From: Tabrizicola aquatica | Lineage (GTDB): Bacteria; Pseudomonadota; Alphaproteobacteria; Rhodobacterales; Rhodobacteraceae | Reading direction: 5' to 3' | Length of the DNA: 60,379 bases | Assembly (NCBI RefSeq): GCF_002900975.1 | Contig: NZ_PJON01000007.1 | Location: forward strand, 1 to 60,379 | Shown here: positions 1 through 60,379 of the stretch, in pieces | Position numbering within the stretch: position 1 is the stretch's first letter | Layout of the letters: the number at the start of each line of letters is the position of its first letter | Made by a program: the position numbers and the translations under genes | Notes under the pieces: generated by a model | What the model saw: only the letters and a program-made list of their open reading frames with translations | What the model was told of the DNA's origin: nothing | Databases searched by the model: none

Positions 1-300
1 GATGATCGCCGTCTGGTTCGCCCGCGTCAGCATGTGCCGGTCGATGCAGTTGGCGCTGACGTTCAGATGACCGTCCTCAAACCACTTGATGCTGATGTTG
101 CCCGGCGCGAAGGACGTGTCCTTCACCCTCGTGAACGGCTTGATCCAGTCCAGCCGCAACGCCTCACGACCCCAGAAACCCTCAGCGTCCATAACCGATT
201 CGGAATACAAACGCTCATACCCAGCACCATCAACATGCGCACCAGAGACGAAATCGGCAGAAGCGGCGTAAACACCTGATGGCAAAGAAGTCGCTGACAT
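1..300 (-). CDS. acs: Acetyl-CoA synthetase, N-terminal part (cut by window edge)
   Basis: Acetyl-CoA synthetase activates acetate with ATP and CoA in the cytoplasm. Translating the minus strand from the ATG at 298-300 gives about 100 residues that run off the left edge. They include WIKPF and, further on, [20 protein letters not shown], the conserved N-terminal block of Acs enzymes. The start is preceded by a G-rich stretch (CTGGGGGG) that can act as ribosome binding site. The catalytic AMP-binding domain lies outside the window, so integrity cannot be judged. A related propionyl-CoA synthetase is possible, but the N-terminal block fits Acs best. Confidence 0.88.
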
Positions 301-679
301 GCACCCCCCAGAAAGTCGCTTGAAACCCCCGCGCTGCCGCCACCCAAAGGATGTTGTCAAACGCGCGGTAAATAAAACATATAACCGACTAAAAGAAAAC
401 GATTTTTTTGTGAATTTATTTACGCTGTAGGGCGCTTACTTGAAAATTTGTTTGCTTGTCCCGCTGGGACCGCGACTGGCGCGACCCGGCATGCCGACCT
501 GCGACTGCAGTTATCCCCTTGGCATTGGGCAGGAAAACACCATCGAGCATCAGGTCGTCTCGTCCCGGCCGAACATTGCATATGACCCGCCTGTCAGCAG
601 GCTGGCAGCCGGACGTGCAAAACCCAAAGAGCGCAGCACCGGACCCTGTGCGCGTGATGACGACCCAGCGGCGGGGACG
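301..679. other. Intergenic region between acs and hmuV, AT-rich promoter zone for acs
   Basis: This stretch holds no convincing gene. The open frames on the plus strand are shadows with no family resemblance. Positions 361-430 are strikingly AT-rich for this genome and probably carry the acs promoter on the minus strand. A TTGACA-like hexamer lies at complement 355-360, without a clear -10 box at the right distance. The region 560-680 is simply downstream of hmuV. Confidence 0.45.
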
Positions 680-1453
680 TCACCTGCAAGACTGCGGCAG
701 CAACCAAGGCCCCGAAACCGGGGCACGATTAAGCGTGATCTGGCATCCATAGGCTGCCTCGAGAAGGTCCTGCTGCATCACCTCGACCGGGGTGCCGATC
801 GCCGCCAGTCGCCCGGCGACGAGGAAGGCCATGCGGTCGGCGAACATGGCGGACAGGTTCAGGTCGTGCATGATCGCGACGACTCCGCCACCTGCATCGG
901 CATAGCTGCGGGCAAGCCGCATCACCTGCAGCTGGTGGCCGAGGTCGAGGCTTGCGACGGGTTCGTCCAGCATGAGCCAGCGTGGACGCTGCGGACTGAC
1001 CGGCTCCCACACCTGGGCTAGGGCGCGGGCAAGGTGACCGCGTTGGCGTTCGCCGCCCGAAAGGCTGCGGATGTCGTCCGCCTCGCGTCCCTGCAGTCCG
1101 ACGGCGCAAAGCGCCAGGCCGTCCACTTCGGGCCAGGCGGCGAAGTCCCCGGCTTCGCGACCCATGGCGACGACTTCGCCCAGCGTGAAGCCGAAGGCCA
1201 CTTCACTCTCCTGCGGAAGGACCGCCCGCATCCGTGCGAGGGTGGCAGGCCGGGCCTCGGCAACGGCGATGCCGTTAAGTCGGGCAACGCCGCTTGCGGG
1301 CAACTCGCCCAGAATGGCCTTGAGGAGTGTGCTTTTCCCCGCACCGTTCGCGCCGCAGATCGCCAGAAGCTCACCCGGACGGACCGTCAGCGATACGTCC
1401 TGCAGCACGCGCCGTCGACCAAGCTGCGCCGAGAGGTTGATCAGCTCCAGCAT
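680..1453 (-). CDS. hmuV: Heme ABC transporter ATP-binding protein HmuV
   Basis: Cytoplasmic ATPase that powers heme import across the inner membrane together with HmuU and HmuT. The 257-residue protein has a Walker A motif GANGAGKST at about 34-42, a signature LSGGERQR at 131-138, a Walker B LMLDEP at 160-165 and an H-loop histidine at 196. The length is normal for HmuV. It is the last gene of hmuS-hmuT-hmuU-hmuV and starts one base after the hmuU stop. That context separates it from generic siderophore ATPases. The C-terminus after about residue 240 is poorly conserved. Confidence 0.93.
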
Positions 1454-1454
1454 T

Positions 1455-2504
1455 CTACCGGCCCCGCGCCCCGCGCTGGAGGAGCATCCAGAGGAAAACG
1501 GGAGCGCCCACCAGCGCAGTCAGGATGCCGATGGGAAGCTCCGCAGGAGCGACGATGCTGCGTGAGATGAGGTCTGCCAGAACCAGAAGAACCGCGCCGA
1601 GAAGCGCGGCTTGCGGGATCAGGGGGCGGTGATCGGCCCCCTGCGCCTGACGCAGGAGGTGCGGAACGACAAGGCCGACAAAGCCGATCCCGCCGGCGAC
1701 CGCCACGGCTGCCCCGGTCGCCGCAGCCGCCGAGAAGATCGCCAGACGCTTCAGAACCTGGACATCGGTGCCCATATGGGCCGCCTGCGCCTCGCCGAGG
1801 GCCAGCGAGTTCAGACCTCGCGCCAAGCGCGGGGCCACCAGAAGGGCGGCGGCCATCAATGGCAGGGCGGCGGCAAGCTTGCCCCATGTCGCCCCCGCCA
1901 GCGAGCCCATCCCCCAGAACGTCAGATCGCGCAGTTGCCGATCGTCGGCGAGATAGGTAAGCACCCCGGTCGCTGCTCCGGCCAGCGCGGCAAGAGCGAT
2001 TCCGGCAAGCAGCATGAGAGCGACATCGGTGCGCTGGCCCGAGGTTGCGATACGGTAAAGAATGAGCGTGGCCATCCATCCGCCCAGCCCTGCCGCCAGC
2101 GGAACCAGGGACTGCCCCACGGTGGCGACCACAGCGGCGGGGAGAAGGCCGCCAAGAACGATGGCAAGCACGGCGCCCAGACCCGCCCCCGCGCTGACAC
2201 CGACGATACCGGGATCCGCAAGCGGGTTGCGGAACAGGCCCTGCAACAGGACTCCGGACACGGCCAGTGACGCACCGACGGCCATTCCAAGCGCAAGGCG
2301 CGGCAAGCGGATGTCAAAGAGAACGACCTGATCGCGGGGGCTTAGCCCCTCGCCCCACAGGGCGACGAAGAGGTCGCCCGCACCCAGGCCCGCCGCGCCA
2401 CTGGTCAGCGACAAGATCGACGCGGCGAGCAAGAGCCCGGCCAAGGCCAGTGTCATGGTCGGTCCTGGCAGACGGCGGACCAGCGGGTGGGACATCGTGA
2501 CCAT
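1455..2504 (-). CDS. hmuU: Heme ABC transporter permease HmuU (FecCD family)
   Basis: Polytopic inner-membrane permease of the FecCD/BtuC family that forms the heme channel. The 349-residue protein is mostly hydrophobic with roughly ten predicted membrane segments. It contains the family block [20 protein letters not shown] followed by [18 protein letters not shown], and near the C-terminus [12 protein letters not shown]. It abuts hmuT directly (its ATG touches the hmuT stop) and is followed by hmuV. A second in-frame ATG three codons downstream is an alternative start. Confidence 0.93.
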
Positions 2505-3335
2505 TCAGCTGCCGCTGCCATAAAGCGCCGCGTGCAGCGCCAGTGCCGCTTGCGGCGTGCGGGGGCCAAAGCCCAGAAGCAGCATCCCGTCCATCCGGAC
2601 AATGGCACCTGTCTTTGCCGCAGGTGTCTGCGACAGTGCCGGCTGCGCCATCACATCCGACTCTGCGATCGACAAATCGCCCTCTCGATCCATCATCAGG
2701 ATCACATCCGGCTGGGCAGCCAGCACCGCCTCGTCCGTCATCGGCTTGTAGCCCCTGAACCCGGTCGCCGCGTTGATACCGCCCGCAAGGTGGATGATCC
2801 CCTCGGCCTCGGTCCCTTCGCCGCCCGCCATGACGCCACCGCCTTGCAGCGACAGGATGAAGAGGACACGCTTCGGCGTGACGACTGTCGCTGCGCGACC
2901 GGCTGCGACATCAAGCCCGGCCTGGACCTCACTTGCGAGGGCTGCGCCGGGCAAGTCCAGCGCCTCGGCAATGGCCGTGATCTTCGCTGCCACCCCGCCG
3001 GGGTCGGTCGCCTCGGGGGCAAGGACGAACGGGATGCCTGCGGCTTTCAGCACCTCGACCGCCTCGGGCGGGCCCGCATCACCTTCAGCTACGATCAAGT
3101 CGGGGTCGAGCGCCAGAATGTTCTCGGGCGAGAGTGCGCGGATGTAGCCCACGTCGGGCAGTGCCCGGATGCTTTCGGGGAAGTTCGAGGTGGTGTCGCG
3201 GGCAACCAGCCGATCTTGGGCACCAAGCGCGACAGCGATTTCGGTAACCGAACCGCCAAGGGTTATGACCCGGGCGGCGTCTTCGGCAAGCACCGGGGCG
3301 GCAAGGACCAGCGACAGGCATATGGCGCGGATCAT
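2505..3335 (-). CDS. hmuT: Periplasmic heme-binding protein HmuT
   Basis: Binds heme in the periplasm and hands it to HmuUV. The 276-residue protein begins with a signal peptide (about residues 1-17, cleavage after VLA) and continues with RVITLGGSVTEIAVALGA, the N-terminal hallmark of HmuT-like TroA/BtuF-fold proteins. The conserved YIRALSPENILALDPDLIV block follows. Its ATG overlaps the hmuS stop by four bases (ATGA), so the two are translationally coupled. Confidence 0.93.
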   Translation of the reverse strand: MIRAICLSLVLAAPVLAEDAARVITLGGSVTEIAVALGAQDRLVARDTTSNFPESIRALPDVGYIRALSPENILALDPDLIVAEGDAGPPEAVEVLKAAGIPFVLAPEATDPGGVAAKITAIAEALDLPGAALASEVQAGLDVAAGRAATVVTPKRVLFILSLQGGGVMAGGEGTEAEGIIHLAGGINAATGFRGYKPMTDEAVLAAQPDVILMMDREGDLSIAESDVMAQPALSQTPAAKTGAIVRMDGMLLLGFGPRTPQAALALHAALYGSGS

Positions 3336-4363
3336 GCGGGCACCTGTTCCAGCATGGGCAAGCCTGCGACCAGCGTATTCCAGGGCTCGGCGGGCGTATT
3401 CTTGCGGTAGCCGAAGACCTGCAGGATCAGCTCGCCATCGGCCGCGAAGGCCTCAACACTAAAGACATCGCCGGTACGGGTAGGTTTCCAGACGCGATAG
3501 ACCTCGGCCAGCCGGTCGGCGCGCAGATGAAGGTTGAAGCGCGGGTCCATCACGTTGATCCAGGGGCCCATCGGGACGATCTTCTCGATTGGGCCGCCGT
3601 GGATCTGGATGCAGCCCGCATTGCCGACAAAGATCATCACCGGGATGCCATTATCGGCCGCCTGGCGAAGGGTAAGAGTGACCGCCTCCGGCTCCAGCCG
3701 CGCAACGTAGGGCGCGCCCGCGACGCGGTAAGCGCCCAGTCGGTTCATTTCCTGGTCTTTCACCAGCCCCAGGAACTGGTGGGTGTCGGTCATGCGATCC
3801 CATGCCGCTCGCAAGGCTTGGCCGCCCGAGGTACCACCTTTCGCAGGCTGGACCGGGACGCGCGGCAACAGGTCCAGCGGTCGCGCGGTGATCCGCATGT
3901 TGCCCAGAAGGTCGGCCCATAGGTCGTGGCGCGATTCAGGCTTCAGATGCACCTTGTGGACGGCGTGCCCCGCTGCGTCAAAGACCTGGAGGCTGCGCTT
4001 CGGTCCATCCTCGGCCATTTCCTCGACCGCAAAGGCGTGGACCCAGTGCTTGGGGAAGATGCGCAGGTCGATCTCGGGGTCGAGGACCATCGAGGCGAAG
4101 GCGCCAGTGCGATAGTCGGAATAGGTGCCGCGGCGTTCGTGGACGCAATGCTCGTTCCGCGTAAGTGCCATGACCTCGCCCAGACGACCCACCCAGGGGA
4201 CCAGCCGGTCGGGGTCGGCCACTATCGGCGTGGTGCCGTGGCCCACAAAGGCCGCGACAAGTTCGGCCTCGGTGATCTGGTGCAGTGCTGCAAAGTCGCG
4301 GGCGCGCGCCCTTGGGGTCTCGGCACGAAGTGCGCGAATCTGATTGGGGCCAAGCCGGGCCAT
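3332..4363 (-). CDS. hmuS: Hemin-degrading / heme-trafficking factor HmuS
   Basis: Cytoplasmic protein of the HmuS/ChuS family, which accepts imported heme and in several species degrades it. The protein of about 343 residues shows two similar halves typical of the family, with blocks such as RNEHCVHERRGTYSDY and FVGNAGCIQIHGGPIEKI. I placed the start at the second of two ATGs (4363), because GGAAGG lies six bases upstream of it and directly abuts the first ATG at 4369. It is the first gene of the hmuSTUV operon and is divergent from the receptor gene. Confidence 0.92.
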   Translation of the reverse strand: MARLGPNQIRALRAETPRARARDFAALHQITEAELVAAFVGHGTTPIVADPDRLVPWVGRLGEVMALTRNEHCVHERRGTYSDYRTGAFASMVLDPEIDLRIFPKHWVHAFAVEEMAEDGPKRSLQVFDAAGHAVHKVHLKPESRHDLWADLLGNMRITARPLDLLPRVPVQPAKGGTSGGQALRAAWDRMTDTHQFLGLVKDQEMNRLGAYRVAGAPYVARLEPEAVTLTLRQAADNGIPVMIFVGNAGCIQIHGGPIEKIVPMGPWINVMDPRFNLHLRADRLAEVYRVWKPTRTGDVFSVEAFAADGELILQVFGYRKNTPAEPWNTLVAGLPMLEQVPA

Positions 4364-4448
4364 GGGCATCCTTCCATCGGTTCTGGGGGACGCGCGTCAC
4401 TGGCGAAGGCTGGGGCGCGAGCGGCATTCATCGGTTCTGACGAATACT

Positions 4449-4498
4449 TGACAGTTACAGTCGGGCTTTCTAAAAGCCAATCCCTGACAGTTCAAGTC
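4449..4498. promoter_or_regulatory. Candidate iron/heme-responsive operator between hmuS and the receptor gene
   Basis: The 209-bp divergent region carries a direct repeat TGACAGTT-NN-AGTC at 4449-4462 and 4485-4498. Between the copies is a perfect palindrome GGCTTT-CTA-AAAGCC at 4464-4478. The first repeat is itself a 10-of-13 dyad (GAC..GT.AC..GTC). Heme-uptake genes in Rhodobacteraceae are known to be under RirA, Irr, Fur-type or HmuP control. The half TTCTAAA inside the palindrome resembles an Irr box half, but which regulator binds is inference. Confidence 0.5.
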
Positions 4499-4572
4499 AG
4501 ATTTTTCTGCCGCCAGCCCGCGCCGCCCCGGCCATGGCCAGCCCTTCCGCAGACCGACCCGAAGGGATGACC

Positions 4573-6702
4573 ATGACGACGATGCCACGACCCGCAAGAC
4601 GCGGGCTTGTCCTGACAACCGCCATTGCGCTTGCCCTGGCCGCCCCGGCCGCGGCGCAGGAAGCGGATGAAGGCCTTTTCCAAATGCTTGGCCGTATCAT
4701 CTTCGGGACCGGGACGGCCAAGGTCGCGATCGACACGCCGCAAGCCGTCACCGCGCTGGAGCAGGAGGACCTTGATCGCAAGCAGGCTGACAACATCGGC
4801 GACGTCTTGAAGGGTGTGCCCGGCGTTCAGGCCGCCGGGGCCTCGACCCGACCGATGGGCCAGGCCTTCAACATCCGCGGCATCGGCAACAGCGAGCAGA
4901 CCGCCTCGGAAGAGCGGATCAAGGTCGTGGTCGACGGCGCGCCGAAGTTCTTCGAACAATACCGGATGGGCAGCTTCTTCGGGGATCTTGAACTGTTCAA
5001 GCGGGTCGAAATCCTGCGCGGCCCGGCGTCATCGACGCTGTATGGCTCGGGCACTATCGGGGGCGTCGTGGCCTTTACCACCAAGGACGCAAGCGACTAT
5101 CTGGCCGAGGGAGAGACGCGCGCGCTGCGCTTCAAGCTTGGCTATGAGTCGAACGGCGACGTCCTGAAACCAGGGATGATCTACGCGCACCGTGCAGGCA
5201 ATGCCGAATTCCTGTTCGCGCTGAACACCAGCACCGGCAACGACAAGACGGATGGCGCTGGCACCGTGTTGGCGGGCTCGTCGCACCAGTCGGTCTCGGG
5301 GCTGGCCAAGGCGAAGCTGAGCTTCGGTGACGACAGCGACCAGAGCCTGACCCTGGCCCTGTCGCGGACCGACACCGACATGGACGGTGCAGCCGTCGCG
5401 CAGACCGGCGGCACGGCGACAATCGCCACGTTCGGCTTCGCCGATGTCCATGCCATCGACGACACGGCAAGCCTGACCTGGCGCCATCAATTCGCGTCGA
5501 ATGACCTTCTGGATCTGACAGTTCAGCTCTCGCACACCGACACCTCGGTCTCGAAGCGCAATTTCACGGGCAGCTCCCTGGCCTGCGCGCCGGGCACGCT
5601 GCAAGTCCTTTGCCCATCGGACTTTGGCTATGCCACGACCGCAGTGAAGATCGAGAACACCGCCAATCTTTCGTCTGGCGAATGGCAAAACTTCCTGACC
5701 CTCGGCGTTCAGCTTTCGGAACAGGACCGCAGCGCCACCTCGTCGCTTGGCGCGCTGGGGTTCCATCCCGAAGGCACCGATCGCAAGCTTGGCGTCTATG
5801 CCCAGGGCGAGTTCATCTGGAACGACCGGCTGACGCTGATCCCGGGCCTGAGGGTCGACTTCGGCAACCGGACGCCGTCGGCTGTCACAGCGGCGGCGGG
5901 CGGCGCAGAAGTGTCGGACCAAGCCGTCTCGCCCAAACTGTCGGCACTGTACAAGCTGAATGAACGCTGGGGCATCTTCGGCACGCTGGCCCGCACCGAA
6001 CGGATGCCGACGCTGGACGAACTTTACTCCACCGACGGCGGGCGCCTGCCCAGCCTGGACCTTGCGAAGGAAGAGGCGGACTCGGTCGAGCTTGGCCTGA
6101 CCTACCAGCAAGAGGGGTTGTGGGCTGAAGCCGACAGCCTGCACCTGAAGGCGACTGCCTTTCACAGCGACCTTTCCAACCTGATCGTGACAAATGGCGC
6201 GACCGGCGCGGTGCCGCGCTATGTGAACGTGCGCGCCGCCGAAATCTGGGGTGGCGAGATCGAGGCGGCCTATGACGCCGAACGCTGGTTCGCAAACCTG
6301 GCCTATAGCAATGTCCGTTCCGCCTACCGAGAAATGTCCAATCCCGCATCCAACGGCCTGACCATTGCCGACACCCCGGCGCAGAACGTGGCGCTGACCG
6401 TCGGGGCAAAGCTGCCCGACCCGGGCCTGACGTTGGGCTGGACCGCTTACTACTTTGACGCGGTCACAACCTATTCGGTTGCGACCACTGCAGCCGGCAC
6501 GGTCACCCCGACCCATACGCCCGCATACGACACTCACGATCTGTTCGTCACCTGGAAGCCCGAAGCCGGCGCAATGGCTGGAATGGATGTCACGCTGACC
6601 GTCGAGAACGTCTTTGACGCGGACTACAAGAACAACCTGTCGCTTGACCGGGGCGAGGGGATGAACGCAAAGTTCTCCATCGGCAAGAACCTGACATGGT
6701 AA
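4573..6702 (+). CDS. hmuR: TonB-dependent outer-membrane heme receptor
   Basis: Outer-membrane gated beta-barrel that takes up heme using energy from TonB-ExbBD. The protein has a signal peptide ending in AAPAAAQ, a plug domain with IGDVLKGVPGVQA, NIRGIGN and RVEILRGPASSTLYGSG, and a long barrel ending in an aromatic residue (W). I chose the ATG at 4573 because GAAGGG is centred about nine bases upstream; ATGs at 4534, 4567 and 4582 are alternatives. The usual FRAP and NPNL motifs of HemR/HmuR receptors appear only in altered form (ERMPTLDELY, then PSLDLAKEE). It is divergent from hmuSTUV and overlaps exbB, so heme is the likely substrate. Confidence 0.88.
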   Translation: MTTMPRPARRGLVLTTAIALALAAPAAAQEADEGLFQMLGRIIFGTGTAKVAIDTPQAVTALEQEDLDRKQADNIGDVLKGVPGVQAAGASTRPMGQAFNIRGIGNSEQTASEERIKVVVDGAPKFFEQYRMGSFFGDLELFKRVEILRGPASSTLYGSGTIGGVVAFTTKDASDYLAEGETRALRFKLGYESNGDVLKPGMIYAHRAGNAEFLFALNTSTGNDKTDGAGTVLAGSSHQSVSGLAKAKLSFGDDSDQSLTLALSRTDTDMDGAAVAQTGGTATIATFGFADVHAIDDTASLTWRHQFASNDLLDLTVQLSHTDTSVSKRNFTGSSLACAPGTLQVLCPSDFGYATTAVKIENTANLSSGEWQNFLTLGVQLSEQDRSATSSLGALGFHPEGTDRKLGVYAQGEFIWNDRLTLIPGLRVDFGNRTPSAVTAAAGGAEVSDQAVSPKLSALYKLNERWGIFGTLARTERMPTLDELYSTDGGRLPSLDLAKEEADSVELGLTYQQEGLWAEADSLHLKATAFHSDLSNLIVTNGATGAVPRYVNVRAAEIWGGEIEAAYDAERWFANLAYSNVRSAYREMSNPASNGLTIADTPAQNVALTVGAKLPDPGLTLGWTAYYFDAVTTYSVATTAAGTVTPTHTPAYDTHDLFVTWKPEAGAMAGMDVTLTVENVFDADYKNNLSLDRGEGMNAKFSIGKNLTW

Positions 6703-7601
6703 GGGTACTCGCAGCTTGCCTTATCCTCTTGGCCGGGACGGCCGTCGCGCAAGAGGGCGCCGCCCCTTCTGACTTGTCCAGCGGGCCTCCCCCCCTGGAC
6801 GGGGCAGCGCCAGAAACCGAAGCGCAGCCGCTGCCAGAGGCCGCATCCAGGCCGGCCGCGACGGTCTCGGCGGATGGTGGTCAGATCCCGACCGGCTCCA
6901 CCGCGCTGGATGCGGATTTTCCGGCGACATCCATGTCGGTCGAGACCGATCTGGTAAGCCTGTTCCTGAAGGCGCACCTGGTGGTTCAGGCAGTCATGGG
7001 CGCGCTGGCGCTGGCTGCGGCGGCCGTTCTGACCGTTTTCCTGTTCAAGATTGTAGAGTTCGCACTGGCCTTTGCGCGGCTCCGCCGGGCGCGGGCGAAG
7101 ATCGCGGCAGAAGCGGGCCTGATCGTCCTGCCTGGCACCTGTCCGCTGGCTTTGACCTCCCAGGCCGTAGCCGACGAAGCCGCACAACTGCCCGCCGTCC
7201 TGACGGCTGACCTCCGCGCCGCTGCGCGTGAAAGGCTGGACCTTCGGCTTGACCGGATTGAAGCGGGCGCCGTGCAGCGACTGAGATCTGGCAGCGGGCT
7301 TCTCGCCTCGATCGGGTCTGTCGGTACCTTCGTGGGACTGTTCGGAACGGTCTTCGGGATCATGAACAGCTTCATCGCCATTGCCGCGACCAAGACCACG
7401 AACCTTTCGGTTGTCGCCCCAGGAATTGCCGAGGCACTTCTGGCCACCGGTATCGGGCTGGTCGCCGCGATCCCGGCGGTGCTGCTGTACAATGCGATCC
7501 TGAGGCGGATCGCCGCGTTCCGGCACGCACTGGCGGATGCGCGGACCGATCTTCTCTTGCGGTTCAGCCGCGGGCTGGACGCGCGCATGGCGGGGGGCTG
7601 A
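6696..7601 (+). CDS. exbB: ExbB-like proton channel of the TonB system
   Basis: Inner-membrane component that converts proton motive force into TonB movement. The 301-residue protein has its own signal peptide (cleavage near AVAQ) and an extra Pro-rich periplasmic stretch of about 70 residues. Three membrane segments follow, with the MotA/TolQ/ExbB block SVGTFVGLFGTVFGIMNSF near residue 210. The N-terminal extension is longer than in E. coli ExbB and typical of the long alphaproteobacterial forms. Its ATG overlaps the receptor stop, and exbD follows three bases later, so the locus has a dedicated energy unit. Confidence 0.9.
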   Translation: MVRVLAACLILLAGTAVAQEGAAPSDLSSGPPPLDGAAPETEAQPLPEAASRPAATVSADGGQIPTGSTALDADFPATSMSVETDLVSLFLKAHLVVQAVMGALALAAAAVLTVFLFKIVEFALAFARLRRARAKIAAEAGLIVLPGTCPLALTSQAVADEAAQLPAVLTADLRAAARERLDLRLDRIEAGAVQRLRSGSGLLASIGSVGTFVGLFGTVFGIMNSFIAIAATKTTNLSVVAPGIAEALLATGIGLVAAIPAVLLYNAILRRIAAFRHALADARTDLLLRFSRGLDARMAGG

Positions 7602-7604
7602 CCG

Positions 7605-8015
7605 ATGGCGCTGCAGCTGGACGAGGGCGAGGCGGAACTGAGCGAGATCAATGTTACGCCCTTCATCGACGTGATTCTGGTCCTGTTGATCGTCTTCATG
7701 GTGGCGGCCCCCCTGTCCACCGTGGACGTACCCGTGAACCTGCCGGGCTCTACCGCCCCAGCGGGCGACCGGCCCGAAGAGCCGCTGTGGCTGACGGTGA
7801 CGGCCGATCGCAGGCTTGTGCTTGACGATGCGCCAGTCCCCGCCGACCGGCTTTCGGCCATTCTGGATGAACGCAGCAACGGACAGCGCGAGACGCCGGT
7901 CTTTCTGCGCGCCGACCGTTCGGTGGATTACGGCGCGCTGATGCAGGTGCTGGATCAGCTGCGCGCGGCGGGCTACCTGAAGGTCGCCCTCGTCGGGCTG
8001 GAGGCCGCCCCGTGA
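7605..8015 (+). CDS. exbD: ExbD, TonB-system biopolymer transport protein
   Basis: Single-span inner-membrane partner of ExbB. The 136-residue protein has the family signature INVTPFIDVILVLLIVFMV at about 15-33, where the aspartate is the proton-carrying residue, followed by a periplasmic domain. Its length is normal. It sits between exbB and the tonB gene and overlaps the latter by four bases (GTGA). Confidence 0.93.
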   Translation: MALQLDEGEAELSEINVTPFIDVILVLLIVFMVAAPLSTVDVPVNLPGSTAPAGDRPEEPLWLTVTADRRLVLDDAPVPADRLSAILDERSNGQRETPVFLRADRSVDYGALMQVLDQLRAAGYLKVALVGLEAAP

Positions 8016-8839
8016 CACGGCCCAAGGTTGCAGCGCGGGTCGCGGGGTGGCTTCTGGCAAGCGCAGTCGCGGTGGGCCTTATCGGCGGGGCCGCCGCCTT
8101 TGCCCTTGCGGTCGAACGGAGGACGGGCGTCCTGATCCTTGATCTTGCGGCCACTGCACCTGCCGCTCCGGCAATCGCTGCCGTTGCCGACGCCGCGCCC
8201 GAGGTTGCAGCAGCCGAGCCGTCGCTACCCGCCCCCCCGGTGGCGACAGAAACTGCACCTGTCGTGCCTGACGTTGTCCACGACCCGGTGCACGCCGCCG
8301 CCCCCATGGCTCTGCCGCGAATCGACCCCCCGGTCGCCGCAGAACTTTCCCTTCCGCGCGCAGAGACAGAACCGGAAGCAAGCACGGAAACGGTCCGGCC
8401 AAAGCCACGTCCCGAAGCAAAACCCGTTCCCGACTCAGAACGCGACGCGACGCATAAGTCCCAAACCACAAAGGAAAAACCGCCGAAAGAAGCCCGATCC
8501 AAGGAACCGGTTCGCTCTGAAAAACCAGTCTCTTCGCCCAGCGCCCCACGTGCGGCCGCCAAGGCCAAGGGCGGTGAGGTTTCACCAGCGGCCTACGCAA
8601 GGGCCGTGATGAAGAAGGTGCGCGCTACAAGGCTGAAAGCAGGTGCAGGCAAGGGCACGGCAGTCGTGGGCTTCACCATCGCACCGGACGGCAGTCTTGC
8701 CTCCGTGCAGGTTCTGCATAGCTCGGGCGACGTGGCCCTGGACGCCGTCGCAGTGGATCATATCCGTCGCTCGGCGCCTTTTCCGGCACCGGCTCCCAAC
8801 GAGAAGCCTCGCTTCTCGTTCGAGTTTGTCGGGAAATGA
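8012..8839 (+). CDS. tonB: TonB family energy transducer
   Basis: Transmits energy from ExbBD to the outer-membrane receptor. The 275-residue protein starts at a GTG that overlaps the exbD stop. It has one N-terminal membrane anchor (about 8-30), a long Ala/Pro/Glu/Lys-rich periplasmic spacer with many EP and KP pairs, and a C-terminal TonB domain (about 190-275). That domain contains VVGFTIAPDGSLASVQVL and the terminal SFEFVGK. It closes the receptor-exbB-exbD-tonB operon. Confidence 0.92.
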   Translation: MTRPKVAARVAGWLLASAVAVGLIGGAAAFALAVERRTGVLILDLAATAPAAPAIAAVADAAPEVAAAEPSLPAPPVATETAPVVPDVVHDPVHAAAPMALPRIDPPVAAELSLPRAETEPEASTETVRPKPRPEAKPVPDSERDATHKSQTTKEKPPKEARSKEPVRSEKPVSSPSAPRAAAKAKGGEVSPAAYARAVMKKVRATRLKAGAGKGTAVVGFTIAPDGSLASVQVLHSSGDVALDAVAVDHIRRSAPFPAPAPNEKPRFSFEFVGK

Positions 8840-9039
8840 GGCTCTGTCGCACAGATCAAGTGGGGGCACCGCATCCCGGTTTCGACCAGGCTTATACGGG
8901 TCAAACCAGATGGGCACCGATCTGTGCCGCTTTCAGCGCCGTGGCGCGCCAGTTCGTCGTGCGGCAGGTCAATGGCCGGGGTTTTGGCATGCCCCAAGGC
9001 CAACACCATCGAGTCCCTCACCATGTGTGCAACAAAGCC
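8840..9039 (-). mobile_element. IS5-family remnant, internally deleted (copy A, about 200 bp, MITE-like)
   Basis: The left end GGCTCTGTCGCACAGATC (8840-8857) matches the inverse complement of CATGTGTGCAACAAAGCC (9022-9039) at 14 of 18 positions, so both inverted ends survive. On the minus strand an ATG at 8990 opens an IS5/ISL2-type transposase N-terminus (MPKPRPL...TTNWRATALK). After a one-base shift this continues as IWFDP. Almost all the rest of the transposase is missing. The left end begins right after the tonB stop. A sister copy lies at 18021-18300 in the same orientation. Confidence 0.7.
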
Positions 9040-9092
9040 TGGCCAACATCCCAGTGACGTCGGAGCGCGCCACTTGGCCGTGCCCCCAAGGT

Positions 9093-11048
9093 TTACCTGG
9101 AGCCAAGTGTCGCGCCTTTGCCTCGCGCCCATTTGAGGAGCAGATGGTCCGCCAGGAGCCCCATGAAAGCCACCGCGAACCCAAGGACCAGACCCTTGCC
9201 CACATCGGTCGAGGACAGCGCCCGCTGCATCTCTTGACCAAGGTCCTGGGTGCCGATGAAGGCCGCGATGATCACCATGAAAAGGGCAAACATGATCGAC
9301 TGGTTCGCACCCACGACAAGGGTGGGGATGGCCAACGGCACCTTGACGTGCCGCAGAAGCTGGCCTCGGCTTGCCCCCGACATCTGCGCCGATTCAACGA
9401 TCTCGGGCGGGATGTTGCGCAGGCCCTCGATCGTGTAGCGGACGATGGGCACGGTCGCAAAGACCATGACGGCGGCCACGACGGCGACATCGTTAACACC
9501 GAACAGCATCACCACCGGGATCAGGTAGATGAAGCTTGGGAAGGTCTGGGCCGTGTCGCAGACCAGCAGGAAGCGCCGCGCGCGGGTCTCGTTCGCGGCA
9601 CCGATCAGGCCCAGCGGCACCCCGATCAACAGCGCCAGCGCAACTGAAACGAACACGGTGTACGCGGTGATCATCGCCCGGTCCCACCAGCCCGACAGCG
9701 CTATGGGCAGCGCGAAGGCAAGGCACACCAGGGCCGAGCGCCAGCCGCCGATGCGCCAGCCGATGCCGGCCAGCGCCAGAAGGACGGCCGAGGTCGGCAA
9801 CCACAGGAACGCATCGCGCAAGGGGATCAGGACCCAGGTGATCAGAAACCAGCGCAGCCAGTCGGTCACAGGGTCGATCAGGTCGATGAACCCGCCGACC
9901 ACGAAATCGATCGGATCCGCCATGCTGAGCGCCTGCTTGCGCTCGACCTCGGCGAAATAGGGGTGGAGCCAGGCCATGACAAAGCCCAGGGCAACAAGAC
10001 CCAGCCAGATCGCCAGCAGCCGGTGGCGCTGGACCCAGGTCGCGCCCTCGACATGCTCGGGCTGCTTCATCGCCCAGGCCTTCGACATGCGGTCCAGCAC
10101 GATGGCCAGAAGCACGATGGTGATGCCGATCTCGACCGACAACCCGATCCGCAGCGCCTGAAGCAGTTGCAGCAGCTTCTGTCCCAGCCCGGGCATTCCG
10201 ATGAAGCTGGCCAGAACGACCATTGCAAGGCTTTGCATGATCACCTGGTTGACGCCGATCAGGATTTCGGTCCGGGCGGCGGGCAGACGGACGCGGGTCA
10301 TCAGCTGCCAGCGCGTCGTCCCGCTCATCTTGCCGCTTTCGATGATCTCGGGCGACACCGCGCGCAGGCCGAGGAGCGACATGCGGATCATCGGCGGGAC
10401 GGAGAAGATGATCGTGACGATGGCGCCCGCCTTCGGACCCACACCGATGAACACGACAACGGGGATCATGTAGGCGAAATGCGGCAGCGACTGCGCAATG
10501 TTCAGAACCGGGTTCAGGATGCGCTCGGCCAGACGGTAGCGCCAGGCGAGAATGCCCATCAGAAGCCCGAAGACGACCGCGAACGGGACTGCGACGACGA
10601 TGACCGACAGCGTCTCCATCGCCCATTTCCACTGGCCCATGACGGCGATCCAGACGAAGGTGCCGCCCGCCAGCACCGCCAGCCGCAGCCCGCCCAGGGC
10701 GTAGCCCGCCATCCCGGCGGTGGCCGCGATCACCACCCAGGGGATCGGGCCAAGCTGCGGCCAGCGCGACTTGCCGTAAAGAAGGTTCGCCGTGACATCC
10801 AGGCAAAACTCCACCACGTCGGAGAACGCCCGGGTAAAGGCCATCAGACCAAGATCGTCGCGCGCGAAGTCGAAGACCGCGTTGATCCAGTCGGCGAAGG
10901 GCAGGACCAGACTTTCCGGCAGGCGCAGAAGGTACGCGGGAAGGACGTTCCGCGACAGGACAAGCACCAGCGCGGCCAGCAGGATCGCTTGCGCGACGCG
11001 CTTCTGGTCCAGGCGGAACGGGGGCTGTGGAAGGGTCGCCGTCATCAT
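9093..11048 (-). CDS. Quaternary-amine (TMAO/glycine-betaine type) ABC transporter, fused double permease
   Basis: Inner-membrane permease of the ProW/OpuAB family. At 651 residues it is about twice the usual size because it carries two complete permease domains in tandem. Each has an EAA-type loop: SPEIIESGKMSGTTRWQ in the first half and PPEIVESAQMSGASRGQ in the second. One chain could therefore form both halves of the channel. The ATPase stop overlaps its ATG (ATGATGA). With the TmoX-like binding protein upstream, TMAO is the best substrate guess; choline, betaine or carnitine remain possible. Confidence 0.88.
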   Translation of the reverse strand: MMTATLPQPPFRLDQKRVAQAILLAALVLVLSRNVLPAYLLRLPESLVLPFADWINAVFDFARDDLGLMAFTRAFSDVVEFCLDVTANLLYGKSRWPQLGPIPWVVIAATAGMAGYALGGLRLAVLAGGTFVWIAVMGQWKWAMETLSVIVVAVPFAVVFGLLMGILAWRYRLAERILNPVLNIAQSLPHFAYMIPVVVFIGVGPKAGAIVTIIFSVPPMIRMSLLGLRAVSPEIIESGKMSGTTRWQLMTRVRLPAARTEILIGVNQVIMQSLAMVVLASFIGMPGLGQKLLQLLQALRIGLSVEIGITIVLLAIVLDRMSKAWAMKQPEHVEGATWVQRHRLLAIWLGLVALGFVMAWLHPYFAEVERKQALSMADPIDFVVGGFIDLIDPVTDWLRWFLITWVLIPLRDAFLWLPTSAVLLALAGIGWRIGGWRSALVCLAFALPIALSGWWDRAMITAYTVFVSVALALLIGVPLGLIGAANETRARRFLLVCDTAQTFPSFIYLIPVVMLFGVNDVAVVAAVMVFATVPIVRYTIEGLRNIPPEIVESAQMSGASRGQLLRHVKVPLAIPTLVVGANQSIMFALFMVIIAAFIGTQDLGQEMQRALSSTDVGKGLVLGFAVAFMGLLADHLLLKWARGKGATLGSR

Positions 11049-12067
11049 GCCGCCGGTCCCAGAAGCAGGTCCAAAGCCGCCTTCCGGTCCAGAAGTCCGG
11101 CGATCCGGCCCTGGTCCACCAGCGGGATCAGCGCCCGGCTGTCACCGATGATCCGCCGGGCCAGCGCGTGCAGGGTCTCGTTGGCGGGCAGCGGCTCGCC
11201 CTCAATGGCGCGTCCCTCGACCGGCTGTGCCAGCGCGAGCGCATGGACCACACGGGTGCGGTCGATGGCTTCGGTGAACTTGGCAACATAGGGCGTCGCG
11301 GGAGCCATGACGATGCGTTCGGGCGTGTCGATCTGTTCGACCGCGCCGTCCTTCATGATGGCGATGCGGTCGGCCAGCCGCAGCGCCTCGTCAAAGTCGT
11401 GGGTGATAAAGACGATGGTCTTGGCCAGCATCCCCTTCAGCCGCAGGAATTCGTCCTGCATCTCGCGCCGGATCAGCGGGTCAAGCGCGCTGAAGGGTTC
11501 GTCCAGGAACCAGATGTCCGGCTCGACCGCCAGGCTGCGCGCGATGCCCACCCGCTGCTGCTGGCCGCCAGACAGTTCGCGCGGGAAATAGCCCTCGCGG
11601 CCCTTCAGCCCCACCAGCGCCAGCATGTCGCGCGCCCGGGCGATGCGGGACGACCGGTCCTGACCCCGCATTTCCAGCGGGAAGGCCACATTTTCCAGCG
11701 CGGTGCGGTGCGGCAGCAGGCCGAAGCTTTGGAACACCATGCCCATCTTCCTGCGGCGCAATTCGATCAGTTCGGGCTCGGACAGCTTGCCGATGTCGCG
11801 CCCCTCGACCGTCACCTCACCGGAAGTGACGTCCAGAAGCCGTGCCAGACAGCGCACCAGCGTCGACTTGCCGGACCCCGACAGCCCCATCACCACCAGC
11901 ATTTCGCCGCGCCGGATCTCCAGCGAGACGTCGCGCACTGCGGCGATGTGGTTCGTCGCGCGCAACTCGTCCATCGTCGTCTGCGGCGTCAGCTGCAGCC
12001 GCTCGGGACGGTCGCCGAACACCTTCCAGACGTTCTTGCAGGAAATCACAACGTCGCTTGCGGTCAT
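11045..12067 (-). CDS. Quaternary-amine ABC transporter ATP-binding protein (ProV family)
   Basis: Cytoplasmic ATPase of the ProV/OpuAA type. The 340-residue protein has Walker A GLSGSGKST at 61-69, signature LSGGQQQR and Walker B FLDEPFSALDP. A C-terminal CBS-like regulatory region starts at about 265. In the ProV family this region senses ionic strength or ligand. I chose the ATG at 12067, which has a GGGGGG tract upstream; an in-frame start further upstream would read through the intergenic hairpin. It lies between the binding protein and the double permease. Confidence 0.9.
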   Translation of the reverse strand: MTASDVVISCKNVWKVFGDRPERLQLTPQTTMDELRATNHIAAVRDVSLEIRRGEMLVVMGLSGSGKSTLVRCLARLLDVTSGEVTVEGRDIGKLSEPELIELRRRKMGMVFQSFGLLPHRTALENVAFPLEMRGQDRSSRIARARDMLALVGLKGREGYFPRELSGGQQQRVGIARSLAVEPDIWFLDEPFSALDPLIRREMQDEFLRLKGMLAKTIVFITHDFDEALRLADRIAIMKDGAVEQIDTPERIVMAPATPYVAKFTEAIDRTRVVHALALAQPVEGRAIEGEPLPANETLHALARRIIGDSRALIPLVDQGRIAGLLDRKAALDLLLGPAA

Positions 12068-12090
12068 AGGTTTGCCCCCCGGATAAAAGC

Positions 12091-12119
12091 GCCACCCGGG
12101 GGGAATGCTCCCGGGTGGC
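12091..12119 (-). terminator. Hairpin between binding-protein and ATPase genes (attenuator)
   Basis: A perfect 10-bp stem, GCCACCCGGG (12091-12100) pairing with CCCGGGTGGC (12110-12119), encloses a nine-base loop. On the transcribed strand it is followed by GCTTTTATCC. It lies after the binding-protein stop and before the ATPase start, where many ABC operons carry a leaky terminator that raises the amount of binding protein. A second small hairpin (GTCACCC/GGGTGAC, about 12127-12142) lies just before it. Confidence 0.65.
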
Positions 12120-12150
12120 AAGTTGGGTCACCCGAGGGTGACGCCGGAGA

Positions 12151-13251
<1,101 letters not shown>

Positions 13252-13277
13252 TCACTGGTACCGGGGACTGCTGACCT

Positions 13278-13979
13278 ATGAACGCTGCCGCCCATATCGT
13301 CGTGATCGAGGATGACCCGGTGACCCGCACCGCGCTTGGGGGATATCTGGAAAGCTTCGGCTACCGCGTCACCGCCTGCGCCGGGGCCGAGGCCGCCGAA
13401 AAGGTGCTGGCCCAGGAAAACCCGGACCTCCTGATCGTCGACATCAACCTTTCCGGCAAGGACGGGTTGGAGATCACCCGCGAGCAGCGGGCCCGGTCCG
13501 AAGTGGGAATCATTCTATTGTCGGGGCGCACCGACGACGTGGACCGGATCGTGGGATTGGAGCTTGGGGCCGACGACTATGTCTGCAAGCCCTTCAACCG
13601 GCGCGAGCTTCTGGCGCGGGTGAAGAACTTGTTGCGGCGTACCGCGGCGATGCGTCAGCTTACCCGCCGCGTGGTGCATTTCGCGGGGTTCACCTTCGAC
13701 ACCGCCGCACGGCATGTCAGCGGTCAGGATGGCGTCGGCGTCCAGCTGACCCGGGCCGAGTACGAACTTCTGCGCACCTTCGTCCTCAATCCCGGGATCG
13801 TCCTGTCGCGCGACCGGCTTTTGGCCAGCATCACGCACCGGCAGACCGATTCGGGGACAAGGACGGTTGACGTGATGGTCAAACGCCTGCGGGCCAAGTT
13901 CAGCGATGATCCGAAGCAGCCGCGCATCTTCGGCACCTCGCATGGTGAAGGCTACGTCTTCACTGCGCCGCTGTCCTGA
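13278..13979 (+). CDS. torR: OmpR-family response regulator, TorR-like
   Basis: DNA-binding output of a TMAO-sensing phosphorelay. The 233-residue protein has a receiver domain with acidic residues E11-D12-D13, phospho-acceptor D55 (LLIVDINLSGKDG), the LLSGRTD switch and a conserved lysine in CKPFN. A winged-helix DNA-binding domain follows (about 135-230). Its stop overlaps the 3' end of the convergent torS gene by 20 bases. The TorS and TorT neighbours make TorR the most likely identity. Confidence 0.85.
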   Translation: MNAAAHIVVIEDDPVTRTALGGYLESFGYRVTACAGAEAAEKVLAQENPDLLIVDINLSGKDGLEITREQRARSEVGIILLSGRTDDVDRIVGLELGADDYVCKPFNRRELLARVKNLLRRTAAMRQLTRRVVHFAGFTFDTAARHVSGQDGVGVQLTRAEYELLRTFVLNPGIVLSRDRLLASITHRQTDSGTRTVDVMVKRLRAKFSDDPKQPRIFGTSHGEGYVFTAPLS

Positions 13980-16827
13980 CGCCCGCCAGATCCTCCAGCG
14001 CCTGAAGCGACCGCATGAGCTGCCGCTCCGCCGCCGCTGCCGCACTTAGCAGGGACCCCACAGACTCGGGTCCCGGTCTGGCATCGCGGCGGGAAAGGTC
14101 GGCCAGGACTTCGCCCAGCTCTGGCAGGTCAAAGTTCCCCACCGCCCCCTTCAGCTGATGCGCCCGCCGTTCGATGTCCGGGGCCGCCCCCTGCCGCAGC
14201 GCCTCGGCCAGCGCTTCGACATCGGGACGCAGGCGGTCCAGCATCAGCCGCACCAGGTCGCGCGTCGCGGTCGGCCCCAGATCAGCCAGCGTCTCGCGCA
14301 CGGCCGGGGCGACGCCTGTGCGACACAGCCGCGCCAGGGCCGTAGCCAAAGCCTCGGGAGTCAGCGGCTTGGCCACGACCTCGTCCATCCCGGCGGCGCG
14401 GCAGGCCGCAATGTCGCCGGGCTGGGCGTGGGCCGAGACCCCGATCACCGGCAGCCGGTCCAGCCCCGGCAACCCGCGCAGCCGCCGCGTCGCCTCGATG
14501 CCCGAGATGCCCGGCAGGTTCACGTCCATGAGGACGGCATCGAAGTCGCCCGCCGCAAGCATCTCCAGCGCCGCCTCACCCGTTGCAGCAATAGCGGCCT
14601 GATGGCCCAAGGACTGCAGGAAACCCAGCGCTACCTCCTGGTTGACCGGGTGATCCTCGACCACCAACACATGCAGCGGCGGCAGGTCGGGCGTCGGCTC
14701 CACCTGCCGCGCCACGGGCGCTGCCCCCCGCGCAAAGGGCACATGCAGCGTGAAGGTCGCGCCCTGCCCGCGCTGGCTGGCGACGGTCAGCGCCCCGCCC
14801 ATCAGCCCGGCCAGACGCCGGCTGATCGTCAGTCCAAGCCCCGTGCCGCCATGCGTCCGTGCAGTCTGCAGGTCTTCTTGCTGGAAGGCGTCGAAGATCC
14901 GCTCCAGCGCGTCAGGCGCGATCCCCCGCCCGGTGTCACTGACTGTGAAACGCAGGCACAAGGGATCGGCGTCAGGCGGACCCGCCAGCGCCACCGCGAT
15001 GCGCACTTCGCCCGTATCGGTGAACCGCACCGCGTTGGACACCAGGTTGAACAGGATCTGTCGCAGCTTGCCCATGTCGCCGCGCAACGGCGGCAATACC
15101 GCGTCGGGAAGCTCGGTCACCAGCCGCAACCCCTTTTCCTCGGCCATCGGCGCCATCAGAAGCGCGATGTTCCCCAGCGCCTCGCCCAGATCGAAATCCT
15201 CGATCGCGTCTGCGGTCTGGCCCTGCTCCAACTTGGAATAATCAAGGATGCTGTTCAAAAGCCCCATCAGCCCCTTGCCCGATGCCAGCGCCGCGTCCAG
15301 CCGCGCAACCTGCACCCGCGTCAGCCCATCGCGCGGCAGGTTTCGCATCATCCCCAGGACCCCGTTCATCGGCGTGCGAATCTCGTGGCTCATCATCGCC
15401 AGGAACTCGGACTTCGCCCGGTCCGCCGCTTCGGCCCGGTCGCGCGCCGCGTCATGCGCCGCCACCTCGCCGCGCAAGGCCTCGGTCTGTTCGTCCACCA
15501 GGCCCTGCAATTCACTGCGGTGCCGGCGCAGTTCTTCCAAATGGCGTTCCCGCTCGGCGGCAAGTTCCCGGTTGGCGATGGCCTGCTGGCGAAACACCTC
15601 GACCGCGCCTTCCATCTGCGCGATCTCGTCGGTGCCCGACCGCCGGATCTCCTCGCCCGGGTCGCCCTTGGCCAGCCCCGCCATCCGCGCCGCCAGTGCA
15701 TCCAGTCGCCGGATCAGGTTGCCCCGGACATAGAACCACAAGACGCCCAGCGACAGCACCAGCGCCAGCATCGCCGAAAAGGCATAAAGCCGCTGCGTCG
15801 CCAGAATCGCCTGCTCGGCCGACTGCCCCGCCCGGACCGCATTCGCCTCGATCCGGTCCGCCAGCGCCGAGGCCGCCGTCTCCAATTCCAGCGCCGCGCG
15901 GCGCAACTCGGTCTCGGCCCGCGTGATCCGCTCGGTCACCGCCAGAACCTGCGCCACGTTCTCGAACAGCCCCGCCGTTTCGGGGGGCGTGGCCGGAGCG
16001 GCCCCGATCACCCTCAGCAGCACGCGCACACGGTCGGCGCGGCGCGGGTCCTGCACCGAGTCCAACCGCCGCGAGATCACCCGCACCCGCGCCGCCAACT
16101 CGTCGCGCAGCGCCTGCAATTCGGCCTGCGACTGCACCCCGGCAACCCGGCTTAGCAGAAGGCCGACCTCGGACGCATGCGACCGCAGCTCGAACATCAG
16201 GCCCATCTGGAACAGATCGACCTCGATCAGCTTGTCCAGCGTGTTCAGCCGGATCTCGGGGTCCGCCGTATCGGTCCCATCCATCCCGTAAAGGCTGGAG
16301 ATCACCGCCGAGGCCCCCATCTCGGCATTGGCGACCAGCGTGTCGGCGATTTCGGTCAGCTCGACCGCCGCCGCCAGCCCCGCCTCCAGCTGCGCATCCC
16401 GCCGGGCGATCAGGCTGATACGTTGCCGCACCAGCCGGTCGATGGTGGTCAACGCCTGCCGGAGGCCCGCCTCAGCCGCCAGCGCATTGGCGAGGGCATC
16501 ATCGGGCAACCCCTCCTGCCGCAAAAGCCGCGCCCGCAGCGCGTTGGCCTGGTCGAACAGAAACGCCGCCCGCTCGGCCCGCAGCGCCTCGTCGGTGACC
16601 GCCGCCAGTTCCGGCGCGACGGCGACCACCCGGCTGGTCTCCTCGGCCACGCCCCGCACTTCGGAAATCGCCGGGATCGCCTCAGTCACCACCCGCGACT
16701 GATTTGCCGCCACATCCTTCAGCTCGAACCAGCCCAGCACCCCCGTCGCAGCAGGGAAGCCCACGATCAACCCGATCGCCAGCAGCAGCCGTCCGCCAAG
16801 ACTCGACTTGTAGCCGAAGTTCCGCAA
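13960..16827 (-). CDS. torS: Hybrid sensor histidine kinase TorS (HK-receiver-HPt)
   Basis: Inner-membrane sensor that relays phosphate to TorR when TorT reports TMAO. From the chosen start it has about 955 residues. Domains in order: a membrane segment (about 14-36), a long helical periplasmic domain, a second membrane segment and HAMP (near 360-430), HisKA with H481 in MSHEIRTPMNG, an HATPase domain with DTGRGI and GGTGLGLTIS, a receiver with D768 (LMDVNLPG), and an HPt domain with H890 (AHQLKGAVG). No ATG fits. The TTG at 16825-16827 has GGAGG six bases upstream and places the membrane segment correctly. E. coli TorS has the same architecture and similar length. Confidence 0.86.
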   Translation of the reverse strand: MRNFGYKSSLGGRLLLAIGLIVGFPAATGVLGWFELKDVAANQSRVVTEAIPAISEVRGVAEETSRVVAVAPELAAVTDEALRAERAAFLFDQANALRARLLRQEGLPDDALANALAAEAGLRQALTTIDRLVRQRISLIARRDAQLEAGLAAAVELTEIADTLVANAEMGASAVISSLYGMDGTDTADPEIRLNTLDKLIEVDLFQMGLMFELRSHASEVGLLLSRVAGVQSQAELQALRDELAARVRVISRRLDSVQDPRRADRVRVLLRVIGAAPATPPETAGLFENVAQVLAVTERITRAETELRRAALELETAASALADRIEANAVRAGQSAEQAILATQRLYAFSAMLALVLSLGVLWFYVRGNLIRRLDALAARMAGLAKGDPGEEIRRSGTDEIAQMEGAVEVFRQQAIANRELAAERERHLEELRRHRSELQGLVDEQTEALRGEVAAHDAARDRAEAADRAKSEFLAMMSHEIRTPMNGVLGMMRNLPRDGLTRVQVARLDAALASGKGLMGLLNSILDYSKLEQGQTADAIEDFDLGEALGNIALLMAPMAEEKGLRLVTELPDAVLPPLRGDMGKLRQILFNLVSNAVRFTDTGEVRIAVALAGPPDADPLCLRFTVSDTGRGIAPDALERIFDAFQQEDLQTARTHGGTGLGLTISRRLAGLMGGALTVASQRGQGATFTLHVPFARGAAPVARQVEPTPDLPPLHVLVVEDHPVNQEVALGFLQSLGHQAAIAATGEAALEMLAAGDFDAVLMDVNLPGISGIEATRRLRGLPGLDRLPVIGVSAHAQPGDIAACRAAGMDEVVAKPLTPEALATALARLCRTGVAPAVRETLADLGPTATRDLVRLMLDRLRPDVEALAEALRQGAAPDIERRAHQLKGAVGNFDLPELGEVLADLSRRDARPGPESVGSLLSAAAAAERQLMRSLQALEDLAGVRTAAQ

Positions 16828-16887
16828 GGCTCCCCTCCAGGGTTTGCGGGTCCAAACTATCACCGAATCCGCGAAAGGGGAGAAGCG

Positions 16888-17976
16888 ATGCGCAAGTCCG
16901 TCGCCATGACAATTCTGGCGGCGATCCTGATGGCAGGCCATGTCGGTCCGGCCCCGGCCGAAGCCTGGCAGCTGGAAGCCCGCGCCATCCCCTTCGACGA
17001 TGCCAGCGCCGCCGTGCCGCTGACCTACACGCCGCTTGCCCGCGCCGCCCGGCCCTGGCGCTTTTGCGTCCTTTATCCGCATCTCAAGGACGCCTACTGG
17101 CTGTCGGTCAATTACGGCATGGTCGAAGAGGCCCGCCGCCTGGGCGTCGCGTTCGACGTGTACGAGGCCGGGGGCTACCCCAACCTGTCGCGCCAGATCG
17201 ACCAGCTGAAAGGCTGTGCCAGCGACGAATTCGACGCGGTGATCCTGGGCTCCGTCTCTTATGCCGGGCTTACGGCCGAAGTCGAACGGATCGCCCGGCT
17301 GAAACCCGTGATCGCTGCCGTGAACGACATCGACGACAGCGGCATCACCGCCAAGGCCAGCGTCCCCTGGACCGAAATGGGCGCCGCTGCCGGGCGCTTC
17401 ATCGCCGAACGTCACCCCAGGGGCAGTCCCCCCGTCCGCATCGCCTGGTTCCCGGGCCCCCTTGGCGCTGGCTGGGTCACCTTCGTCGAGTCCGGCTTCC
17501 GCGCCGCCCTGGCCGACAGTTCGGCCGAAGTCGTCATGACCCGGTTCGGCGACACCGGCACCGAGGAACAGGTCCTTCTGGTCGAGGAAGTGCTCGAGGC
17601 GATGCCCGACATAGACTACCTCGTCGGCAGCGGCCCGATGGCCGAGGCCGCCGTCCCGATCCTGCGTGCCAGGGGCCAGGAGGGGAGCATCAAGGTGGTC
17701 TCGACCTATCTCAGCCATGCCGTGTATCGCGGCGTGGTCCGGGGGCGGATCCTGGCGGCGCCAACGGACTCACCGGTTTTGCAAGGTCGGCTAGCCATCG
17801 AGTTGGCAGTCCGCGCGCTGGAAGATCGCCTCACGACCTACCATGCTGGCCCACCGGTCTGGATCGTGACACCCGGCACTGCCGGCATTAACGCAATTGA
17901 GGGGTCTCTGGCGCCGGCCAGTTTCGTCCCGGTGTTTTCTCAAGAAGCAAATCGCTTACCCGGCGCAAGCCCCTAA
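16888..17976 (+). CDS. torT: Periplasmic TMAO-sensing binding protein TorT
   Basis: Periplasmic partner of TorS with a type I periplasmic-binding fold. The 362-residue protein has a signal peptide (cleavage near APAEA) and the blocks LYPHLKDAYWLSVNYGMVEE and YEAGGYPNLSRQIDQL, typical of TorT. It starts at an ATG with AGGGGAG upstream and is divergent from torS, only 60 bases away, so both share a small promoter region. No torCAD reductase genes are present in the window, so the sensor most likely serves the neighbouring transporter or distant targets. Confidence 0.86.
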   Translation: MRKSVAMTILAAILMAGHVGPAPAEAWQLEARAIPFDDASAAVPLTYTPLARAARPWRFCVLYPHLKDAYWLSVNYGMVEEARRLGVAFDVYEAGGYPNLSRQIDQLKGCASDEFDAVILGSVSYAGLTAEVERIARLKPVIAAVNDIDDSGITAKASVPWTEMGAAAGRFIAERHPRGSPPVRIAWFPGPLGAGWVTFVESGFRAALADSSAEVVMTRFGDTGTEEQVLLVEEVLEAMPDIDYLVGSGPMAEAAVPILRARGQEGSIKVVSTYLSHAVYRGVVRGRILAAPTDSPVLQGRLAIELAVRALEDRLTTYHAGPPVWIVTPGTAGINAIEGSLAPASFVPVFSQEANRLPGASP

Positions 17977-18477
17977 GGGTGCCGGGGGAATCGAAGGTTC
18001 TCTGCAATCACGAGTGGCCCGGCTCTGTTGCACGGATCAAGCTGAGGTCGAGTTTTTCCGCCCTTGAACCGCCTCCTGCCACACGTTGGGTTTGCGGCGG
18101 TCCGAGGCCGTGAAGCGGTTCAGATTTGCGGTCCTCAGGCACGCCTGACCGGCTGCGTCTGAGAAAGTGACCGGACGGCCCCGCTTGCCGCTGGGCGCGG
18201 CCAGCCAGACCGAATCCAGGTCAAACCAGATGTGCAGCGATCCACGCTGCTTTCACCGCCGTGTTGCCGGAGCGCGAGTTCGTCATGCGGCCGGTCGAGG
18301 CGTCTACGTCCGAACAATCCGCGGGAACGTATCCGCCAGGCGGATTCTGAGGCTTACGACTTGCCAGCCATTTCGATGCCCGGCCGCCATATGTCGCATC
18401 CAGGCGCAATTAACGAGGAGTTCAATTAGTCGCATCGGCCACTGAGGCCGCAAACTATCTTGGTTATCAATAGTGAA
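17977..18477. other. Gene-free region with IS remnant between torT and tRNA-Arg
   Basis: No intact gene is visible here. The part 18021-18300 is a decayed IS5-type element listed separately. The rest (17977-18020 and 18301-18477) shows no recognisable gene, promoter or repeat beyond short A/T-rich runs upstream of the tRNA. Confidence 0.5.
18021..18300 (-). mobile_element. IS5-family remnant (copy B)
   Basis: The end GGCTCTGTTGCACGGATC (18021-18038) matches the end of copy A with two differences. On the minus strand the transposase N-terminus is readable as MTNSRSGNTAVK. After a one-base shift it continues as RGSLHIWFDLDSVW and AAPSGKRGRPVTFSDAA, which is characteristic of ISL2-type IS5 transposases. 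It then jumps to a short C-terminal piece (NLNRFTA), so the catalytic core is deleted. The one-base shift lies at the same place as in copy A. No right-hand inverted end was found. Confidence 0.72.
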
Positions 18478-18554
18478 TGGCGGACCCGGAGCGATTCGAA
18501 CGCCCGACCCTCAGATTCGTAGTCTGATGCTCTATCCAGCTGAGCTACGGGTCC
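18478..18554 (-). tRNA. tRNA-Arg (anticodon ACG)
   Basis: The minus strand folds as a 77-nt cloverleaf including an encoded CCA end. The acceptor stem GGACCCG pairs with CGGGTCC; a D-arm (GCTC/GAGC), an anticodon stem TCAGA/TCTGA around CTACGAA (anticodon ACG) and a T-arm GGGCG/CGCTC around TTCGAAT follow. It decodes CGN arginine codons after A34-to-inosine editing. It stands alone, 49 bases upstream of where the kinase operon ends. Confidence 0.95.
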
Positions 18555-18602
18555 GCAGTGCGGGCGATTTAGCCCCCTGCTCCGGGCAATGCAAGGGCGA
18601 AA

Positions 18603-20015
18603 TCACACAAGCGCGTCAGCCGCCTGCTTCGGCAGGTGAATGGTGAACTCGGTGCCTTCGGTATCGGACCGCGCAAGCTCCAGCCGCCCGCCATGGCCGC
18701 GCACCAGTTCGGCGGCGATGGCCAGGCCAAGGCCGGTGCCGCCCTTGCGCGCGCCGCCCTGGAAGGCCGAGAACAGATGCTCGCGCGCCTTTGGGGGCAG
18801 ACCCGGGCCGGTATCGCCCACGCGGATCCACCATTCGCCCTCATCCTCTCCGGCAGATAGCTCGATCGTGCCGGGCTGGCCCGTTGCCTCGATGGCCTGG
18901 CGGGCATTGCGGACCAGATTCGACAGAACCCGGTACAGCTGTTCGCCATCTGCCCGGATCGTCAAGCCAGTTGGAATGTCGATCAGGCAGGTGATCTGCG
19001 TCTCGGTCCCCAGCGCCTCGCCCTCGACCACTTCGCCGGCCAGCTGCGCCAGGTTCAGCCGGCGCAGTTGCGGTGGAGGTTCCTCGGCCTTGCCGAAGGC
19101 CAGAGTCGATTCGCACAAGGAAACCGCCCGGCTGATCGAGCCGATCAGCTTTGGCGCCGCGCGCGTCACGATCGGATCGGCGCTGCCCTCCAGTCGGTCG
19201 GCAAACAGCTGCGCCGTGGTCAGGATGTTGCGCAAGTCGTGGCTGATCTTGGCCACCGCACCACCCAACTGGGCCAGCCGTTCCTTCTGTCGCAGGGCGC
19301 CGGTCAGCTGCATCTGCATCGACTGCAGCGCCTCTTCGGCAGTGCGCAGTTCTTCGACATCTGCGTTGGGTTCGATCACCCGGCGCGCGTCCTCGGGGGC
19401 TTCGGCATAGGTCTGCATATGCCTTACGACGCGACGGATCGGCAGCACCAGCAAGCGCTGCACCGCGATGAACAAGAGAAATGCCGTCACGACCGAGATC
19501 AGCGCCGACAGGACCAGGATGCGCAAGCCATAGTCCAACATGGCGTCGCGCAAGGTCCGGGTTTCCATCGTGACCTCAATCAGGGTTCCAGCCTCCTGCA
19601 CCGGATAGCCGATGACCCGGATGATCCGGTTCTGCGGGTCGACCAGTACCTGGAATGCGTCGCGGATCAATTCCCACGGGCCGGCCATGCGCAGATCATA
19701 GGTCGCGTGAATTTCGCCCGGGACCGGAGAGGACAGGACCAGCTGGCGCACCTCGTCCCGGCGCAGGACGACGTTGTAGACCTCGGCATTGGCCAGAAGC
19801 TCGGTCTCCAGTTCGGGCATGATGATGTCTTCGGTCGCAAGCTGGGTCAGCGCGGCAATCTGCGCCTGCTTCAACCGGGTCAGCATGAAATCCGCCCGAT
19901 AGCGCGCGATCGAGGGTACGAAGATCAGAACTTCGGCCAGCATGACGAAAATCACGGTCAGGATCAGGAAGCGCCCCGACAGCGTCTTGAGGAAGCTTCT
20001 CCGCCGTTCCGCCAC
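18603..20015 (-). CDS. Membrane sensor histidine kinase of unknown signal
   Basis: A 470-residue sensor kinase starting at a GTG with AAGGAC upstream. It has membrane segments at about 16-36 and 165-187 with an extracytoplasmic domain between them and a HAMP-like linker. The phospho-acceptor is H259 in KISHDLRNIL, the N-box is NLVRNARQAIE and the G-boxes are GDTGPGLPPKAREHLF and GGTGLGLAIA. The HDLRN form of the H-box places it in a group seen in Rhodobacterales. No response regulator gene is adjacent. It is last in an apparent operon with the flavoprotein and TVP38 genes. Confidence 0.82.
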   Translation of the reverse strand: MAERRRSFLKTLSGRFLILTVIFVMLAEVLIFVPSIARYRADFMLTRLKQAQIAALTQLATEDIIMPELETELLANAEVYNVVLRRDEVRQLVLSSPVPGEIHATYDLRMAGPWELIRDAFQVLVDPQNRIIRVIGYPVQEAGTLIEVTMETRTLRDAMLDYGLRILVLSALISVVTAFLLFIAVQRLLVLPIRRVVRHMQTYAEAPEDARRVIEPNADVEELRTAEEALQSMQMQLTGALRQKERLAQLGGAVAKISHDLRNILTTAQLFADRLEGSADPIVTRAAPKLIGSISRAVSLCESTLAFGKAEEPPPQLRRLNLAQLAGEVVEGEALGTETQITCLIDIPTGLTIRADGEQLYRVLSNLVRNARQAIEATGQPGTIELSAGEDEGEWWIRVGDTGPGLPPKAREHLFSAFQGGARKGGTGLGLAIAAELVRGHGGRLELARSDTEGTEFTIHLPKQAADALV

Positions 20016-20036
20016 CTGGTCCGTCCTTGCCCGATG

Positions 20037-21455
20037 TCAGGGCACCCAGGACTGAACCAGACGCACGACGCGCCGCAGCAGCGGGTTCCCGAACAATTTT
20101 GGGGTAAAATAGGCACTTGCGGCGCGTTTGGAAACCTCTCCCAGCGTGGGATAGGGCGCAACCATGCCCGCAATCGCAGAAAGCTTCATTCGGGCACTGA
20201 TGGCCAGCGCCCAAAGCCCGATCAATTCCCCCGCATGCGGGCCAACAAGGGTGGCACCGACCGGGCGGCCCTTCACCACCATGATCTTGGCAAAGCCCGT
20301 GGCCTTGGCCTCGGTGATGGCGCGGTCGTTGTGGGACAGGTCGGCTCGGACGACGGTCAAGCGGTCGCCATGGGCCTGGCGCGCCTCGGCCTCGGTCAGA
20401 CCGACATGGGCCAGTTCGGGGTCGGTGAAGGTCACGCGCGGTATCGCCCGGGGATCGGCCTTGGCGGGCAGGCCCAGGACGGTCTGGCGCACGACGATAC
20501 CCGCGTGCCACCCCGCGACATGGGTGAACTGCAACCCACCGGCCACGTCACCTACGGCATAGACCCGGCGGTTGGTCGTGCTGCGCAGCGACGGCGTCAC
20601 CGTGATGCCCTTGGCAGTATGCGCGATCCCCCCGGCCTCCAGCCCCAGACCATCCAGATGGACCTTGCGGCCCACGGCAACCAGCAGGTGGCTGCCCTGC
20701 ACCTGGGTGCCATCCGCCAGCACGGCCTCGACCGCCCCGTCCGTGCCGGACAGGCGCACCACGGCCTGCCCTTCCACCAATGCGATCCCCTCGGCCTTCA
20801 GCCGGTCGATCACCACGGCGGCGGCGTCCGGGTCCTCACGGCCCAAGACCCGCGCGGCCTCCAGAAGCGTAACCTTGCACCCCAAGCGCCGATGCGCCTG
20901 CGCCATCTCGACCCCGATCGGGCCACCGCCCAGGATCAGCAGATGCTCCGGGCGGTCGCGCAGGGCGAAGATCGTCTCGTTCGTCAGGTAGGGTACCGAG
21001 TCGATGCCGGCAATCGGCGGCACCATGGCGCGCGAGCCGGTGGCGATGACAAACCGGCGGGCGCGGATGACATGGTCACCAGCCTGCACCTCGTTGGGCG
21101 AGGTGAAGCGGGCCGTGGCGCGGATCACGGTGCAGCCCAGACCCTCGAACCGCTCCTGGCTGTCGACCGGGGCAATCTCGGCGATCACCGCGGCGACATG
21201 GTCCTTGACCGTGGCAAAGTCGACCGTCGGCTCTTGCCCCGCCACCCCGCGAAAGCCGTGGCGCTGCGCCTCGGCGGCCTTGGCTGCGGCGATCAGCGCC
21301 TTGGATGGCACGCAGCCCGAGTTCAGGCAGTCGCCGCCCATCTCGCCGCCCTCGATCAGCACGACACGCGCGCCCATCTGCACCGCGCCGGCAGCCACCG
21401 ACAGCCCGCCAGAGCCAGCGCCGATAACGCAGATATCCGTCTGGATCAGGGTCAT
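20037..21455 (-). CDS. FAD-dependent pyridine nucleotide-disulfide oxidoreductase, mercuric-reductase-like
   Basis: Cytoplasmic flavoprotein of 472 residues. It has an N-terminal FAD motif (VIGAGSGGLS), the redox-active cysteine pair C43 and C48 in GGDCLNSGCVPSK, an NAD(P)-binding motif ILGGGPIGVEMAQ and a dimerisation domain. The C-terminal active-site region reads PYPTLGE, with Tyr where lipoamide dehydrogenases have His, as in many MerA-like proteins found beside TVP38 proteins. There are no mer genes around, so mercury is probably not the substrate. It starts one base after the TVP38 stop, in the same operon. Confidence 0.82.
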   Translation of the reverse strand: MTLIQTDICVIGAGSGGLSVAAGAVQMGARVVLIEGGEMGGDCLNSGCVPSKALIAAAKAAEAQRHGFRGVAGQEPTVDFATVKDHVAAVIAEIAPVDSQERFEGLGCTVIRATARFTSPNEVQAGDHVIRARRFVIATGSRAMVPPIAGIDSVPYLTNETIFALRDRPEHLLILGGGPIGVEMAQAHRRLGCKVTLLEAARVLGREDPDAAAVVIDRLKAEGIALVEGQAVVRLSGTDGAVEAVLADGTQVQGSHLLVAVGRKVHLDGLGLEAGGIAHTAKGITVTPSLRSTTNRRVYAVGDVAGGLQFTHVAGWHAGIVVRQTVLGLPAKADPRAIPRVTFTDPELAHVGLTEAEARQAHGDRLTVVRADLSHNDRAITEAKATGFAKIMVVKGRPVGATLVGPHAGELIGLWALAISARMKLSAIAGMVAPYPTLGEVSKRAASAYFTPKLFGNPLLRRVVRLVQSWVP

Positions 21456-21456
21456 G

Positions 21457-22179
21457 TCAGCGGGCTTTCCGAAGGGCCTTCAGCACCATCGGCAAAGCGG
21501 CCAGTGCCGCAAGGCCAAGCATCGGCAGAAGGACAGGGGGCGTGAAGATGATCGACAGGTCCGGGGTTTCGCCCCGGGCAAAAACCTCGCCCAGACCGGC
21601 TCCGACCGAGGTAAAGACGAAGGCGGCCGGGATGATTCCCAGGAAGGTGGTGATGACATAGGTCGACAACCGCGTCCCGGTGAAGGCCGGGATCAGATTC
21701 GCCAGGAAGAAAGGCACCGCCGGCACCAGCCGCATGATCAGCAGGACCGACCATTCATTCTGGCGGATCGCCTCGATCAGACGTCCTGCCGTGCCGCCAG
21801 CCGCCTTCAGCTGCGCCGACAGCCGCTCGCCAAAGCCGGTCCGGGCGGCCAGGAAGATCAGGACGGCGCCCAGCGTTGCCCCGGTCACATTGAACAGGAC
21901 GCCCGGGAACAGACCGAAGAGGAACCCCCCGGTCAACGTGGCAACCGCCCCCCCCGGCAGGCTAAGCGCGACAATGACCACATAGGCCGCCAGGAAAGCC
22001 AGCACCGTTGCCAGGTAATGCGCATCCCGCAAGGCCAGCAGCGCCTCGCGGTGCTGGGCAAGCGCCTCGAAGCTAAGGTGGTCACGAAAGAACAACGCGC
22101 CAGACACCGCGGCGACAAGAATCGCCAGGAAGGGCAGTCGGCGGAGCCAGGGGCTGGGGGTTTGGACAACTGGTTGCAT
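21457..22179 (-). CDS. TVP38/TMEM64 family inner-membrane protein
   Basis: Polytopic membrane protein of the SNARE-associated/DedA-like superfamily, about 240 residues from the ATG at 22179. The family block appears as LPGGAVATLTGGFLFG, and later RLVPAVPFFLANLIPAFTG. Members are thought to handle lipids or small solutes, but the exact role is unknown. The pairing with a mercuric-reductase-like flavoprotein is widespread. An upstream GTG at 22227 is an alternative start. Confidence 0.78.
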   Translation of the reverse strand: MQPVVQTPSPWLRRLPFLAILVAAVSGALFFRDHLSFEALAQHREALLALRDAHYLATVLAFLAAYVVIVALSLPGGAVATLTGGFLFGLFPGVLFNVTGATLGAVLIFLAARTGFGERLSAQLKAAGGTAGRLIEAIRQNEWSVLLIMRLVPAVPFFLANLIPAFTGTRLSTYVITTFLGIIPAAFVFTSVGAGLGEVFARGETPDLSIIFTPPVLLPMLGLAALAALPMVLKALRKAR

Positions 22180-22274
22180 GTGGGCAACATGGCGGAAACG
22201 TCCCCGATGTGACAGGCTTCGGGCCACGGCTCACGCCGCATTGATCCAACCGATGCGGATTGGGCCAGTGCTGA

Positions 22275-22357
22275 AACATTTCCCGCACCGCAGGGTGGAA
22301 ATGTTGCAGGAAATCCGTGCTGGATGCGTTGACTTGGCCGCGGACCGCCCGTAAAGG
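22275..22357 (+). promoter_or_regulatory. Inverted repeat and candidate promoter upstream of rpmH
   Basis: A 9-bp inverted repeat AACATTTCC (22275-22283) and GGAAATGTT (22297-22305) lies in the divergent gap between the TVP38 gene and rpmH. Downstream a TTGACT hexamer (22329-22334) is followed after 17 bases by TAAAGG (22352-22357), a possible promoter for rpmH-rnpA-yidD. The -10 match is weak. Confidence 0.35.
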
Positions 22358-22421
22358 ACGGGCTTCAAGTTCAAGGGCCCTCGAATCCATCCGGGGTTCG
22401 GGTCAATTACGGAGAGCCGCG

Positions 22422-22556
22422 ATGAAGCGCACTTTTCAACCGTCGAACCTGGTTCGCAAGCGTCGCCACGGCTTTCGTGCGCGCATGGCGACGAAGAACG
22501 GCCGTCTGGTGCTGGCGGCCCGCCGCGCCAAGGGCCGTCACAAGCTGACCGCCTGA
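22422..22556 (+). CDS. rpmH: 50S ribosomal protein L34
   Basis: The 44-residue, highly basic protein [20 protein letters not shown]... is an unmistakable L34 of normal length. It has an AGAG-type ribosome binding site (CGGAGAG) nine bases upstream of its ATG. Its stop overlaps the first possible ATG of rnpA. L34 and RNase P protein are encoded together in nearly all bacteria. Confidence 0.98.
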
Positions 22557-22588
22557 TGGTTGCCCCTGCGGGGGCATTCGGTGGCATC

Positions 22589-22990
22589 ATGACACCGCCG
22601 GAGAAGGATGGGCCAGGCCTTGCCGCCGAATTGCCCACCGCCTCTCCGGCGGTTTCGCTTTGCGTGCTGGTCAAGCGCGCCGATTTCCTGAAATGCGCCA
22701 GTGCCAGGCGGCAGGGAACGGATGGCTTCCTGCTTCAGGCGCGGGACCGTGCTGATACCAGTAAGATGGCGCGCGTCGGCTTCACCGCCTCCAAGAAGAT
22801 TGGCAATGCCGTTGCCCGCAACCGGGCCAAGCGCCGCTTGCGGGCGCTTGCGCGGGAGGTGCTGGCCCCCGCCGCGCGGCCTGGCTGGGACTACGTCCTG
22901 GTTGCCCGCCCCACGGCAACCGTCCTGCGGCCCTACGCCGACCTTCGCGATGATCTGCTGCGCGCCCTGCGATCGGTGCATCGGACATGA
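22589..22990 (+). CDS. rnpA: Ribonuclease P protein component
   Basis: Protein subunit of the tRNA 5'-processing ribozyme. From the ATG at 22589 it has 133 residues. The signature GFTASKKIGNAVARNRAKRR lies near the middle, and the C-terminal helix ends in LRALRSVHRT. I prefer this ATG (MTPPEK) because family members in related genera begin MTPPE; an upstream ATG at 22556 overlaps the rpmH stop. It overlaps yidD by four bases. Confidence 0.95.
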   Translation: MTPPEKDGPGLAAELPTASPAVSLCVLVKRADFLKCASARRQGTDGFLLQARDRADTSKMARVGFTASKKIGNAVARNRAKRRLRALAREVLAPAARPGWDYVLVARPTATVLRPYADLRDDLLRALRSVHRT

Positions 22991-23235
22991 CGCCGCTGGC
23001 CCAGGTCTTGGCGCTGCCGGTGCGGGCCTATCGCCTGCTGCTGTCGCCTTGGGTCGGACATGGCTGCCGCTTCCAACCCACCTGCTCGGCCTATGCGCTT
23101 GACGCGCTAGAGCGGCATGGAGCAGTCAAGGGCGGGTATCTGACGGTGCATCGCCTGTGTCGCTGTCACCCCTGGGGCGGTCACGGCTATGATCCGGTAC
23201 CGGGGGCCGACCCAGCGCACGACGCCGGACGATAG
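22987..23235 (+). CDS. yidD: Membrane protein insertion efficiency factor YidD
   Basis: Small protein (82 residues) that aids YidC-dependent insertion. It has the family motifs YRLLLSPWVGHGCRFQPTCS, YALDALERHGAVKG and the Cys-rich HRLCRCHPWGGHGYDPVP. It overlaps rnpA by an ATGA. The next gene, engB, is convergent and ends only seven bases away; in related genomes yidC would follow here on the same strand. Confidence 0.95.
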   Translation: MTPLAQVLALPVRAYRLLLSPWVGHGCRFQPTCSAYALDALERHGAVKGGYLTVHRLCRCHPWGGHGYDPVPGADPAHDAGR

Positions 23236-23242
23236 GTTCCGA

Positions 23243-23893
23243 TCACTCCAGCGTGGCGATGATTGCGCGCAGGGTTTCGATCCCCTCGCCCTTTTCCGAA
23301 CTGGTAACGACGATCTCGGGGTAGGCGGCAGGATGCTTGGCCAGCGCGCCTTTCACCTTTTCAATGACGGCGGTCAACTCGCTGCGATGGATCTTGTCGA
23401 TCTTGGTCAGCACCGCCTGAAAGGTCACGGCCGAACGGTCAAGAAGCGTCAGGATCTCTTCGTCCACCGCCTTGACCCCATGCCGCGCGTCAATCAGCAC
23501 GAAGGCCCGACGCAGCGTCTGGCGCCCCGCAAGATACTGCTTCAGCAGCGCCTGCCACTTTGCCACTACCGCCACCGGCGCCTCGGCATAGCCATAGCCG
23601 GGCAGGTCGACCAGATAGCGCGCCTCACCCAAGGCGAAATAGTTGATCTCCTGCGTCCGTCCCGGCGTGTTGGACGCCCGCGCCAGTGTCTTGCGGCCGG
23701 TCAGAGCGTTGATCAGGCTGGACTTCCCGACATTCGAGCGGCCGGCAAAGCAGACCTCCACCCGGTCGGCCGGAGGCAGGCCCGCCATGGCGGTGACGCC
23801 TTTGACGAAATCGACCGGGCCCGCGAACAGCAAGCGCCCAACCTCACGCGGCTCGTCCTCGGGCTCGGGGGCCACGGTGAAAACCAGGCTCAT
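23243..23893 (-). CDS. engB: Ribosome-biogenesis GTPase EngB (YihA/YsxC)
   Basis: Essential GTPase for 50S assembly. The 216-residue protein has the P-loop GRSNVGKSSLINALTG, a switch region with TPGRTQEINYF, the G3 motif VDLPGYGYA and the G4 motif TKIDKI. It overlaps the MOSC gene by four bases, giving an operon yidC-MOSC-engB that runs against rpmH-rnpA-yidD. Confidence 0.95.
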   Translation of the reverse strand: MSLVFTVAPEPEDEPREVGRLLFAGPVDFVKGVTAMAGLPPADRVEVCFAGRSNVGKSSLINALTGRKTLARASNTPGRTQEINYFALGEARYLVDLPGYGYAEAPVAVVAKWQALLKQYLAGRQTLRRAFVLIDARHGVKAVDEEILTLLDRSAVTFQAVLTKIDKIHRSELTAVIEKVKGALAKHPAAYPEIVVTSSEKGEGIETLRAIIATLE

Positions 23894-24642
23894 ATGCGCA
23901 CCTCATCGCCCAGGCGGACGGCGCCACCGCGGATCACCCGCGCGAAAACGCCGAAATCAGTGTGGCCATAGCCGGCCTCAAGCGTGCCCATCGTGTCGGC
24001 ATCTTGCTGCCCCGTTGCGGGGTTCGCTCCGGTGGCGCGGCAGCGGCCAATCGGCTCTTCCACCCGCAGGCGTGCGGCGCCGACGTTGATCTCTTGTCCG
24101 ACCAGGTCCAACTCGGACCAGGGCGCCCAGTCCTTCACCCAGATATTGCCGCGGAAACGATGGATCGACAGGTCCTGCCCCATCCGCGCCGACAGATCGG
24201 CAAGCGAGGACAGGCTATTGATCGACACCAGCGGCTGATCCTGATCAGTAAGCGCCTGGCCCGGTACACGCACCACGCGGGCGGGCTCTGGCCGGTTCTC
24301 TGGCCAAAGCGGGCGCAGCCAGTCGATCAACCGGACAGCATCGGCCGGGTCGTCGGGGCGGAAGCTGGTCGTTGGCCGGCGGGGGTGGGCCAGCGTCACC
24401 TGCTTGGCGTCCGGGTCGGACTGACACGCGACCGCCATCAACTCGGCCGAGCCCCAGCCGCGCAGAAACTGCAGCTTCGGGGCCCAGGTCACCGGGTCGG
24501 TCAACCGGGCAGCGGCATGGGCAACCGCCCAGACCCGGTCGAACGGGAAGGCCGCGCCAGCCGACAACTCGACCGTCTCGACAGGCTCGAACCCGGCGGA
24601 CTTGATCGGATGACGAACCAGATGCGCGACCCGTCCGGTCAC
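23890..24642 (-). CDS. MOSC domain protein
   Basis: Protein of 250 residues with a MOSC N-terminal beta-barrel (RHPIKSAGFEPVETVEL) and a C-terminal MOSC domain. The conserved cysteine is C201 in EEPIGRCRATGANP, followed by FGVFARVIRGGAVRLGD. MOSC proteins bind or transfer sulfur or molybdenum cofactor, and some reduce N-hydroxylated compounds. The substrate here is unknown. It overlaps both yidC and engB by four bases, an arrangement conserved in the family. Confidence 0.9.
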   Translation of the reverse strand: MTGRVAHLVRHPIKSAGFEPVETVELSAGAAFPFDRVWAVAHAAARLTDPVTWAPKLQFLRGWGSAELMAVACQSDPDAKQVTLAHPRRPTTSFRPDDPADAVRLIDWLRPLWPENRPEPARVVRVPGQALTDQDQPLVSINSLSSLADLSARMGQDLSIHRFRGNIWVKDWAPWSELDLVGQEINVGAARLRVEEPIGRCRATGANPATGQQDADTMGTLEAGYGHTDFGVFARVIRGGAVRLGDEVRI

Positions 24643-26462
24643 TTCTTGCCCTTATTCTGGTCTGCCTGAGGCGACGCCTTGGCCGCCGCCTTCGCCGCGC
24701 GCGCCTCGCGGATATTGCCGAAGATGTCCGGCCGTTTTCCGTGGCTCCACATGATCAGGTACTGCTGGATGAAAGTGATCGTGTTGTTGGTGATCCAGTA
24801 GACCACCAGACCACTGGCAAAGCCGCCCAGCATGAACATGAACACCCAGGGCATCCAGGCGAAGATCTGCTGCTGCACCGGATCGGAAGGCGCCGGGTTC
24901 AGCTTCTGCTGCAGCCACATGGTGATGCCCAGCAGGATCGGCAGCACGCCAATGAAGATCAGGTGCAACAGCGAACCTGTCGCCGGCGCGTCCCAGGGCA
25001 GAAGGCCGAAGAAGTTGTACAGCGACGAGGAATCCGGCGCGGACAGATCGTTCAGCCAGCCGAAGAACGGCGCATGACGCAGTTCGATCGTGACGAAGAT
25101 CACCTTGTAAAGCGCGAAGAAGATCGGGATCTGGATCAGGATCGGCAGACAGCCCGCCGCCGGGTTGACCTTCTTGTCCTTGTAAAGCTGCATCATCTCG
25201 CGCTGCAGCTTCTGACGGTCGTCGCCGGCACGCTCTTTCAGCGCCTCCATCTCAGGCTGCAACTCCTTCATCCGCGCCATCGAGACATAGGACTTGTAGG
25301 CCAGCGGCAGCACCAGGAATTTCAGAAAGAAGGTCAGCGCGATGATGGCCAGACCCATGTTGCCGATGACCGCGTTCAGCCAGTGCAGAACGGCGAAGAT
25401 CGGTTTCGTCAGGAAGTAGAACCAGCCCCAATCGATCGAGTCAAGGAAGCCTGCGATGCCGCCCTCGATCTCGTAGGCCCGGATCGTGGCCCATTCCTTG
25501 GCACCGGCAAAAAGCTGGATGGTCGAAGTCGTCTCGGCCCCGGCGGCCAGGCTGATCGCCGGCGGGCGCACCTCGGCCTGATAGATGCCCGCATTGGGCA
25601 CATATTTCAGCACCTGCTTGTAGGGTTTGCCCTGTTCAGGCACCAGCGTCGTCATCCAGTAATGGTCGGTGAAGCCGACCCAGCCGTCGGTCATGGCTTC
25701 AGTGACCTGGGCGGGCTGGCCCTCGTTCGGGTCGACCGCAAACTCGGTCAGGTCGGCATAGTCCGTTTCGGTCAACTCCCCGTCCGCGCGCTGGATGGCG
25801 CCTTCGTGGACGACGAAGATGTTCTGCAACTGGGGCAGGCCGTGGCGGGCAATGATGCCATAGGGTTGCAGGCTGACGTCGCTGGCCGAGCCGTTGCGCA
25901 CCCGATCGGTGACGGTGAACAGATAGTCCTCGTCCACCGCGATCTCGCGCGTGAAGGTCAGGCCCTTCGGGCTGGTCCAGGTCAGGGTCACCGGCTGGCC
26001 GGGTGCCAGGTTTCCGCCGCTTGCGGTCCATTCCGTCATGGCCCCGGGAACATCGGCGGCTTCAAGCCCGGTGCCGGGCAGCCAGCCGAACACCGAATAA
26101 TAGGCCAGATTCTCGCCGACGGGCGAAAGAAGCCGCACGGTTTCAGACCCCGGCTCCAACGTCTCGCGGTAGCCCTTGAGCGACAGATCGTCGATGCGGC
26201 CGCCCAGCAGCGAGATCGAACCAGCCAGTTTCGGCGTGTCGATCGTCAGGCGCGGGGCTTGCGGAACGGGTGCGACGGCCTGGGTGGTTCCGGCGGCAGG
26301 ATCGGCGACCGGGGCGGTGGTGGTGCCTTGCGCCACTTCGGTCGCGGGCGCGGTCGGAGTCAGGGGCGGTTCGGGTGGTGGAAAGAGGACGAACCATGTG
26401 ATCATCACGGCGGCGGACAGGACCATCGCCAGGATCAGGTTCTTGTTGTTCTGCTCTTCCAT
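24639..26462 (-). CDS. yidC: Membrane protein insertase YidC
   Basis: Inserts and folds inner-membrane proteins alone or with SecYEG. From the ATG at 26462 (MEEQNNKNLILAM) it has about 607 residues: an N-terminal membrane anchor, a large periplasmic domain, and five conserved C-terminal membrane segments starting near LTKPIFAVLHWLN. These include the hydrophilic loop with KKVNPAAGCLPILIQIPIFF and a basic tail. An upstream ATG five codons earlier is less likely. It heads the leftward yidC-MOSC-engB operon. Confidence 0.96.
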   Translation of the reverse strand: MEEQNNKNLILAMVLSAAVMITWFVLFPPPEPPLTPTAPATEVAQGTTTAPVADPAAGTTQAVAPVPQAPRLTIDTPKLAGSISLLGGRIDDLSLKGYRETLEPGSETVRLLSPVGENLAYYSVFGWLPGTGLEAADVPGAMTEWTASGGNLAPGQPVTLTWTSPKGLTFTREIAVDEDYLFTVTDRVRNGSASDVSLQPYGIIARHGLPQLQNIFVVHEGAIQRADGELTETDYADLTEFAVDPNEGQPAQVTEAMTDGWVGFTDHYWMTTLVPEQGKPYKQVLKYVPNAGIYQAEVRPPAISLAAGAETTSTIQLFAGAKEWATIRAYEIEGGIAGFLDSIDWGWFYFLTKPIFAVLHWLNAVIGNMGLAIIALTFFLKFLVLPLAYKSYVSMARMKELQPEMEALKERAGDDRQKLQREMMQLYKDKKVNPAAGCLPILIQIPIFFALYKVIFVTIELRHAPFFGWLNDLSAPDSSSLYNFFGLLPWDAPATGSLLHLIFIGVLPILLGITMWLQQKLNPAPSDPVQQQIFAWMPWVFMFMLGGFASGLVVYWITNNTITFIQQYLIMWSHGKRPDIFGNIREARAAKAAAKASPQADQNKGKK

Positions 26463-26573
26463 CGGCACGCCACCCAAGCATTATCCGGATCAGCGGTGCT
26501 TCAACGACAGGGGCGGCGAAAGGTCAAGCGGTTTCGCCCCGGCGACCCCGGAGACCGCGATCAAAATCACGCA

Positions 26574-28067
26574 TCAGTTGGGACGTTCGGCCCGGATGCC
26601 GATGCGCAGGGCCGCCGACATCCGTTCGCGGTACTGCCGCAGCCAGCCGGCCACGTCCTCCATCGGCAGGGGACGCGCCAGGACATAGCCCTGGACATGC
26701 GCGCAGCCCAACTGGGCCAGCATCGCGTGTTCCCCCGGGGTCTCGACCCCCTCGGCCAGCGTGTCCAGGCCCAACTGCTCGGCCATGGCTAGGATCGCCG
26801 TCACGATGCGCTGCTGGCCGCGGTCGATGTCGACCTCGCGCACGAAGGAGCGGTCGATCTTCAGCCGGCCCAGCGCGAAGCGGCGGATCGAGGTGATCGA
26901 GGCGTTTCCGGTGCCGAAATCATCCAGATCAACGCCACAGCCCATATCGGCGATGCGGGCGATGTTGCGGGCGATGGCATCGTCATTGCCCCCTGCGATG
27001 ACCGACTCAAGCACTTCGATCGTCAGGCGCGCAGGCGAAAGGTCGTGCCGATCCAGTTCCCAGCGCAGGCGGTCGGGCAGGTAGGGGTCGCGCAACTCCT
27101 GGGCTGAAAGGTTCACAGCCACTGTAGGCACGCGCAGATCGCCGGCGTCCCAGGTCACAAGGGCGGCAAGGCCCTGGTCGATCATCGTCTGACCCAGTTG
27201 CGCCATCAGTTCGGTCCCCTCGATCGCGGGCAGGAACTGGGCGGGAGCGAGGATGCCACGCTCGGGGTGGTGCCAGCGGGCCAAGGCCTCAACCCCCGTG
27301 ACCTCTCCGCTGTCGGTGCTGACCTGGGGCTGGAAATGCGCACGGATCTGTCCGGCCTCCACCGCTGCGGCAAAACCGGCGCGCAGTGCATCACGCGCCA
27401 GGCGCGCCCCGGCAAGGTCGCTGGTATAGGCGCGGATCGCCGACGGGCGGTGGCGCCCCGCCTCGTCCGCGGCGATCTGCGCGGCCTCCAGCAGTGCCCT
27501 ACCGTCCGGATTCGGCAAAAGCCGCGCATGGCAAAACCCGATCGAGCAGGTCACCTGGGCCATGTCCAGACAAAGCGCCATTGGCTGCTGCACCACCAGT
27601 TGCAGCCGCCCGGCGATGGCCACCATCGCTTCAAGGTCCAGCCGGAAGGTGGGGCCCAGGACCACCGCCATGCTGCCATCTTCCAGCGCATAAAGCCGGT
27701 CACCGGGCCGCAGCGCCCCGCGCAGGCGGGCGATGCAGGCGGCCAGAAGCTCTGACTGGCGCACCCGTCCGTGCCGGTCGCAAAGGTCGGACGCATCGTC
27801 GAACTGGACCACCAAGCAGCCTGTCGAGGCGCCGGATTTCTGACCTTCGGTCAAGGCCGCCTCAAGCTGCGCCACCACCTGATCCGAGGCCGGCATAAGA
27901 TCGCTTGCCGACAGCGACCGGGGTCTTGCGGCCAGCACGGCCAGCAGTCCGACGGCGAGAGGCACCAGCGCCTCGCCCCCAAGCCATAAGGCCGCAAGCA
28001 CCAACGCGGGCAGGAACACCAGCACTTCGGGTCGGTTCAGCCGATCCGCGATCCTTGCGACGTTCAT
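26574..28067 (-). CDS. Membrane-anchored EAL phosphodiesterase with degenerate GGDEF domain
   Basis: Predicted cyclic-di-GMP hydrolase of 497 residues. Two N-terminal hydrophobic segments lie within residues 15-48. The GGDEF-like domain is degenerate: the active-site turn reads LEDGSM (around 129-133) instead of GGDEF, so no cyclase activity is expected. The EAL domain is intact, with EAL at 260-262 in TGVEALARWHHP, DD at 382-383 in DLDDFGTG, KIDRSFV and LAEGVET. It is likely involved in switching motility, adhesion or biofilm. It stands alone between yidC and ttcA. Confidence 0.87.
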   Translation of the reverse strand: MNVARIADRLNRPEVLVFLPALVLAALWLGGEALVPLAVGLLAVLAARPRSLSASDLMPASDQVVAQLEAALTEGQKSGASTGCLVVQFDDASDLCDRHGRVRQSELLAACIARLRGALRPGDRLYALEDGSMAVVLGPTFRLDLEAMVAIAGRLQLVVQQPMALCLDMAQVTCSIGFCHARLLPNPDGRALLEAAQIAADEAGRHRPSAIRAYTSDLAGARLARDALRAGFAAAVEAGQIRAHFQPQVSTDSGEVTGVEALARWHHPERGILAPAQFLPAIEGTELMAQLGQTMIDQGLAALVTWDAGDLRVPTVAVNLSAQELRDPYLPDRLRWELDRHDLSPARLTIEVLESVIAGGNDDAIARNIARIADMGCGVDLDDFGTGNASITSIRRFALGRLKIDRSFVREVDIDRGQQRIVTAILAMAEQLGLDTLAEGVETPGEHAMLAQLGCAHVQGYVLARPLPMEDVAGWLRQYRERMSAALRIGIRAERPN

Positions 28068-28138
28068 TCCCGCCTTCCCCCGAACCAGAGTTCACCTCAT
28101 GTTCCGGGCAGGCTAACGAAATGTTCCTGATCAGTTCC

Positions 28139-29005
28139 TTAACGCTCTGCCGAAAGTTGCATAGAATTTTCCCCTTCCGCCAGCGCGGCCAGGGCGGCAA
28201 AGTCGAACAGCGCCGGGTCCGCCAGATGCGACGGCCGCACATTCATCAAGGCGCGGAACATCACTTGCCTGCGGCCGGGGGTGCGCACCTCCCATTCGTC
28301 GAGCAGTTTCTTCACCTGCGCCCGCTGCAACCCCTCCTGGCTGCCGCACAGGTCGCAAGGGATGATCGGATAACCCATCGCCGAGGCGAATTTCTCGCAA
28401 TCCGCCTCGGCGACAAACGCCAGCGGACGGGCCAGATACAGGTCACCCTCTTCGTTCAGAAGGCGCGGCGGCATGCTGGCAAGGCGGCCGCCGTGGAACA
28501 GGTTCATGAAGAATGTCTCAAGAATATCATCGCGGTGATGGCCCAGCACCACGGTCGAGCAACCTTCTTCCCGTGCGATTCGGTACAGGTTTCCCCGCCG
28601 CAGCCGCGAGCAAAGGCTGCACATCGTGCCGCCCGGCTTGATCTTGTCGATCACCACGGAATAGGTGTCCTGATACTCGATCCGGTGCGGCACACCCATT
28701 CTGGACAGAAACTCCGGCAGGACCGTCGCCGGAAAGTTGGGCTGGCCCTGGTCAAGGTTGCAGGCCAGAAGGTCCACCGGCAGCAAGCCGCGCCACTTCA
28801 GCTCGTGCAGGACGGCCAGCAGCGTGTAGCTGTCTTTGCCGCCCGACAGGCAGACCAGCCAGCGCTCTCCGGCCCGCGCCATGCCATAGGTGTCGATCGC
28901 CTCGCGCACCTGTTGCACCAGGCGCTTGCGCAGCTTGCGAAACTCCAGCCCCTTGGGCGCGCCATGGAACAGCGGATGGATGTCGTTTTCGGTCTCGTCA
29001 AGCAT
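28139..29005 (-). CDS. ttcA: tRNA 2-thiocytidine(32) synthetase TtcA
   Basis: Cytoplasmic Fe-S enzyme that thiolates cytidine 32 in some tRNAs. From the ATG at 29005 it has 288 residues with a PP-loop SGGKDS at 54-59. Two Cys pairs, C129/C132 (CSLC) and C217/C220 (CDLC), are expected to hold the 4Fe-4S cluster. I chose this ATG because GAGG lies six bases upstream and known TtcA proteins start close to this position. Confidence 0.93.
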
Positions 29006-29061
29006 CTGGGGCCTCGCGCGGGATGCGCCCTTATGCCAGAGGCCGCCGCGAAGGGCAAAGG

Positions 29062-29793
29062 TCAGACGTGCTGCGCGCCGTTGACCTCGATCTCGGCACC
29101 AGAGATGTAGCTGGACTGGTCCGAGCACAGGAACCAGATCACATCCGCCACCTCTTTCGGCTGGCCCAGGCGCTGCATCGGCAGCTTCTCGACGATCTTG
29201 TCGGTACCCGGCGACAGGATCGCCGTCTCCACCTCTCCCGGGGCGATGGCGTTGACCCGCACGCCGAGCGGCCCGAAATCATGGGCCATTTCCCGTGTCA
29301 GCGCCGCCAGCGCGGCCTTGGACGTAGCATAGGCCGCCCCGGCAAACGGATGGACCCGCACCCCGGCAATCGAGGTGACATTGACGATCGACCCCTTGGT
29401 CGCGGTCAACTCGTCCTGCAGACCACGGGCCAGGATGACAGGGGCGAAGAAGTTGACGTGGAACACATGGCCCCAGGTCCGCAAATCGGTGGTCATGGTG
29501 TTCAGCCGCGCCCCGCCGGGGCCTTTCGGGCTGATGCCGGCGTTGTTCACCAGGGCATGGATCCGTCCGCCGACCTTGGCCTTGATCGTCTCGATCGCGG
29601 CGATGGTCTTGTTGGGGTCGGCAAGGTCGATCTCGATGTGGTTTTCCTCGCCGCCCGGCCAGGGACAACGCGGATCAAAGGGCTGGCGCGAGCAGGTCAG
29701 GACCCGCCACCCCTCGGCCGAAAAGCGTTTCACCGTGGCATGGCCGATGCCGCGACTGGCCCCAGTCAGGACAAGGGTTTTCTGCTCGGACAC
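29062..29793 (-). CDS. Short-chain dehydrogenase/reductase
   Basis: NAD(P)-dependent SDR oxidoreductase of 243 residues. It has the cofactor motif TGASRGIG at 10-17, NNAG at 83-86 and the catalytic triad S141, Y155 and K159 ([10 protein letters not shown]). The N-terminal strand plus SRQPF suggests an FabG-like or sugar/acyl substrate, which cannot be fixed. It is in the same direction as ttcA with a 56-base gap. Confidence 0.85.
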
Positions 29794-29866
29794 CGACTTA
29801 CCTCCGTCGCGGCATACTCCACCGCTCGGCCAGTAAGCACGCTATTGCAGGAAGTGTCACGCCCCC

Positions 29867-30604
29867 ATGACACAAGGTTTCGACGTTGCTGTTCCACGGT
29901 CGAAAGCTACTCTGCCCGAGGTGATGAGGGAGCAGAGCGCGGGCACTCCAGACGACGTCATGGCCACCTTGCAGTCCGAGGCGAGTGCCGCCCTGAGCAA
30001 GGTCGAGACGCTGTTCGAGGTTCGGCTTGCCGCTCCGGTCGACATCGTGTTCGGAACGGATCCCGCCAAGATCGCCGAGCGTGCCGAGCCCTTGATCGCC
30101 TCTTCTGCGGGTGCCGTTGGACGGGTCGCATCCGGGGTGTGCAAGGACGCGCCCGGCCGCGGCGTCAGCATGACGCATCTGCCCGGCGTCATCCTGATCT
30201 GCCAGCGCCCTGGCGTGGTCTACCACGGAGGCTTCGACCCGCGCGAGGTGCGTGGCCGGCTGGGCCACATGCTGGCCATGGAGCTGATTGCCCAACTGAG
30301 CGGGGATCGCGCGAACGGTCCCGAAGAAGACTATCTGAACAGGACCGCCGAGAAGCTGCGGAAGGACGGCGTGACGAACCCGCGAAAGATGGAATACTAC
30401 AGTTCCAGCCTTGCGGACGCAGAGGGGATCGGCCGGACCGGTCTGCTTGTCGCCGACGATCTGACCAGCGAAACGGGACTGGCCTTGATCGGGGTATTTT
30501 ACCGGACCCTCGGCACGGGGGTATCAGTAGAAGAGTCAGCGGGCCTTCGGCAAATCGCTGGCCGAGGTCTACGAAGGCTACCCATAGCCGCGCGACTGCG
30601 TTAG
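29867..30604 (+). CDS. Hypothetical protein, 3' end probably frameshifted
   Basis: I do not recognise this 245-residue protein. It has no signal peptide or membrane segment and contains no clear catalytic motif. The last 24 residues read as unlikely sequence (SAGLRQIAGRGLRRLPIAAR). The +1 frame from 30537 instead gives QRAFGKSLAEVYEGYP and a TAG at 30585-30587, which looks like a natural protein end. A one-base insertion near 30530-30537, or a sequencing error, would explain this. It lies just before argB, divergent from the SDR gene. Confidence 0.6.
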   Translation: MTQGFDVAVPRSKATLPEVMREQSAGTPDDVMATLQSEASAALSKVETLFEVRLAAPVDIVFGTDPAKIAERAEPLIASSAGAVGRVASGVCKDAPGRGVSMTHLPGVILICQRPGVVYHGGFDPREVRGRLGHMLAMELIAQLSGDRANGPEEDYLNRTAEKLRKDGVTNPRKMEYYSSSLADAEGIGRTGLLVADDLTSETGLALIGVFYRTLGTGVSVEESAGLRQIAGRGLRRLPIAARLR

Positions 30605-30637
30605 ACCCTCACCCGACACCGCTGGGGAGGCCCGGAC

Positions 30638-31537
30638 ATGAAACAGCAGACCCTGACCATGCAAGACGCCAAGACCACCGCCAAGATGCTCTCGGAAGCC
30701 CTGCCCTACCTGCAGCGCTTCGAGAATGCCGTGGTGGTCGTCAAGTTCGGCGGCAACGCGATGGGCGACGACGCCGCGATGGCGGAATTCGCGCGCGACA
30801 TCGTCCTGATGAAGCAGGTGGGCGTGCACCCGGTCGTGGTCCATGGCGGCGGGCCGATGATCAACGAGATGCTGGAAAAGCTGGGCATCAAGTCCGAGTT
30901 CGTGCGCGGCAAGCGGGTGACCGACAAGGCGACGGTTCAGGTTGTCGAGATGATCCTGTCGGGCCTGGTGAACAAACGGATCGTGCAGGCGATCATGGAT
31001 GCGGGCGGGCGGGCCGTTGGGATCTCGGGCAAGGACGACGACCTCATGGTGTGCGAGCCGGACGACCCTGAACTGGGCTATGTCGGCCGGCCGGTCGAGA
31101 TGAACGTGCAGGTCCTGCGCGACCTTTACAATGCCGGGATCATCCCGGTGGTGGCGCCGGTCGCCACGGGGATGCAGGACAACGAGACCTTCAACGTGAA
31201 CGGCGACACCGCTGCGGGGGCGATTGCCGGGGCATTGCAGGCGGACCGGCTGCTGCTTCTGACCGACGTGCCGGGGGTGAAGAACGCTGCGGGAGAGGTG
31301 ATGACCCAGATCACCCCGGATGAAATTCGCCGGATGACGGCCGAGGGGGTGATCTCGGGCGGGATGATCCCGAAAACCGAGACGGCCCTGATGGCGATCG
31401 AGCAGGGGACGCGGGCGGTGACGATCCTGGATGGGAAGGTCCCCAATGCCTGCCTGCTGGAACTGTTCACCGACCACGGGGCTGGCAGTCAGATCCGGTC
31501 GACCGAGCCGAGGGTGAAACCGCAGGTCCGGCGCTGA
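30638..31537 (+). CDS. argB: Acetylglutamate kinase
   Basis: Second step of arginine biosynthesis: phosphorylates N-acetylglutamate in the cytoplasm. The 299-residue protein has the family motifs [37 protein letters not shown] and [11 protein letters not shown]. An arginine-sensitive hexameric form is suggested by the N-terminal helix before the kinase fold. It follows the hypothetical gene by 33 bases. In related genomes argB follows engB; here a seven-gene block on the other strand lies between. Confidence 0.96.
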
Positions 31538-31538
31538 G

Positions 31539-31611
31539 TGTCCACGGTGGACATTCTTTGGAAGTGAAAGATTTCCAACGACTTATCCAATCCCGTTAGG
31601 GTGGCGTTAAC
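31539..31611. repeat. 73-bp intergenic motif, copy 1
   Basis: Begins one base after the argB stop. It contains TGTCCACGGTGGACA (31539-31553), TTCCAA (31573-31578), TTAT (31583-31586) and GTTAGGGTGGCGTTAAC (31595-31611). The same blocks occur at 47357-47429 with identical spacing (34 and 22 bases between block starts). TTAG-N7-TTAA has the spacing of a CtrA box. On the minus strand the first block reads ATG(T)CCACCGTGGAC, resembling a start codon region. See findings. Confidence 0.6.
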
Positions 31612-31692
31612 TTTTGCCGCCCCAGCGCCAGACCCGTTGAAACGTGGTGTGCCGGGTCCACCACGCAGGGCATTGCCGCGCTGCAGGAGGGC

Positions 31693-31971
31693 TTGTGGCT
31701 GTGGGGCGATGCTGCGCTTGGGGGCGGCCTGACCGCTTGGACCTGGGCGGGCAGCCCTGACAGTCTGCCCCGGATCGCGGCCATGCTGCGCCCGGCCTGG
31801 CGCAGCGAGTCTTGGCCCGCCGCGCTTGGCGTCCGGTTGGAGCGGCCAGCGCCGTGTCTGGCACGCGGCGACATGGTGCGAAGAAAAGCAGCAAGAGGCA
31901 GCGCGCAACGTAAAACGGCGCCGAGGTCGCTCGCCGCCGTTCTGGTCGTCTGCCTGCCCGACCCGGCCTAG
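31693..31971 (+). CDS. Possible small protein or gene fragment (TTG start)
   Basis: The 430-bp gap between argB and bztD holds one plausible frame. From the TTG at 31693 it encodes about 92 residues ([20 protein letters not shown]...) with strong GC preference at third positions up to about codon 70. After that the codon use becomes unlike the host. The start is unsupported: AGGAGG ends only two bases before the TTG, and the frame is open back to a TAG near 31598. It may be a truncated gene, and I recognise no family. Its end overlaps the end of bztD, which is convergent. Confidence 0.3.
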
Positions 31972-32735
31972 TGGCCGAGGATCTGGCTGAGGAACAGCTT
32001 GGTCCGGTCGCTTTTCGGGTTCGAGAAGAACTCTTTCGGCTCGTTCTGCTCGACGATCTGGCCCTGGTCCATGAAGATGACCCGGTTCGCCACGGCCTGG
32101 GCAAAGCCCATTTCGTGGGTGACGCAGAGCATCGTCATGCCCTCTTCCGCAAGCTGGATCATGGTGTCGAGGACTTCCTTGATCATCTCGGGGTCAAGGG
32201 CCGAGGTCGGCTCGTCGAACAGCATGATCCGGGGCTTCATGCACAGGGACCGCGCAATGGCGACGCGCTGCTGCTGACCACCCGAAAGCTGGCCGGGATA
32301 CTTGTTCGCCTGTTCGGGGATCTTCACCTTCTTCAGGAAGTACATCGCCGTTTCCTCGGCTTCCTTCTTGGGCACCTTGCGGACCCAGATCGGGGCCAGC
32401 GTCAGGTTTTCCAGGATCGTCAGGTGCGGGAAAAGGTTGAAGTGCTGGAACACCATCCCGACCTCGGACCGGACCTTGTCGATGTTCTTCAGGTCATTGG
32501 TCAACTCGGTCCCGTCGACGATGATCTGGCCCTGCTGGTGTTCCTCCAGCCGGTTGATGCACCGGATCAGGGTGGACTTGCCCGACCCGGACGGCCCGCA
32601 GATCACGATCCGCTCGCCGCGCTGGACGGTAATGTTGATGTCGCGAAGCACGTGGAACTGACCGTACCACTTGTTCATGCTGGTGATCTGGATCGCGATT
32701 TCGTCCGTGATCTGCATCTTTGCTGCGTCTGCCAT
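31968..32735 (-). CDS. bztD: Glutamate/glutamine/aspartate/asparagine ABC transporter ATP-binding protein
   Basis: ATPase of the polar amino-acid (HisP/GlnQ) family, 255 residues. It has Walker [10 protein letters not shown], signature [15 protein letters not shown] and Walker [14 protein letters not shown]. Last gene of bztABCD, a transporter for acidic amino acids and their amides first described in Rhodobacter capsulatus. It follows bztC by nine bases. Confidence 0.93.
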
Positions 32736-32744
32736 GATGTGCCC

Positions 32745-34202
32745 TTAACGGTGATCGGTCTTCAGCTTCTGTTCCAGGTACATGGAGTACCGCGACATGC
32801 CGAAGCAGATGATGAAGAAGATTGCGCCGACGAAGATGTAGGGCTCCCAGTAGATGCCCTTCCAGTCGATGTCGGCCCGGACGATTTGCGTGACACCTTT
32901 CAACGGGTCCATCAGGCCGACAAAGGCGACCAGCGTGGTGTCCTTGAAAAGGCCGATGAAGGTGGACACGATCGCGGGGATCGAGACCTTCAGCGCCTGC
33001 GGCAGGATGATGAGCCGTTGCGCGCGCCAGTAGTCGAGACCCAGCGCATCGGCGGCCTCGTACTGGCCGCGCGGAAGGGCTGCCAGGCCGCCCCGGATCA
33101 CCTCGGCCAGGTAGGCGGCGGCGAAGAAGGTGACCAGGATGATGACGCGCAGGATGATGTCGAAGTTCGTCCCCGGCGGCAGGAAGTATTGCAGCAGGAG
33201 AGACGCGGTGAAGAGCAGCGTGATCAGCGGCACGCCCCGCACGAACTCGATGAACCCGACCGACAGCGTCTTGACGATCAGCATGTCCGACTGCCGACCC
33301 AGCGCCAGAAGGATGCCGATCGGCAGCGAGAAGGTGATGCCGGTCACGCCGATCACGATGGCCAGAAGGAAGCCGCCGAACTGATCGGAGTTGATCGATT
33401 GCAGGCCGAACGGCATCGCAATCTGCAGCGCGTTGACGACCGGGATGTCGATGTAAAGCCACCACAGCACCGCTGCGACAACGCCTGCCCCGGCCGCCGG
33501 CGCCAGGCCGATGAACGGCGAGGCGAGGCGGAACACGGCGTAAAGCACGCCAAAGCCCGCCATGGCAACGATGGGCGACCAGATCGAGCCACCCCAGAGC
33601 AGCCAGAAGCACAGGGCCGGGTAAAGCACGGTGAACCACAGCAGCTTGCCGGGTTGCACCTGCGCCAGGCCCAGCATCCCCAGGATCAGCACCATGGCCA
33701 GGCCAAAGGCGGTGCCAGGGGTCGCGGCCAGCGACAGCGTCACCAGAAGGTAGATCGCCACCGCCCCCAGGACGACGGTCAGGTTCCGCTTCTGCCCGGC
33801 AAACAGCACGGGTGCCAGCGCCGCAAGCAGAAGGCCCAGCGCCAGGATCGGACGCCACCATTCGGCGGGTGGGTAGAAGCCGAAGAGGAACTGGTGCCAG
33901 CGTTCGCGGATCATCGCCCAGCAGGCGCCGGTTGCCCCCTCGCCCGCCGAGGCGGCGACGATCTCGCGGCATTCGGACAGGCTTTCGGCGACCCAGACCG
34001 AGTTCAGCCACCAGGGCAGGGCCGCACTGATCAGCGCGTAGATGCTGAGCAGGCCAAGCAGGGTCAGCGCGACATTGAGGGGGGTTGAGAACAGGTTCTC
34101 GCGCATCCATTTCACCGCGCCACGCTCGCCCATCGGGGGTGGCGTGGGCGGCAGCATGGTGTCGCGGACGAAGGAGACGGTTTGGGCGTGCGTTTCACTC
34201 AT
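32745..34202 (-). CDS. bztC: Bzt amino-acid ABC transporter permease
   Basis: Inner-membrane permease of the HisM family, but 485 residues long because of a large N-terminal membrane region typical of BztC. The C-terminal half has the permease block FVRGVPLITLLFTAS and the EAA loop AADALGLDYWRAQRLIILPQ. It pairs with BztB. The bztB stop precedes its ATG by one base. Confidence 0.93.
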   Translation of the reverse strand: MSETHAQTVSFVRDTMLPPTPPPMGERGAVKWMRENLFSTPLNVALTLLGLLSIYALISAALPWWLNSVWVAESLSECREIVAASAGEGATGACWAMIRERWHQFLFGFYPPAEWWRPILALGLLLAALAPVLFAGQKRNLTVVLGAVAIYLLVTLSLAATPGTAFGLAMVLILGMLGLAQVQPGKLLWFTVLYPALCFWLLWGGSIWSPIVAMAGFGVLYAVFRLASPFIGLAPAAGAGVVAAVLWWLYIDIPVVNALQIAMPFGLQSINSDQFGGFLLAIVIGVTGITFSLPIGILLALGRQSDMLIVKTLSVGFIEFVRGVPLITLLFTASLLLQYFLPPGTNFDIILRVIILVTFFAAAYLAEVIRGGLAALPRGQYEAADALGLDYWRAQRLIILPQALKVSIPAIVSTFIGLFKDTTLVAFVGLMDPLKGVTQIVRADIDWKGIYWEPYIFVGAIFFIICFGMSRYSMYLEQKLKTDHR

Positions 34203-34203
34203 C

Positions 34204-35481
34204 TTAGCGCGCCTTCAGCTGAACGGATTTGTTGTACATGTTCATCACGGCCGAGATGATCAGGCTGATCGTCAGATAGATCAGCATCATCAACAGCATG
34301 CACTCCAACTCGCGGCCGGTCTGGTTCAGGGTGATCCCGCCCAGCGTACCGCGCAGGTCAAGGTAGCTGACCGCGATGCCCAGCGAGGTGTTCTTGGTCA
34401 GGTTCAGGTACTGGCTGATCAGCGGCGGGATGATGACGCGCAGCGCCTGAGGCAGGATGATCAGGTTCATCGTGCGGTTGGGGCGCAGGCCCAGGGCGAA
34501 AGCGGCTTCGGACTGGCCGCGGCTGATCGCAAGGATGCCGGCGCGGACGATCTCGGCGATGAAGGCGGCAGTGTAGAGGCTGAGGGCGACGGTCAGAGCG
34601 GTGAAGCTGTGCGCAACCAGGATGCCGCCAGCGAAGTTGAAGCCCCTGAGTTCGGGGATTTCCAGGTGGAACCCCATGGCGACCAGCATCACGATGACCG
34701 GCGCGAAGAGGATCAGGATCGATTTCCACCAGGTCACCGGCCGGTCGCCCGTCGCCTCTTGCTGCGCGCGGGCCGCAGCCAGAAGGCGGCGGTTGGCCCA
34801 GATCGAGCCGACGACCACGGCCAGGATGGCCCAGAACGTCAGGTTCAGCGACATGAACCCAAGATCAAGCGTGCCAAGCCCGCGTTCGAACAGAGGGGCC
34901 GGGATGTTGGTGCCGCGGTTGGTAACGGCCACGGTGTCGAAAATCATCATCGAGGCGGCAGGTGCCTCGCCCGCGGCGGCCATCTCGTCGGTGACGCGGA
35001 AGTCGCGGGGTTGCGGCGTGGTCTCGGACAGGATGACGTAGGTCAGAAGGATCCACAGCAGCAGCGGGATGTTGCGGAACAGTTCGACATAGACGGTCAT
35101 CAGCCGGCCGATCAGCCAGTTCCGCGACAGGCGCAGAACGCCGATGGTCACGCCAAGGATGGTGGCGAAGATGCAGCCCCAGAAGGCCACGGCCAGGGTG
35201 TTCAGCAATCCCACCAGAAGCGCCCGGAAATGGTTGCTGTCGTTGGTGTAGGGGATCAGCTGCTGGCCAATGTCATAGCCGGCGCGCTGCCACAGGAAGG
35301 TGAAGTCGAACTCTTTCCCGCGGGCAGCCAGGTTCTGCGCGGTGTTGTTCAACAGCCAGGCAACCGCCATGGCGAAAAGCACCAGCACCACGATCTGGAT
35401 CGTGTAGGATCGGTAGCGCGTATCGTAGATAAGCATCGAGAGCCGAAAGCTGTCTTTCGGCACGTCCGTGGCCATTGCCAT
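34204..35481 (-). CDS. bztB: Bzt amino-acid ABC transporter permease
   Basis: Inner-membrane permease of the HisM family, 425 residues. It has the block YVELFRNIPLLLWILL, a long non-conserved central insertion typical of BztB, and the EAA loop SEAAFALGLRPNRTMNLIILPQ. It forms the translocation pore with BztC. It is separated from bztA by 127 bases that contain an attenuator-like hairpin. Confidence 0.93.
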   Translation of the reverse strand: MAMATDVPKDSFRLSMLIYDTRYRSYTIQIVVLVLFAMAVAWLLNNTAQNLAARGKEFDFTFLWQRAGYDIGQQLIPYTNDSNHFRALLVGLLNTLAVAFWGCIFATILGVTIGVLRLSRNWLIGRLMTVYVELFRNIPLLLWILLTYVILSETTPQPRDFRVTDEMAAAGEAPAASMMIFDTVAVTNRGTNIPAPLFERGLGTLDLGFMSLNLTFWAILAVVVGSIWANRRLLAAARAQQEATGDRPVTWWKSILILFAPVIVMLVAMGFHLEIPELRGFNFAGGILVAHSFTALTVALSLYTAAFIAEIVRAGILAISRGQSEAAFALGLRPNRTMNLIILPQALRVIIPPLISQYLNLTKNTSLGIAVSYLDLRGTLGGITLNQTGRELECMLLMMLIYLTISLIISAVMNMYNKSVQLKAR

Positions 35482-35570
35482 GGCTTCCCCCTGTTTCCTG
35501 AAGACGGCGCCGGTTTGCCGGCGGCTGCGGGGTCTGTGGCCCCTGGTCGGTCAGGTTGTCATTGTCGTGG

Positions 35571-35599
35571 AAAAAGGGGGCGCCGCAATGGGCGCCCCC
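35571..35599 (-). terminator. Attenuator hairpin between bztA and bztB
   Basis: A perfect 9-bp stem, GGGGGCGCC (35576-35584) with GGCGCCCCC (35591-35599), has a six-base loop. On the transcribed strand it is followed directly by TTTTT (35571-35575). This is a good intrinsic terminator. Since bztBCD must still be expressed it is probably leaky, giving excess binding protein. Confidence 0.8.
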
Positions 35600-35608
35600 G
35601 GGTCTGGA

Positions 35609-36625
35609 TCAACGCAGCGGCGGGGCGTACTGCAGGCCGCCCTGGGTCCACAGCGCGTTCAGGCCGCGGGCCAGGTTGATCGTGGTGCCTTCGCCGATGT
35701 TGCGCGAGAAAACCTCGCCATAGTTGCCGACGGCGGCAATGGCGCGCTTGAAGGCGTCGTTGTCGAGGCCCATCTTCGCGCCCATGTCGCCCGAGGCGCC
35801 CAGGAGACGCTTGACTTCCTCATCGGTGGTCGACGCCAGCACTTCCTCGACGTTGGCCGAGGTCACGCCCTTTTCTTCGGCGATCAGCATCGCGTAGAAG
35901 GTCCAGCGGACCACGTCACCCCACTGGCTGTCGCCATGACGGACGACCGGGCCAAGCGGTTCCTTCGAGATGATCTCGGGAAGGATGATGTGGTTCTCGG
36001 CATCCGGCATGGTCGCGCGGCTGGCGGCCAGGCCCGAGGCGTCGGTGGTGTAGGCGTCGCAAGCACCGGCCAGATACTGGCGCTGCGCTTCCGAGTCATC
36101 CGCAACCGTGACCGGCTGATAGCTGATGTTGTTCTGCTTGAAGAAGTCGGCCAGGTTCAGTTCGGTGGTGGTGCCGGTCTGGATGCAGACGGTGGCGCCA
36201 TCAAGCTCTTTCGCGGACGAAACGCCCAGGTCTTTCTTCACCATGAAGCCCTGGCCGTCGTAGTAGTTGACCGCCACGAAATCGAGCGCCAGTTCGCTGT
36301 CGCGCGAGTAGGTCCAGGTCGAGTTGCGGACCAGCACGTCGACTTCGCCCGACTGCAGCGCGGTGAAACGGGTTTCCCCGGTGGTCGGCACGAACTTCAC
36401 CTTGGTTGCGTCGCCCAGAACGACAGCGGCGATGGCGCGGCACAGGTCCACGTCGAAGCCAGCCCAGTTGCCGCTTGCGTCCGGAGCACCAAAGCCGGTC
36501 AGGCCGGTGTTCGACCCGCAGATCAGCTCGCCCCGCGCCTTGACATCGTCAAGCGTCGCGGCGCCAGCCAGGCCAGCAACCAGAGTGGTGGCCGCCAGCG
36601 CGCCGAAGAATACGGTTTTTTTCAT
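35609..36625 (-). CDS. bztA: Glutamate/glutamine/aspartate/asparagine-binding protein BztA
   Basis: Periplasmic binding protein of the bzt transporter. From the ATG at 36625 it has 338 residues with a signal peptide MKKTVFFGALAATTLVAGLA (cleavage near AGA). It has the SBP type 3 blocks LICGSNTGLTGFGAPD and GFDVDLCRAIAAVVLG. The start has AGAGG six bases upstream; longer in-frame starts upstream lack one. First gene of bztABCD. Confidence 0.95.
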   Translation of the reverse strand: MKKTVFFGALAATTLVAGLAGAATLDDVKARGELICGSNTGLTGFGAPDASGNWAGFDVDLCRAIAAVVLGDATKVKFVPTTGETRFTALQSGEVDVLVRNSTWTYSRDSELALDFVAVNYYDGQGFMVKKDLGVSSAKELDGATVCIQTGTTTELNLADFFKQNNISYQPVTVADDSEAQRQYLAGACDAYTTDASGLAASRATMPDAENHIILPEIISKEPLGPVVRHGDSQWGDVVRWTFYAMLIAEEKGVTSANVEEVLASTTDEEVKRLLGASGDMGAKMGLDNDAFKRAIAAVGNYGEVFSRNIGEGTTINLARGLNALWTQGGLQYAPPLR

Positions 36626-36862
36626 TCTTACCTCTTCCTGAGTGTGCGGCCGTTCGCGGGCCGCGCTTTTCTTGTACCGATCGACCCCTCGATCAGCCTG
36701 ACTGATGGAGGTGAGCCTCTCCCAGTGCGTTGTAGTTTCAACTAAAGCGGTTTGAAAGGTCAAGCGGCTGCGCCCACAATCAGGAAAAACGCACAAATTC
36801 GCGGCTTTGCAGCGGGCAATCCGCCCTGCTTCGGTCACTCATCCAGTCGGGTGCGGGATTTG

Positions 36863-37570
36863 TTACCGGCACAATCCGAAGAATCGGTCGGCGCGCAGGA
36901 AATCGTCGTGCTTCCGCGCGGCCATTTCGGCGGCTTCCTCGTCCTCGCCCCACTGTTCGATCTGCCAGGTTTCGTCGATGCGGCTAAGGCGCCAGGCGTC
37001 ATCTGCGTCCAGCCGTCCCCGCGTCACGGCCAGCGCAAGCACGAGGGAACCGGACAACGCCACCAGGTCATGAAAGGCGGTCAGCTGGAATGGCGTCAGC
37101 GCCCGCACCGCCTGATCCAGGGCGGCAAGGCTGGCTGCGGGTTGGTCGCGGTGCATCACCCCGATGGTGGGGGACAGCGGCGCGCCAAGCGTGTCGGCCG
37201 CCCAGTGCAGCAAGGAATCCCAGCCCTGCGCCTGCCGGTCCACCAGCGCCTGCGGCCCCTCGGCCCGGTAGCACAGCAGGTCACTGCCGCCATATTCGGC
37301 CAGCATAGCGGCCACGGCGTCGAACTGCGGGGCGACCTTGTCGATCGCGGAATTCGCCATCCGGGTAAAGGGCATCTGACCGGGATCGACCTTGCCATCC
37401 ACGGCCTGCCATTCGGCAGCCACTTCGCGGGCCAAACCCTCGGTCGGGAGGACCAGCAGCGCCTTTTGCGGGGTGCGGACCGGCCTGCCGTCCAGTTGCA
37501 CGGTAAAGCCGCCCTCGGCCGGGACCACGCTGGCGGCTGCCCAGAAGCGCCGCGCGGACCAGACGCTCAT
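36863..37570 (-). CDS. ATP12 family F1-ATPase assembly chaperone
   Basis: The 235-residue protein has the ATP12 blocks FTVQLDGRPVRTPQKALLVLP, AAEWQAVDGKVDPGQMPFTRMAN and GSDLLCYRAEGPQALVDRQ. In mitochondria ATP12 binds F1 alpha before assembly, and alphaproteobacterial homologues are thought to act likewise. It overlaps the pseudouridine synthase gene by four bases, in an operon crcB-rluA-atp12. Confidence 0.9.
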   Translation of the reverse strand: MSVWSARRFWAAASVVPAEGGFTVQLDGRPVRTPQKALLVLPTEGLAREVAAEWQAVDGKVDPGQMPFTRMANSAIDKVAPQFDAVAAMLAEYGGSDLLCYRAEGPQALVDRQAQGWDSLLHWAADTLGAPLSPTIGVMHRDQPAASLAALDQAVRALTPFQLTAFHDLVALSGSLVLALAVTRGRLDADDAWRLSRIDETWQIEQWGEDEEAAEMAARKHDDFLRADRFFGLCR

Positions 37571-38610
37571 CTGATCACCTCGAACGGGTCGGCGGGTACG
37601 TCATCCTCTTTCCAGTCCAGAAGCTTCCAGGTGCGCGCCATATGCTCGGGCAGGGGCGCGGTGAAGGTCATCAGCTTCTTGGTGATCGGATGTTCGATGG
37701 TCAGCGACCGGGCATGCAGATGCAGCTTCTTCGACAGATCGCCCCCCGCCCCAGCGCCCCAGCCGTCGCCCATGTTCTCGGACTCGCCGCCGCCGTACTT
37801 GCCGTCGCCCAGGATCGGGTGGCCGATCTCGGCCATATGGGCGCGCAGCTGGTGGGTGCGGCCGGTGACGGGTTCCAGCGCCATCCAGGACAGGCGGGCG
37901 CCCAGGAACCAGAGGGTGAAATAATCGGTATGGGCGCGCTTGGCATCCGGGTGGTCGGCCATCTTGGCGGGATGGACGCAGAGCATCTTCTCGCCCTCGC
38001 CCCCCCTGCCCCGGCCCGGCGCCTTTTCCAGCGCGAACTTGATCGAGCCCTTGCGCGGATGCGGGACGCCCGCGACGACGGCCCAGTAGATCTTGCGCGC
38101 ATTGCGGTGGCGCAGGGCTTCGGACAGGGCGCGGGCTACGCGGTCGGTGCGGGCCAGCATCAGGACGCCGGAGGTGTCCTTGTCCAGCCGATGCACCAGC
38201 TTGGGCTTTTCCTTGTAGCCGAACTTCAGCGCCTCGGCCAAGCCATCGACATGGCGGTCGCCCTGGCCGCTGCCGCCCTGGCTGGGCAGGCCCGGGGGCT
38301 TGTTCAGGACGATCATGTGCTCGTCCTTCCACAGGACGGCGGACTGGATCATACGGGCATCGGCGGCCGAGACGCCCTGGATCCGCGCCTCGGCCATCGG
38401 GGTGGGGTCCGGCAGCGGCGGCACGCGCACGGTCTGGCCCGGGGCCACGCGGTCCGAGGCCTTGACCCGGGCACTGTCGACGCGGATCTGGCCGGTGCGG
38501 CACAGTTTCTCGACCGCGACCTGGTTCAGCTGCGGAAAGCGGCGGCGAAGCCACTTGTCCAGGCGCTGTTCGCCCTCATCCTCGGTCACGGTCAGGTTCT
38601 GGACGGTCAT
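37567..38610 (-). CDS. RluA-family 23S rRNA pseudouridine synthase (RluC-like)
   Basis: Converts uridines of rRNA to pseudouridine. The 347-residue protein has an N-terminal S4 RNA-binding domain (about 16-65, LDKWLRRRFPQL). The catalytic domain has the aspartate D143 in HRLDKDTSGVL and the block GRTHQLRAHMAEIGHPILGD. The domain order and length fit RluC, which modifies 23S rRNA, but RluD or RluA substrates cannot be excluded. It overlaps both neighbours by four bases. Confidence 0.9.
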   Translation of the reverse strand: MTVQNLTVTEDEGEQRLDKWLRRRFPQLNQVAVEKLCRTGQIRVDSARVKASDRVAPGQTVRVPPLPDPTPMAEARIQGVSAADARMIQSAVLWKDEHMIVLNKPPGLPSQGGSGQGDRHVDGLAEALKFGYKEKPKLVHRLDKDTSGVLMLARTDRVARALSEALRHRNARKIYWAVVAGVPHPRKGSIKFALEKAPGRGRGGEGEKMLCVHPAKMADHPDAKRAHTDYFTLWFLGARLSWMALEPVTGRTHQLRAHMAEIGHPILGDGKYGGGESENMGDGWGAGAGGDLSKKLHLHARSLTIEHPITKKLMTFTAPLPEHMARTWKLLDWKEDDVPADPFEVIR

Positions 38611-38957
38611 TGCAAGCCTCGGGCAAGGGCCACGCCAAGCGCGACAGCAAGAAGGGAAACGGCGACGGACGCCAGGACATAGAGCGCGGCCGTCAGGGGC
38701 TGACCTTGCTGGACAAGCTTCAGCGTGTCGAGCGAGAAGGCCGAAAAGGTGGTGAACCCGCCCAGGAGGCCGGTCATCAGGAAAAGCTGCCAGCCGGTGC
38801 GGGTGTCAAGAAGGACGAAGGCCGCGCCGATGGCGAGGCTGCCCAGGACGTTGACCGCCGCCGTGCCCCAGGGCGCACCGACCGCGGCCACCATCAGGTA
38901 GCGCAGCACGGAACCAAGCGCGCCGCCAAGCGCGATCAGGGGCAAGGTCTGGGACAT
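38607..38957 (-). CDS. crcB: Fluoride channel CrcB/Fluc
   Basis: Small four-span inner-membrane fluoride exporter, 116 residues from the ATG at 38957. It has the family motifs GGALGSVLRYL near the N-terminus and GLLGGFTTFSAFSLDT in the third segment. Overlap with the downstream pseudouridine synthase gene suggests co-expression. I saw no fluoride riboswitch upstream. Confidence 0.94.
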   Translation of the reverse strand: MSQTLPLIALGGALGSVLRYLMVAAVGAPWGTAAVNVLGSLAIGAAFVLLDTRTGWQLFLMTGLLGGFTTFSAFSLDTLKLVQQGQPLTAALYVLASVAVSLLAVALGVALARGLQ

Positions 38958-39017
38958 GTCCGTGCTTTGCGGCGGGTGGGGCGGAATGTCAATGTTTGCT
39001 GGGGGCGCAGCGGGGAC

Positions 39018-39066
39018 CAAAATCCTTGAGCAAGGATTTTGACAAATTTCTTACTGCAGAAATTTG
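39018..39066. terminator. Double hairpin between rarA and crcB
   Basis: Two perfect inverted repeats lie one base apart: CAAAATCCTTG/CAAGGATTTTG with a two-base loop (39018-39041), and CAAATTTCT/AGAAATTTG with a six-base loop (39043-39066). They follow the rarA stop by three bases and both are AT-rich in this GC-rich genome. They can act as terminator for rarA; the tandem symmetrical form looks like a repeated intergenic element. Confidence 0.7.
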
Positions 39067-39069
39067 GGC

Positions 39070-40377
39070 CTAGCCATCCTGCCGTTTCGCCCTCAGCTTG
39101 GCGAAGTACTCGGACCGCTTCTTCAACTCGCGCTCGAAGCCGCGTTCGGGGGGCAGGTACCAGACCGGGCGCTTCATGCCCTCGGGGAAGTAGTTCTGAC
39201 CCGAAAATCCGTCCTCGGCATCATGGTCATAGGCATAGCCCGACCCATAGCCCTGGTCCTTCATCATCCGGGTGGGGGCGTTCAGGATGTGCTTCGGCGG
39301 CATCAGGCTGCCAGTCTCGCGCGCCGCAGCACGGGCCGCCTTGTAGGCCACATAGACCGCGTTCGATTTGGGCGCGAGGGCGAGGTAGACCACGGCCTGC
39401 GCCAGGGCCAGTTCGCCCTCGGGACTGCCCAGGCGTTCGTAGGTCTGCCAGCTGTCCAGACAGACCGCCTGCGCCTGGGGATCGGCCAGGCCGATGTCCT
39501 CGACCGCCATGCGGGTCAGCCGGCGGGCCAGGAAACGGGGGTCCTCACCGCCCTCGAGCATGCGGGCGAACCAATACAGCGCGGCGTCGGGGTCGCTGCC
39601 GCGGATGGATTTGTGCAGGGCGGAGATCAGGTTGTAATGCTCGTCCCCCGACTTGTCGTATTTCGCGGCCCGTCGCATCAGCCGCTGCGAAAGCTGGTCG
39701 CGCTTGAGCGGGCCATCCACCTTCCAGGCGGCGACCTGCTCGATCAGGTTCAGAAGCGCGCGGCCGTCGCCATCGGCCATCTCCAGCATCGCCTCGCGCG
39801 CCTCGCCCTTCAGCGGCAGGGCGCGGCCCAGTTCCTGCTCGGCCCGCTGCGCCAGGCGTTCGAGGTCGGCAAGGGAGAGCCGCTCCAGCACGATCACCTG
39901 CGCGCGAGAGAGAAGTGCCGCGTTCAACTCGAAGCTGGGGTTTTCGGTCGTGGCGCCGACCAGAAGGATCGTCCCATCCTCCATATGCGGCAGAAAGCCG
40001 TCTTGCTGTGCCTTGTTGAAACGGTGGATCTCGTCGACGAAAAGCAAGGTGCCCTTGCCGTTCTGGCGCCGCAGCTTGGCGGCCTCGAACACCTTGCGCA
40101 GGTCCGGGACGCCGGTGAAGATCGCCGAGATCTGGACGAAATGCAGGTCCGTCTCGTCCGCCAGAAGCCGGGCGATGGTGGTCTTGCCCACCCCGGGCGG
40201 CCCCCACAGCACCAAGGAGGACAAGGACCCTGCCGCCAGCATCGCCCCCAAGGGCCCGTCGCGGGACAGGACCTTTTCCTGGCCGATCACCTCGGCCAGC
40301 GACTTTGGCCGCAGCCGGTCGGCCAGCGGGCGGGGGCCGCCGTCGGGACGGGCAGGCGTGTCAAACAGGTCGGCCAT
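39070..40377 (-). CDS. rarA: Replication-associated recombination protein A (RarA/MgsA)
   Basis: AAA+ ATPase related to clamp loaders that acts at stalled replication forks. The 435-residue protein has Walker A GPPGVGKTT at 59-67, Walker B LLFVDEIHRFNK, a sensor GATTENPSFELN and the C-terminal MgsA block PDAALYWFARMLEGGEDP. Length and order are standard. Confidence 0.95.
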   Translation of the reverse strand: MADLFDTPARPDGGPRPLADRLRPKSLAEVIGQEKVLSRDGPLGAMLAAGSLSSLVLWGPPGVGKTTIARLLADETDLHFVQISAIFTGVPDLRKVFEAAKLRRQNGKGTLLFVDEIHRFNKAQQDGFLPHMEDGTILLVGATTENPSFELNAALLSRAQVIVLERLSLADLERLAQRAEQELGRALPLKGEAREAMLEMADGDGRALLNLIEQVAAWKVDGPLKRDQLSQRLMRRAAKYDKSGDEHYNLISALHKSIRGSDPDAALYWFARMLEGGEDPRFLARRLTRMAVEDIGLADPQAQAVCLDSWQTYERLGSPEGELALAQAVVYLALAPKSNAVYVAYKAARAAARETGSLMPPKHILNAPTRMMKDQGYGSGYAYDHDAEDGFSGQNYFPEGMKRPVWYLPPERGFERELKKRSEYFAKLRAKRQDG

Positions 40378-40571
40378 GGGACCACCTTACCGGGCCATGC
40401 GGCGGGACTAAAGCCGGAAGCGCAGGCGCAGGGGCCTGCGGTTCTGCAAGCGAGCGTCGCACCCTGCCCTGCAACCGCACCCCGGCGGCGTCAGACAGCA
40501 GTCTGCAGCGCGCGCGACGTCCCCAAGGCCGCGCCGCCTGCAGTCCTGCGTTCTGGTGTCTGCCGCCAAGC

Positions 40572-41159
40572 CTAGTGCAGGGTTTGCGGACAGTTCATCG
40601 CGATGCACTGGTTCGGCACACCGCCGATATCCAGAACCGGACCGATCACCTCGGTCTGAAAGCCGATGCGGCGCATCCAGCGGCCCCAGATCGACGGGCA
40701 CAGGCCAATCAGCCGCTCGGCCCCAAGGGCGCGGGCGCTGGCCACCATTTCCAGCATGAGATCGCGCTGGACCTTGCTGCGGATTTCGGCCCCCACATCG
40801 CGCGAGACGAAGACGCGGCTGGTTTCGCACACCAGTGGCGAGACGGGTGCGGGTTCGTACAGCAGGGTGGCTGGAATGGTTTCCAGAAGGCCCCGCTGGG
40901 CGTCGCGGATCATGTAGGAATAGATCCCGCATCGTGCCGTCGTCGGCGTCAGCCGGATGCCGGCCAGCACCGTCGCGCCGTCGTGGACGGCGATCCAGCG
41001 GCTTTGCGGCGTGTCGTACTGATCGAACTCCATCCCGTCGACTTCGGGAAGGTCCCATTTCCGCTGGACGATGAACGTCTCGCGGCGGGCCTTCAGGAGA
41101 TTGGTGAAGAGCACCCCATGGTCATGGATGTTCTGAAACGAGAGAGTCGTGGTCTGCAT
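40572..41159 (-). CDS. luxI: Acyl-homoserine-lactone synthase (LuxI family)
   Basis: Makes the N-acyl-homoserine lactone signal from S-adenosylmethionine and an acyl carrier. The 195-residue protein keeps the expected invariant residues: R26, F29 and W35 in RRETFIVQRKWD, D46 and D49 in EFDQYD, R69, and E112 and R115 in CETSRVF. Length is usual for LuxI. It lies 45 bases downstream of luxR in the same direction. The acyl chain cannot be told from sequence. Confidence 0.93.
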   Translation of the reverse strand: MQTTTLSFQNIHDHGVLFTNLLKARRETFIVQRKWDLPEVDGMEFDQYDTPQSRWIAVHDGATVLAGIRLTPTTARCGIYSYMIRDAQRGLLETIPATLLYEPAPVSPLVCETSRVFVSRDVGAEIRSKVQRDLMLEMVASARALGAERLIGLCPSIWGRWMRRIGFQTEVIGPVLDIGGVPNQCIAMNCPQTLH

Positions 41160-41204
41160 GTTCGCCTCCAGCGCGGTTAAAAACCTGGTCTGCTGGGGGC
41201 CGCT

Positions 41205-41816
41205 TCACAGCAGCTTGTACTCGATGGCCCGCTGGATCGCTTCGGCGTTCGTTCGGCAGAGCAGCCTTTCGCGCGCGGTACGCAGGCGAGCCTTCAATGC
41301 GCTTTCCGTAATGCCGATATGCTGCGCGGCTTCAGAGTAGCGGAACCCCTTGGATATCAGTCTGAGAGCTTCGAGCTGGGCACCCGACAGCTTTTCGGGC
41401 GGCGTCGATTCGCGGTGCAGGACGCGGACCAGATCCATGATCGTCTCGATCTCGACGTCGGTGAATTCGCGGTCGGTCCGGGCAAAGCCGCCGATTGAAC
41501 GGGAACTGGTGGGGCCATGCGACACGGCGATGCCGAAGCGCAGCCCGAATTCGGCCGCCTGCTCCATCACGCGATGCGGATCGGGATGGTCCAGCGCGCT
41601 CCACCGGATCGCGCCTTCGGTGCCGAAACCCCAGGACACCAGCGGATCGCACATCATGTAGCCGCGGTTGGTGTAGATCTCGATCCAGCGCGGGTCATAG
41701 GTCTGCACCATGATCTGCGCCGAGGCGAAGCGGATGTGCAGGCCAAGGGCATAGCCCGCCGGGGCAATGTCCGCCAGCTTTGCCAGGCCCAGTTCAAGGC
41801 CTTTGGTCCGCGTCAT
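41205..41816 (-). CDS. luxR: LuxR-family quorum-sensing regulator
   Basis: Transcription factor expected to bind the AHL made by the adjacent synthase. The 203-residue protein is short for LuxR. The autoinducer domain has W44, Y48, D57-P58, W62 and G95 at positions fitting the ligand pocket. The C-terminal GerE helix-turn-helix (about 142-200) reads LSGAQLEALRLISKGFRYSE and GITESALKARLRTAR. A perfect TGACGTCA palindrome (41842-41849) lies 26 bases before the start and could be an operator. Confidence 0.9.
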   Translation of the reverse strand: MTRTKGLELGLAKLADIAPAGYALGLHIRFASAQIMVQTYDPRWIEIYTNRGYMMCDPLVSWGFGTEGAIRWSALDHPDPHRVMEQAAEFGLRFGIAVSHGPTSSRSIGGFARTDREFTDVEIETIMDLVRVLHRESTPPEKLSGAQLEALRLISKGFRYSEAAQHIGITESALKARLRTARERLLCRTNAEAIQRAIEYKLL

Positions 41817-41930
41817 GTCTGCAATCCCCGACGTTAGGTCTTGACGTCATATAGCAACCGAATTGCGGCGCCCGCAACCGTCGGGCGACGAAGGCACATC
41901 TCCTGCGTGCTTTCCGCATCGCGGCCATGC

Positions 41931-41957
41931 AAAAGGGCCCCTCCTGCGAGGGGCCCT
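41931..41957 (-). terminator. Intrinsic terminator at the end of the ribosomal superoperon
   Basis: A perfect 10-bp stem AGGGCCCCTC (41934-41943) and GAGGGGCCCT (41948-41957) has a four-base loop, followed on the minus strand by TTTT. It lies 23 bases after the rplQ stop and ends the long leftward transcript before luxR. Confidence 0.88.
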
Positions 41958-41980
41958 GTTTCAGCGCGAAAGGCCTTGGC

Positions 41981-42391
41981 TTACGCCTCGGCTGCTTCTT
42001 CACGGGCGCGGTCGGCAGCGCCCTTGGCCGAGGTGTCGCGGTCGACGAATTCGATGATCGCCATCGGGGCCATGTCGCCATAGCGGAAGCCGGCCTTCAG
42101 GATGCGGACGTAACCGCCCTGACGATCCTTGTAGCGCGGGCCGAGGATGGCAAACAGACGCTCGGTGTGCATGTCCTGCTTCAGCGCGGCATGGGCCTGA
42201 CGGCGGGCATGCAGGTCGCCGCGCTTGGCAAGCGTGATCAGCTTTTCGATGATCGGACGCAGTTCCTTGGCCTTGGGCAGAGTGGTCTTGATCTGCTCGT
42301 GCTCGATCAGCGAGCCGCACATGTTGGCGAACATCGCCTTGCGGTGTTCGTGGGTCCGGTTGAGGCGGCGGTAACCGCGGGCGTGACGCAT
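41981..42391 (-). CDS. rplQ: 50S ribosomal protein L17
   Basis: The 136-residue protein begins [20 protein letters not shown], the hallmark of L17, and contains the [18 protein letters not shown] block. Its Ala/Glu-rich tail ([12 protein letters not shown]) is typical of alphaproteobacteria. It is last in the alpha operon, after rpoA, and a palindromic repeat separates the two. Confidence 0.98.
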
Positions 42392-42496
42392 GATAGTCTC
42401 CTGACGTCTGGTTTTGCTTTGTGTTGCCGGCCTGCGTTGGACCGACGTCGTTGGGGCGGAATTGCCCAGGGTTCCCCGGCGCGACCGGGCATTTGG

Positions 42497-42525
42497 CGTA
42501 GGGTGGGGTTCAACCCCACCCTACG
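42497..42525. repeat. GTAGGGTGGG palindrome 1 (REP-like), between rpoA and rplQ
   Basis: Perfect 14-bp inverted repeat CGTAGGGTGGGGTT (42497-42510) and AACCCCACCCTACG (42512-42525) around a single base, five bases after the rpoA stop on the transcript. A related palindrome with the same CGTAGGGTGGG core lies at 47933-47965. It may stabilise mRNA ends or cause partial termination. Confidence 0.8.
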
Positions 42526-42529
42526 TTGT

Positions 42530-43546
42530 TCAGAACTGGTCCTCGAACCGCTTGGCGAGGTCCTCGATGTTTTCCGGCGGCCAATCCTCGACGTCCATGC
42601 CAAGGTGCAAGCCCATGCCCGACAGCACTTCCTTGATCTCGTTCAGGGACTTGCGGCCGAAGTTCGGGGTGCGCAGCATCTCGGCTTCGGTTTTCTGGAT
42701 CAGGTCGCCGATGTAGACGATGTTGTCGTTCTTCAGGCAGTTGGCCGAACGGACGCTGAGTTCCAGCTCGTCCACCTTCTTGAGGAGGAGCGGGTTGAAT
42801 TCCAGGCCCGAGTCGATCTCGCCGACCTTCGCCGATTCCGGTTCTTCGAAGTTCACGAAGATCGACAGCTGATCCTGCAGGATGCGCGCGGCATAGGCCA
42901 CGGCGTCATCCGGCGTCAGGCTGCCGTCGGTTTCGATCTTCATGGTCAGCTTGTCATAGTCCAGCACCTGGCCCTCGCGGGTCGGGGTGACTTCATACGA
43001 CACCTTCTTCACCGGCGAATAGATCGCGTCGATCGGGATCAGTCCGATCGGCGCATCTTCCGGGCGATTCTTGTCGGCCGAGACATAGCCCTTGCCGGTG
43101 TTCACGGTCAGCTCCATGAACACGTCCGCGCCTTCGTCCAGGTGGCAGATGACGTGGTCCTTGTTCAGGATCTCGATCCCGTTCGATTCCGAGATGTCGC
43201 CAGCGGTCACCACGCCCGGCCCCTTGGCCGAGATCGACAGGCGCTTCGGCCCCTCGACTTCCATCTTGATGCTGACGCCCTTGAGGTTCAGGACGATGTC
43301 CGTCACGTCCTCGCGCACGCCGGCGACCGAGGAAAACTCGTGCAGGACGTTGTCGATCTGGACGGAGGTGATCGCGCCCCCCTGCAGCGAAGACATCAGC
43401 ACACGGCGCAGCGCGTTACCCAGCGTCAGGCCAAAGCCCCGCTCCAGCGGCTCGGCGATGACAGTCGCGACGCGGGCGGCATCAGCCCCCGGCTTCACGA
43501 CCAGCTGCGTCGGCTTGATGAGTTCCTGCCAGTTCTTATGGATCAT
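42530..43546 (-). CDS. rpoA: DNA-directed RNA polymerase subunit alpha
   Basis: Alpha subunit that nucleates RNA polymerase assembly and contacts activators. From the ATG at 43546 ([14 protein letters not shown]) it has 338 residues. The N-terminal domain contains [20 protein letters not shown], and the C-terminal domain has the helix-hairpin-helix [21 protein letters not shown] strong hairpin lies between rpsK and this gene, so part of its transcription may come from a local promoter. Confidence 0.98.
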
Positions 43547-43620
43547 TCTGAAGCCCCTATTCTTGTCCGCTGCCAATGTCCGAAAGCCGGCGGACGCCCG
43601 AGGATCGTAAACGACGAAAA

Positions 43621-43654
43621 CCGGGCCGCGAGGGGTGATCCCCCCACGGCCCGG
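43621..43654 (-). terminator. Terminator-like hairpin between rpsK and rpoA
   Basis: CCGGGCCG (43621-43628) pairs with CGGCCCGG (43647-43654), with an inner G4/C4 pairing, followed on the transcribed strand by TTTT. In many bacteria rpsK, rpsD and rpoA are co-transcribed without such a structure. It may lower rpoA-rplQ expression relative to the genes before it. Confidence 0.72.
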
Positions 43655-43668
43655 CAGAAATCAATGCC

Positions 43669-44064
43669 TTAGACGCGGCGACGCTTCGGCGGGCGGCAAC
43701 CGTTGTGCGCCAGCGGGGTCACGTCGCGGATCGAGGTGATCTGGAAGCCAACGGCCGCCAGGGCGCGCAGCGCCGATTCACGGCCCGAACCCGGACCCTG
43801 CACTTCGACTTCCAAAGTGCGGACGCCATGTTCCTGCGCCTTCTTGCCGGCGTCTTCGGCAGCCATCTGGGCCGCGTAAGGCGTCGACTTGCGCGAGCCC
43901 TTGAAGCCCATGGTGCCCGAGGACGACCACGAGATCGCGTTGCCCTGAACGTCCGAAATCAGGATCTTGGTGTTGTTGAAGGAAGAGTTCACATGCGCCA
44001 CGCCAGCGGCGATGTTCTTGCGCTCTTTCTTCTTGGTGCGGGCGGCTTTGGTATCACGTGCCAT
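43669..44064 (-). CDS. rpsK: 30S ribosomal protein S11
   Basis: The 131-residue protein contains [20 protein letters not shown] and the C-terminal [21 protein letters not shown], both diagnostic for S11. It follows rpsM by 13 bases. The usual rpsD (S4) gene is absent from this operon, as is common in alphaproteobacteria. Confidence 0.98.
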
Positions 44065-44077
44065 GTTTCAAGCCCCC

Positions 44078-44446
44078 TTATTTCTTCTTGCCGGCAATGG
44101 CCTTCGCGGGGCCTTTGCGGGTACGGGCGTTGGTGTGGGTGCGCTGACCGCGGACCGGCAGGCCCTTGCGGTGACGCAGGCCACGGTAGCAGCCCAGGTC
44201 CATCAGACGCTTGATGTTCATCGTGACTTCGCGGCGCAGGTCGCCTTCGACAGTCAGGTTCGCGTCGATGTATTCGCGGATCGCCAGAACCTCAGCGTCG
44301 GTCAGCTGGTTCACGCGACGGGCGTTGTCGATCTTCAGCGCCTCGCAGATGGTCTGCGCGGTGGCAGGGCCGATCCCGGTGATGTAGGTGAGCGCGATCG
44401 GAACCCGTTTCGCGGTCGGAATGTTGACGCCAGCAATACGTGCCAA
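44078..44446 (-). CDS. rpsM: 30S ribosomal protein S13
   Basis: The 122-residue protein begins [19 protein letters not shown] and has the C-terminal block [20 protein letters not shown] of S13. A 182-base gap separates it from adk upstream, which may hold a promoter for the alpha operon genes; I could not single one out. rpmJ is not found here. Confidence 0.98.
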
Positions 44447-44628
44447 ACGTGTCGTCCTTCTTCGGTTGCGGTTCCGTAGTGCCAGAACCTTTTTTCACAA
44501 CACCGCACGGGCAGTTAACCCGGCGATACGAACTTCCCCAATAAGGAAGGCCCGCAAGGCGATTCCACCGCGGGACGCCGTGCATTAGGGGCTTTTCCCG
44601 GGGCCGTCAAGGCCGCGAGAGAGGTTTT

Positions 44629-45279
44629 TCAGGCTTTGTCAAGAACCGATGCGATAGCTTCAGCAACGCTGTCCACTTCGGCCAGCCCGTTGACGGCGGA
44701 AAGCTGCCCCTTGGCGTAGTAAAAGCCGATCAGGGGCGAGGTTTTCTTGTAATATTCCATCAGCCGGGTCTTGAGGGTTTCCTCGTTGTCGTCGGCCCGC
44801 CGCTTCATGTTGGTGCCGCCGCAGACATCGCAGACGCCCGGAACCTTGGTCGGCCGGGTGGTGTCGTGGTAGACCTCGCCACAGGTGCCGCAGGTGAAGC
44901 GGCCGGTGACGCGGGCGACCAGCACCGCATCGTCAACCTGCATCTCGATCACCCGGTCCAGCGTTGCACCCATCCGGGTCATCAGCTGGCCCAGGGCATC
45001 GGCCTGCTTCAGCGTCCGCGGGAAGCCGTCGAAGATGAAGCCGCCCTTGGCGCCGTCCTTCATCTTGGCTTCGATCAGGCCGATCACGATCTCGTCCGTG
45101 ACCAGCTCGCCCCGGGCCATGATGCCTTCGACCTGACGGCCAAGATCGGTCCCCTTGGCGATGGCCTCTTTCAGCATGTCGCCGGTCGAGAGCTGCACCA
45201 TGCCGCGCGCCTCTTCCAGGCGTTTGGCTTGCGTTCCCTTGCCCGCGCCGGGCGGCCCCAGAAGAATGATATTCGCCAT
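44629..45279 (-). CDS. adk: Adenylate kinase with zinc-binding LID
   Basis: Balances ATP, ADP and AMP. The 216-residue long form has the P-loop GPPGAGKGT at 8-16, the [11 protein letters not shown] block and a LID domain with four cysteines, C130, C133, C150 and C153, which should bind a structural zinc ion. Such Cys4 LIDs are typical of Gram-positives and some alphaproteobacteria. It follows secY by four bases. Confidence 0.97.
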
Positions 45280-45283
45280 GGGA

Positions 45284-46645
45284 TCAGCGCCGCGCCGGAG
45301 CCTTGGGTGCGCCGGTCTTTTTCTTCCCGCGCAACTGCGACTTTTCGATCAGGGCTTCATACTGGTGGGCCAGAAGATGCGACTGGACCTGCTGGATCGT
45401 ATCCATCGTGACCGACACGACGATCAGGACCGAAGTACCGCCGAAGTAGAAGGGGATACCCAGTTCGGCGATCAGCACCTCGGGCAGGAGGCAAACGGCG
45501 GCAAGATAGGCCGAGCCGAGGACCAGGATGCGGTTGACCACATATTCCAGGTATTCCTCGGTCTTTTTGCCGGGGCGGATGCCGGGGATCGAGGCGCTTT
45601 GGTTCTTCAGGTTCTCGGCGACCTCGTCAATCTTGAAGGTCACGTTCAGCGTGTAGAAATACGAGAAGAACACGATCATCAGCGCCAGGAACACCAGGTG
45701 CAACGGTTGGCCATAGCCAAGCTGCGCCGAAAGCCAGGACAGCACCGGATTGGTGCCGCTGCCCGAGAAGGTGGCGACGGTCGTCGGCAGAAGCAGGATC
45801 GACGAGGCGAAGATCGCCGGGATCACGCCCGCCGGGTTGACCTTGATCGGCAGGTGCGAGGTCCCGCCCTCATACACCTTCATCCCGACCTGGCGGCGCG
45901 GGTAAAGGATGCTGATCTTGCGCAGGGCGCGTTCCATGAAGACGACGAAGGCAATCACGCCGACGACCATCAGGATCACGCCCAGGATCACCGGGGTCGA
46001 CAGCGCGCCCGAGCGGCCCTGCGCGAAGAACTGCGCGATGGCGGCGGGGATTTCCGCGACGATGCCGACGAAGATGATCAGCGAGATGCCGTTGCCGATG
46101 CCGCGGGCGGTGATCTGCTCGCCAAGCCACATCAGGAACATGGTGCCGCCGACCAGCGTGATGACGCAGGAGGCGACGAAGAACCAGCCCGGCTCATGTG
46201 CAAGGCCACCGCCCTGGATCGACATGGCGATGCCGTAGCCCTGCAGGATCGCCAGCGCCACGGTGCCGTAGCGGGTATACTGGTTCAGCTTCTTGCGGCC
46301 CTGCTCGCCCTCTTTCTTCAGCTGCTGCCAGGGGGCGTACATCGTGGCCAGAAGCTGCACGATGATCGAGGCCGAGATGTAGGGCATGATGCCCAGGGCA
46401 AAGATCCCCATCCGGCTGATCGCGCCGCCAGTGAACAGGTTCAGCATGCCGCCGATGCCTTGCGACGCCTCGGCCATGAACTCGCGCAGCGCCTGACCGT
46501 CGATCCCGGGGACCGGGATGTAGGTGCCCAGGCGGTAGACGATCAGCAGGCCGATCGTGAAGAAGATGCGTTGGCGCAGGTCTGTGGCCTTGCCCAGCAT
46601 ACCCCAGCTGAGGTTCGCCGCCATTTGCTCTGCAGCAGATGCCAT
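45284..46645 (-). CDS. secY: Protein translocase subunit SecY
   Basis: Central channel of the general secretion pathway. The 453-residue protein has ten membrane segments, with [20 protein letters not shown] at the first and the cytoplasmic loops [16 protein letters not shown] ([16 protein letters not shown]) and [14 protein letters not shown]. It is encoded between rplO and adk, the standard spc order. The 102-base gap to rplO shows nothing notable. Confidence 0.98.
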
Positions 46646-46747
46646 GTCAGGTCTCTTTCAAGCCAAGCGCCGCCGGACCGTTCTCCGGTTCGGCGGCGCG
46701 GGAAAACTTGGTCTGATGTAAGCGACCACGGGGCCGCTCACAATCCC

Positions 46748-47227
46748 TTATTCAGCCGCAGCCGCGACCGGTGCCAGGAGCGTGACCTTGCCGCCGGCTT
46801 TCTCGATCGCTTCCACAGCCGAAGCCGAGGCGCCGGTGACGGTCAGGTTGATCTTCGAGGTCAGCTCGCCCTTGGCCAGCACGCGGATGCCGTCGCGCTT
46901 GTTCGAGGTCAGACCGGCCGCGACCAGCGCGTCCTCGGTGATCTCGGACTTGATGTCCAGCTTGCCGGCGGCGATGAACTTCTCGATCAGGCCCAGGTTG
47001 ACCACCGAGAATTCCAGACGGTTCGGCTTGTTGAAGCCGCGCTTCGGCAGGCGGCGATAGAGCGGCATCTGGCCGCCTTCGTAGCCACCCAGAGCCACGC
47101 CCGAGCGGGATTTCTGACCCTTGATACCACGACCAGCGGTCTTGCCCTTGCCCGAACCGGGGCCGCGAGCAACGCGCTTTTTCTTCTTGGCCGCGCCTTC
47201 GTTGTCGGCGAGTTCATGCAGTTTCAT
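46748..47227 (-). CDS. rplO: 50S ribosomal protein L15
   Basis: From the ATG at 47227 ([12 protein letters not shown]) the 159-residue protein has the L15 signature [20 protein letters not shown] and the block [16 protein letters not shown]. It should follow rpmD closely, but here 749 bases and an opposite-strand small gene lie between. It therefore probably has its own promoter in 47228-47430. Confidence 0.97.
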
Positions 47228-47622
47228 TTCGCTTCTCCTTGCCGGATGCGCCCCCGAAGCGAGAACGGGACGACCACGGCTTTTCTTGATTCTCATGGCC
47301 GGACTTGGCCACCGAGGGGCGATACAGGACGTGGCCCCGAAAAGCAAGGGTGAGGCTGTCCACGGTGGTCATCTGGACGATGCCCTTTGCTTCCAATGGG
47401 TTATGATTTTTCGTCAGGGTCTCGTTAACTAATCTGGGTCAGGCAAGGCTCGCCCCCTGCCTGATTGCAGCAGCGCGCCGCGGCAATGGTGCGCAAGAAC
47501 CTGCCGCTCTCTTGTCCGGCGCTTCACCGGTGTACTTCATCGCCGGAACACAAGCCACCTGAGCCGGTTCTTTGTTCCTGCTCATCAGAATTCGCTGGTG
47601 AGACGAAAGATGGAGAAGGACA
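47228..47622. other. Gap upstream of rplO containing the second 73-bp motif
   Basis: This 395-bp stretch lies between the divergent rplO and the small plus-strand gene. No gene is supported in it. It holds copy 2 of the 73-bp motif and must contain promoters for rplO (leftward) and for the small gene (rightward). Confidence 0.5.
47357..47429. repeat. 73-bp intergenic motif, copy 2
   Basis: Contains TGTCCACGGTGGTCA (47357-47371), TTCCAA (47391-47396), TTAT (47401-47404) and GTCAGGGTCTCGTTAAC (47413-47429). These match copy 1 at 31539-31611 block by block with the same spacing, while the bases between blocks differ. It lies between rplO and the small gene, so it could be a promoter or operator acting in either direction. 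Confidence 0.6.
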
Positions 47623-47817
47623 ATGGCGAACAATCAGAACCAGTCGGGTGGTCAATCGGGCGGCAAGTCCGGTGGCCAGTCTGCACGCAGCGATGCGGGT
47701 CAAGGCGACGTCAAGAACCCAGAGACCGACGGCCGCCTGAAAGAGAATGGCGGCGGCCAGCAAGGCCAAGGGGACGTCCGTGACAATAACGACGGCCGCC
47801 TCAAGCAGAACCGCTAA
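47623..47817 (+). CDS. Small Gly/Gln/Asn-rich hydrophilic protein
   Basis: A 64-residue protein with no hydrophobic segment, starting at an ATG with GGAGAAGGAC upstream. The N-terminus has SGGQSGGKSGGQS repeats. The rest holds two similar units, GDVKNPETDGRLKENGG and GDVRDNNDGRLKQN. Composition suggests a disordered, stress-type protein, but I recognise no family. It lies on the opposite strand inside the spc operon, between rpmD and rplO. Confidence 0.7.
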   Translation: MANNQNQSGGQSGGKSGGQSARSDAGQGDVKNPETDGRLKENGGGQQGQGDVRDNNDGRLKQNR

Positions 47818-47894
47818 GCCCCTCCAAACCAAATCGGTCGGCGCCCTGCCCTTGTGGTGGGGCGTCTGGATTCAAGGAACCAGGAAGAATGAGA

Positions 47895-47921
47895 AACGCC
47901 CCCGCTTTTGGCGAGGGCGTT
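47895..47921 (-). terminator. Terminator after rpmD
   Basis: AACGCCCCCGC (47895-47905) pairs with GCGAGGGCGTT (47911-47921) with one mismatch and a five-base loop. On the transcribed (minus) strand it is followed by TTTCTCATTCTT. It ends the rpsE-rpmD transcript before the small opposite-strand gene. Confidence 0.75.
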
Positions 47922-47932
47922 GATACGGCGGA

Positions 47933-47965
47933 GGCGTAGGGTGGGCAGATTGCCCACCCTACGCC
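47933..47965. repeat. GTAGGGTGGG palindrome 2 (REP-like), after rpmD
   Basis: Perfect 15-bp inverted repeat GGCGTAGGGTGGGCA (47933-47947) and TGCCCACCCTACGCC (47951-47965) with a three-base loop. It shares the CGTAGGGTGGG core with the palindrome at 42497-42525. It lies 11 bases downstream of the rpmD stop on the transcript, just before the terminator. Confidence 0.8.
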
Positions 47966-47976
47966 CGAACCTTCGC

Positions 47977-48174
47977 TTAGCCGCGCTCTTCGATGATCAC
48001 AACCAGGTGGCTGATCGAGTTCACCATGCCGCGGACGGAGGGGGTATCCTCCAGCTCGCGGGTGCGGTTCATCTTGTTCAGGCCGAGGCCCTTCAGCGTC
48101 GCGGTCTGCACGGCCGGACGGCGGGCGGCCGAACGGATCTGCTTGACGACGATGGTTTTCTTCTTGTCAGCCAT
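47977..48174 (-). CDS. rpmD: 50S ribosomal protein L30
   Basis: The 65-residue protein contains [20 protein letters not shown] and the block [20 protein letters not shown], diagnostic for L30. It follows rpsE by five bases. The downstream repeat and terminator separate it from rplO, which is unusual for an spc operon. Confidence 0.97.
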
Positions 48175-48179
48175 GGTAA

Positions 48180-48755
48180 TCAGGCCTCCACGGTTTCGGC
48201 TTCGGGCTTCCGAAGGATTTCGGCGACCTTCTTGCCACGACGCGACGCGACCTGACGGGGCGAGGTTTCGTGCTTCAGCCCGTCGATGGTGGCGCGGATC
48301 ATGTTGTAGGGGTTCGTCGATCCGATCGACTTGGCCACGATGTCCTGGATGCCCAGCATTTCGAACACGGCGCGCATCGGGCCGCCGGCGATGATGCCGG
48401 TACCGGCCACGGCGGTCCGCATCACGACCTTGCCGGCGCCGTGGCGGCCTTCCATGTCGTGGTGCAGGGTGCGGCTGTCCTTGAGCGGGACACGGATCAG
48501 GCTGCGTTTGGCCTGCTCGGTCGCCTTGCGGATCGCTTCCGGCACTTCCTTGGCCTTGCCCTTGCCGAAGCCGACGCGACCACGCTGGTCGCCGACAACG
48601 ACGAGAGCTGCAAAGCCGAAGCGCTTGCCACCCTTGACGGTTTTCGAGACGCGGTTGATCGCGACCAGACGGTCGGCGAATTCCGGGTTTTCTTCCGGAC
48701 GGTTGTCGCGGCGATCGTTGCCACGGCCTTCCCGGCGGTTATCACGTTCTGCCAT
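48180..48755 (-). CDS. rpsE: 30S ribosomal protein S5
   Basis: The 191-residue protein has the S5 domains: [20 protein letters not shown] and the loop [20 protein letters not shown], then the C-terminal block [20 protein letters not shown]. An Arg/Asp/Glu-rich N-terminal tail of about 25 residues is usual in alphaproteobacteria. It follows rplR in the spc order. Confidence 0.98.
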
Positions 48756-48868
48756 ATGGCAATTCCTTCGTGGTGGCGCGCATCGGCGCCGTTAGAGCCA
48801 ATCCTGGTGCCCCGGATCAGGTCCGGGGCCCGGATCATCGGGGCAGCGTTGCCGCTGCCCGCCTGAAC

Positions 48869-49228
48869 TTAGAACTTCAGACCGCCTTCGCGGGCTGCAT
48901 CGGCAAGCGCCTTGATCTTGCCGTGGAACAGGAAGCCGCCACGGTCGAAGTAGCACTCTTCAACCCCGGCCTTCTTGGCCCGCTCGGCAATCGCCGCGCC
49001 GACCTTGGCCGAAGCTTCCACATTGTTCTTGCCCACCACGCCGAGATCCTTCTCGAGCGAGGAAGCCGCGGCGATCGTCACACCCTTCACGTCGTCGATC
49101 AGCTGAACGCTGATGTTCTTCGACGAACGGTGCACCGACAGCCGCAGGCGGCCATGCGAGGTCGCCTTGATCTTGTTCCGGACGCGCAGGCGGCGCTTGA
49201 GGAACAACTCTCTCTTGTTGTTTGCCAT
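48869..49228 (-). CDS. rplR: 50S ribosomal protein L18
   Basis: From the ATG at 49228 ([20 protein letters not shown]) the 119-residue protein matches L18, with [19 protein letters not shown] and the C-terminal [24 protein letters not shown] three codons upstream would lie inside the AAGGGTGG binding site, so the ATG is preferred. It binds 5S rRNA with L5 and L25. Confidence 0.98.
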
Positions 49229-49239
49229 TTTCGCCACCC

Positions 49240-49773
49240 TTACTTCTTCTTGCCTTCCTTGCGGAAGATATACTCATCCTTGTAGCGGATGCCCTTGCCC
49301 TTGTAGGGCTCGGGCGCGCGCCATTCGCGGATGTTCGCGGCCACCTGACCAACCTGCTGCTGGTCGATGCCTTCGACAGTGATTTCGGTCTGCTTCGGGA
49401 CGGTGATGGTCACCCCCTTCGGCACTTCGAAGTTCACTTCGTGGCTATAGCCCAGCGACAGTTTCAGGACGTTGCCAGCCATCGCAGCGCGGTAGCCGAC
49501 GCCCTGGATTTCCAGGTCCTGCTTGAAGCCTTCCGAAACGCCGGTCACCAGGTTGGCAACCATCGAGCGGGTCATGCCCCACTGCTGACGGGCGCGCTTC
49601 GACAGGCCACGCGGGGTGACCTTGATGACTTCGCCCTCGACCGTGAGGGTCACGTCGTCGCCTGCGGTGAAGCTGCGGGTCCCTTTCGGGCCCTTCACTT
49701 CGATGGTCTGACCGCTGACCGAGGCAGAAGTGCCTTTGACCAGGGTGACGGGTTTCTTGCCGATACGAGACAT
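49240..49773 (-). CDS. rplF: 50S ribosomal protein L6
   Basis: From the ATG at 49773 ([11 protein letters not shown]) the 177-residue protein has the two L6 repeats, with [16 protein letters not shown] in the first half and the C-terminal [20 protein letters not shown] signature. It follows rpsH by ten bases in the canonical spc order. Confidence 0.98.
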
Positions 49774-49783
49774 TGCACCCTCC

Positions 49784-50182
49784 TCAGAACACGGTGCAAA
49801 GCACTTCGCCGCCAACATTGGCCGCGCGTGCATTTGCATCAGTGAGAACGCCCTTGGGCGTGGAGACGATCGCGACGCCAAGGCCGTTACGGACCGAGGG
49901 AAGCTCGCTTACACCCATGTACACGCGACGGCCGGGCTTGGACACGCGCTTGACTTCGCGGATCACAGGCTCGCCTTCGAAGTACTTCAGGCTGATGGTG
50001 AATTCACCCTGGCCGTTCGAGGTGTCTGCCTTTTCATAGCCACGGATGTAGCCTTCGGACAGAAGCACGTCGAGGACGCGGGCGCGCAGCGTGGATGCGG
50101 GGGTCACGACAGTGGACTTGCCGCGCATCTGGGCGTTGCGGATACGGGTCAGCATATCGCCGAGAGGATCGTTCATGGACAT
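49784..50182 (-). CDS. rpsH: 30S ribosomal protein S8
   Basis: The 132-residue protein has the S8 blocks [18 protein letters not shown] and the C-terminal [20 protein letters not shown]. The first of two close ATGs (50182) lies six bases from a GGGGGG binding site and is preferred over the one at 50176. In E. coli S8 represses the spc operon by binding its mRNA; whether this holds here cannot be seen. Confidence 0.98.
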
Positions 50183-50194
50183 CTGATTCCCCCC

Positions 50195-50500
50195 TTACCA
50201 GCTGGACTTGACCATGCCGGGGATCTGGCCGAACGAGGCCAGGTCACGCAGCATGATACGCGAGAGTTTGAGCTTGCGATAATACGCATGCGGACGACCC
50301 GTCAGCTGGCAGCGGTTGTGGATCCGCGTCGCCGACGAGTTGCGAGGCATCTCGGCCAGTTTCAGAGTCGCTTTGAAACGATCTTCCATCGGCTTCGACT
50401 GGTCGTTGATCACCGCCTTCAGCGCAGCCCGCTTGGAAGCATGCTGCTTCACAAGCTTGGCCCGCTTCACTTCGCGGTTCACCATGGATTTTTTTGCCAT
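50195..50500 (-). CDS. rpsN: 30S ribosomal protein S14 (zinc-free long form)
   Basis: The 101-residue protein starts [20 protein letters not shown] and has the C-terminal block [20 protein letters not shown]. The long form lacks the CxxC pairs of the zinc-binding paralogue, so it does not depend on zinc. It lies between rplE and rpsH as usual. Confidence 0.98.
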
Positions 50501-50518
50501 ATCTCAGGTTCCTCGCGC

Positions 50519-51078
<560 letters not shown>

Positions 51079-51079
<1 letters not shown>

Positions 51080-51384
51080 CAGATCGCCTCCCCGGTGGTC
51101 TTGGCGAAACGGACCTTCTTGTCGCCTTCCATGCGGAAGCCGACGCGGGTCGCTTTGCCGTTCTTGTCCACGATGGCGAGGTTCGACAGGTCGATCGGCA
51201 TCGCCTTCGGCACCCGGCCGCCCTGGCTGGCCGCCGACTGCTTCGTGTGACGGATCGCCACGTTCACGCCGTCGACAATGGCCTTGTTCTCGGACGGCAT
51301 GACGGCGGAAATCTCGCCCTTCTTGCCCTTGTCCTTGCCGGTGAGCACGACGACCGTGTCACCCTTCTTGAGTTTCGCAGCCAT
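51079..51384 (-). CDS. rplX: 50S ribosomal protein L24
   Basis: The 101-residue protein starts [20 protein letters not shown], the KOW motif of L24, and contains [20 protein letters not shown]. It starts 50S assembly at the 5' end of 23S rRNA. It shares single-base overlaps with rplN and rplE. Confidence 0.98.
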
Positions 51385-51752
51385 CAGAGCACCTCCGGAG
51401 CCAGCGAGATGATCTTCATGAAGTTCTTGGCACGCAGCTCGCGCACGACCGGCCCGAAGATACGGGTGCCGACCGGTTCGCCCTGGTTGTTCAGGATGAC
51501 GGCGGCGTTGCGGTCGAAACGGATGGTGGTGCCGTCTTCACGGCGAACTTCCTTGGCGGTGCGAACGACAACGGCCTTGCGGACGTCACCCTTCTTCACG
51601 CGGCCCTTCGGAATCGCTTCCTTGACCGACACCACGATGATGTCGCCGACGGAAGCATAACGGCGGTGCGAGCCGCCAAGAACCTTGATGCACTGAACTC
51701 GGCGAGCGCCGGAGTTGTCAGCCACATCCAGATTCGTCTGCATTTGGATCAT
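51384..51752 (-). CDS. rplN: 50S ribosomal protein L14
   Basis: The 122-residue protein begins [20 protein letters not shown] and contains [20 protein letters not shown] and [20 protein letters not shown], fully standard L14. It follows rpsQ after 57 bases. Confidence 0.98.
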
Positions 51753-51809
51753 TTGAAAGTCTCCCGACCTTCGGGGCTAGGCCCCGGGGTTTCGTAAAGG
51801 CGGCAGAGG

Positions 51810-52049
51810 TTACGCTTGCGCGTCGACCACCACCGTCCAGCGTTTCGTTTTCGAAATCGGCGCGCATTCTTCAATGCGCACGGTGTCGCCGACCTTGAAC
51901 TTGTTCTCCGCGTCGTGGGCGCGGTACTTCTTCGACTTACGCACGGTCTTCTGCAGCAGCGGGTGCTTGAAGCGGCGTTCGACGGAAACGGTGATCGTCT
52001 GCTCGTTCTTGTCCGAGGTGACGGTGCCCGTCAGGATACGTTTCGGCAT
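51810..52049 (-). CDS. rpsQ: 30S ribosomal protein S17
   Basis: The 79-residue protein has the S17 OB-fold blocks [20 protein letters not shown] and [20 protein letters not shown], then [18 protein letters not shown]. It follows rpmC by 11 bases. Confidence 0.98.
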
Positions 52050-52060
52050 GGCGGTTCCCC

Positions 52061-52261
52061 TTACTTCGCAGCTTCGGCGGCTTTTTGGCCGAGAACGGTC
52101 TTGATGCGGGCGACGTCACGGCGGACGGCACGCATGCGGGCGGTGTTCTCAAGCTGGTTGGTCGCCTGCTGGAAGCGCAGGTTGAACGCTTCCTTCTTGA
52201 GCTGAACCAGGCTGTCGCGCAGCTGGTCCGGCGTTTTCGACTTCAGTTCTTCGGCTTTCAT
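52061..52261 (-). CDS. rpmC: 50S ribosomal protein L29
   Basis: The 66-residue protein begins [20 protein letters not shown] and contains [20 protein letters not shown], diagnostic for L29. It normally follows rplP within a few bases. Here about 1.4 kb holding two extra genes and two terminator structures separate them, so a promoter upstream of rpmC is expected in 52262-52344. Confidence 0.97.
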
Positions 52262-52344
52262 GCCGCTTCCTTTTCCACAATCGCCAGACGGCCCCTTCAG
52301 GAAGGGTCACCGAGGACCTGGCGGATCAATGACAAACCAACGAA

Positions 52345-52359
52345 TCCGGGAGCCCCGGA
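52345..52359 (-). terminator. Hairpin downstream of the rplP-rpmC insertion
   Basis: TCCGGG (52345-52350) pairs with CCCGGA (52354-52359) around three bases. On the minus strand it is followed by TTCGTTGGTTTGTC, a loose T-rich tail. It lies downstream of the C-rich tract after the unknown gene. A stronger hairpin with the same TTGGTTTGT-type tail follows the other insertion at 56419. Confidence 0.5.
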
Positions 52360-52380
52360 ATCGCTGGATGGCGTCGTATA

Positions 52381-52420
52381 GGGGGGAAGGGCGTGGGGGG
52401 CAAGGGGGAAGTTGGGGGGC
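52381..52420 (-). repeat. C-rich, G-poor transcript element (rut-like), copy 1
   Basis: On the plus strand this is five G-runs of 3-6 bases separated by short spacers. On the transcribed strand it is therefore a C-rich, G-poor RNA, the composition of a Rho utilisation site. It lies 20 bases after the stop of the unknown gene. The segment 52391-52432 matches 56471-56511 closely (shared TGGGGG, GGCAAGGGGG, TGGGGGG and GTCAGC blocks in order). The plus strand could also form a G-quadruplex. Confidence 0.6.
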
Positions 52421-52439
52421 TCATTAGTCAGCCGAGCCG

Positions 52440-52946
52440 TCATCGCGAAGTGGACCAACCAAGCAGAGCGAGCCAATCCGTGTGAGGGCCCACCATCTGC
52501 AGCAAACTGTCGTCAATGACACGCCCCTTCTTCAGTTCTTTCCGGCAACGGGCGACATACTCTTGGATTGCGTTCCAGACACGTTCGTTGGTCACCTGCT
52601 GGCCACGGCGAATATCAACTTCAGCCGCGAGCTTCCAAGTTCGATAAACGAACACTTTTGTCCGGCCCAGCATGTTCCTCTTCTTCTCAGCGCTGAAGTA
52701 TTCGCCGCGAACCTGACTACTGAGGAAGTATAACCTTATGTATCCAATGGTTTCATTGAAGCGCCACGGCCCAAATGCTTCGTATTGCCTTTGGCTCATT
52801 CCATCGACGGCTTCCTTGGTTGGGTCGTAACCGGGAATAGACTTTTGACGTTCTACCTGCGCGGCCAACCGTTGATCCATCAACGCGTTGTACTGATCGT
52901 AGCTGAGCCGATAGACGGGCAAGTCGTAGAAATAGACTGTGCTCAT
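52440..52946 (-). CDS. Unknown protein inserted between rplP and rpmC
   Basis: I do not recognise this 168-residue protein. It begins MSTVYFYDLPVYRLSYDQY, has many aromatic and charged residues, no signal peptide and no membrane segment, and is probably cytoplasmic and helical in its C-terminal half. Its base composition is clearly lower in GC than the ribosomal genes around it, which suggests transfer. It starts six bases after the oxygenase stop, so the two are co-transcribed, and it is followed by the C-rich element. Confidence 0.8.
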   Translation of the reverse strand: MSTVYFYDLPVYRLSYDQYNALMDQRLAAQVERQKSIPGYDPTKEAVDGMSQRQYEAFGPWRFNETIGYIRLYFLSSQVRGEYFSAEKKRNMLGRTKVFVYRTWKLAAEVDIRRGQQVTNERVWNAIQEYVARCRKELKKGRVIDDSLLQMVGPHTDWLALLGWSTSR

Positions 52947-52952
52947 TGTGCC

Positions 52953-53576
52953 TCACGACCACCCATAGTTGAAGCTGACCGAGATCCGCTCTTCCTCGGA
53001 CATGTTCATCGGGACTTCGTGGCGCAGCCAACTTTCCCACAGGAGAACCTCGCCCACCGCGGGTTTGACGTAGACGAAGCGCTGCAGCTCTTGCGGCGCG
53101 GTTTTCAGGGGCACGGGGGCCAGCATCATCATGGGCAGGCGGGGGTCCTCAAGCTTCAGCGCCGAGGTCCCTTCCGGCATCGCGACATAGGTCGTGCCCG
53201 AGATCACCGAATGTGGGTGGATGTGGCTGGCGTGGGTGCCGCCTTCGGGCAGGATGTTGATCCAGAGCGAATTGCACTTCAGCTTCTTGTCGCCCAGGTC
53301 GAAGCCGAGGTCCTTGCAGAAGGCGGCGACGTGCTTATCCAATGCCTTCTCCAGATCGCCGAAGATCGGCATCCGCCAGGGCAGGTCATCGAGCGAGGCA
53401 TAGGAAGTGTAGCCGGGATAGCCGTTCGCCTCGCACCACTCCTGCCCGGCCTCGTCATCCTCGGCCACCATGTCGCAGGTCTGGCGAAGTTCGGCGTAGT
53501 CGACCTTCTTCTTCGCCAGGTCATTGAGACCGGCACGGTAAAGGCGGGTGACGAAAAGGGAGGTGATTTCGGGCAT
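52953..53576 (-). CDS. Putative 2OG-Fe(II) oxygenase (2OG-FeII_Oxy_5 / TIGR02466-like)
   Basis: Predicted iron- and 2-oxoglutarate-dependent dioxygenase of 207 residues, cytoplasmic. It carries a histidine cluster H115, H118, H120, H122 in GTHASHIHPHSVISGTTYV. After a jelly-roll spacer comes H186 in LLWESWLRHEVPMN, and then R197 in ERISVSFNYGWS, which would bind 2-oxoglutarate. This arrangement fits the TIGR02466 family, whose substrate is unknown. It lies directly after rplP; a GGAG binding site is seven bases before its ATG, with only 21 bases between the rplP terminator and the start. Transcription therefore probably comes by read-through from the ribosomal operon. Confidence 0.82.
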   Translation of the reverse strand: MPEITSLFVTRLYRAGLNDLAKKKVDYAELRQTCDMVAEDDEAGQEWCEANGYPGYTSYASLDDLPWRMPIFGDLEKALDKHVAAFCKDLGFDLGDKKLKCNSLWINILPEGGTHASHIHPHSVISGTTYVAMPEGTSALKLEDPRLPMMMLAPVPLKTAPQELQRFVYVKPAVGEVLLWESWLRHEVPMNMSEEERISVSFNYGWS

Positions 53577-53597
53577 GGTCGGCTCCAGATTTGAAAA

Positions 53598-53623
53598 GGC
53601 CCCCGCCGTTTCCAGCGGGGGCC
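53598..53623 (-). terminator. Terminator after rplP
   Basis: A perfect 9-bp stem GGCCCCCGC (53598-53606) and GCGGGGGCC (53615-53623) has an eight-base loop. On the transcribed strand it is followed by TTTT. It splits the S10 operon after rplP. As no room for a promoter is left before the oxygenase gene, it is probably leaky. Confidence 0.85.
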
Positions 53624-53653
53624 GATATCGCAGGTCGGGGTTACCCCCGCCCC

Positions 53654-54067
53654 TTACCAGTCTTCCTTCGCGACGATGCGCGTGGTGACCGGGAGTTTCA
53701 TCGCGCCGAGACGCAGGGCCTCACGTGCGATTTCGTCGTTCACGCCGTCGATCTCGAACATGATCCGGCCGGGTTTGACCTTGGCCGCCCAGTAGTCGGT
53801 CGAGCCTTTGCCCTTACCCATACGAACTTCGACGGGCTTGGCCGAGACCGGGACATCCGGGAAAATCCGGATCCAGACCCGGCCCTGACGCTTCATGTGG
53901 CGGGTGATCGCGCGGCGGGCCGCTTCGATCTGCCGCGCGGTGACGCGCTCCGGCTCGGTCGCTTTCAGGGCGTAGGAGCCGAAGTTGATCAGGAACCCAC
54001 CCTTGGCTTCGCCATGGATGCGGCCCTTGTGCATCTTGCGGAACTTGGTGCGCTTTGGTTGCAGCAT
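53654..54067 (-). CDS. rplP: 50S ribosomal protein L16
   Basis: The 137-residue protein begins [20 protein letters not shown] and contains [20 protein letters not shown] and [14 protein letters not shown]82, in the VRMGKGKG loop, corresponds to the arginine that the oxygenase YcfD hydroxylates in E. coli L16. It follows rpsC after 13 bases and is followed by a terminator and an oxygenase gene instead of rpmC. Confidence 0.98.
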
Positions 54068-54080
54068 CTCATTCTACTCC

Positions 54081-54797
54081 TTACGCGCGTTCGCGGTCGC
54101 GGCGCGGACCACGGGGGGCCGGGCCGTCAGCCGCTTCGGCGAGACGACGATCATGGGCCTGCGGATCATGCTCAAGGATTTCGCCTTTGAAGATCCAGAC
54201 CTTCACACCGATGATCCCGTAGGGGGTCTCGGCTTCCGACAGCGCATAGTCGATGTCGGCACGAAGGGTGTGCAGGGGCACGCGGCCTTCGCGGTACCAT
54301 TCGGTCCGGGCGATTTCGGCGCCGCCCAGACGGCCGGCGACGTTCACACGGATACCAAGCGCACCCATCCGCATCGCGTTCTGCACGCCACGCTTCATCG
54401 CGCGACGGAAGGAGACGCGGCGCTCCATCTGCTGGGCGATCGACTCGGCCACCAGCTGGGCGTCAAGTTCCGGCTTGCGAACCTCGACGATGTTCAGGTG
54501 CAGTTCGGACTTGGTGAACACGGTCAGCTTCTTGCGGAGCGTCTCGATGTCCGCGCCCTTCTTGCCGATGATCACGCCCGGACGCGCAGTGTGAATGGTC
54601 ACACGGCACTTCTTGTGCGGACGCTCGATGATCACGCGGCTGATGCCGGCGGCCTTCAGCTCCTTGTGGATGAACTCGCGCATGCGGAGGTCTTCCAGCA
54701 GGAGATTGCCGTAGTCCTTGGATTCAGCGAACCAGCGGCTGTCCCAGGTGCGGTTGACCTGGAGGCGCATGCCGATCGGATTGACCTTCTGACCCAT
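54081..54797 (-). CDS. rpsC: 30S ribosomal protein S3
   Basis: The 238-residue protein begins [20 protein letters not shown] and has the KH-domain block [20 protein letters not shown], then the C-terminal domain with [20 protein letters not shown]. It overlaps the rplV stop by one base. Standard position in the S10 operon. Confidence 0.98.
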
Positions 54798-55177
54798 TAT
54801 GCGGACTCCCCGGCTTGACGGACCTTGATGGTGATTTCAGAGAACGGCTTCATGATCTTGCCGAACCGGCCACGAGCCCGCGGACGGCCCCGCTTCATCA
54901 CCAGGTTCTTGCCAACCCAGGCCTCGGCCACGATCAGGCTGTCGACGTCGAGGTTGTGGTTGTTCTCCGCGTTGGCGATTGCCGACTGGAGGCACTTCTT
55001 CACGTCACCCGCGATGCGGCGCTTGGAGAAGGTGAGGTCGGCCAGGGCCTTGTCCACCTTCTTGCCCCGGATCAGACCGGCGACGAGGTTCAGTTTCTGC
55101 GGCGAGGTGCGAAGCATGCGGAGGACCGCCATCGCTTCGTTGTCCGCCACGCGACGGGGGTTCTTTTCCGATCCCAT
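54797..55177 (-). CDS. rplV: 50S ribosomal protein L22
   Basis: The 126-residue protein contains [20 protein letters not shown] and the C-terminal [20 protein letters not shown] of L22, which lines the exit tunnel and is a site of macrolide resistance. No unusual insertion in the beta-hairpin is visible. It follows rpsS by three bases. Confidence 0.98.
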
Positions 55178-55180
55178 GGC

Positions 55181-55459
55181 TTACTTCCTCTTCGCTTTCT
55201 TGTCGGCGGCGTGACCGTAGTAGGTCCGCGTCGGCGAGTATTCACCGAACTTCTGGCCGATCATCTCCTCGGTCACGGCGACCGGGACGTGCTTCTTGCC
55301 GTTGTAGACCCCGAAGGTCAGACCAACGAACTGCGGCAGGATGGTGGACCGGCGCGACCAGATCTTGATCACTTCGGACTTGCCACCGGCCTTGGCCTTT
55401 TCGGCCTTCTTCAGGACGTAGCCGTCGACGAACGGGCCTTTCCAGATGGAACGTGCCAT
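55181..55459 (-). CDS. rpsS: 30S ribosomal protein S19
   Basis: The 92-residue protein begins [20 protein letters not shown] and has the block [20 protein letters not shown] and [17 protein letters not shown]. Standard S19, three bases after rplB. Confidence 0.98.
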
Positions 55460-55462
55460 GGA

Positions 55463-56302
55463 TTAACGCCCTTTCTTCTTGGCGTGGCGCGAGCGGACGA
55501 TCAGGCTGTCAGAAGCCTTCGGCTTGCGCGTCTTGTTGCCCTTGGTGCCTTTGCCCCACGGGGTAACCGGGTGACGGCCGCCCGAGGTACGGCCTTCGCC
55601 GCCGCCATGCGGGTGGTCGATCGGGTTCATCGCGACGCCGCGGACCGTCGGGCGGATGCCCTTGTGGCGCATACGTCCGGCTTTACCGAAGTTCTGGTTC
55701 GAGTTGTCCGGGTTCGACACGGCACCGATGGTGGCCATGCATTCCTGACGGACCATCCGCAGTTCGCCCGACGAAAGGCGGATCTGCGCGTAAGAGCCGT
55801 CACGGCCGACGAACTGGGCATAGGTGCCCGCCGCACGGGCCAACTGGCCCCCCTTGCCGGGCTTCAGCTCGACGTTGTGGACGATGGTACCGATCGGCAT
55901 GCCGCTGAACGGCATCGCGTTCCCCGGCTTCACGTCGGTCTTCGCGCCAGCGATGACGCTGTCGCCCACGGCCAGGCGCTGCGGCGCCAGGATATAGGCC
56001 AGTTCACCGTCCTGGTACTTGACCAGCGCGATGAAGGCGGTGCGGTTCGGGTCATATTCGATCCGCTCGACGACCGCCGGGATATCATATTTGCGACGCT
56101 TGAAATCGACCACCCGGTAGAGACGCTTGGCGCCCCCGCCCTGGTGAAACATCGTGATCCGCCCGGTGTTGTTCCGGCCGCCAGTACGGTTCAAACCCTC
56201 GGTGAGGTGCTTGACCGGGCGGCCTTTCCACAGCTCCGAACGGTCGATCAGAACCAACCCACGTTGGCCAGGCGTCGTCGGCTTATACGACTTGAGTGCC
56301 AT
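55463..56302 (-). CDS. rplB: 50S ribosomal protein L2
   Basis: The 279-residue protein begins [20 protein letters not shown] and has the catalytic-core block [20 protein letters not shown] near the C-terminus. It should follow rplW directly. Here a 1.1-kb insertion with terminators on both sides lies upstream, so rplB-rpsS-rplV-rpsC-rplP must start from a promoter within 56303-56418. Confidence 0.98.
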
Positions 56303-56418
56303 GTTCTCTGTCTTCCGTTTGCTTGCACGGGTGTTGCCACCCGGCGGTGAAGGGCTCCGAAGATCCCCGATTTAGTGTCCGTTCCTTTTGCGGCTGCATC
56401 GGGAACGAACAAACCAAG

Positions 56419-56440
56419 AGCCCCGGACGAATCCGGGGCT
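56419..56440 (-). terminator. Terminator downstream of the rplW-rplB insertion
   Basis: A perfect 9-bp stem AGCCCCGGA (56419-56427) and TCCGGGGCT (56432-56440) has a four-base loop. On the transcribed strand it is followed by CTTGGTTTGTTCGTTCC. It lies after the C-rich element and before rplB, ending the transcript of the inserted gene. Confidence 0.78.
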
Positions 56441-56450
56441 GCTGGCGTGG

Positions 56451-56499
56451 CGGGGGAGTAGCAGAGGGGGGTGGGGGTGGCAAGGGGGAGATGGGGGGA
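56451..56499 (-). repeat. C-rich, G-poor transcript element (rut-like), copy 2
   Basis: On the plus strand this is a run of G-tracts of 5-6 bases; on the transcript it is C-rich and almost free of G. The part 56471-56511 aligns with 52391-52432 after the other insertion, and both are followed by a GC-rich hairpin with a T-rich tail. The stop of the inserted gene lies 93 bases upstream on the transcript. Confidence 0.6.
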
Positions 56500-56592
56500 T
56501 TCTATGTCAGCAGTCCCAAAGACGGTTTGCGCTGTTGCAGCTGCGTCGAAGGGAAGGATGGGGACGCGCGTGGACGATAGGGTTTCTGACCC

Positions 56593-57315
56593 TCAAAGGC
56601 CCTGCGAAGTCGCGCAGGTCAGGAAACGGGTCACGTCATCTTGTATGCGACGCCAGTTGGGGAGTTCAAAAAGATCGTAGCTGAGCTTAACATCCAGACC
56701 AGCAGCAGAAAAGAAGTGCTTGCATCCTGGATTTAGAACAGCGCCAGCAATGTGGCAATTGAGGATGGCTGATGGAGTGCCGCGTGACTCTTCAGAAATA
56801 TAGATTGTCTTTTGAGGTGGATTCTGATCGTGCGCCTCTTCACTGGGAGACTCAATTTCCTTGAGGCCAAATGGTCCGGGCATTCGAACATAGTTTTCTA
56901 GCGGTCGGTCAGGATTTCCTCCACGAATGAACAGTTCTGCCTGAAGCGGCGCAAGTTTCTCCATCGGTATATGATCTGAAACCAAAATTTTCAGGAGACT
57001 ACGAAGGCCTTTCTTCTGTCGTTCAGCCGTTTCCGGGCGAGTGACTGGCAGAAAGCTTCCGATCTCGACTCTAAAGAGTTGCGCCGTATCGCGGAAGCCA
57101 TCCTTCCGGTCCCAAGGGTCTTCGAAATAGTGGATCGGGACACGCATCGGCACCTCACGGTGCTCCAGCTGCATGACGATCGTGTGGTTGACGTAGGTCG
57201 CGTCCTCGGTAAATGCCCAGCAGGGATCAAAGTCATTGGGAATCGGGGTTGGCACGCCTTCGGCATGTGAATTAGTCGCCATACCAAATAAAAGGATGGA
57301 AAGGATCAGGCGCAT
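56593..57315 (-). CDS. Unknown exported protein inserted between rplW and rplB
   Basis: I do not recognise this 240-residue protein. From the ATG at 57315 it begins with a signal peptide MRLILSILLFGMATNSHAEG, so it is probably periplasmic or outer-membrane associated. It contains three cysteines after the signal (CWAF, NCHIAG, GCKHFF) plus one near the end (LTCATS), which could form disulfides. Its GC content is visibly lower than that of the flanking ribosomal genes and its codon use is different, so it is likely acquired. Terminators flank it on both sides, and a promoter must lie in 57316-57364. Confidence 0.78.
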   Translation of the reverse strand: MRLILSILLFGMATNSHAEGVPTPIPNDFDPCWAFTEDATYVNHTIVMQLEHREVPMRVPIHYFEDPWDRKDGFRDTAQLFRVEIGSFLPVTRPETAERQKKGLRSLLKILVSDHIPMEKLAPLQAELFIRGGNPDRPLENYVRMPGPFGLKEIESPSEEAHDQNPPQKTIYISEESRGTPSAILNCHIAGAVLNPGCKHFFSAAGLDVKLSYDLFELPNWRRIQDDVTRFLTCATSQGL

Positions 57316-57364
57316 CGAACACCAAAGTTGGCAGCTGTTCAACGTAGAGATCGCACAGATTTTG

Positions 57365-57398
57365 AAAAACAAAAAGCCCCCGCCTTCCGGCAGGGGCT
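57365..57398 (-). terminator. Terminator after rplW
   Basis: AGCCCCCGCC (57375-57384) pairs with GGCAGGGGCT (57389-57398), one mismatch, four-base loop. On the transcribed strand it is followed by TTTTTGTTTTT. This is the strongest intrinsic terminator in the window and stops the tuf-rpsJ-rplC-rplD-rplW transcript. Confidence 0.9.
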
Positions 57399-57423
57399 CT
57401 CTCATTTCACTCAAGCCTAAGGC

Positions 57424-57744
57424 TCAGAGGCCGGTCGTCACGTCGATCGTCTGACCGTCTTCCAGCATGACATAGGCCTTCTTCTTGTCCGAACGCTCGC
57501 CTGCGCGACCGCGGAAACGCTTGGCCTTGCCCTTGGTGATGGTGGTGTTCACCGCCTTCACCTTCACACCAAAGATCGCCTCGACGGCTTCCTTGATCTG
57601 CGGCTTGGTCGAGTCCATCGCGACCTGGAACACGACGGCACCCGCCTCGGAGGCCATGGTGGCCTTTTCGGTGATGATCGGCTTCTTGATCAGGTCGTAG
57701 TGCTCCGGCTTGATGGCCGCAGCGGTTTTCGGTGCTTTGCTCAT
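57424..57744 (-). CDS. rplW: 50S ribosomal protein L23
   Basis: The 106-residue protein has the L23 blocks [20 protein letters not shown] and [20 protein letters not shown]. It lies at the tunnel exit and docks trigger factor and SRP. It overlaps rplD by four bases and is followed by a strong terminator rather than rplB. Confidence 0.98.
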
Positions 57745-58361
57745 TTCAGGCGAGCCTCCAGGGCTTCGATACCGGCCTTGGTGATGACCAGGGTATCACG
57801 CTTCAGGATGTCGTAGACGTTGGCACCCATGGTGGGCAGAACGTCGACGCCGTCCAGGTTGCGGGCGGCCAGTGCGAAGTTGGCGTCAACGGTCGCGCCG
57901 TCGATCACCAGAACGCGCTTCCAGCCGAGTTCCGACTTCATCTTGGCCAGGTTGGCGGTCTTGGCTTCGGTGAGGGTCGCCGCGTCCAGGATCACCAGTT
58001 CGCCCGCCTTGGCCTTGGCCGAGAGCGCGTGCCGCAGCCCGAGGGCGCGGAACTTCTTCGGCAGGTCATGGGCGTGCGACCGCGGCTGCGGGCCCTTGGT
58101 GACGCCACCGTGACGGAAGATCGGGGCCTTCTTGGAACCGTGGCGTGCGCCGCCGGTGCCCTTCTGGCGATAGATCTTCTTGGTCGAGTACGAAACCTCG
58201 GCCCGGGTCAGCGTCGAGTGGGTGCCGGCCTGGGACCGTGCCCGCTGCCAGCGCACCACGCGGTGCAGGATGTCGGCGCGCGGCTCGAGGCCGAACAGCG
58301 CTTCGTCCAGATCGATGGAGCCGGCCTTGCCGCCGTCCAGCTTGATCACATCAAGTTTCAT
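57741..58361 (-). CDS. rplD: 50S ribosomal protein L4
   Basis: The 206-residue protein has the L4 blocks [20 protein letters not shown] and the tunnel loop [20 protein letters not shown]. In E. coli L4 represses the S10 operon; I saw no evidence for or against a leader here. It overlaps rplC and rplW by four bases each. Confidence 0.98.
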
Positions 58362-59077
58362 GCTTCACCCCCTTCGGCGGCCACTTCGGCAGCCGGAGCA
58401 GCAGTCGACCGGATCGCGGCCGGACGCGGGGCGTCCTTGGCTTCCGGCTTCTTCACGGCGTCCTTGACGGTGACCCAGCCACCCTTCGATCCGGGGACAG
58501 CGCCCTTGATCATGATCAGGCCGCGGTCGGCGTCGGTGCGGACGACCTGCAGGTTCTGAGTGGTCACGCGGACCGAACCCAGGTGGCCGGCCATCTTCTT
58601 GCCCTTGAACACCTTGCCGGGGTCCTGGCACTGGCCGGTCGAACCGTGCGAACGGTGCGAGACCGACACACCGTGCGAGGCGCGAAGGCCGCCGAAGTTG
58701 TGACGCTTCATCGCACCGGCGAAGCCCTTACCGATCGAGGTACCGGCGACGTCGACGAACTGGCCCGCGAGGTAGTGGTCAGCGGTGATTTCCGCGCCCA
58801 CGTCGATCAGGCAGTCGGGCGAGACGCGGAATTCCGCGATCTTGCGCTTCGGGGCCACGTTCGCCTTGGCGAAGTGACCGCGCTGAGCGGCGGTGGTCCG
58901 CTTGGCCTTGGCAACGCCAGCGCCGAGTTGGACGGCGGTGTAGCCATCCTTGTCAGCGGTGCGCTGTGCCACGACCTGAAGGCTGTCCAGCTGCAGAACC
59001 GTCACCGGAACCTGCTTGCCGTCCGCCAGGAACAGCCGGGTCATGCCCAGCTTCTTTGCAATAACTCCAGAGCGCAT
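58358..59077 (-). CDS. rplC: 50S ribosomal protein L3
   Basis: The protein of about 239 residues has the L3 blocks [39 protein letters not shown] and [21 protein letters not shown] chose the second ATG (59077) because the AAGGGGG binding site is ten bases away, while the first ATG at 59086 lies one base from it. An Ala-rich C-terminal tail of about 30 residues is typical of Rhodobacteraceae. Confidence 0.97.
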
Positions 59078-59092
59078 CTGTTTCATGCCCCC

Positions 59093-59401
59093 TTAAACTT
59101 TGATCTCGACGTCCACGCCGGCAGCGAGGTCGAGCTTCATCAGCGCGTCCACGGTCTGCGGGGTGGGGTCGACGATGTCGAGAAGACGCTTGTGCGTGCG
59201 GATTTCCCACTGGTCACGCGACTTCTTGTCGATGTGCGGACCACGGAGAACCGTGAACTTCTCGATCTTGTTCGGCAGCGGGATCGGGCCGCGGACGGTG
59301 GCACCGGTACGCTTGGCGGTGTTCACGATCTCCTGGGTGCTGGCGTCCAGCACACGGTAGTCGAACGCCTTCAAGCGGATGCGGATGGTTTGACCTTGCA
59401 T
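59093..59401 (-). CDS. rpsJ: 30S ribosomal protein S10 (NusE)
   Basis: From the ATG at 59401 ([20 protein letters not shown]) the 102-residue protein has the S10 blocks [20 protein letters not shown] and [20 protein letters not shown]. It also acts in antitermination with NusB. It follows tuf after 117 bases. Confidence 0.98.
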
Positions 59402-59474
59402 CACTGTTTTCCTTTTAGAACATCGGCCTGGGACTTCGGCGCCCACCCGAGAGGTTCTGTTTCGTTGGTTCGAA

Positions 59475-59497
59475 GGGCGGGCTATTACAGCCCGCCC
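59475..59497 (-). terminator. Hairpin between tuf and rpsJ
   Basis: A perfect 9-bp stem GGGCGGGCT (59475-59483) and AGCCCGCCC (59489-59497) has a five-base loop. The tail on the transcript (TTCGAACC) is not a clear T-run, so it may be a partial terminator or an mRNA-stabilising 3' end for tuf. Confidence 0.55.
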
Positions 59498-59518
59498 CTG
59501 GAAAGTGCAATATGCCTT

Positions 59519-60379
59519 TTAGGCGATGATCTTCGAGACGACGCCTGCGCCGACGGTGCGGCCGCCTTCGCGGATGGCGAAGCGCAGTTTTTCTTCCATC
59601 GCGATCGGGGCGATCAGCTCGACCACGAACTTCAGGTTGTCGCCCGGCATCACCATCTCGGTGCCTTCCGGCAGCTGCACGGTCCCGGTCACGTCGGTCG
59701 TGCGGAAGTAGAACTGCGGACGGTAGTTCGCGAAGAACGGCGTGTGGCGGCCGCCTTCTTCCTTGGTCAGGATGTAGGCTTCAGCCTCGAACTTGGTGTG
59801 CGGGTTCACCGACTTCGGCTTGCACAGCACCTGGCCACGCTCCACGCCCTCGCGGTCGATGCCGCGCAGCAGAACGCCCACGTTGTCGCCGGCTTCACCG
59901 CGGTCCAAGAGCTTGCGGAACATCTCGACGCCGGTGCAGACCGACTTCTTGGTCTCGCGGATGCCCACGATCTCGACTTCGTCGCCGACGTTGATCACGC
60001 CACGCTCCACCCGGCCGGTCACAACCGTGCCGCGGCCCGAGATCGAGAACACGTCTTCGATCGGCATCAGGAACGGCTGGTCGATCGCACGCGCCGGGGT
60101 CGGGATGTACTCGTCAACCGCCTTCATCAGCGCGCGGATCGAATCCTCGCCGATGTCCTTGCGCTCGCCGATCATCGCCTGGTGGGCCGAGCCCTTGATG
60201 ATCGGAATGTCGTCGCCCGGGTATTCGTAGGACGAGAAGAGCTCGCGCACTTCCATTTCCACGAGTTCCAGCAGCTCTTCATCGTCAACAAGGTCGACCT
60301 TGTTCATGTAGCAGACCATGTACGGAATGCCGACCTGACGGCCGAGCAGGATGTGCTCGCGCGTCTGCGGCATCGGGCC
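59519..60379 (-). CDS. tuf: Elongation factor Tu, C-terminal part (cut by window edge)
   Basis: Delivers aminoacyl-tRNA to the ribosome. About 286 residues are visible, from [20 protein letters not shown] with the NKVD GTP-binding motif, through domain 2 ([18 protein letters not shown]) and domain 3, to the C-terminal [15 protein letters not shown]. The N-terminal part of the G domain lies beyond the right edge. Its place before rpsJ is typical of the str-S10 junction. Confidence 0.97.

Follow-up and report, generated by a model that had tools for sequence, protein, structure and literature searches.

Few gene rows in bacteria are as conserved as the S10-spc region. What allows unrelated genes to settle inside it, and what separates them from the ribosomal genes on either side? 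The question is raised by a contig of Tabrizicola aquatica (Rhodobacteraceae; GCF_002900975.1, NZ_PJON01000007.1, positions 1-60,379), which was analysed as one stretch of 60,379 nucleotides and is called the window. An original prediction from this DNA held that the superoperon is broken twice by low-GC genes, each a moron-like unit whose own end element stops its transcript. Comparison across Rhodobacteraceae confirmed the observation and partly supported its interpretation. It is likely, judging from the sequences compared, that in most Rhodobacteraceae examined S10-spc would consist of four transcription units, with turnover of cargo tolerated at the seams between them.

Interrupted seams in the window and across Rhodobacteraceae

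The ribosomal genes and the cargo genes at rplW|rplB and rplP|rpmC all lie on the minus strand, as do the features given below unless stated otherwise. Between rplW (57744-57424) and rplB (56302-55463) stands a gene for a 240-aa protein (56593..57315), while rplP and rpmC are divided by a gene for a 2OG-Fe(II) oxygenase (52953..53576; TIGR02466/PF13759, TIGR02466 score 269.9 bits against a cut-off of 62.5) and a gene for a 168-aa protein (52440..52946). Both insertions had been predicted. Over the two unknown cargo genes (240 aa and 168 aa) GC drops to 0.50-0.54 when scored in 400-base windows; the oxygenase gene, at 0.59-0.63, resembles the ribosomal genes nearby, and the dip at rplP|rpmC is in the 168-aa gene. 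A third interrupted seam, rpmD|rplO (47976-47234), was absent from the original prediction. Its variable part (47360..47890) lies between a terminator-like hairpin after rpmD (47893..47920, read from the sequence) and a predicted rplO promoter, and holds two 64-aa ORFs, one on the minus strand (47439-47633) and one on the plus strand (47623-47817). Low GC is not a property of rpmD|rplO slots, of which 8/20 were below the core (p 0.73).

When gene order was compared across Rhodobacteraceae, both of the predicted seams proved to be often wide and variable in content. In the first set of genomes the gap exceeded 300 bp in 42/83 loci at rplW|rplB and in 56/72 at rplP|rpmC, as opposed to 0/1210 at the remaining 17 junctions measured. 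Two lineages coded as Rhodobacteraceae (G032 and G035), in which every seam is compact, were excluded from these gap counts and from the seam-state tree count, which gave at least 16 changes of the rplB seam on a tree of 95 loci (82 scored). A further set of 40 loci was picked from genomes with a leader match; one duplicate was dropped, leaving 39 genomes, each of another genus. Here gaps of more than 300 bp occurred at rplW|rplB in 16/33, at rplP|rpmC in 28/35 and at rpmD|rplO in 23/33, rarely at adk|rpsM (3/27) and tuf|rpsJ (2/23), and at none of 20 other junctions. Four of the 40 further loci were compact at all three seams. In a mainly open-access literature, titles and the beginnings of abstracts revealed nothing on these seams, and the accessible text of PMC2704228 has no bearing on them.

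Cargo turnover

The contents of the slots turn over. At rplW|rplB, of the 55 ORFs that reach 110 aa, 50 lacked a BLASTP partner at 1e-5 within the set of 173, slot ORF counts being upper bounds because antisense frames in GC-rich DNA are included. In two sister species (L151 and L152) the flanks are 95% and 98% identical and the cargo is unrelated. The recurrent gene at rplP|rpmC is the TIGR02466 oxygenase, which was found in 40/56 complete cargo-bearing slots and in 23/29 slots of the further loci. Its neighbour in the window, the 168-aa protein, belongs to no Pfam or NCBIfam family; its model (pLDDT 90) matched no PDB structure at E<=0.001, and it was found in 2/121 genomes (its own included), both times in this slot.

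The proposal that the cassettes are phage morons, genes carried by a prophage or surrounded by phage genes, did not hold up: the neighbours of the window's cargo are ribosomal genes, and neither of its scanned cargos had a PHROG match. Among the 55 rplW-slot ORFs, 24 PHROG families matched at most 25, few of them with named phage functions, and the phage structural families seen in slots were two head-maturation-protease families with one member each. A defence-island reading was rejected, as PADLOC found 3 families in the 55 rplW-slot ORFs and 4 in 73 rplP-slot sequences (the 168-aa protein of the window plus 72 of 118 slot ORFs, with most oxygenase frames excluded), each with one member.

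Could the seams simply be ordinary operon boundaries, open to any gene through neutral intergenic drift and in no way special? The cargo families are miscellaneous among the matches listed, and adk|rpsM and tuf|rpsJ do widen now and then, as drift would have it. Drift would hardly by itself widen the same three seams in roughly half of the genera or more while leaving 20 other junctions narrow in all of them, nor would it be expected to keep one oxygenase in the rplP|rpmC slot, and we regard it as rather doubtful. Turnover at a few fixed seams of a superoperon made of separate transcription units is the reading that we prefer.

A probable orphan immunity gene

The 240-aa cargo protein has no Pfam or NCBIfam family over cut-off. 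Judged by eye, it begins with a signal-peptide-like sequence, in which no lipobox cysteine is visible. Its AlphaFold model (pLDDT 88) matched 6pdk (Foldseek E 5.8e-9, TM 0.55) and 5edf (E 1.1e-5, TM ~0.5), which places the predicted structure in the FrpD/Smlt3025 fold. Matches were found in 4/121 genomes, including its own, one match being partial. At L197 a relative is encoded directly ahead of an RTX-type gene, a trait shared with Smlt3025 and FrpD as described in the accessible part of PMC6759196, and at L191 a relative precedes a frame resembling the start of the RTX gene of L197. The cargo of the window differs from those proteins in standing alone, with no cognate RTX or effector gene immediately behind it, and in its leader peptide. 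From the modelled fold and these neighbourhoods we infer that it is probably an orphan FrpD-type immunity protein.

Terminator-like hairpins and predicted promoters border the cargo

On the 5' side of the cargo, the hairpins that the original prediction took for strong terminators were borne out by folding. The hairpin after rplW (57374..57399, with a T-rich tail at 57373-57364) has a folding energy of -23.8 kcal/mol and that after rplP (53598..53623) one of -27.5 kcal/mol, and for each 0/200 shuffled sequences were equally stable. Within the genus, the rplW hairpin is near-identical in 11/13 cargo-bearing members compared and variant in 2, sequence divergence starts directly behind it, and similar hairpins are found behind rplP. 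Left hairpins with dG < -10 and at least 4 T were present at 16/42 (rplW) and 28/56 (rplP) cargo-bearing seams, and termination may therefore often be weak.

On the 3' side, the C-rich, G-poor tracts noted earlier are present at 52381-52420 and 56451-56499, and their likeness exceeds that of shuffled sequence: the two end regions aligned locally with a score of 40, as compared with 20.0 +/- 3.1 (0/1000 as high), and tract against tract scored 39, as compared with 26.2 +/- 4.1 (9/1000 as high). A genome-wide search for further copies of the tract, with up to 3 mismatches allowed, gave 245 matches (87 for the reversed pattern), and the only two mismatch-free matches were those in the window. Within the tracts lie promoters predicted for the ribosomal block that follows, each with a -35 element, a 17-base spacer and a TA. 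That of rplB (56455..56483) consists of TTGCCA (56483-56478), a 17-bp spacer and TACTCC (56460-56455), and that of rpmC (52375..52403) of TTGCCC (52403-52398), a 17-bp spacer and TATACG (52380-52375); the rplO promoter at the third seam (47319..47347) has TTGCTT, a 17-bp spacer and TATCGC. All three have the TTG, the spacer of about 17 bp and the TA-rich -10 of alphaproteobacterial sigma70 promoters. The fixed spacing inside the tracts had no place in the original prediction.

A genome search for CTTGCC-N16-18-CTATAC gave 2 matches, as did its control; the hexamers alone identify nothing, so the case for promoters rests on comparison of loci. CTTGCC with 17-bp spacing was found at 57/72 rpmC loci. 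Among the 55 rplB loci with a split or unknown gap that formed the base of the count, T[ATG]G[AC]C-N18-TA was present in 52/52 seams with the downstream hairpin motif, with the TA 20-23 bases ahead of that motif. At further split seams the 17-bp spacing occurred in 13/16 (rplB; ~0.1 expected), 20/29 (rpmC; 0.2 expected) and 22/23 (rplO; 0.2 expected), and unanchored spacing counts also peaked at 17 (23/31 in one count). A looser form of the pattern occurs in compact rplB seams too (7/40 and 4/16) and was missed in some split ones (5/43 and 1/17). With a plain E. coli-like consensus the best spacer was 17 for rpmC (45.1 of 65) and 15 for rplB (22.7 of 43, as compared with 12.5 for 17), and at least 8 matches were observed in 72% (rpmC) and 79% (rplB), as opposed to 27% and 37% of shuffles; these weaker scores may reflect -35 variants of the Rhodobacteraceae themselves. 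Column statistics for rpmC, from 63 of 72 loci, showed T at -7 in 0/63, in line with the accessible text of PMC8407463, where most alphaproteobacterial promoters lack -7T and the -35 is a TTG triad. The rplB promoters depart from that description in 20/52 cases, in which TGG or TAG replaces TTG. The same text showed no start sites mapped to these seams.

Behind the predicted rplB and rpmC promoters stands a 5'UTR hairpin: AGCCCCGGATTCGTCCGGGGCT with a T-rich tail upstream of rplB (56419..56440, from folding and comparison of loci; -16.1 kcal/mol, 14/200 shuffles equally stable), and CGGATTCG followed by TTGGTTTGT upstream of rpmC (52340..52365, from folding; -15.2 kcal/mol, 6/200). The tract and hairpin had been taken as a Rho-dependent plus intrinsic terminator that ends each cargo transcript. 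The C-rich character common to both window tracts, the T-rich tails behind them and the fact that read-through from the cargo would cross the tract all fit such a role. What is constant from locus to locus, however, is the -35 and the TA, with 17 bp between them. Within the genus, and for rpmC in a comparison of 63 loci, conservation ends ~15-25 bases ahead of the -35, beyond which the sequence is random; the spacer carries at least 4 G in 12/52 rplB and 14/63 rpmC promoters, and G is also present in the rplO spacer of the window. The hairpin stands without cargo too, its position being occupied at split and compact rplB seams alike (40/40 compact), and in compact genomes it lies next to the L2 leader RF03142. 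Rho loading is unlikely as the shared function of the tracts because G-poor spacers are not constant, a conserved Rho element was rejected, and the combined terminator, retained as a rival for this genome, is improbable.

A shared tract that is the predicted promoter of the downstream block gives no support to a cassette with an end element of its own. The predicted rpmC promoter is retained where no cargo is present, as at L147 (gap 262 bp), and is absent in the 4 first-set loci with gaps below 130 bp. A related alternative is a mobile unit that a site-specific enzyme inserts at terminator hairpins and that includes its own terminator and promoter. Within the genus, terminator, cargo and promoter at rplW|rplB are present or absent together and both edges are sharp, L153 has ~1.7 kb extra directly 3' of the rplP terminator, and the rplW set contains integrase-core families and five transposase PHROG families, one member each. 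Yet such genes make up at most a handful of the 55 ORFs (among the best 25 of the 38 families in one scan and the best 25 of the 40 in another), the rpmC promoter occurs apart from cargo, and selection that keeps terminator and promoter would give sharp edges as well. We consider a mobile unit quite unlikely. A common origin or mode of insertion, also suggested earlier, survives as a common mode of seam occupation and not as common descent of the two cargos. The idea of insulated blocks with local restart gains support, from sequence, in the terminator-like hairpin before the cargo and the predicted promoter before the next block.

Known and candidate leaders follow the predicted promoters

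The rplB block has the L2-Alphaproteobacteria leader RF03142 (56305..56368), a feature missing from the original prediction and assigned by its position upstream of rplB and a covariance-model score of 53.8 bits, over the gathering threshold of 37.8. It was found in 12/12 loci of one comparison, at split and compact seams alike, and in 4/5 of another. Covariation delineated a candidate leader of rpmC (model R1, 52279..52327) and one of rplO (47241..47280). In the rpmC alignment (64 of 72 loci), 98.2% of 768 cells were paired (35-53% in slid controls), with two-sided changes at 8/12 pairs. The motif seems, by eye, to be missing at L090, L096 and L127, which have the shortest gaps and lie outside the alignment, and the model had no match in G032 and G035. 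In the rplO alignment (23 of 25 loci), 95.6% of 250 cells were paired (28-58% in slid controls), with two-sided changes at 5/11 pairs, a number reached by 2/500 shuffles. Both are conserved, covarying structures located 5' of a ribosomal gene, and neither has an Rfam match. We infer that they are candidate new ribosomal-protein leaders, which may mediate feedback by ribosomal proteins.

Discussion

Our results suggest that the superoperon is split at rplW|rplB, rplP|rpmC and rpmD|rplO, although not every seam is open in each genome. Each block would end in a terminator-like hairpin, and the next would start at a sigma70-type promoter, with a -35 of TTGNC or a variant, a 17-bp spacer and a TA-rich -10 without T at -7, followed by a structured ribosomal-protein leader. 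Accessory genes would be gained, lost and replaced between terminator and promoter because the DNA there is little constrained, a probable route of exchange being recombination between the highly conserved ribosomal genes on either side. In the window, rplW|rplB would carry what is probably an orphan immunity gene of the FrpD type, and rplP|rpmC the oxygenase gene with the 168-aa unknown gene.

More tentatively, and short of what we would call probable, the seams could be standing gene-capture sites in which ribosomal genes serve as homology arms, the layout makes cargo harmless, selection fills the slots with single genes that change fast, orphan immunity genes for example, and the rpmC and rplO leaders balance the blocks through ribosomal-protein feedback. 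That S10-spc is often cut at three fixed seams, and that almost every species examined has other genes in them, shows what may hold it together, one transcript and one feedback, and what may let it come apart, a local promoter with a leader. The rpmC and rplO leaders, unlisted in Rfam, are testable regulators, and the slots offer a simple place for watching gene turnover and for seeking orphan immunity genes and other fast-moving genes.

Several known systems resemble parts of this arrangement. The fold predicted for the 240-aa cargo is like that of Smlt3025 and FrpD (PMC6759196, consulted in part). The leader at the rplB seam is the L2-Alphaproteobacteria r-leader RF03142, for which the portion of PMC7247131 available to us gives rplB, rpsS, rplV and rpsC as regulated genes and a motif rating of '?'; the words rpmC, L29 and promoter are absent from its main text. 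A further case is a published survey of ribosomal operon cluster alterations, in which accessory genes likewise enter and loosen a conserved cluster. The available part of the survey counts 163 alterations, among them short insertions, located between operons or within the rpoBC operon, as well as losses or replacements of ribosomal genes. In contrast to those events, the insertions described here occupy fixed seams inside S10-spc and vary from species to species.

Three interrupted seams in the ribosomal superoperon

The ribosomal genes of the window lie on the minus strand in the order tuf, rpsJ, rplC, rplD, rplW, gap, rplB, rpsS, rplV, rpsC, rplP, gap, rpmC through rpmD, gap, rplO, secY, adk, rpsM, rpsK, rpoA and rplQ. 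The first two gaps, rplW|rplB and rplP|rpmC, are those of the original prediction, and the pattern of insertion between ribosomal genes that it described is real. A third interrupted seam, rpmD|rplO (47976-47234, minus-strand operon, 743 bp), lies beyond the region it covered, and the larger finding is a layout with three seams. The third seam contains a terminator-like hairpin, a predicted promoter and a candidate leader, and reaches 5134 bp in relatives. It also carries, antisense to the operon, a 64-aa hydrophilic ORF (47623-47817, plus strand) in which the stretch DGRLK is repeated. The nearest named relatives by rplB include Tabrizicola sp. and Rhodobacter calidifons (97%), on which the family assignment rests.

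Seam widths were compared across Rhodobacteraceae. In the first set, from which four duplicate loci and the compact same-family lineages G032 and G035 (rplW|rplB gaps of 27 and 34 bp) were left out, gaps exceeded 300 bp at rplW|rplB in 42 of 83 loci and at rplP|rpmC in 56 of 72, and at 17 other junctions in 0 of 1210 measurements. The rpmD|rplO gap measured 359-4485 bp in 15 loci, window included; all three seams were 2-108 bp in six other loci, four outside the family plus G032 and G035. Among 40 further loci, one per genus, the three seams exceeded 300 bp in 16/34 (rplW|rplB), 29/36 (rplP|rpmC) and 23/34 (rpmD|rplO), or 16/33, 28/35 and 23/33 without one locus whose rplB equals a first-set rplB; overlap with the first set was checked by rplB identity, and genera may otherwise overlap. 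Occasional widening was found at tuf|rpsJ (2/23) and adk|rpsM (3/27), and 20 junctions showed no gap above 300 bp in these loci. Widened adk|rpsM gaps were seen in loci L200, L203, L209 and L215 (658, 363, 390 and 1045 bp, the last outside the family). Spacers of ~100-200 bp occur at rplC|rplD and rplR|rpsE in some genomes and are absent in others, across many loci.

On a tree of 95 loci built from concatenated ribosomal proteins, the rplB seam was split in 42 and compact in 40 of 82 scored loci, requiring at least 16 changes; the rpmC seam carried cargo in 56 and none in 16, requiring at least 14. Loci L150 and L156 have compact seams amid split relatives.

A predicted promoter at the end of each gap

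The original prediction proposed that a C-rich tract with a shared block order ends each cassette at the first two seams. The similarity of the two elements is real, because the alignments outscore shuffles and the hairpins fold: local alignment of the end regions beat 1000 of 1000 shuffles, tract against tract was better than 991 of 1000, and folding was strong for the left hairpins and moderate for the right. Their assignment to the cargo appears to be a misreading of the promoter and leader of the next block. We read the tract, from sequence, as the predicted promoter of the downstream ribosomal genes, and the proposal that these blocks restart locally is supported by the sequence.

DNA upstream of rplB and rpmC was compared across the genus (16 more genomes) and in the 80 named genomes nearest by rplB. 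The scan for CTTGCC upstream of rpmC allowed spacers of 14 to 20; of 72 loci, 57 had spacer 17, 2 only other spacers and 13 no match. TTGCC-N18-TA occurs in 63 of the 72 loci, whose column statistics gave C at -1 (0.92), conserved -10 bases three and four (0.87 and 0.79) and then CATC (0.90-0.95), with at most 0.2 bits in columns more than ~13 bases upstream. At rplB, a hairpin motif was present in 52 of 55 loci with a split or unknown gap, and all 52 had T[ATG]G[AC]C-N18-TA, the TA lying 20-23 bases 5′ of the motif. In 40 further genomes, picked by their match to the rpmC leader model, split seams had spacer 17 at rpmC (20/29), rplB (13/16) and rplO (22/23), against a shuffle expectation of 0.1-0.2; where rplO matched with spacer 19, the scan probably picked up the second TA of that -10. 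Within the genus the spacer is rich in C, yet at least 4 G occur in 12/52 rplB and 14/63 rpmC spacers of the set. The outcome was less clear when an E. coli-like consensus was used for the scan. T at -7 was found in 0 of 63 rpmC promoters; most alphaproteobacterial promoters are reported to lack it (PMC8407463).

Hairpins and leaders

All 53 seams with a split or unknown gap that were scanned have a GC hairpin just 3′ of the rplB promoter (median -17.5 kcal/mol), and in 34 the following 8 bases include at least 4 T. In compact seams the hairpin directly follows rplW in 40/40 (median -26), and 23 of these reach the same number of T. The L2 leader RF03142 comes after the rplB hairpin in the window, in 12/12 loci of both seam states and in 4/5 of another set. 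This hairpin belongs to the rplB leader region, not to the cargo, and could still act as a terminator or attenuator.

The candidate rpmC leader spans 49 bases in the window and has no Rfam match. Its alignment (64/72 loci) has 98.2% standard pairs, with 35-53% in a slid control, and 8 of its 12 pairs show two-sided changes. R1, a model made from 57 of the aligned sequences, has a single match in each of 114 out of 149 family genomes (35 lack a match) and matches 2 of 142 class genomes, namely the window's own and one more from the same family; rpmC lies directly 3′ in 31/31 fetched matches. In the alignment of the candidate rplO leader (23/25 loci), 95.6% of cells are paired and 5 of the 11 pairs show two-sided changes; the sequences searched gave no Rfam match. 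Position and structure suggest that both leaders may bind ribosomal proteins.

Turnover and identity of the cargo

Counting slot ORFs from 110 aa up, 50 of 55 at rplW|rplB and 60 of 118 at rplP|rpmC had no match to other ORFs of the set at 1e-5. Loci L151 and L152, whose flanks are 95% and 98% identical, share no cargo similarity from +53 of rplW to -196 of rplB. In L153 the oxygenase and the 168-aa gene of the window recur at ~93% DNA identity, together with ~1.7 kb extra directly 3′ of the rplP terminator, the slot being otherwise collinear with window 53654-52262. Slot GC was below core GC in 44/54 (rplW|rplB) and 56/84 (rplP|rpmC), and in only 8/20 at rpmD|rplO. Pfam, PADLOC and PHROGs searches gave mixed families, nearly all with 1-2 members among the matches listed (the best 25 families in the longest lists). 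Exchange may proceed by homologous recombination across the long conserved ribosomal flanks.

The TIGR02466 oxygenase (53576-52953) occurs in 40 of 56 rplP|rpmC slots, in operon sense in 28 and reversed in 12, and in 23/29 slots of the further loci. Most cargo-bearing slots keep it next to rplP even as the rest of the cargo varies. This position is reminiscent of L16 hydroxylases, and a ribosomal oxygenase is possible.

None of the 47 database relatives of the 240-aa protein (56593-57315) has a named function. In L197 (3894-8636) the genes directly 3′ of a relative are, as recognized by eye, one of 1302 aa with RTX-like repeats and one resembling an ABC transporter; in L191 (1342-2466), at a contig end, the truncated frame after the relative starts like the L197 RTX protein. 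The predicted model has matches in the immunity protein Smlt3025 and in FrpD, whose partner FrpC is an RTX protein. PMC6759196 links Smlt3025 with FrpD and puts the immunity gene 5′ of the effector gene. Because of the RTX neighbours, the fold matches and this gene order, we lean slightly towards reading the 240-aa gene as an orphan immunity gene.
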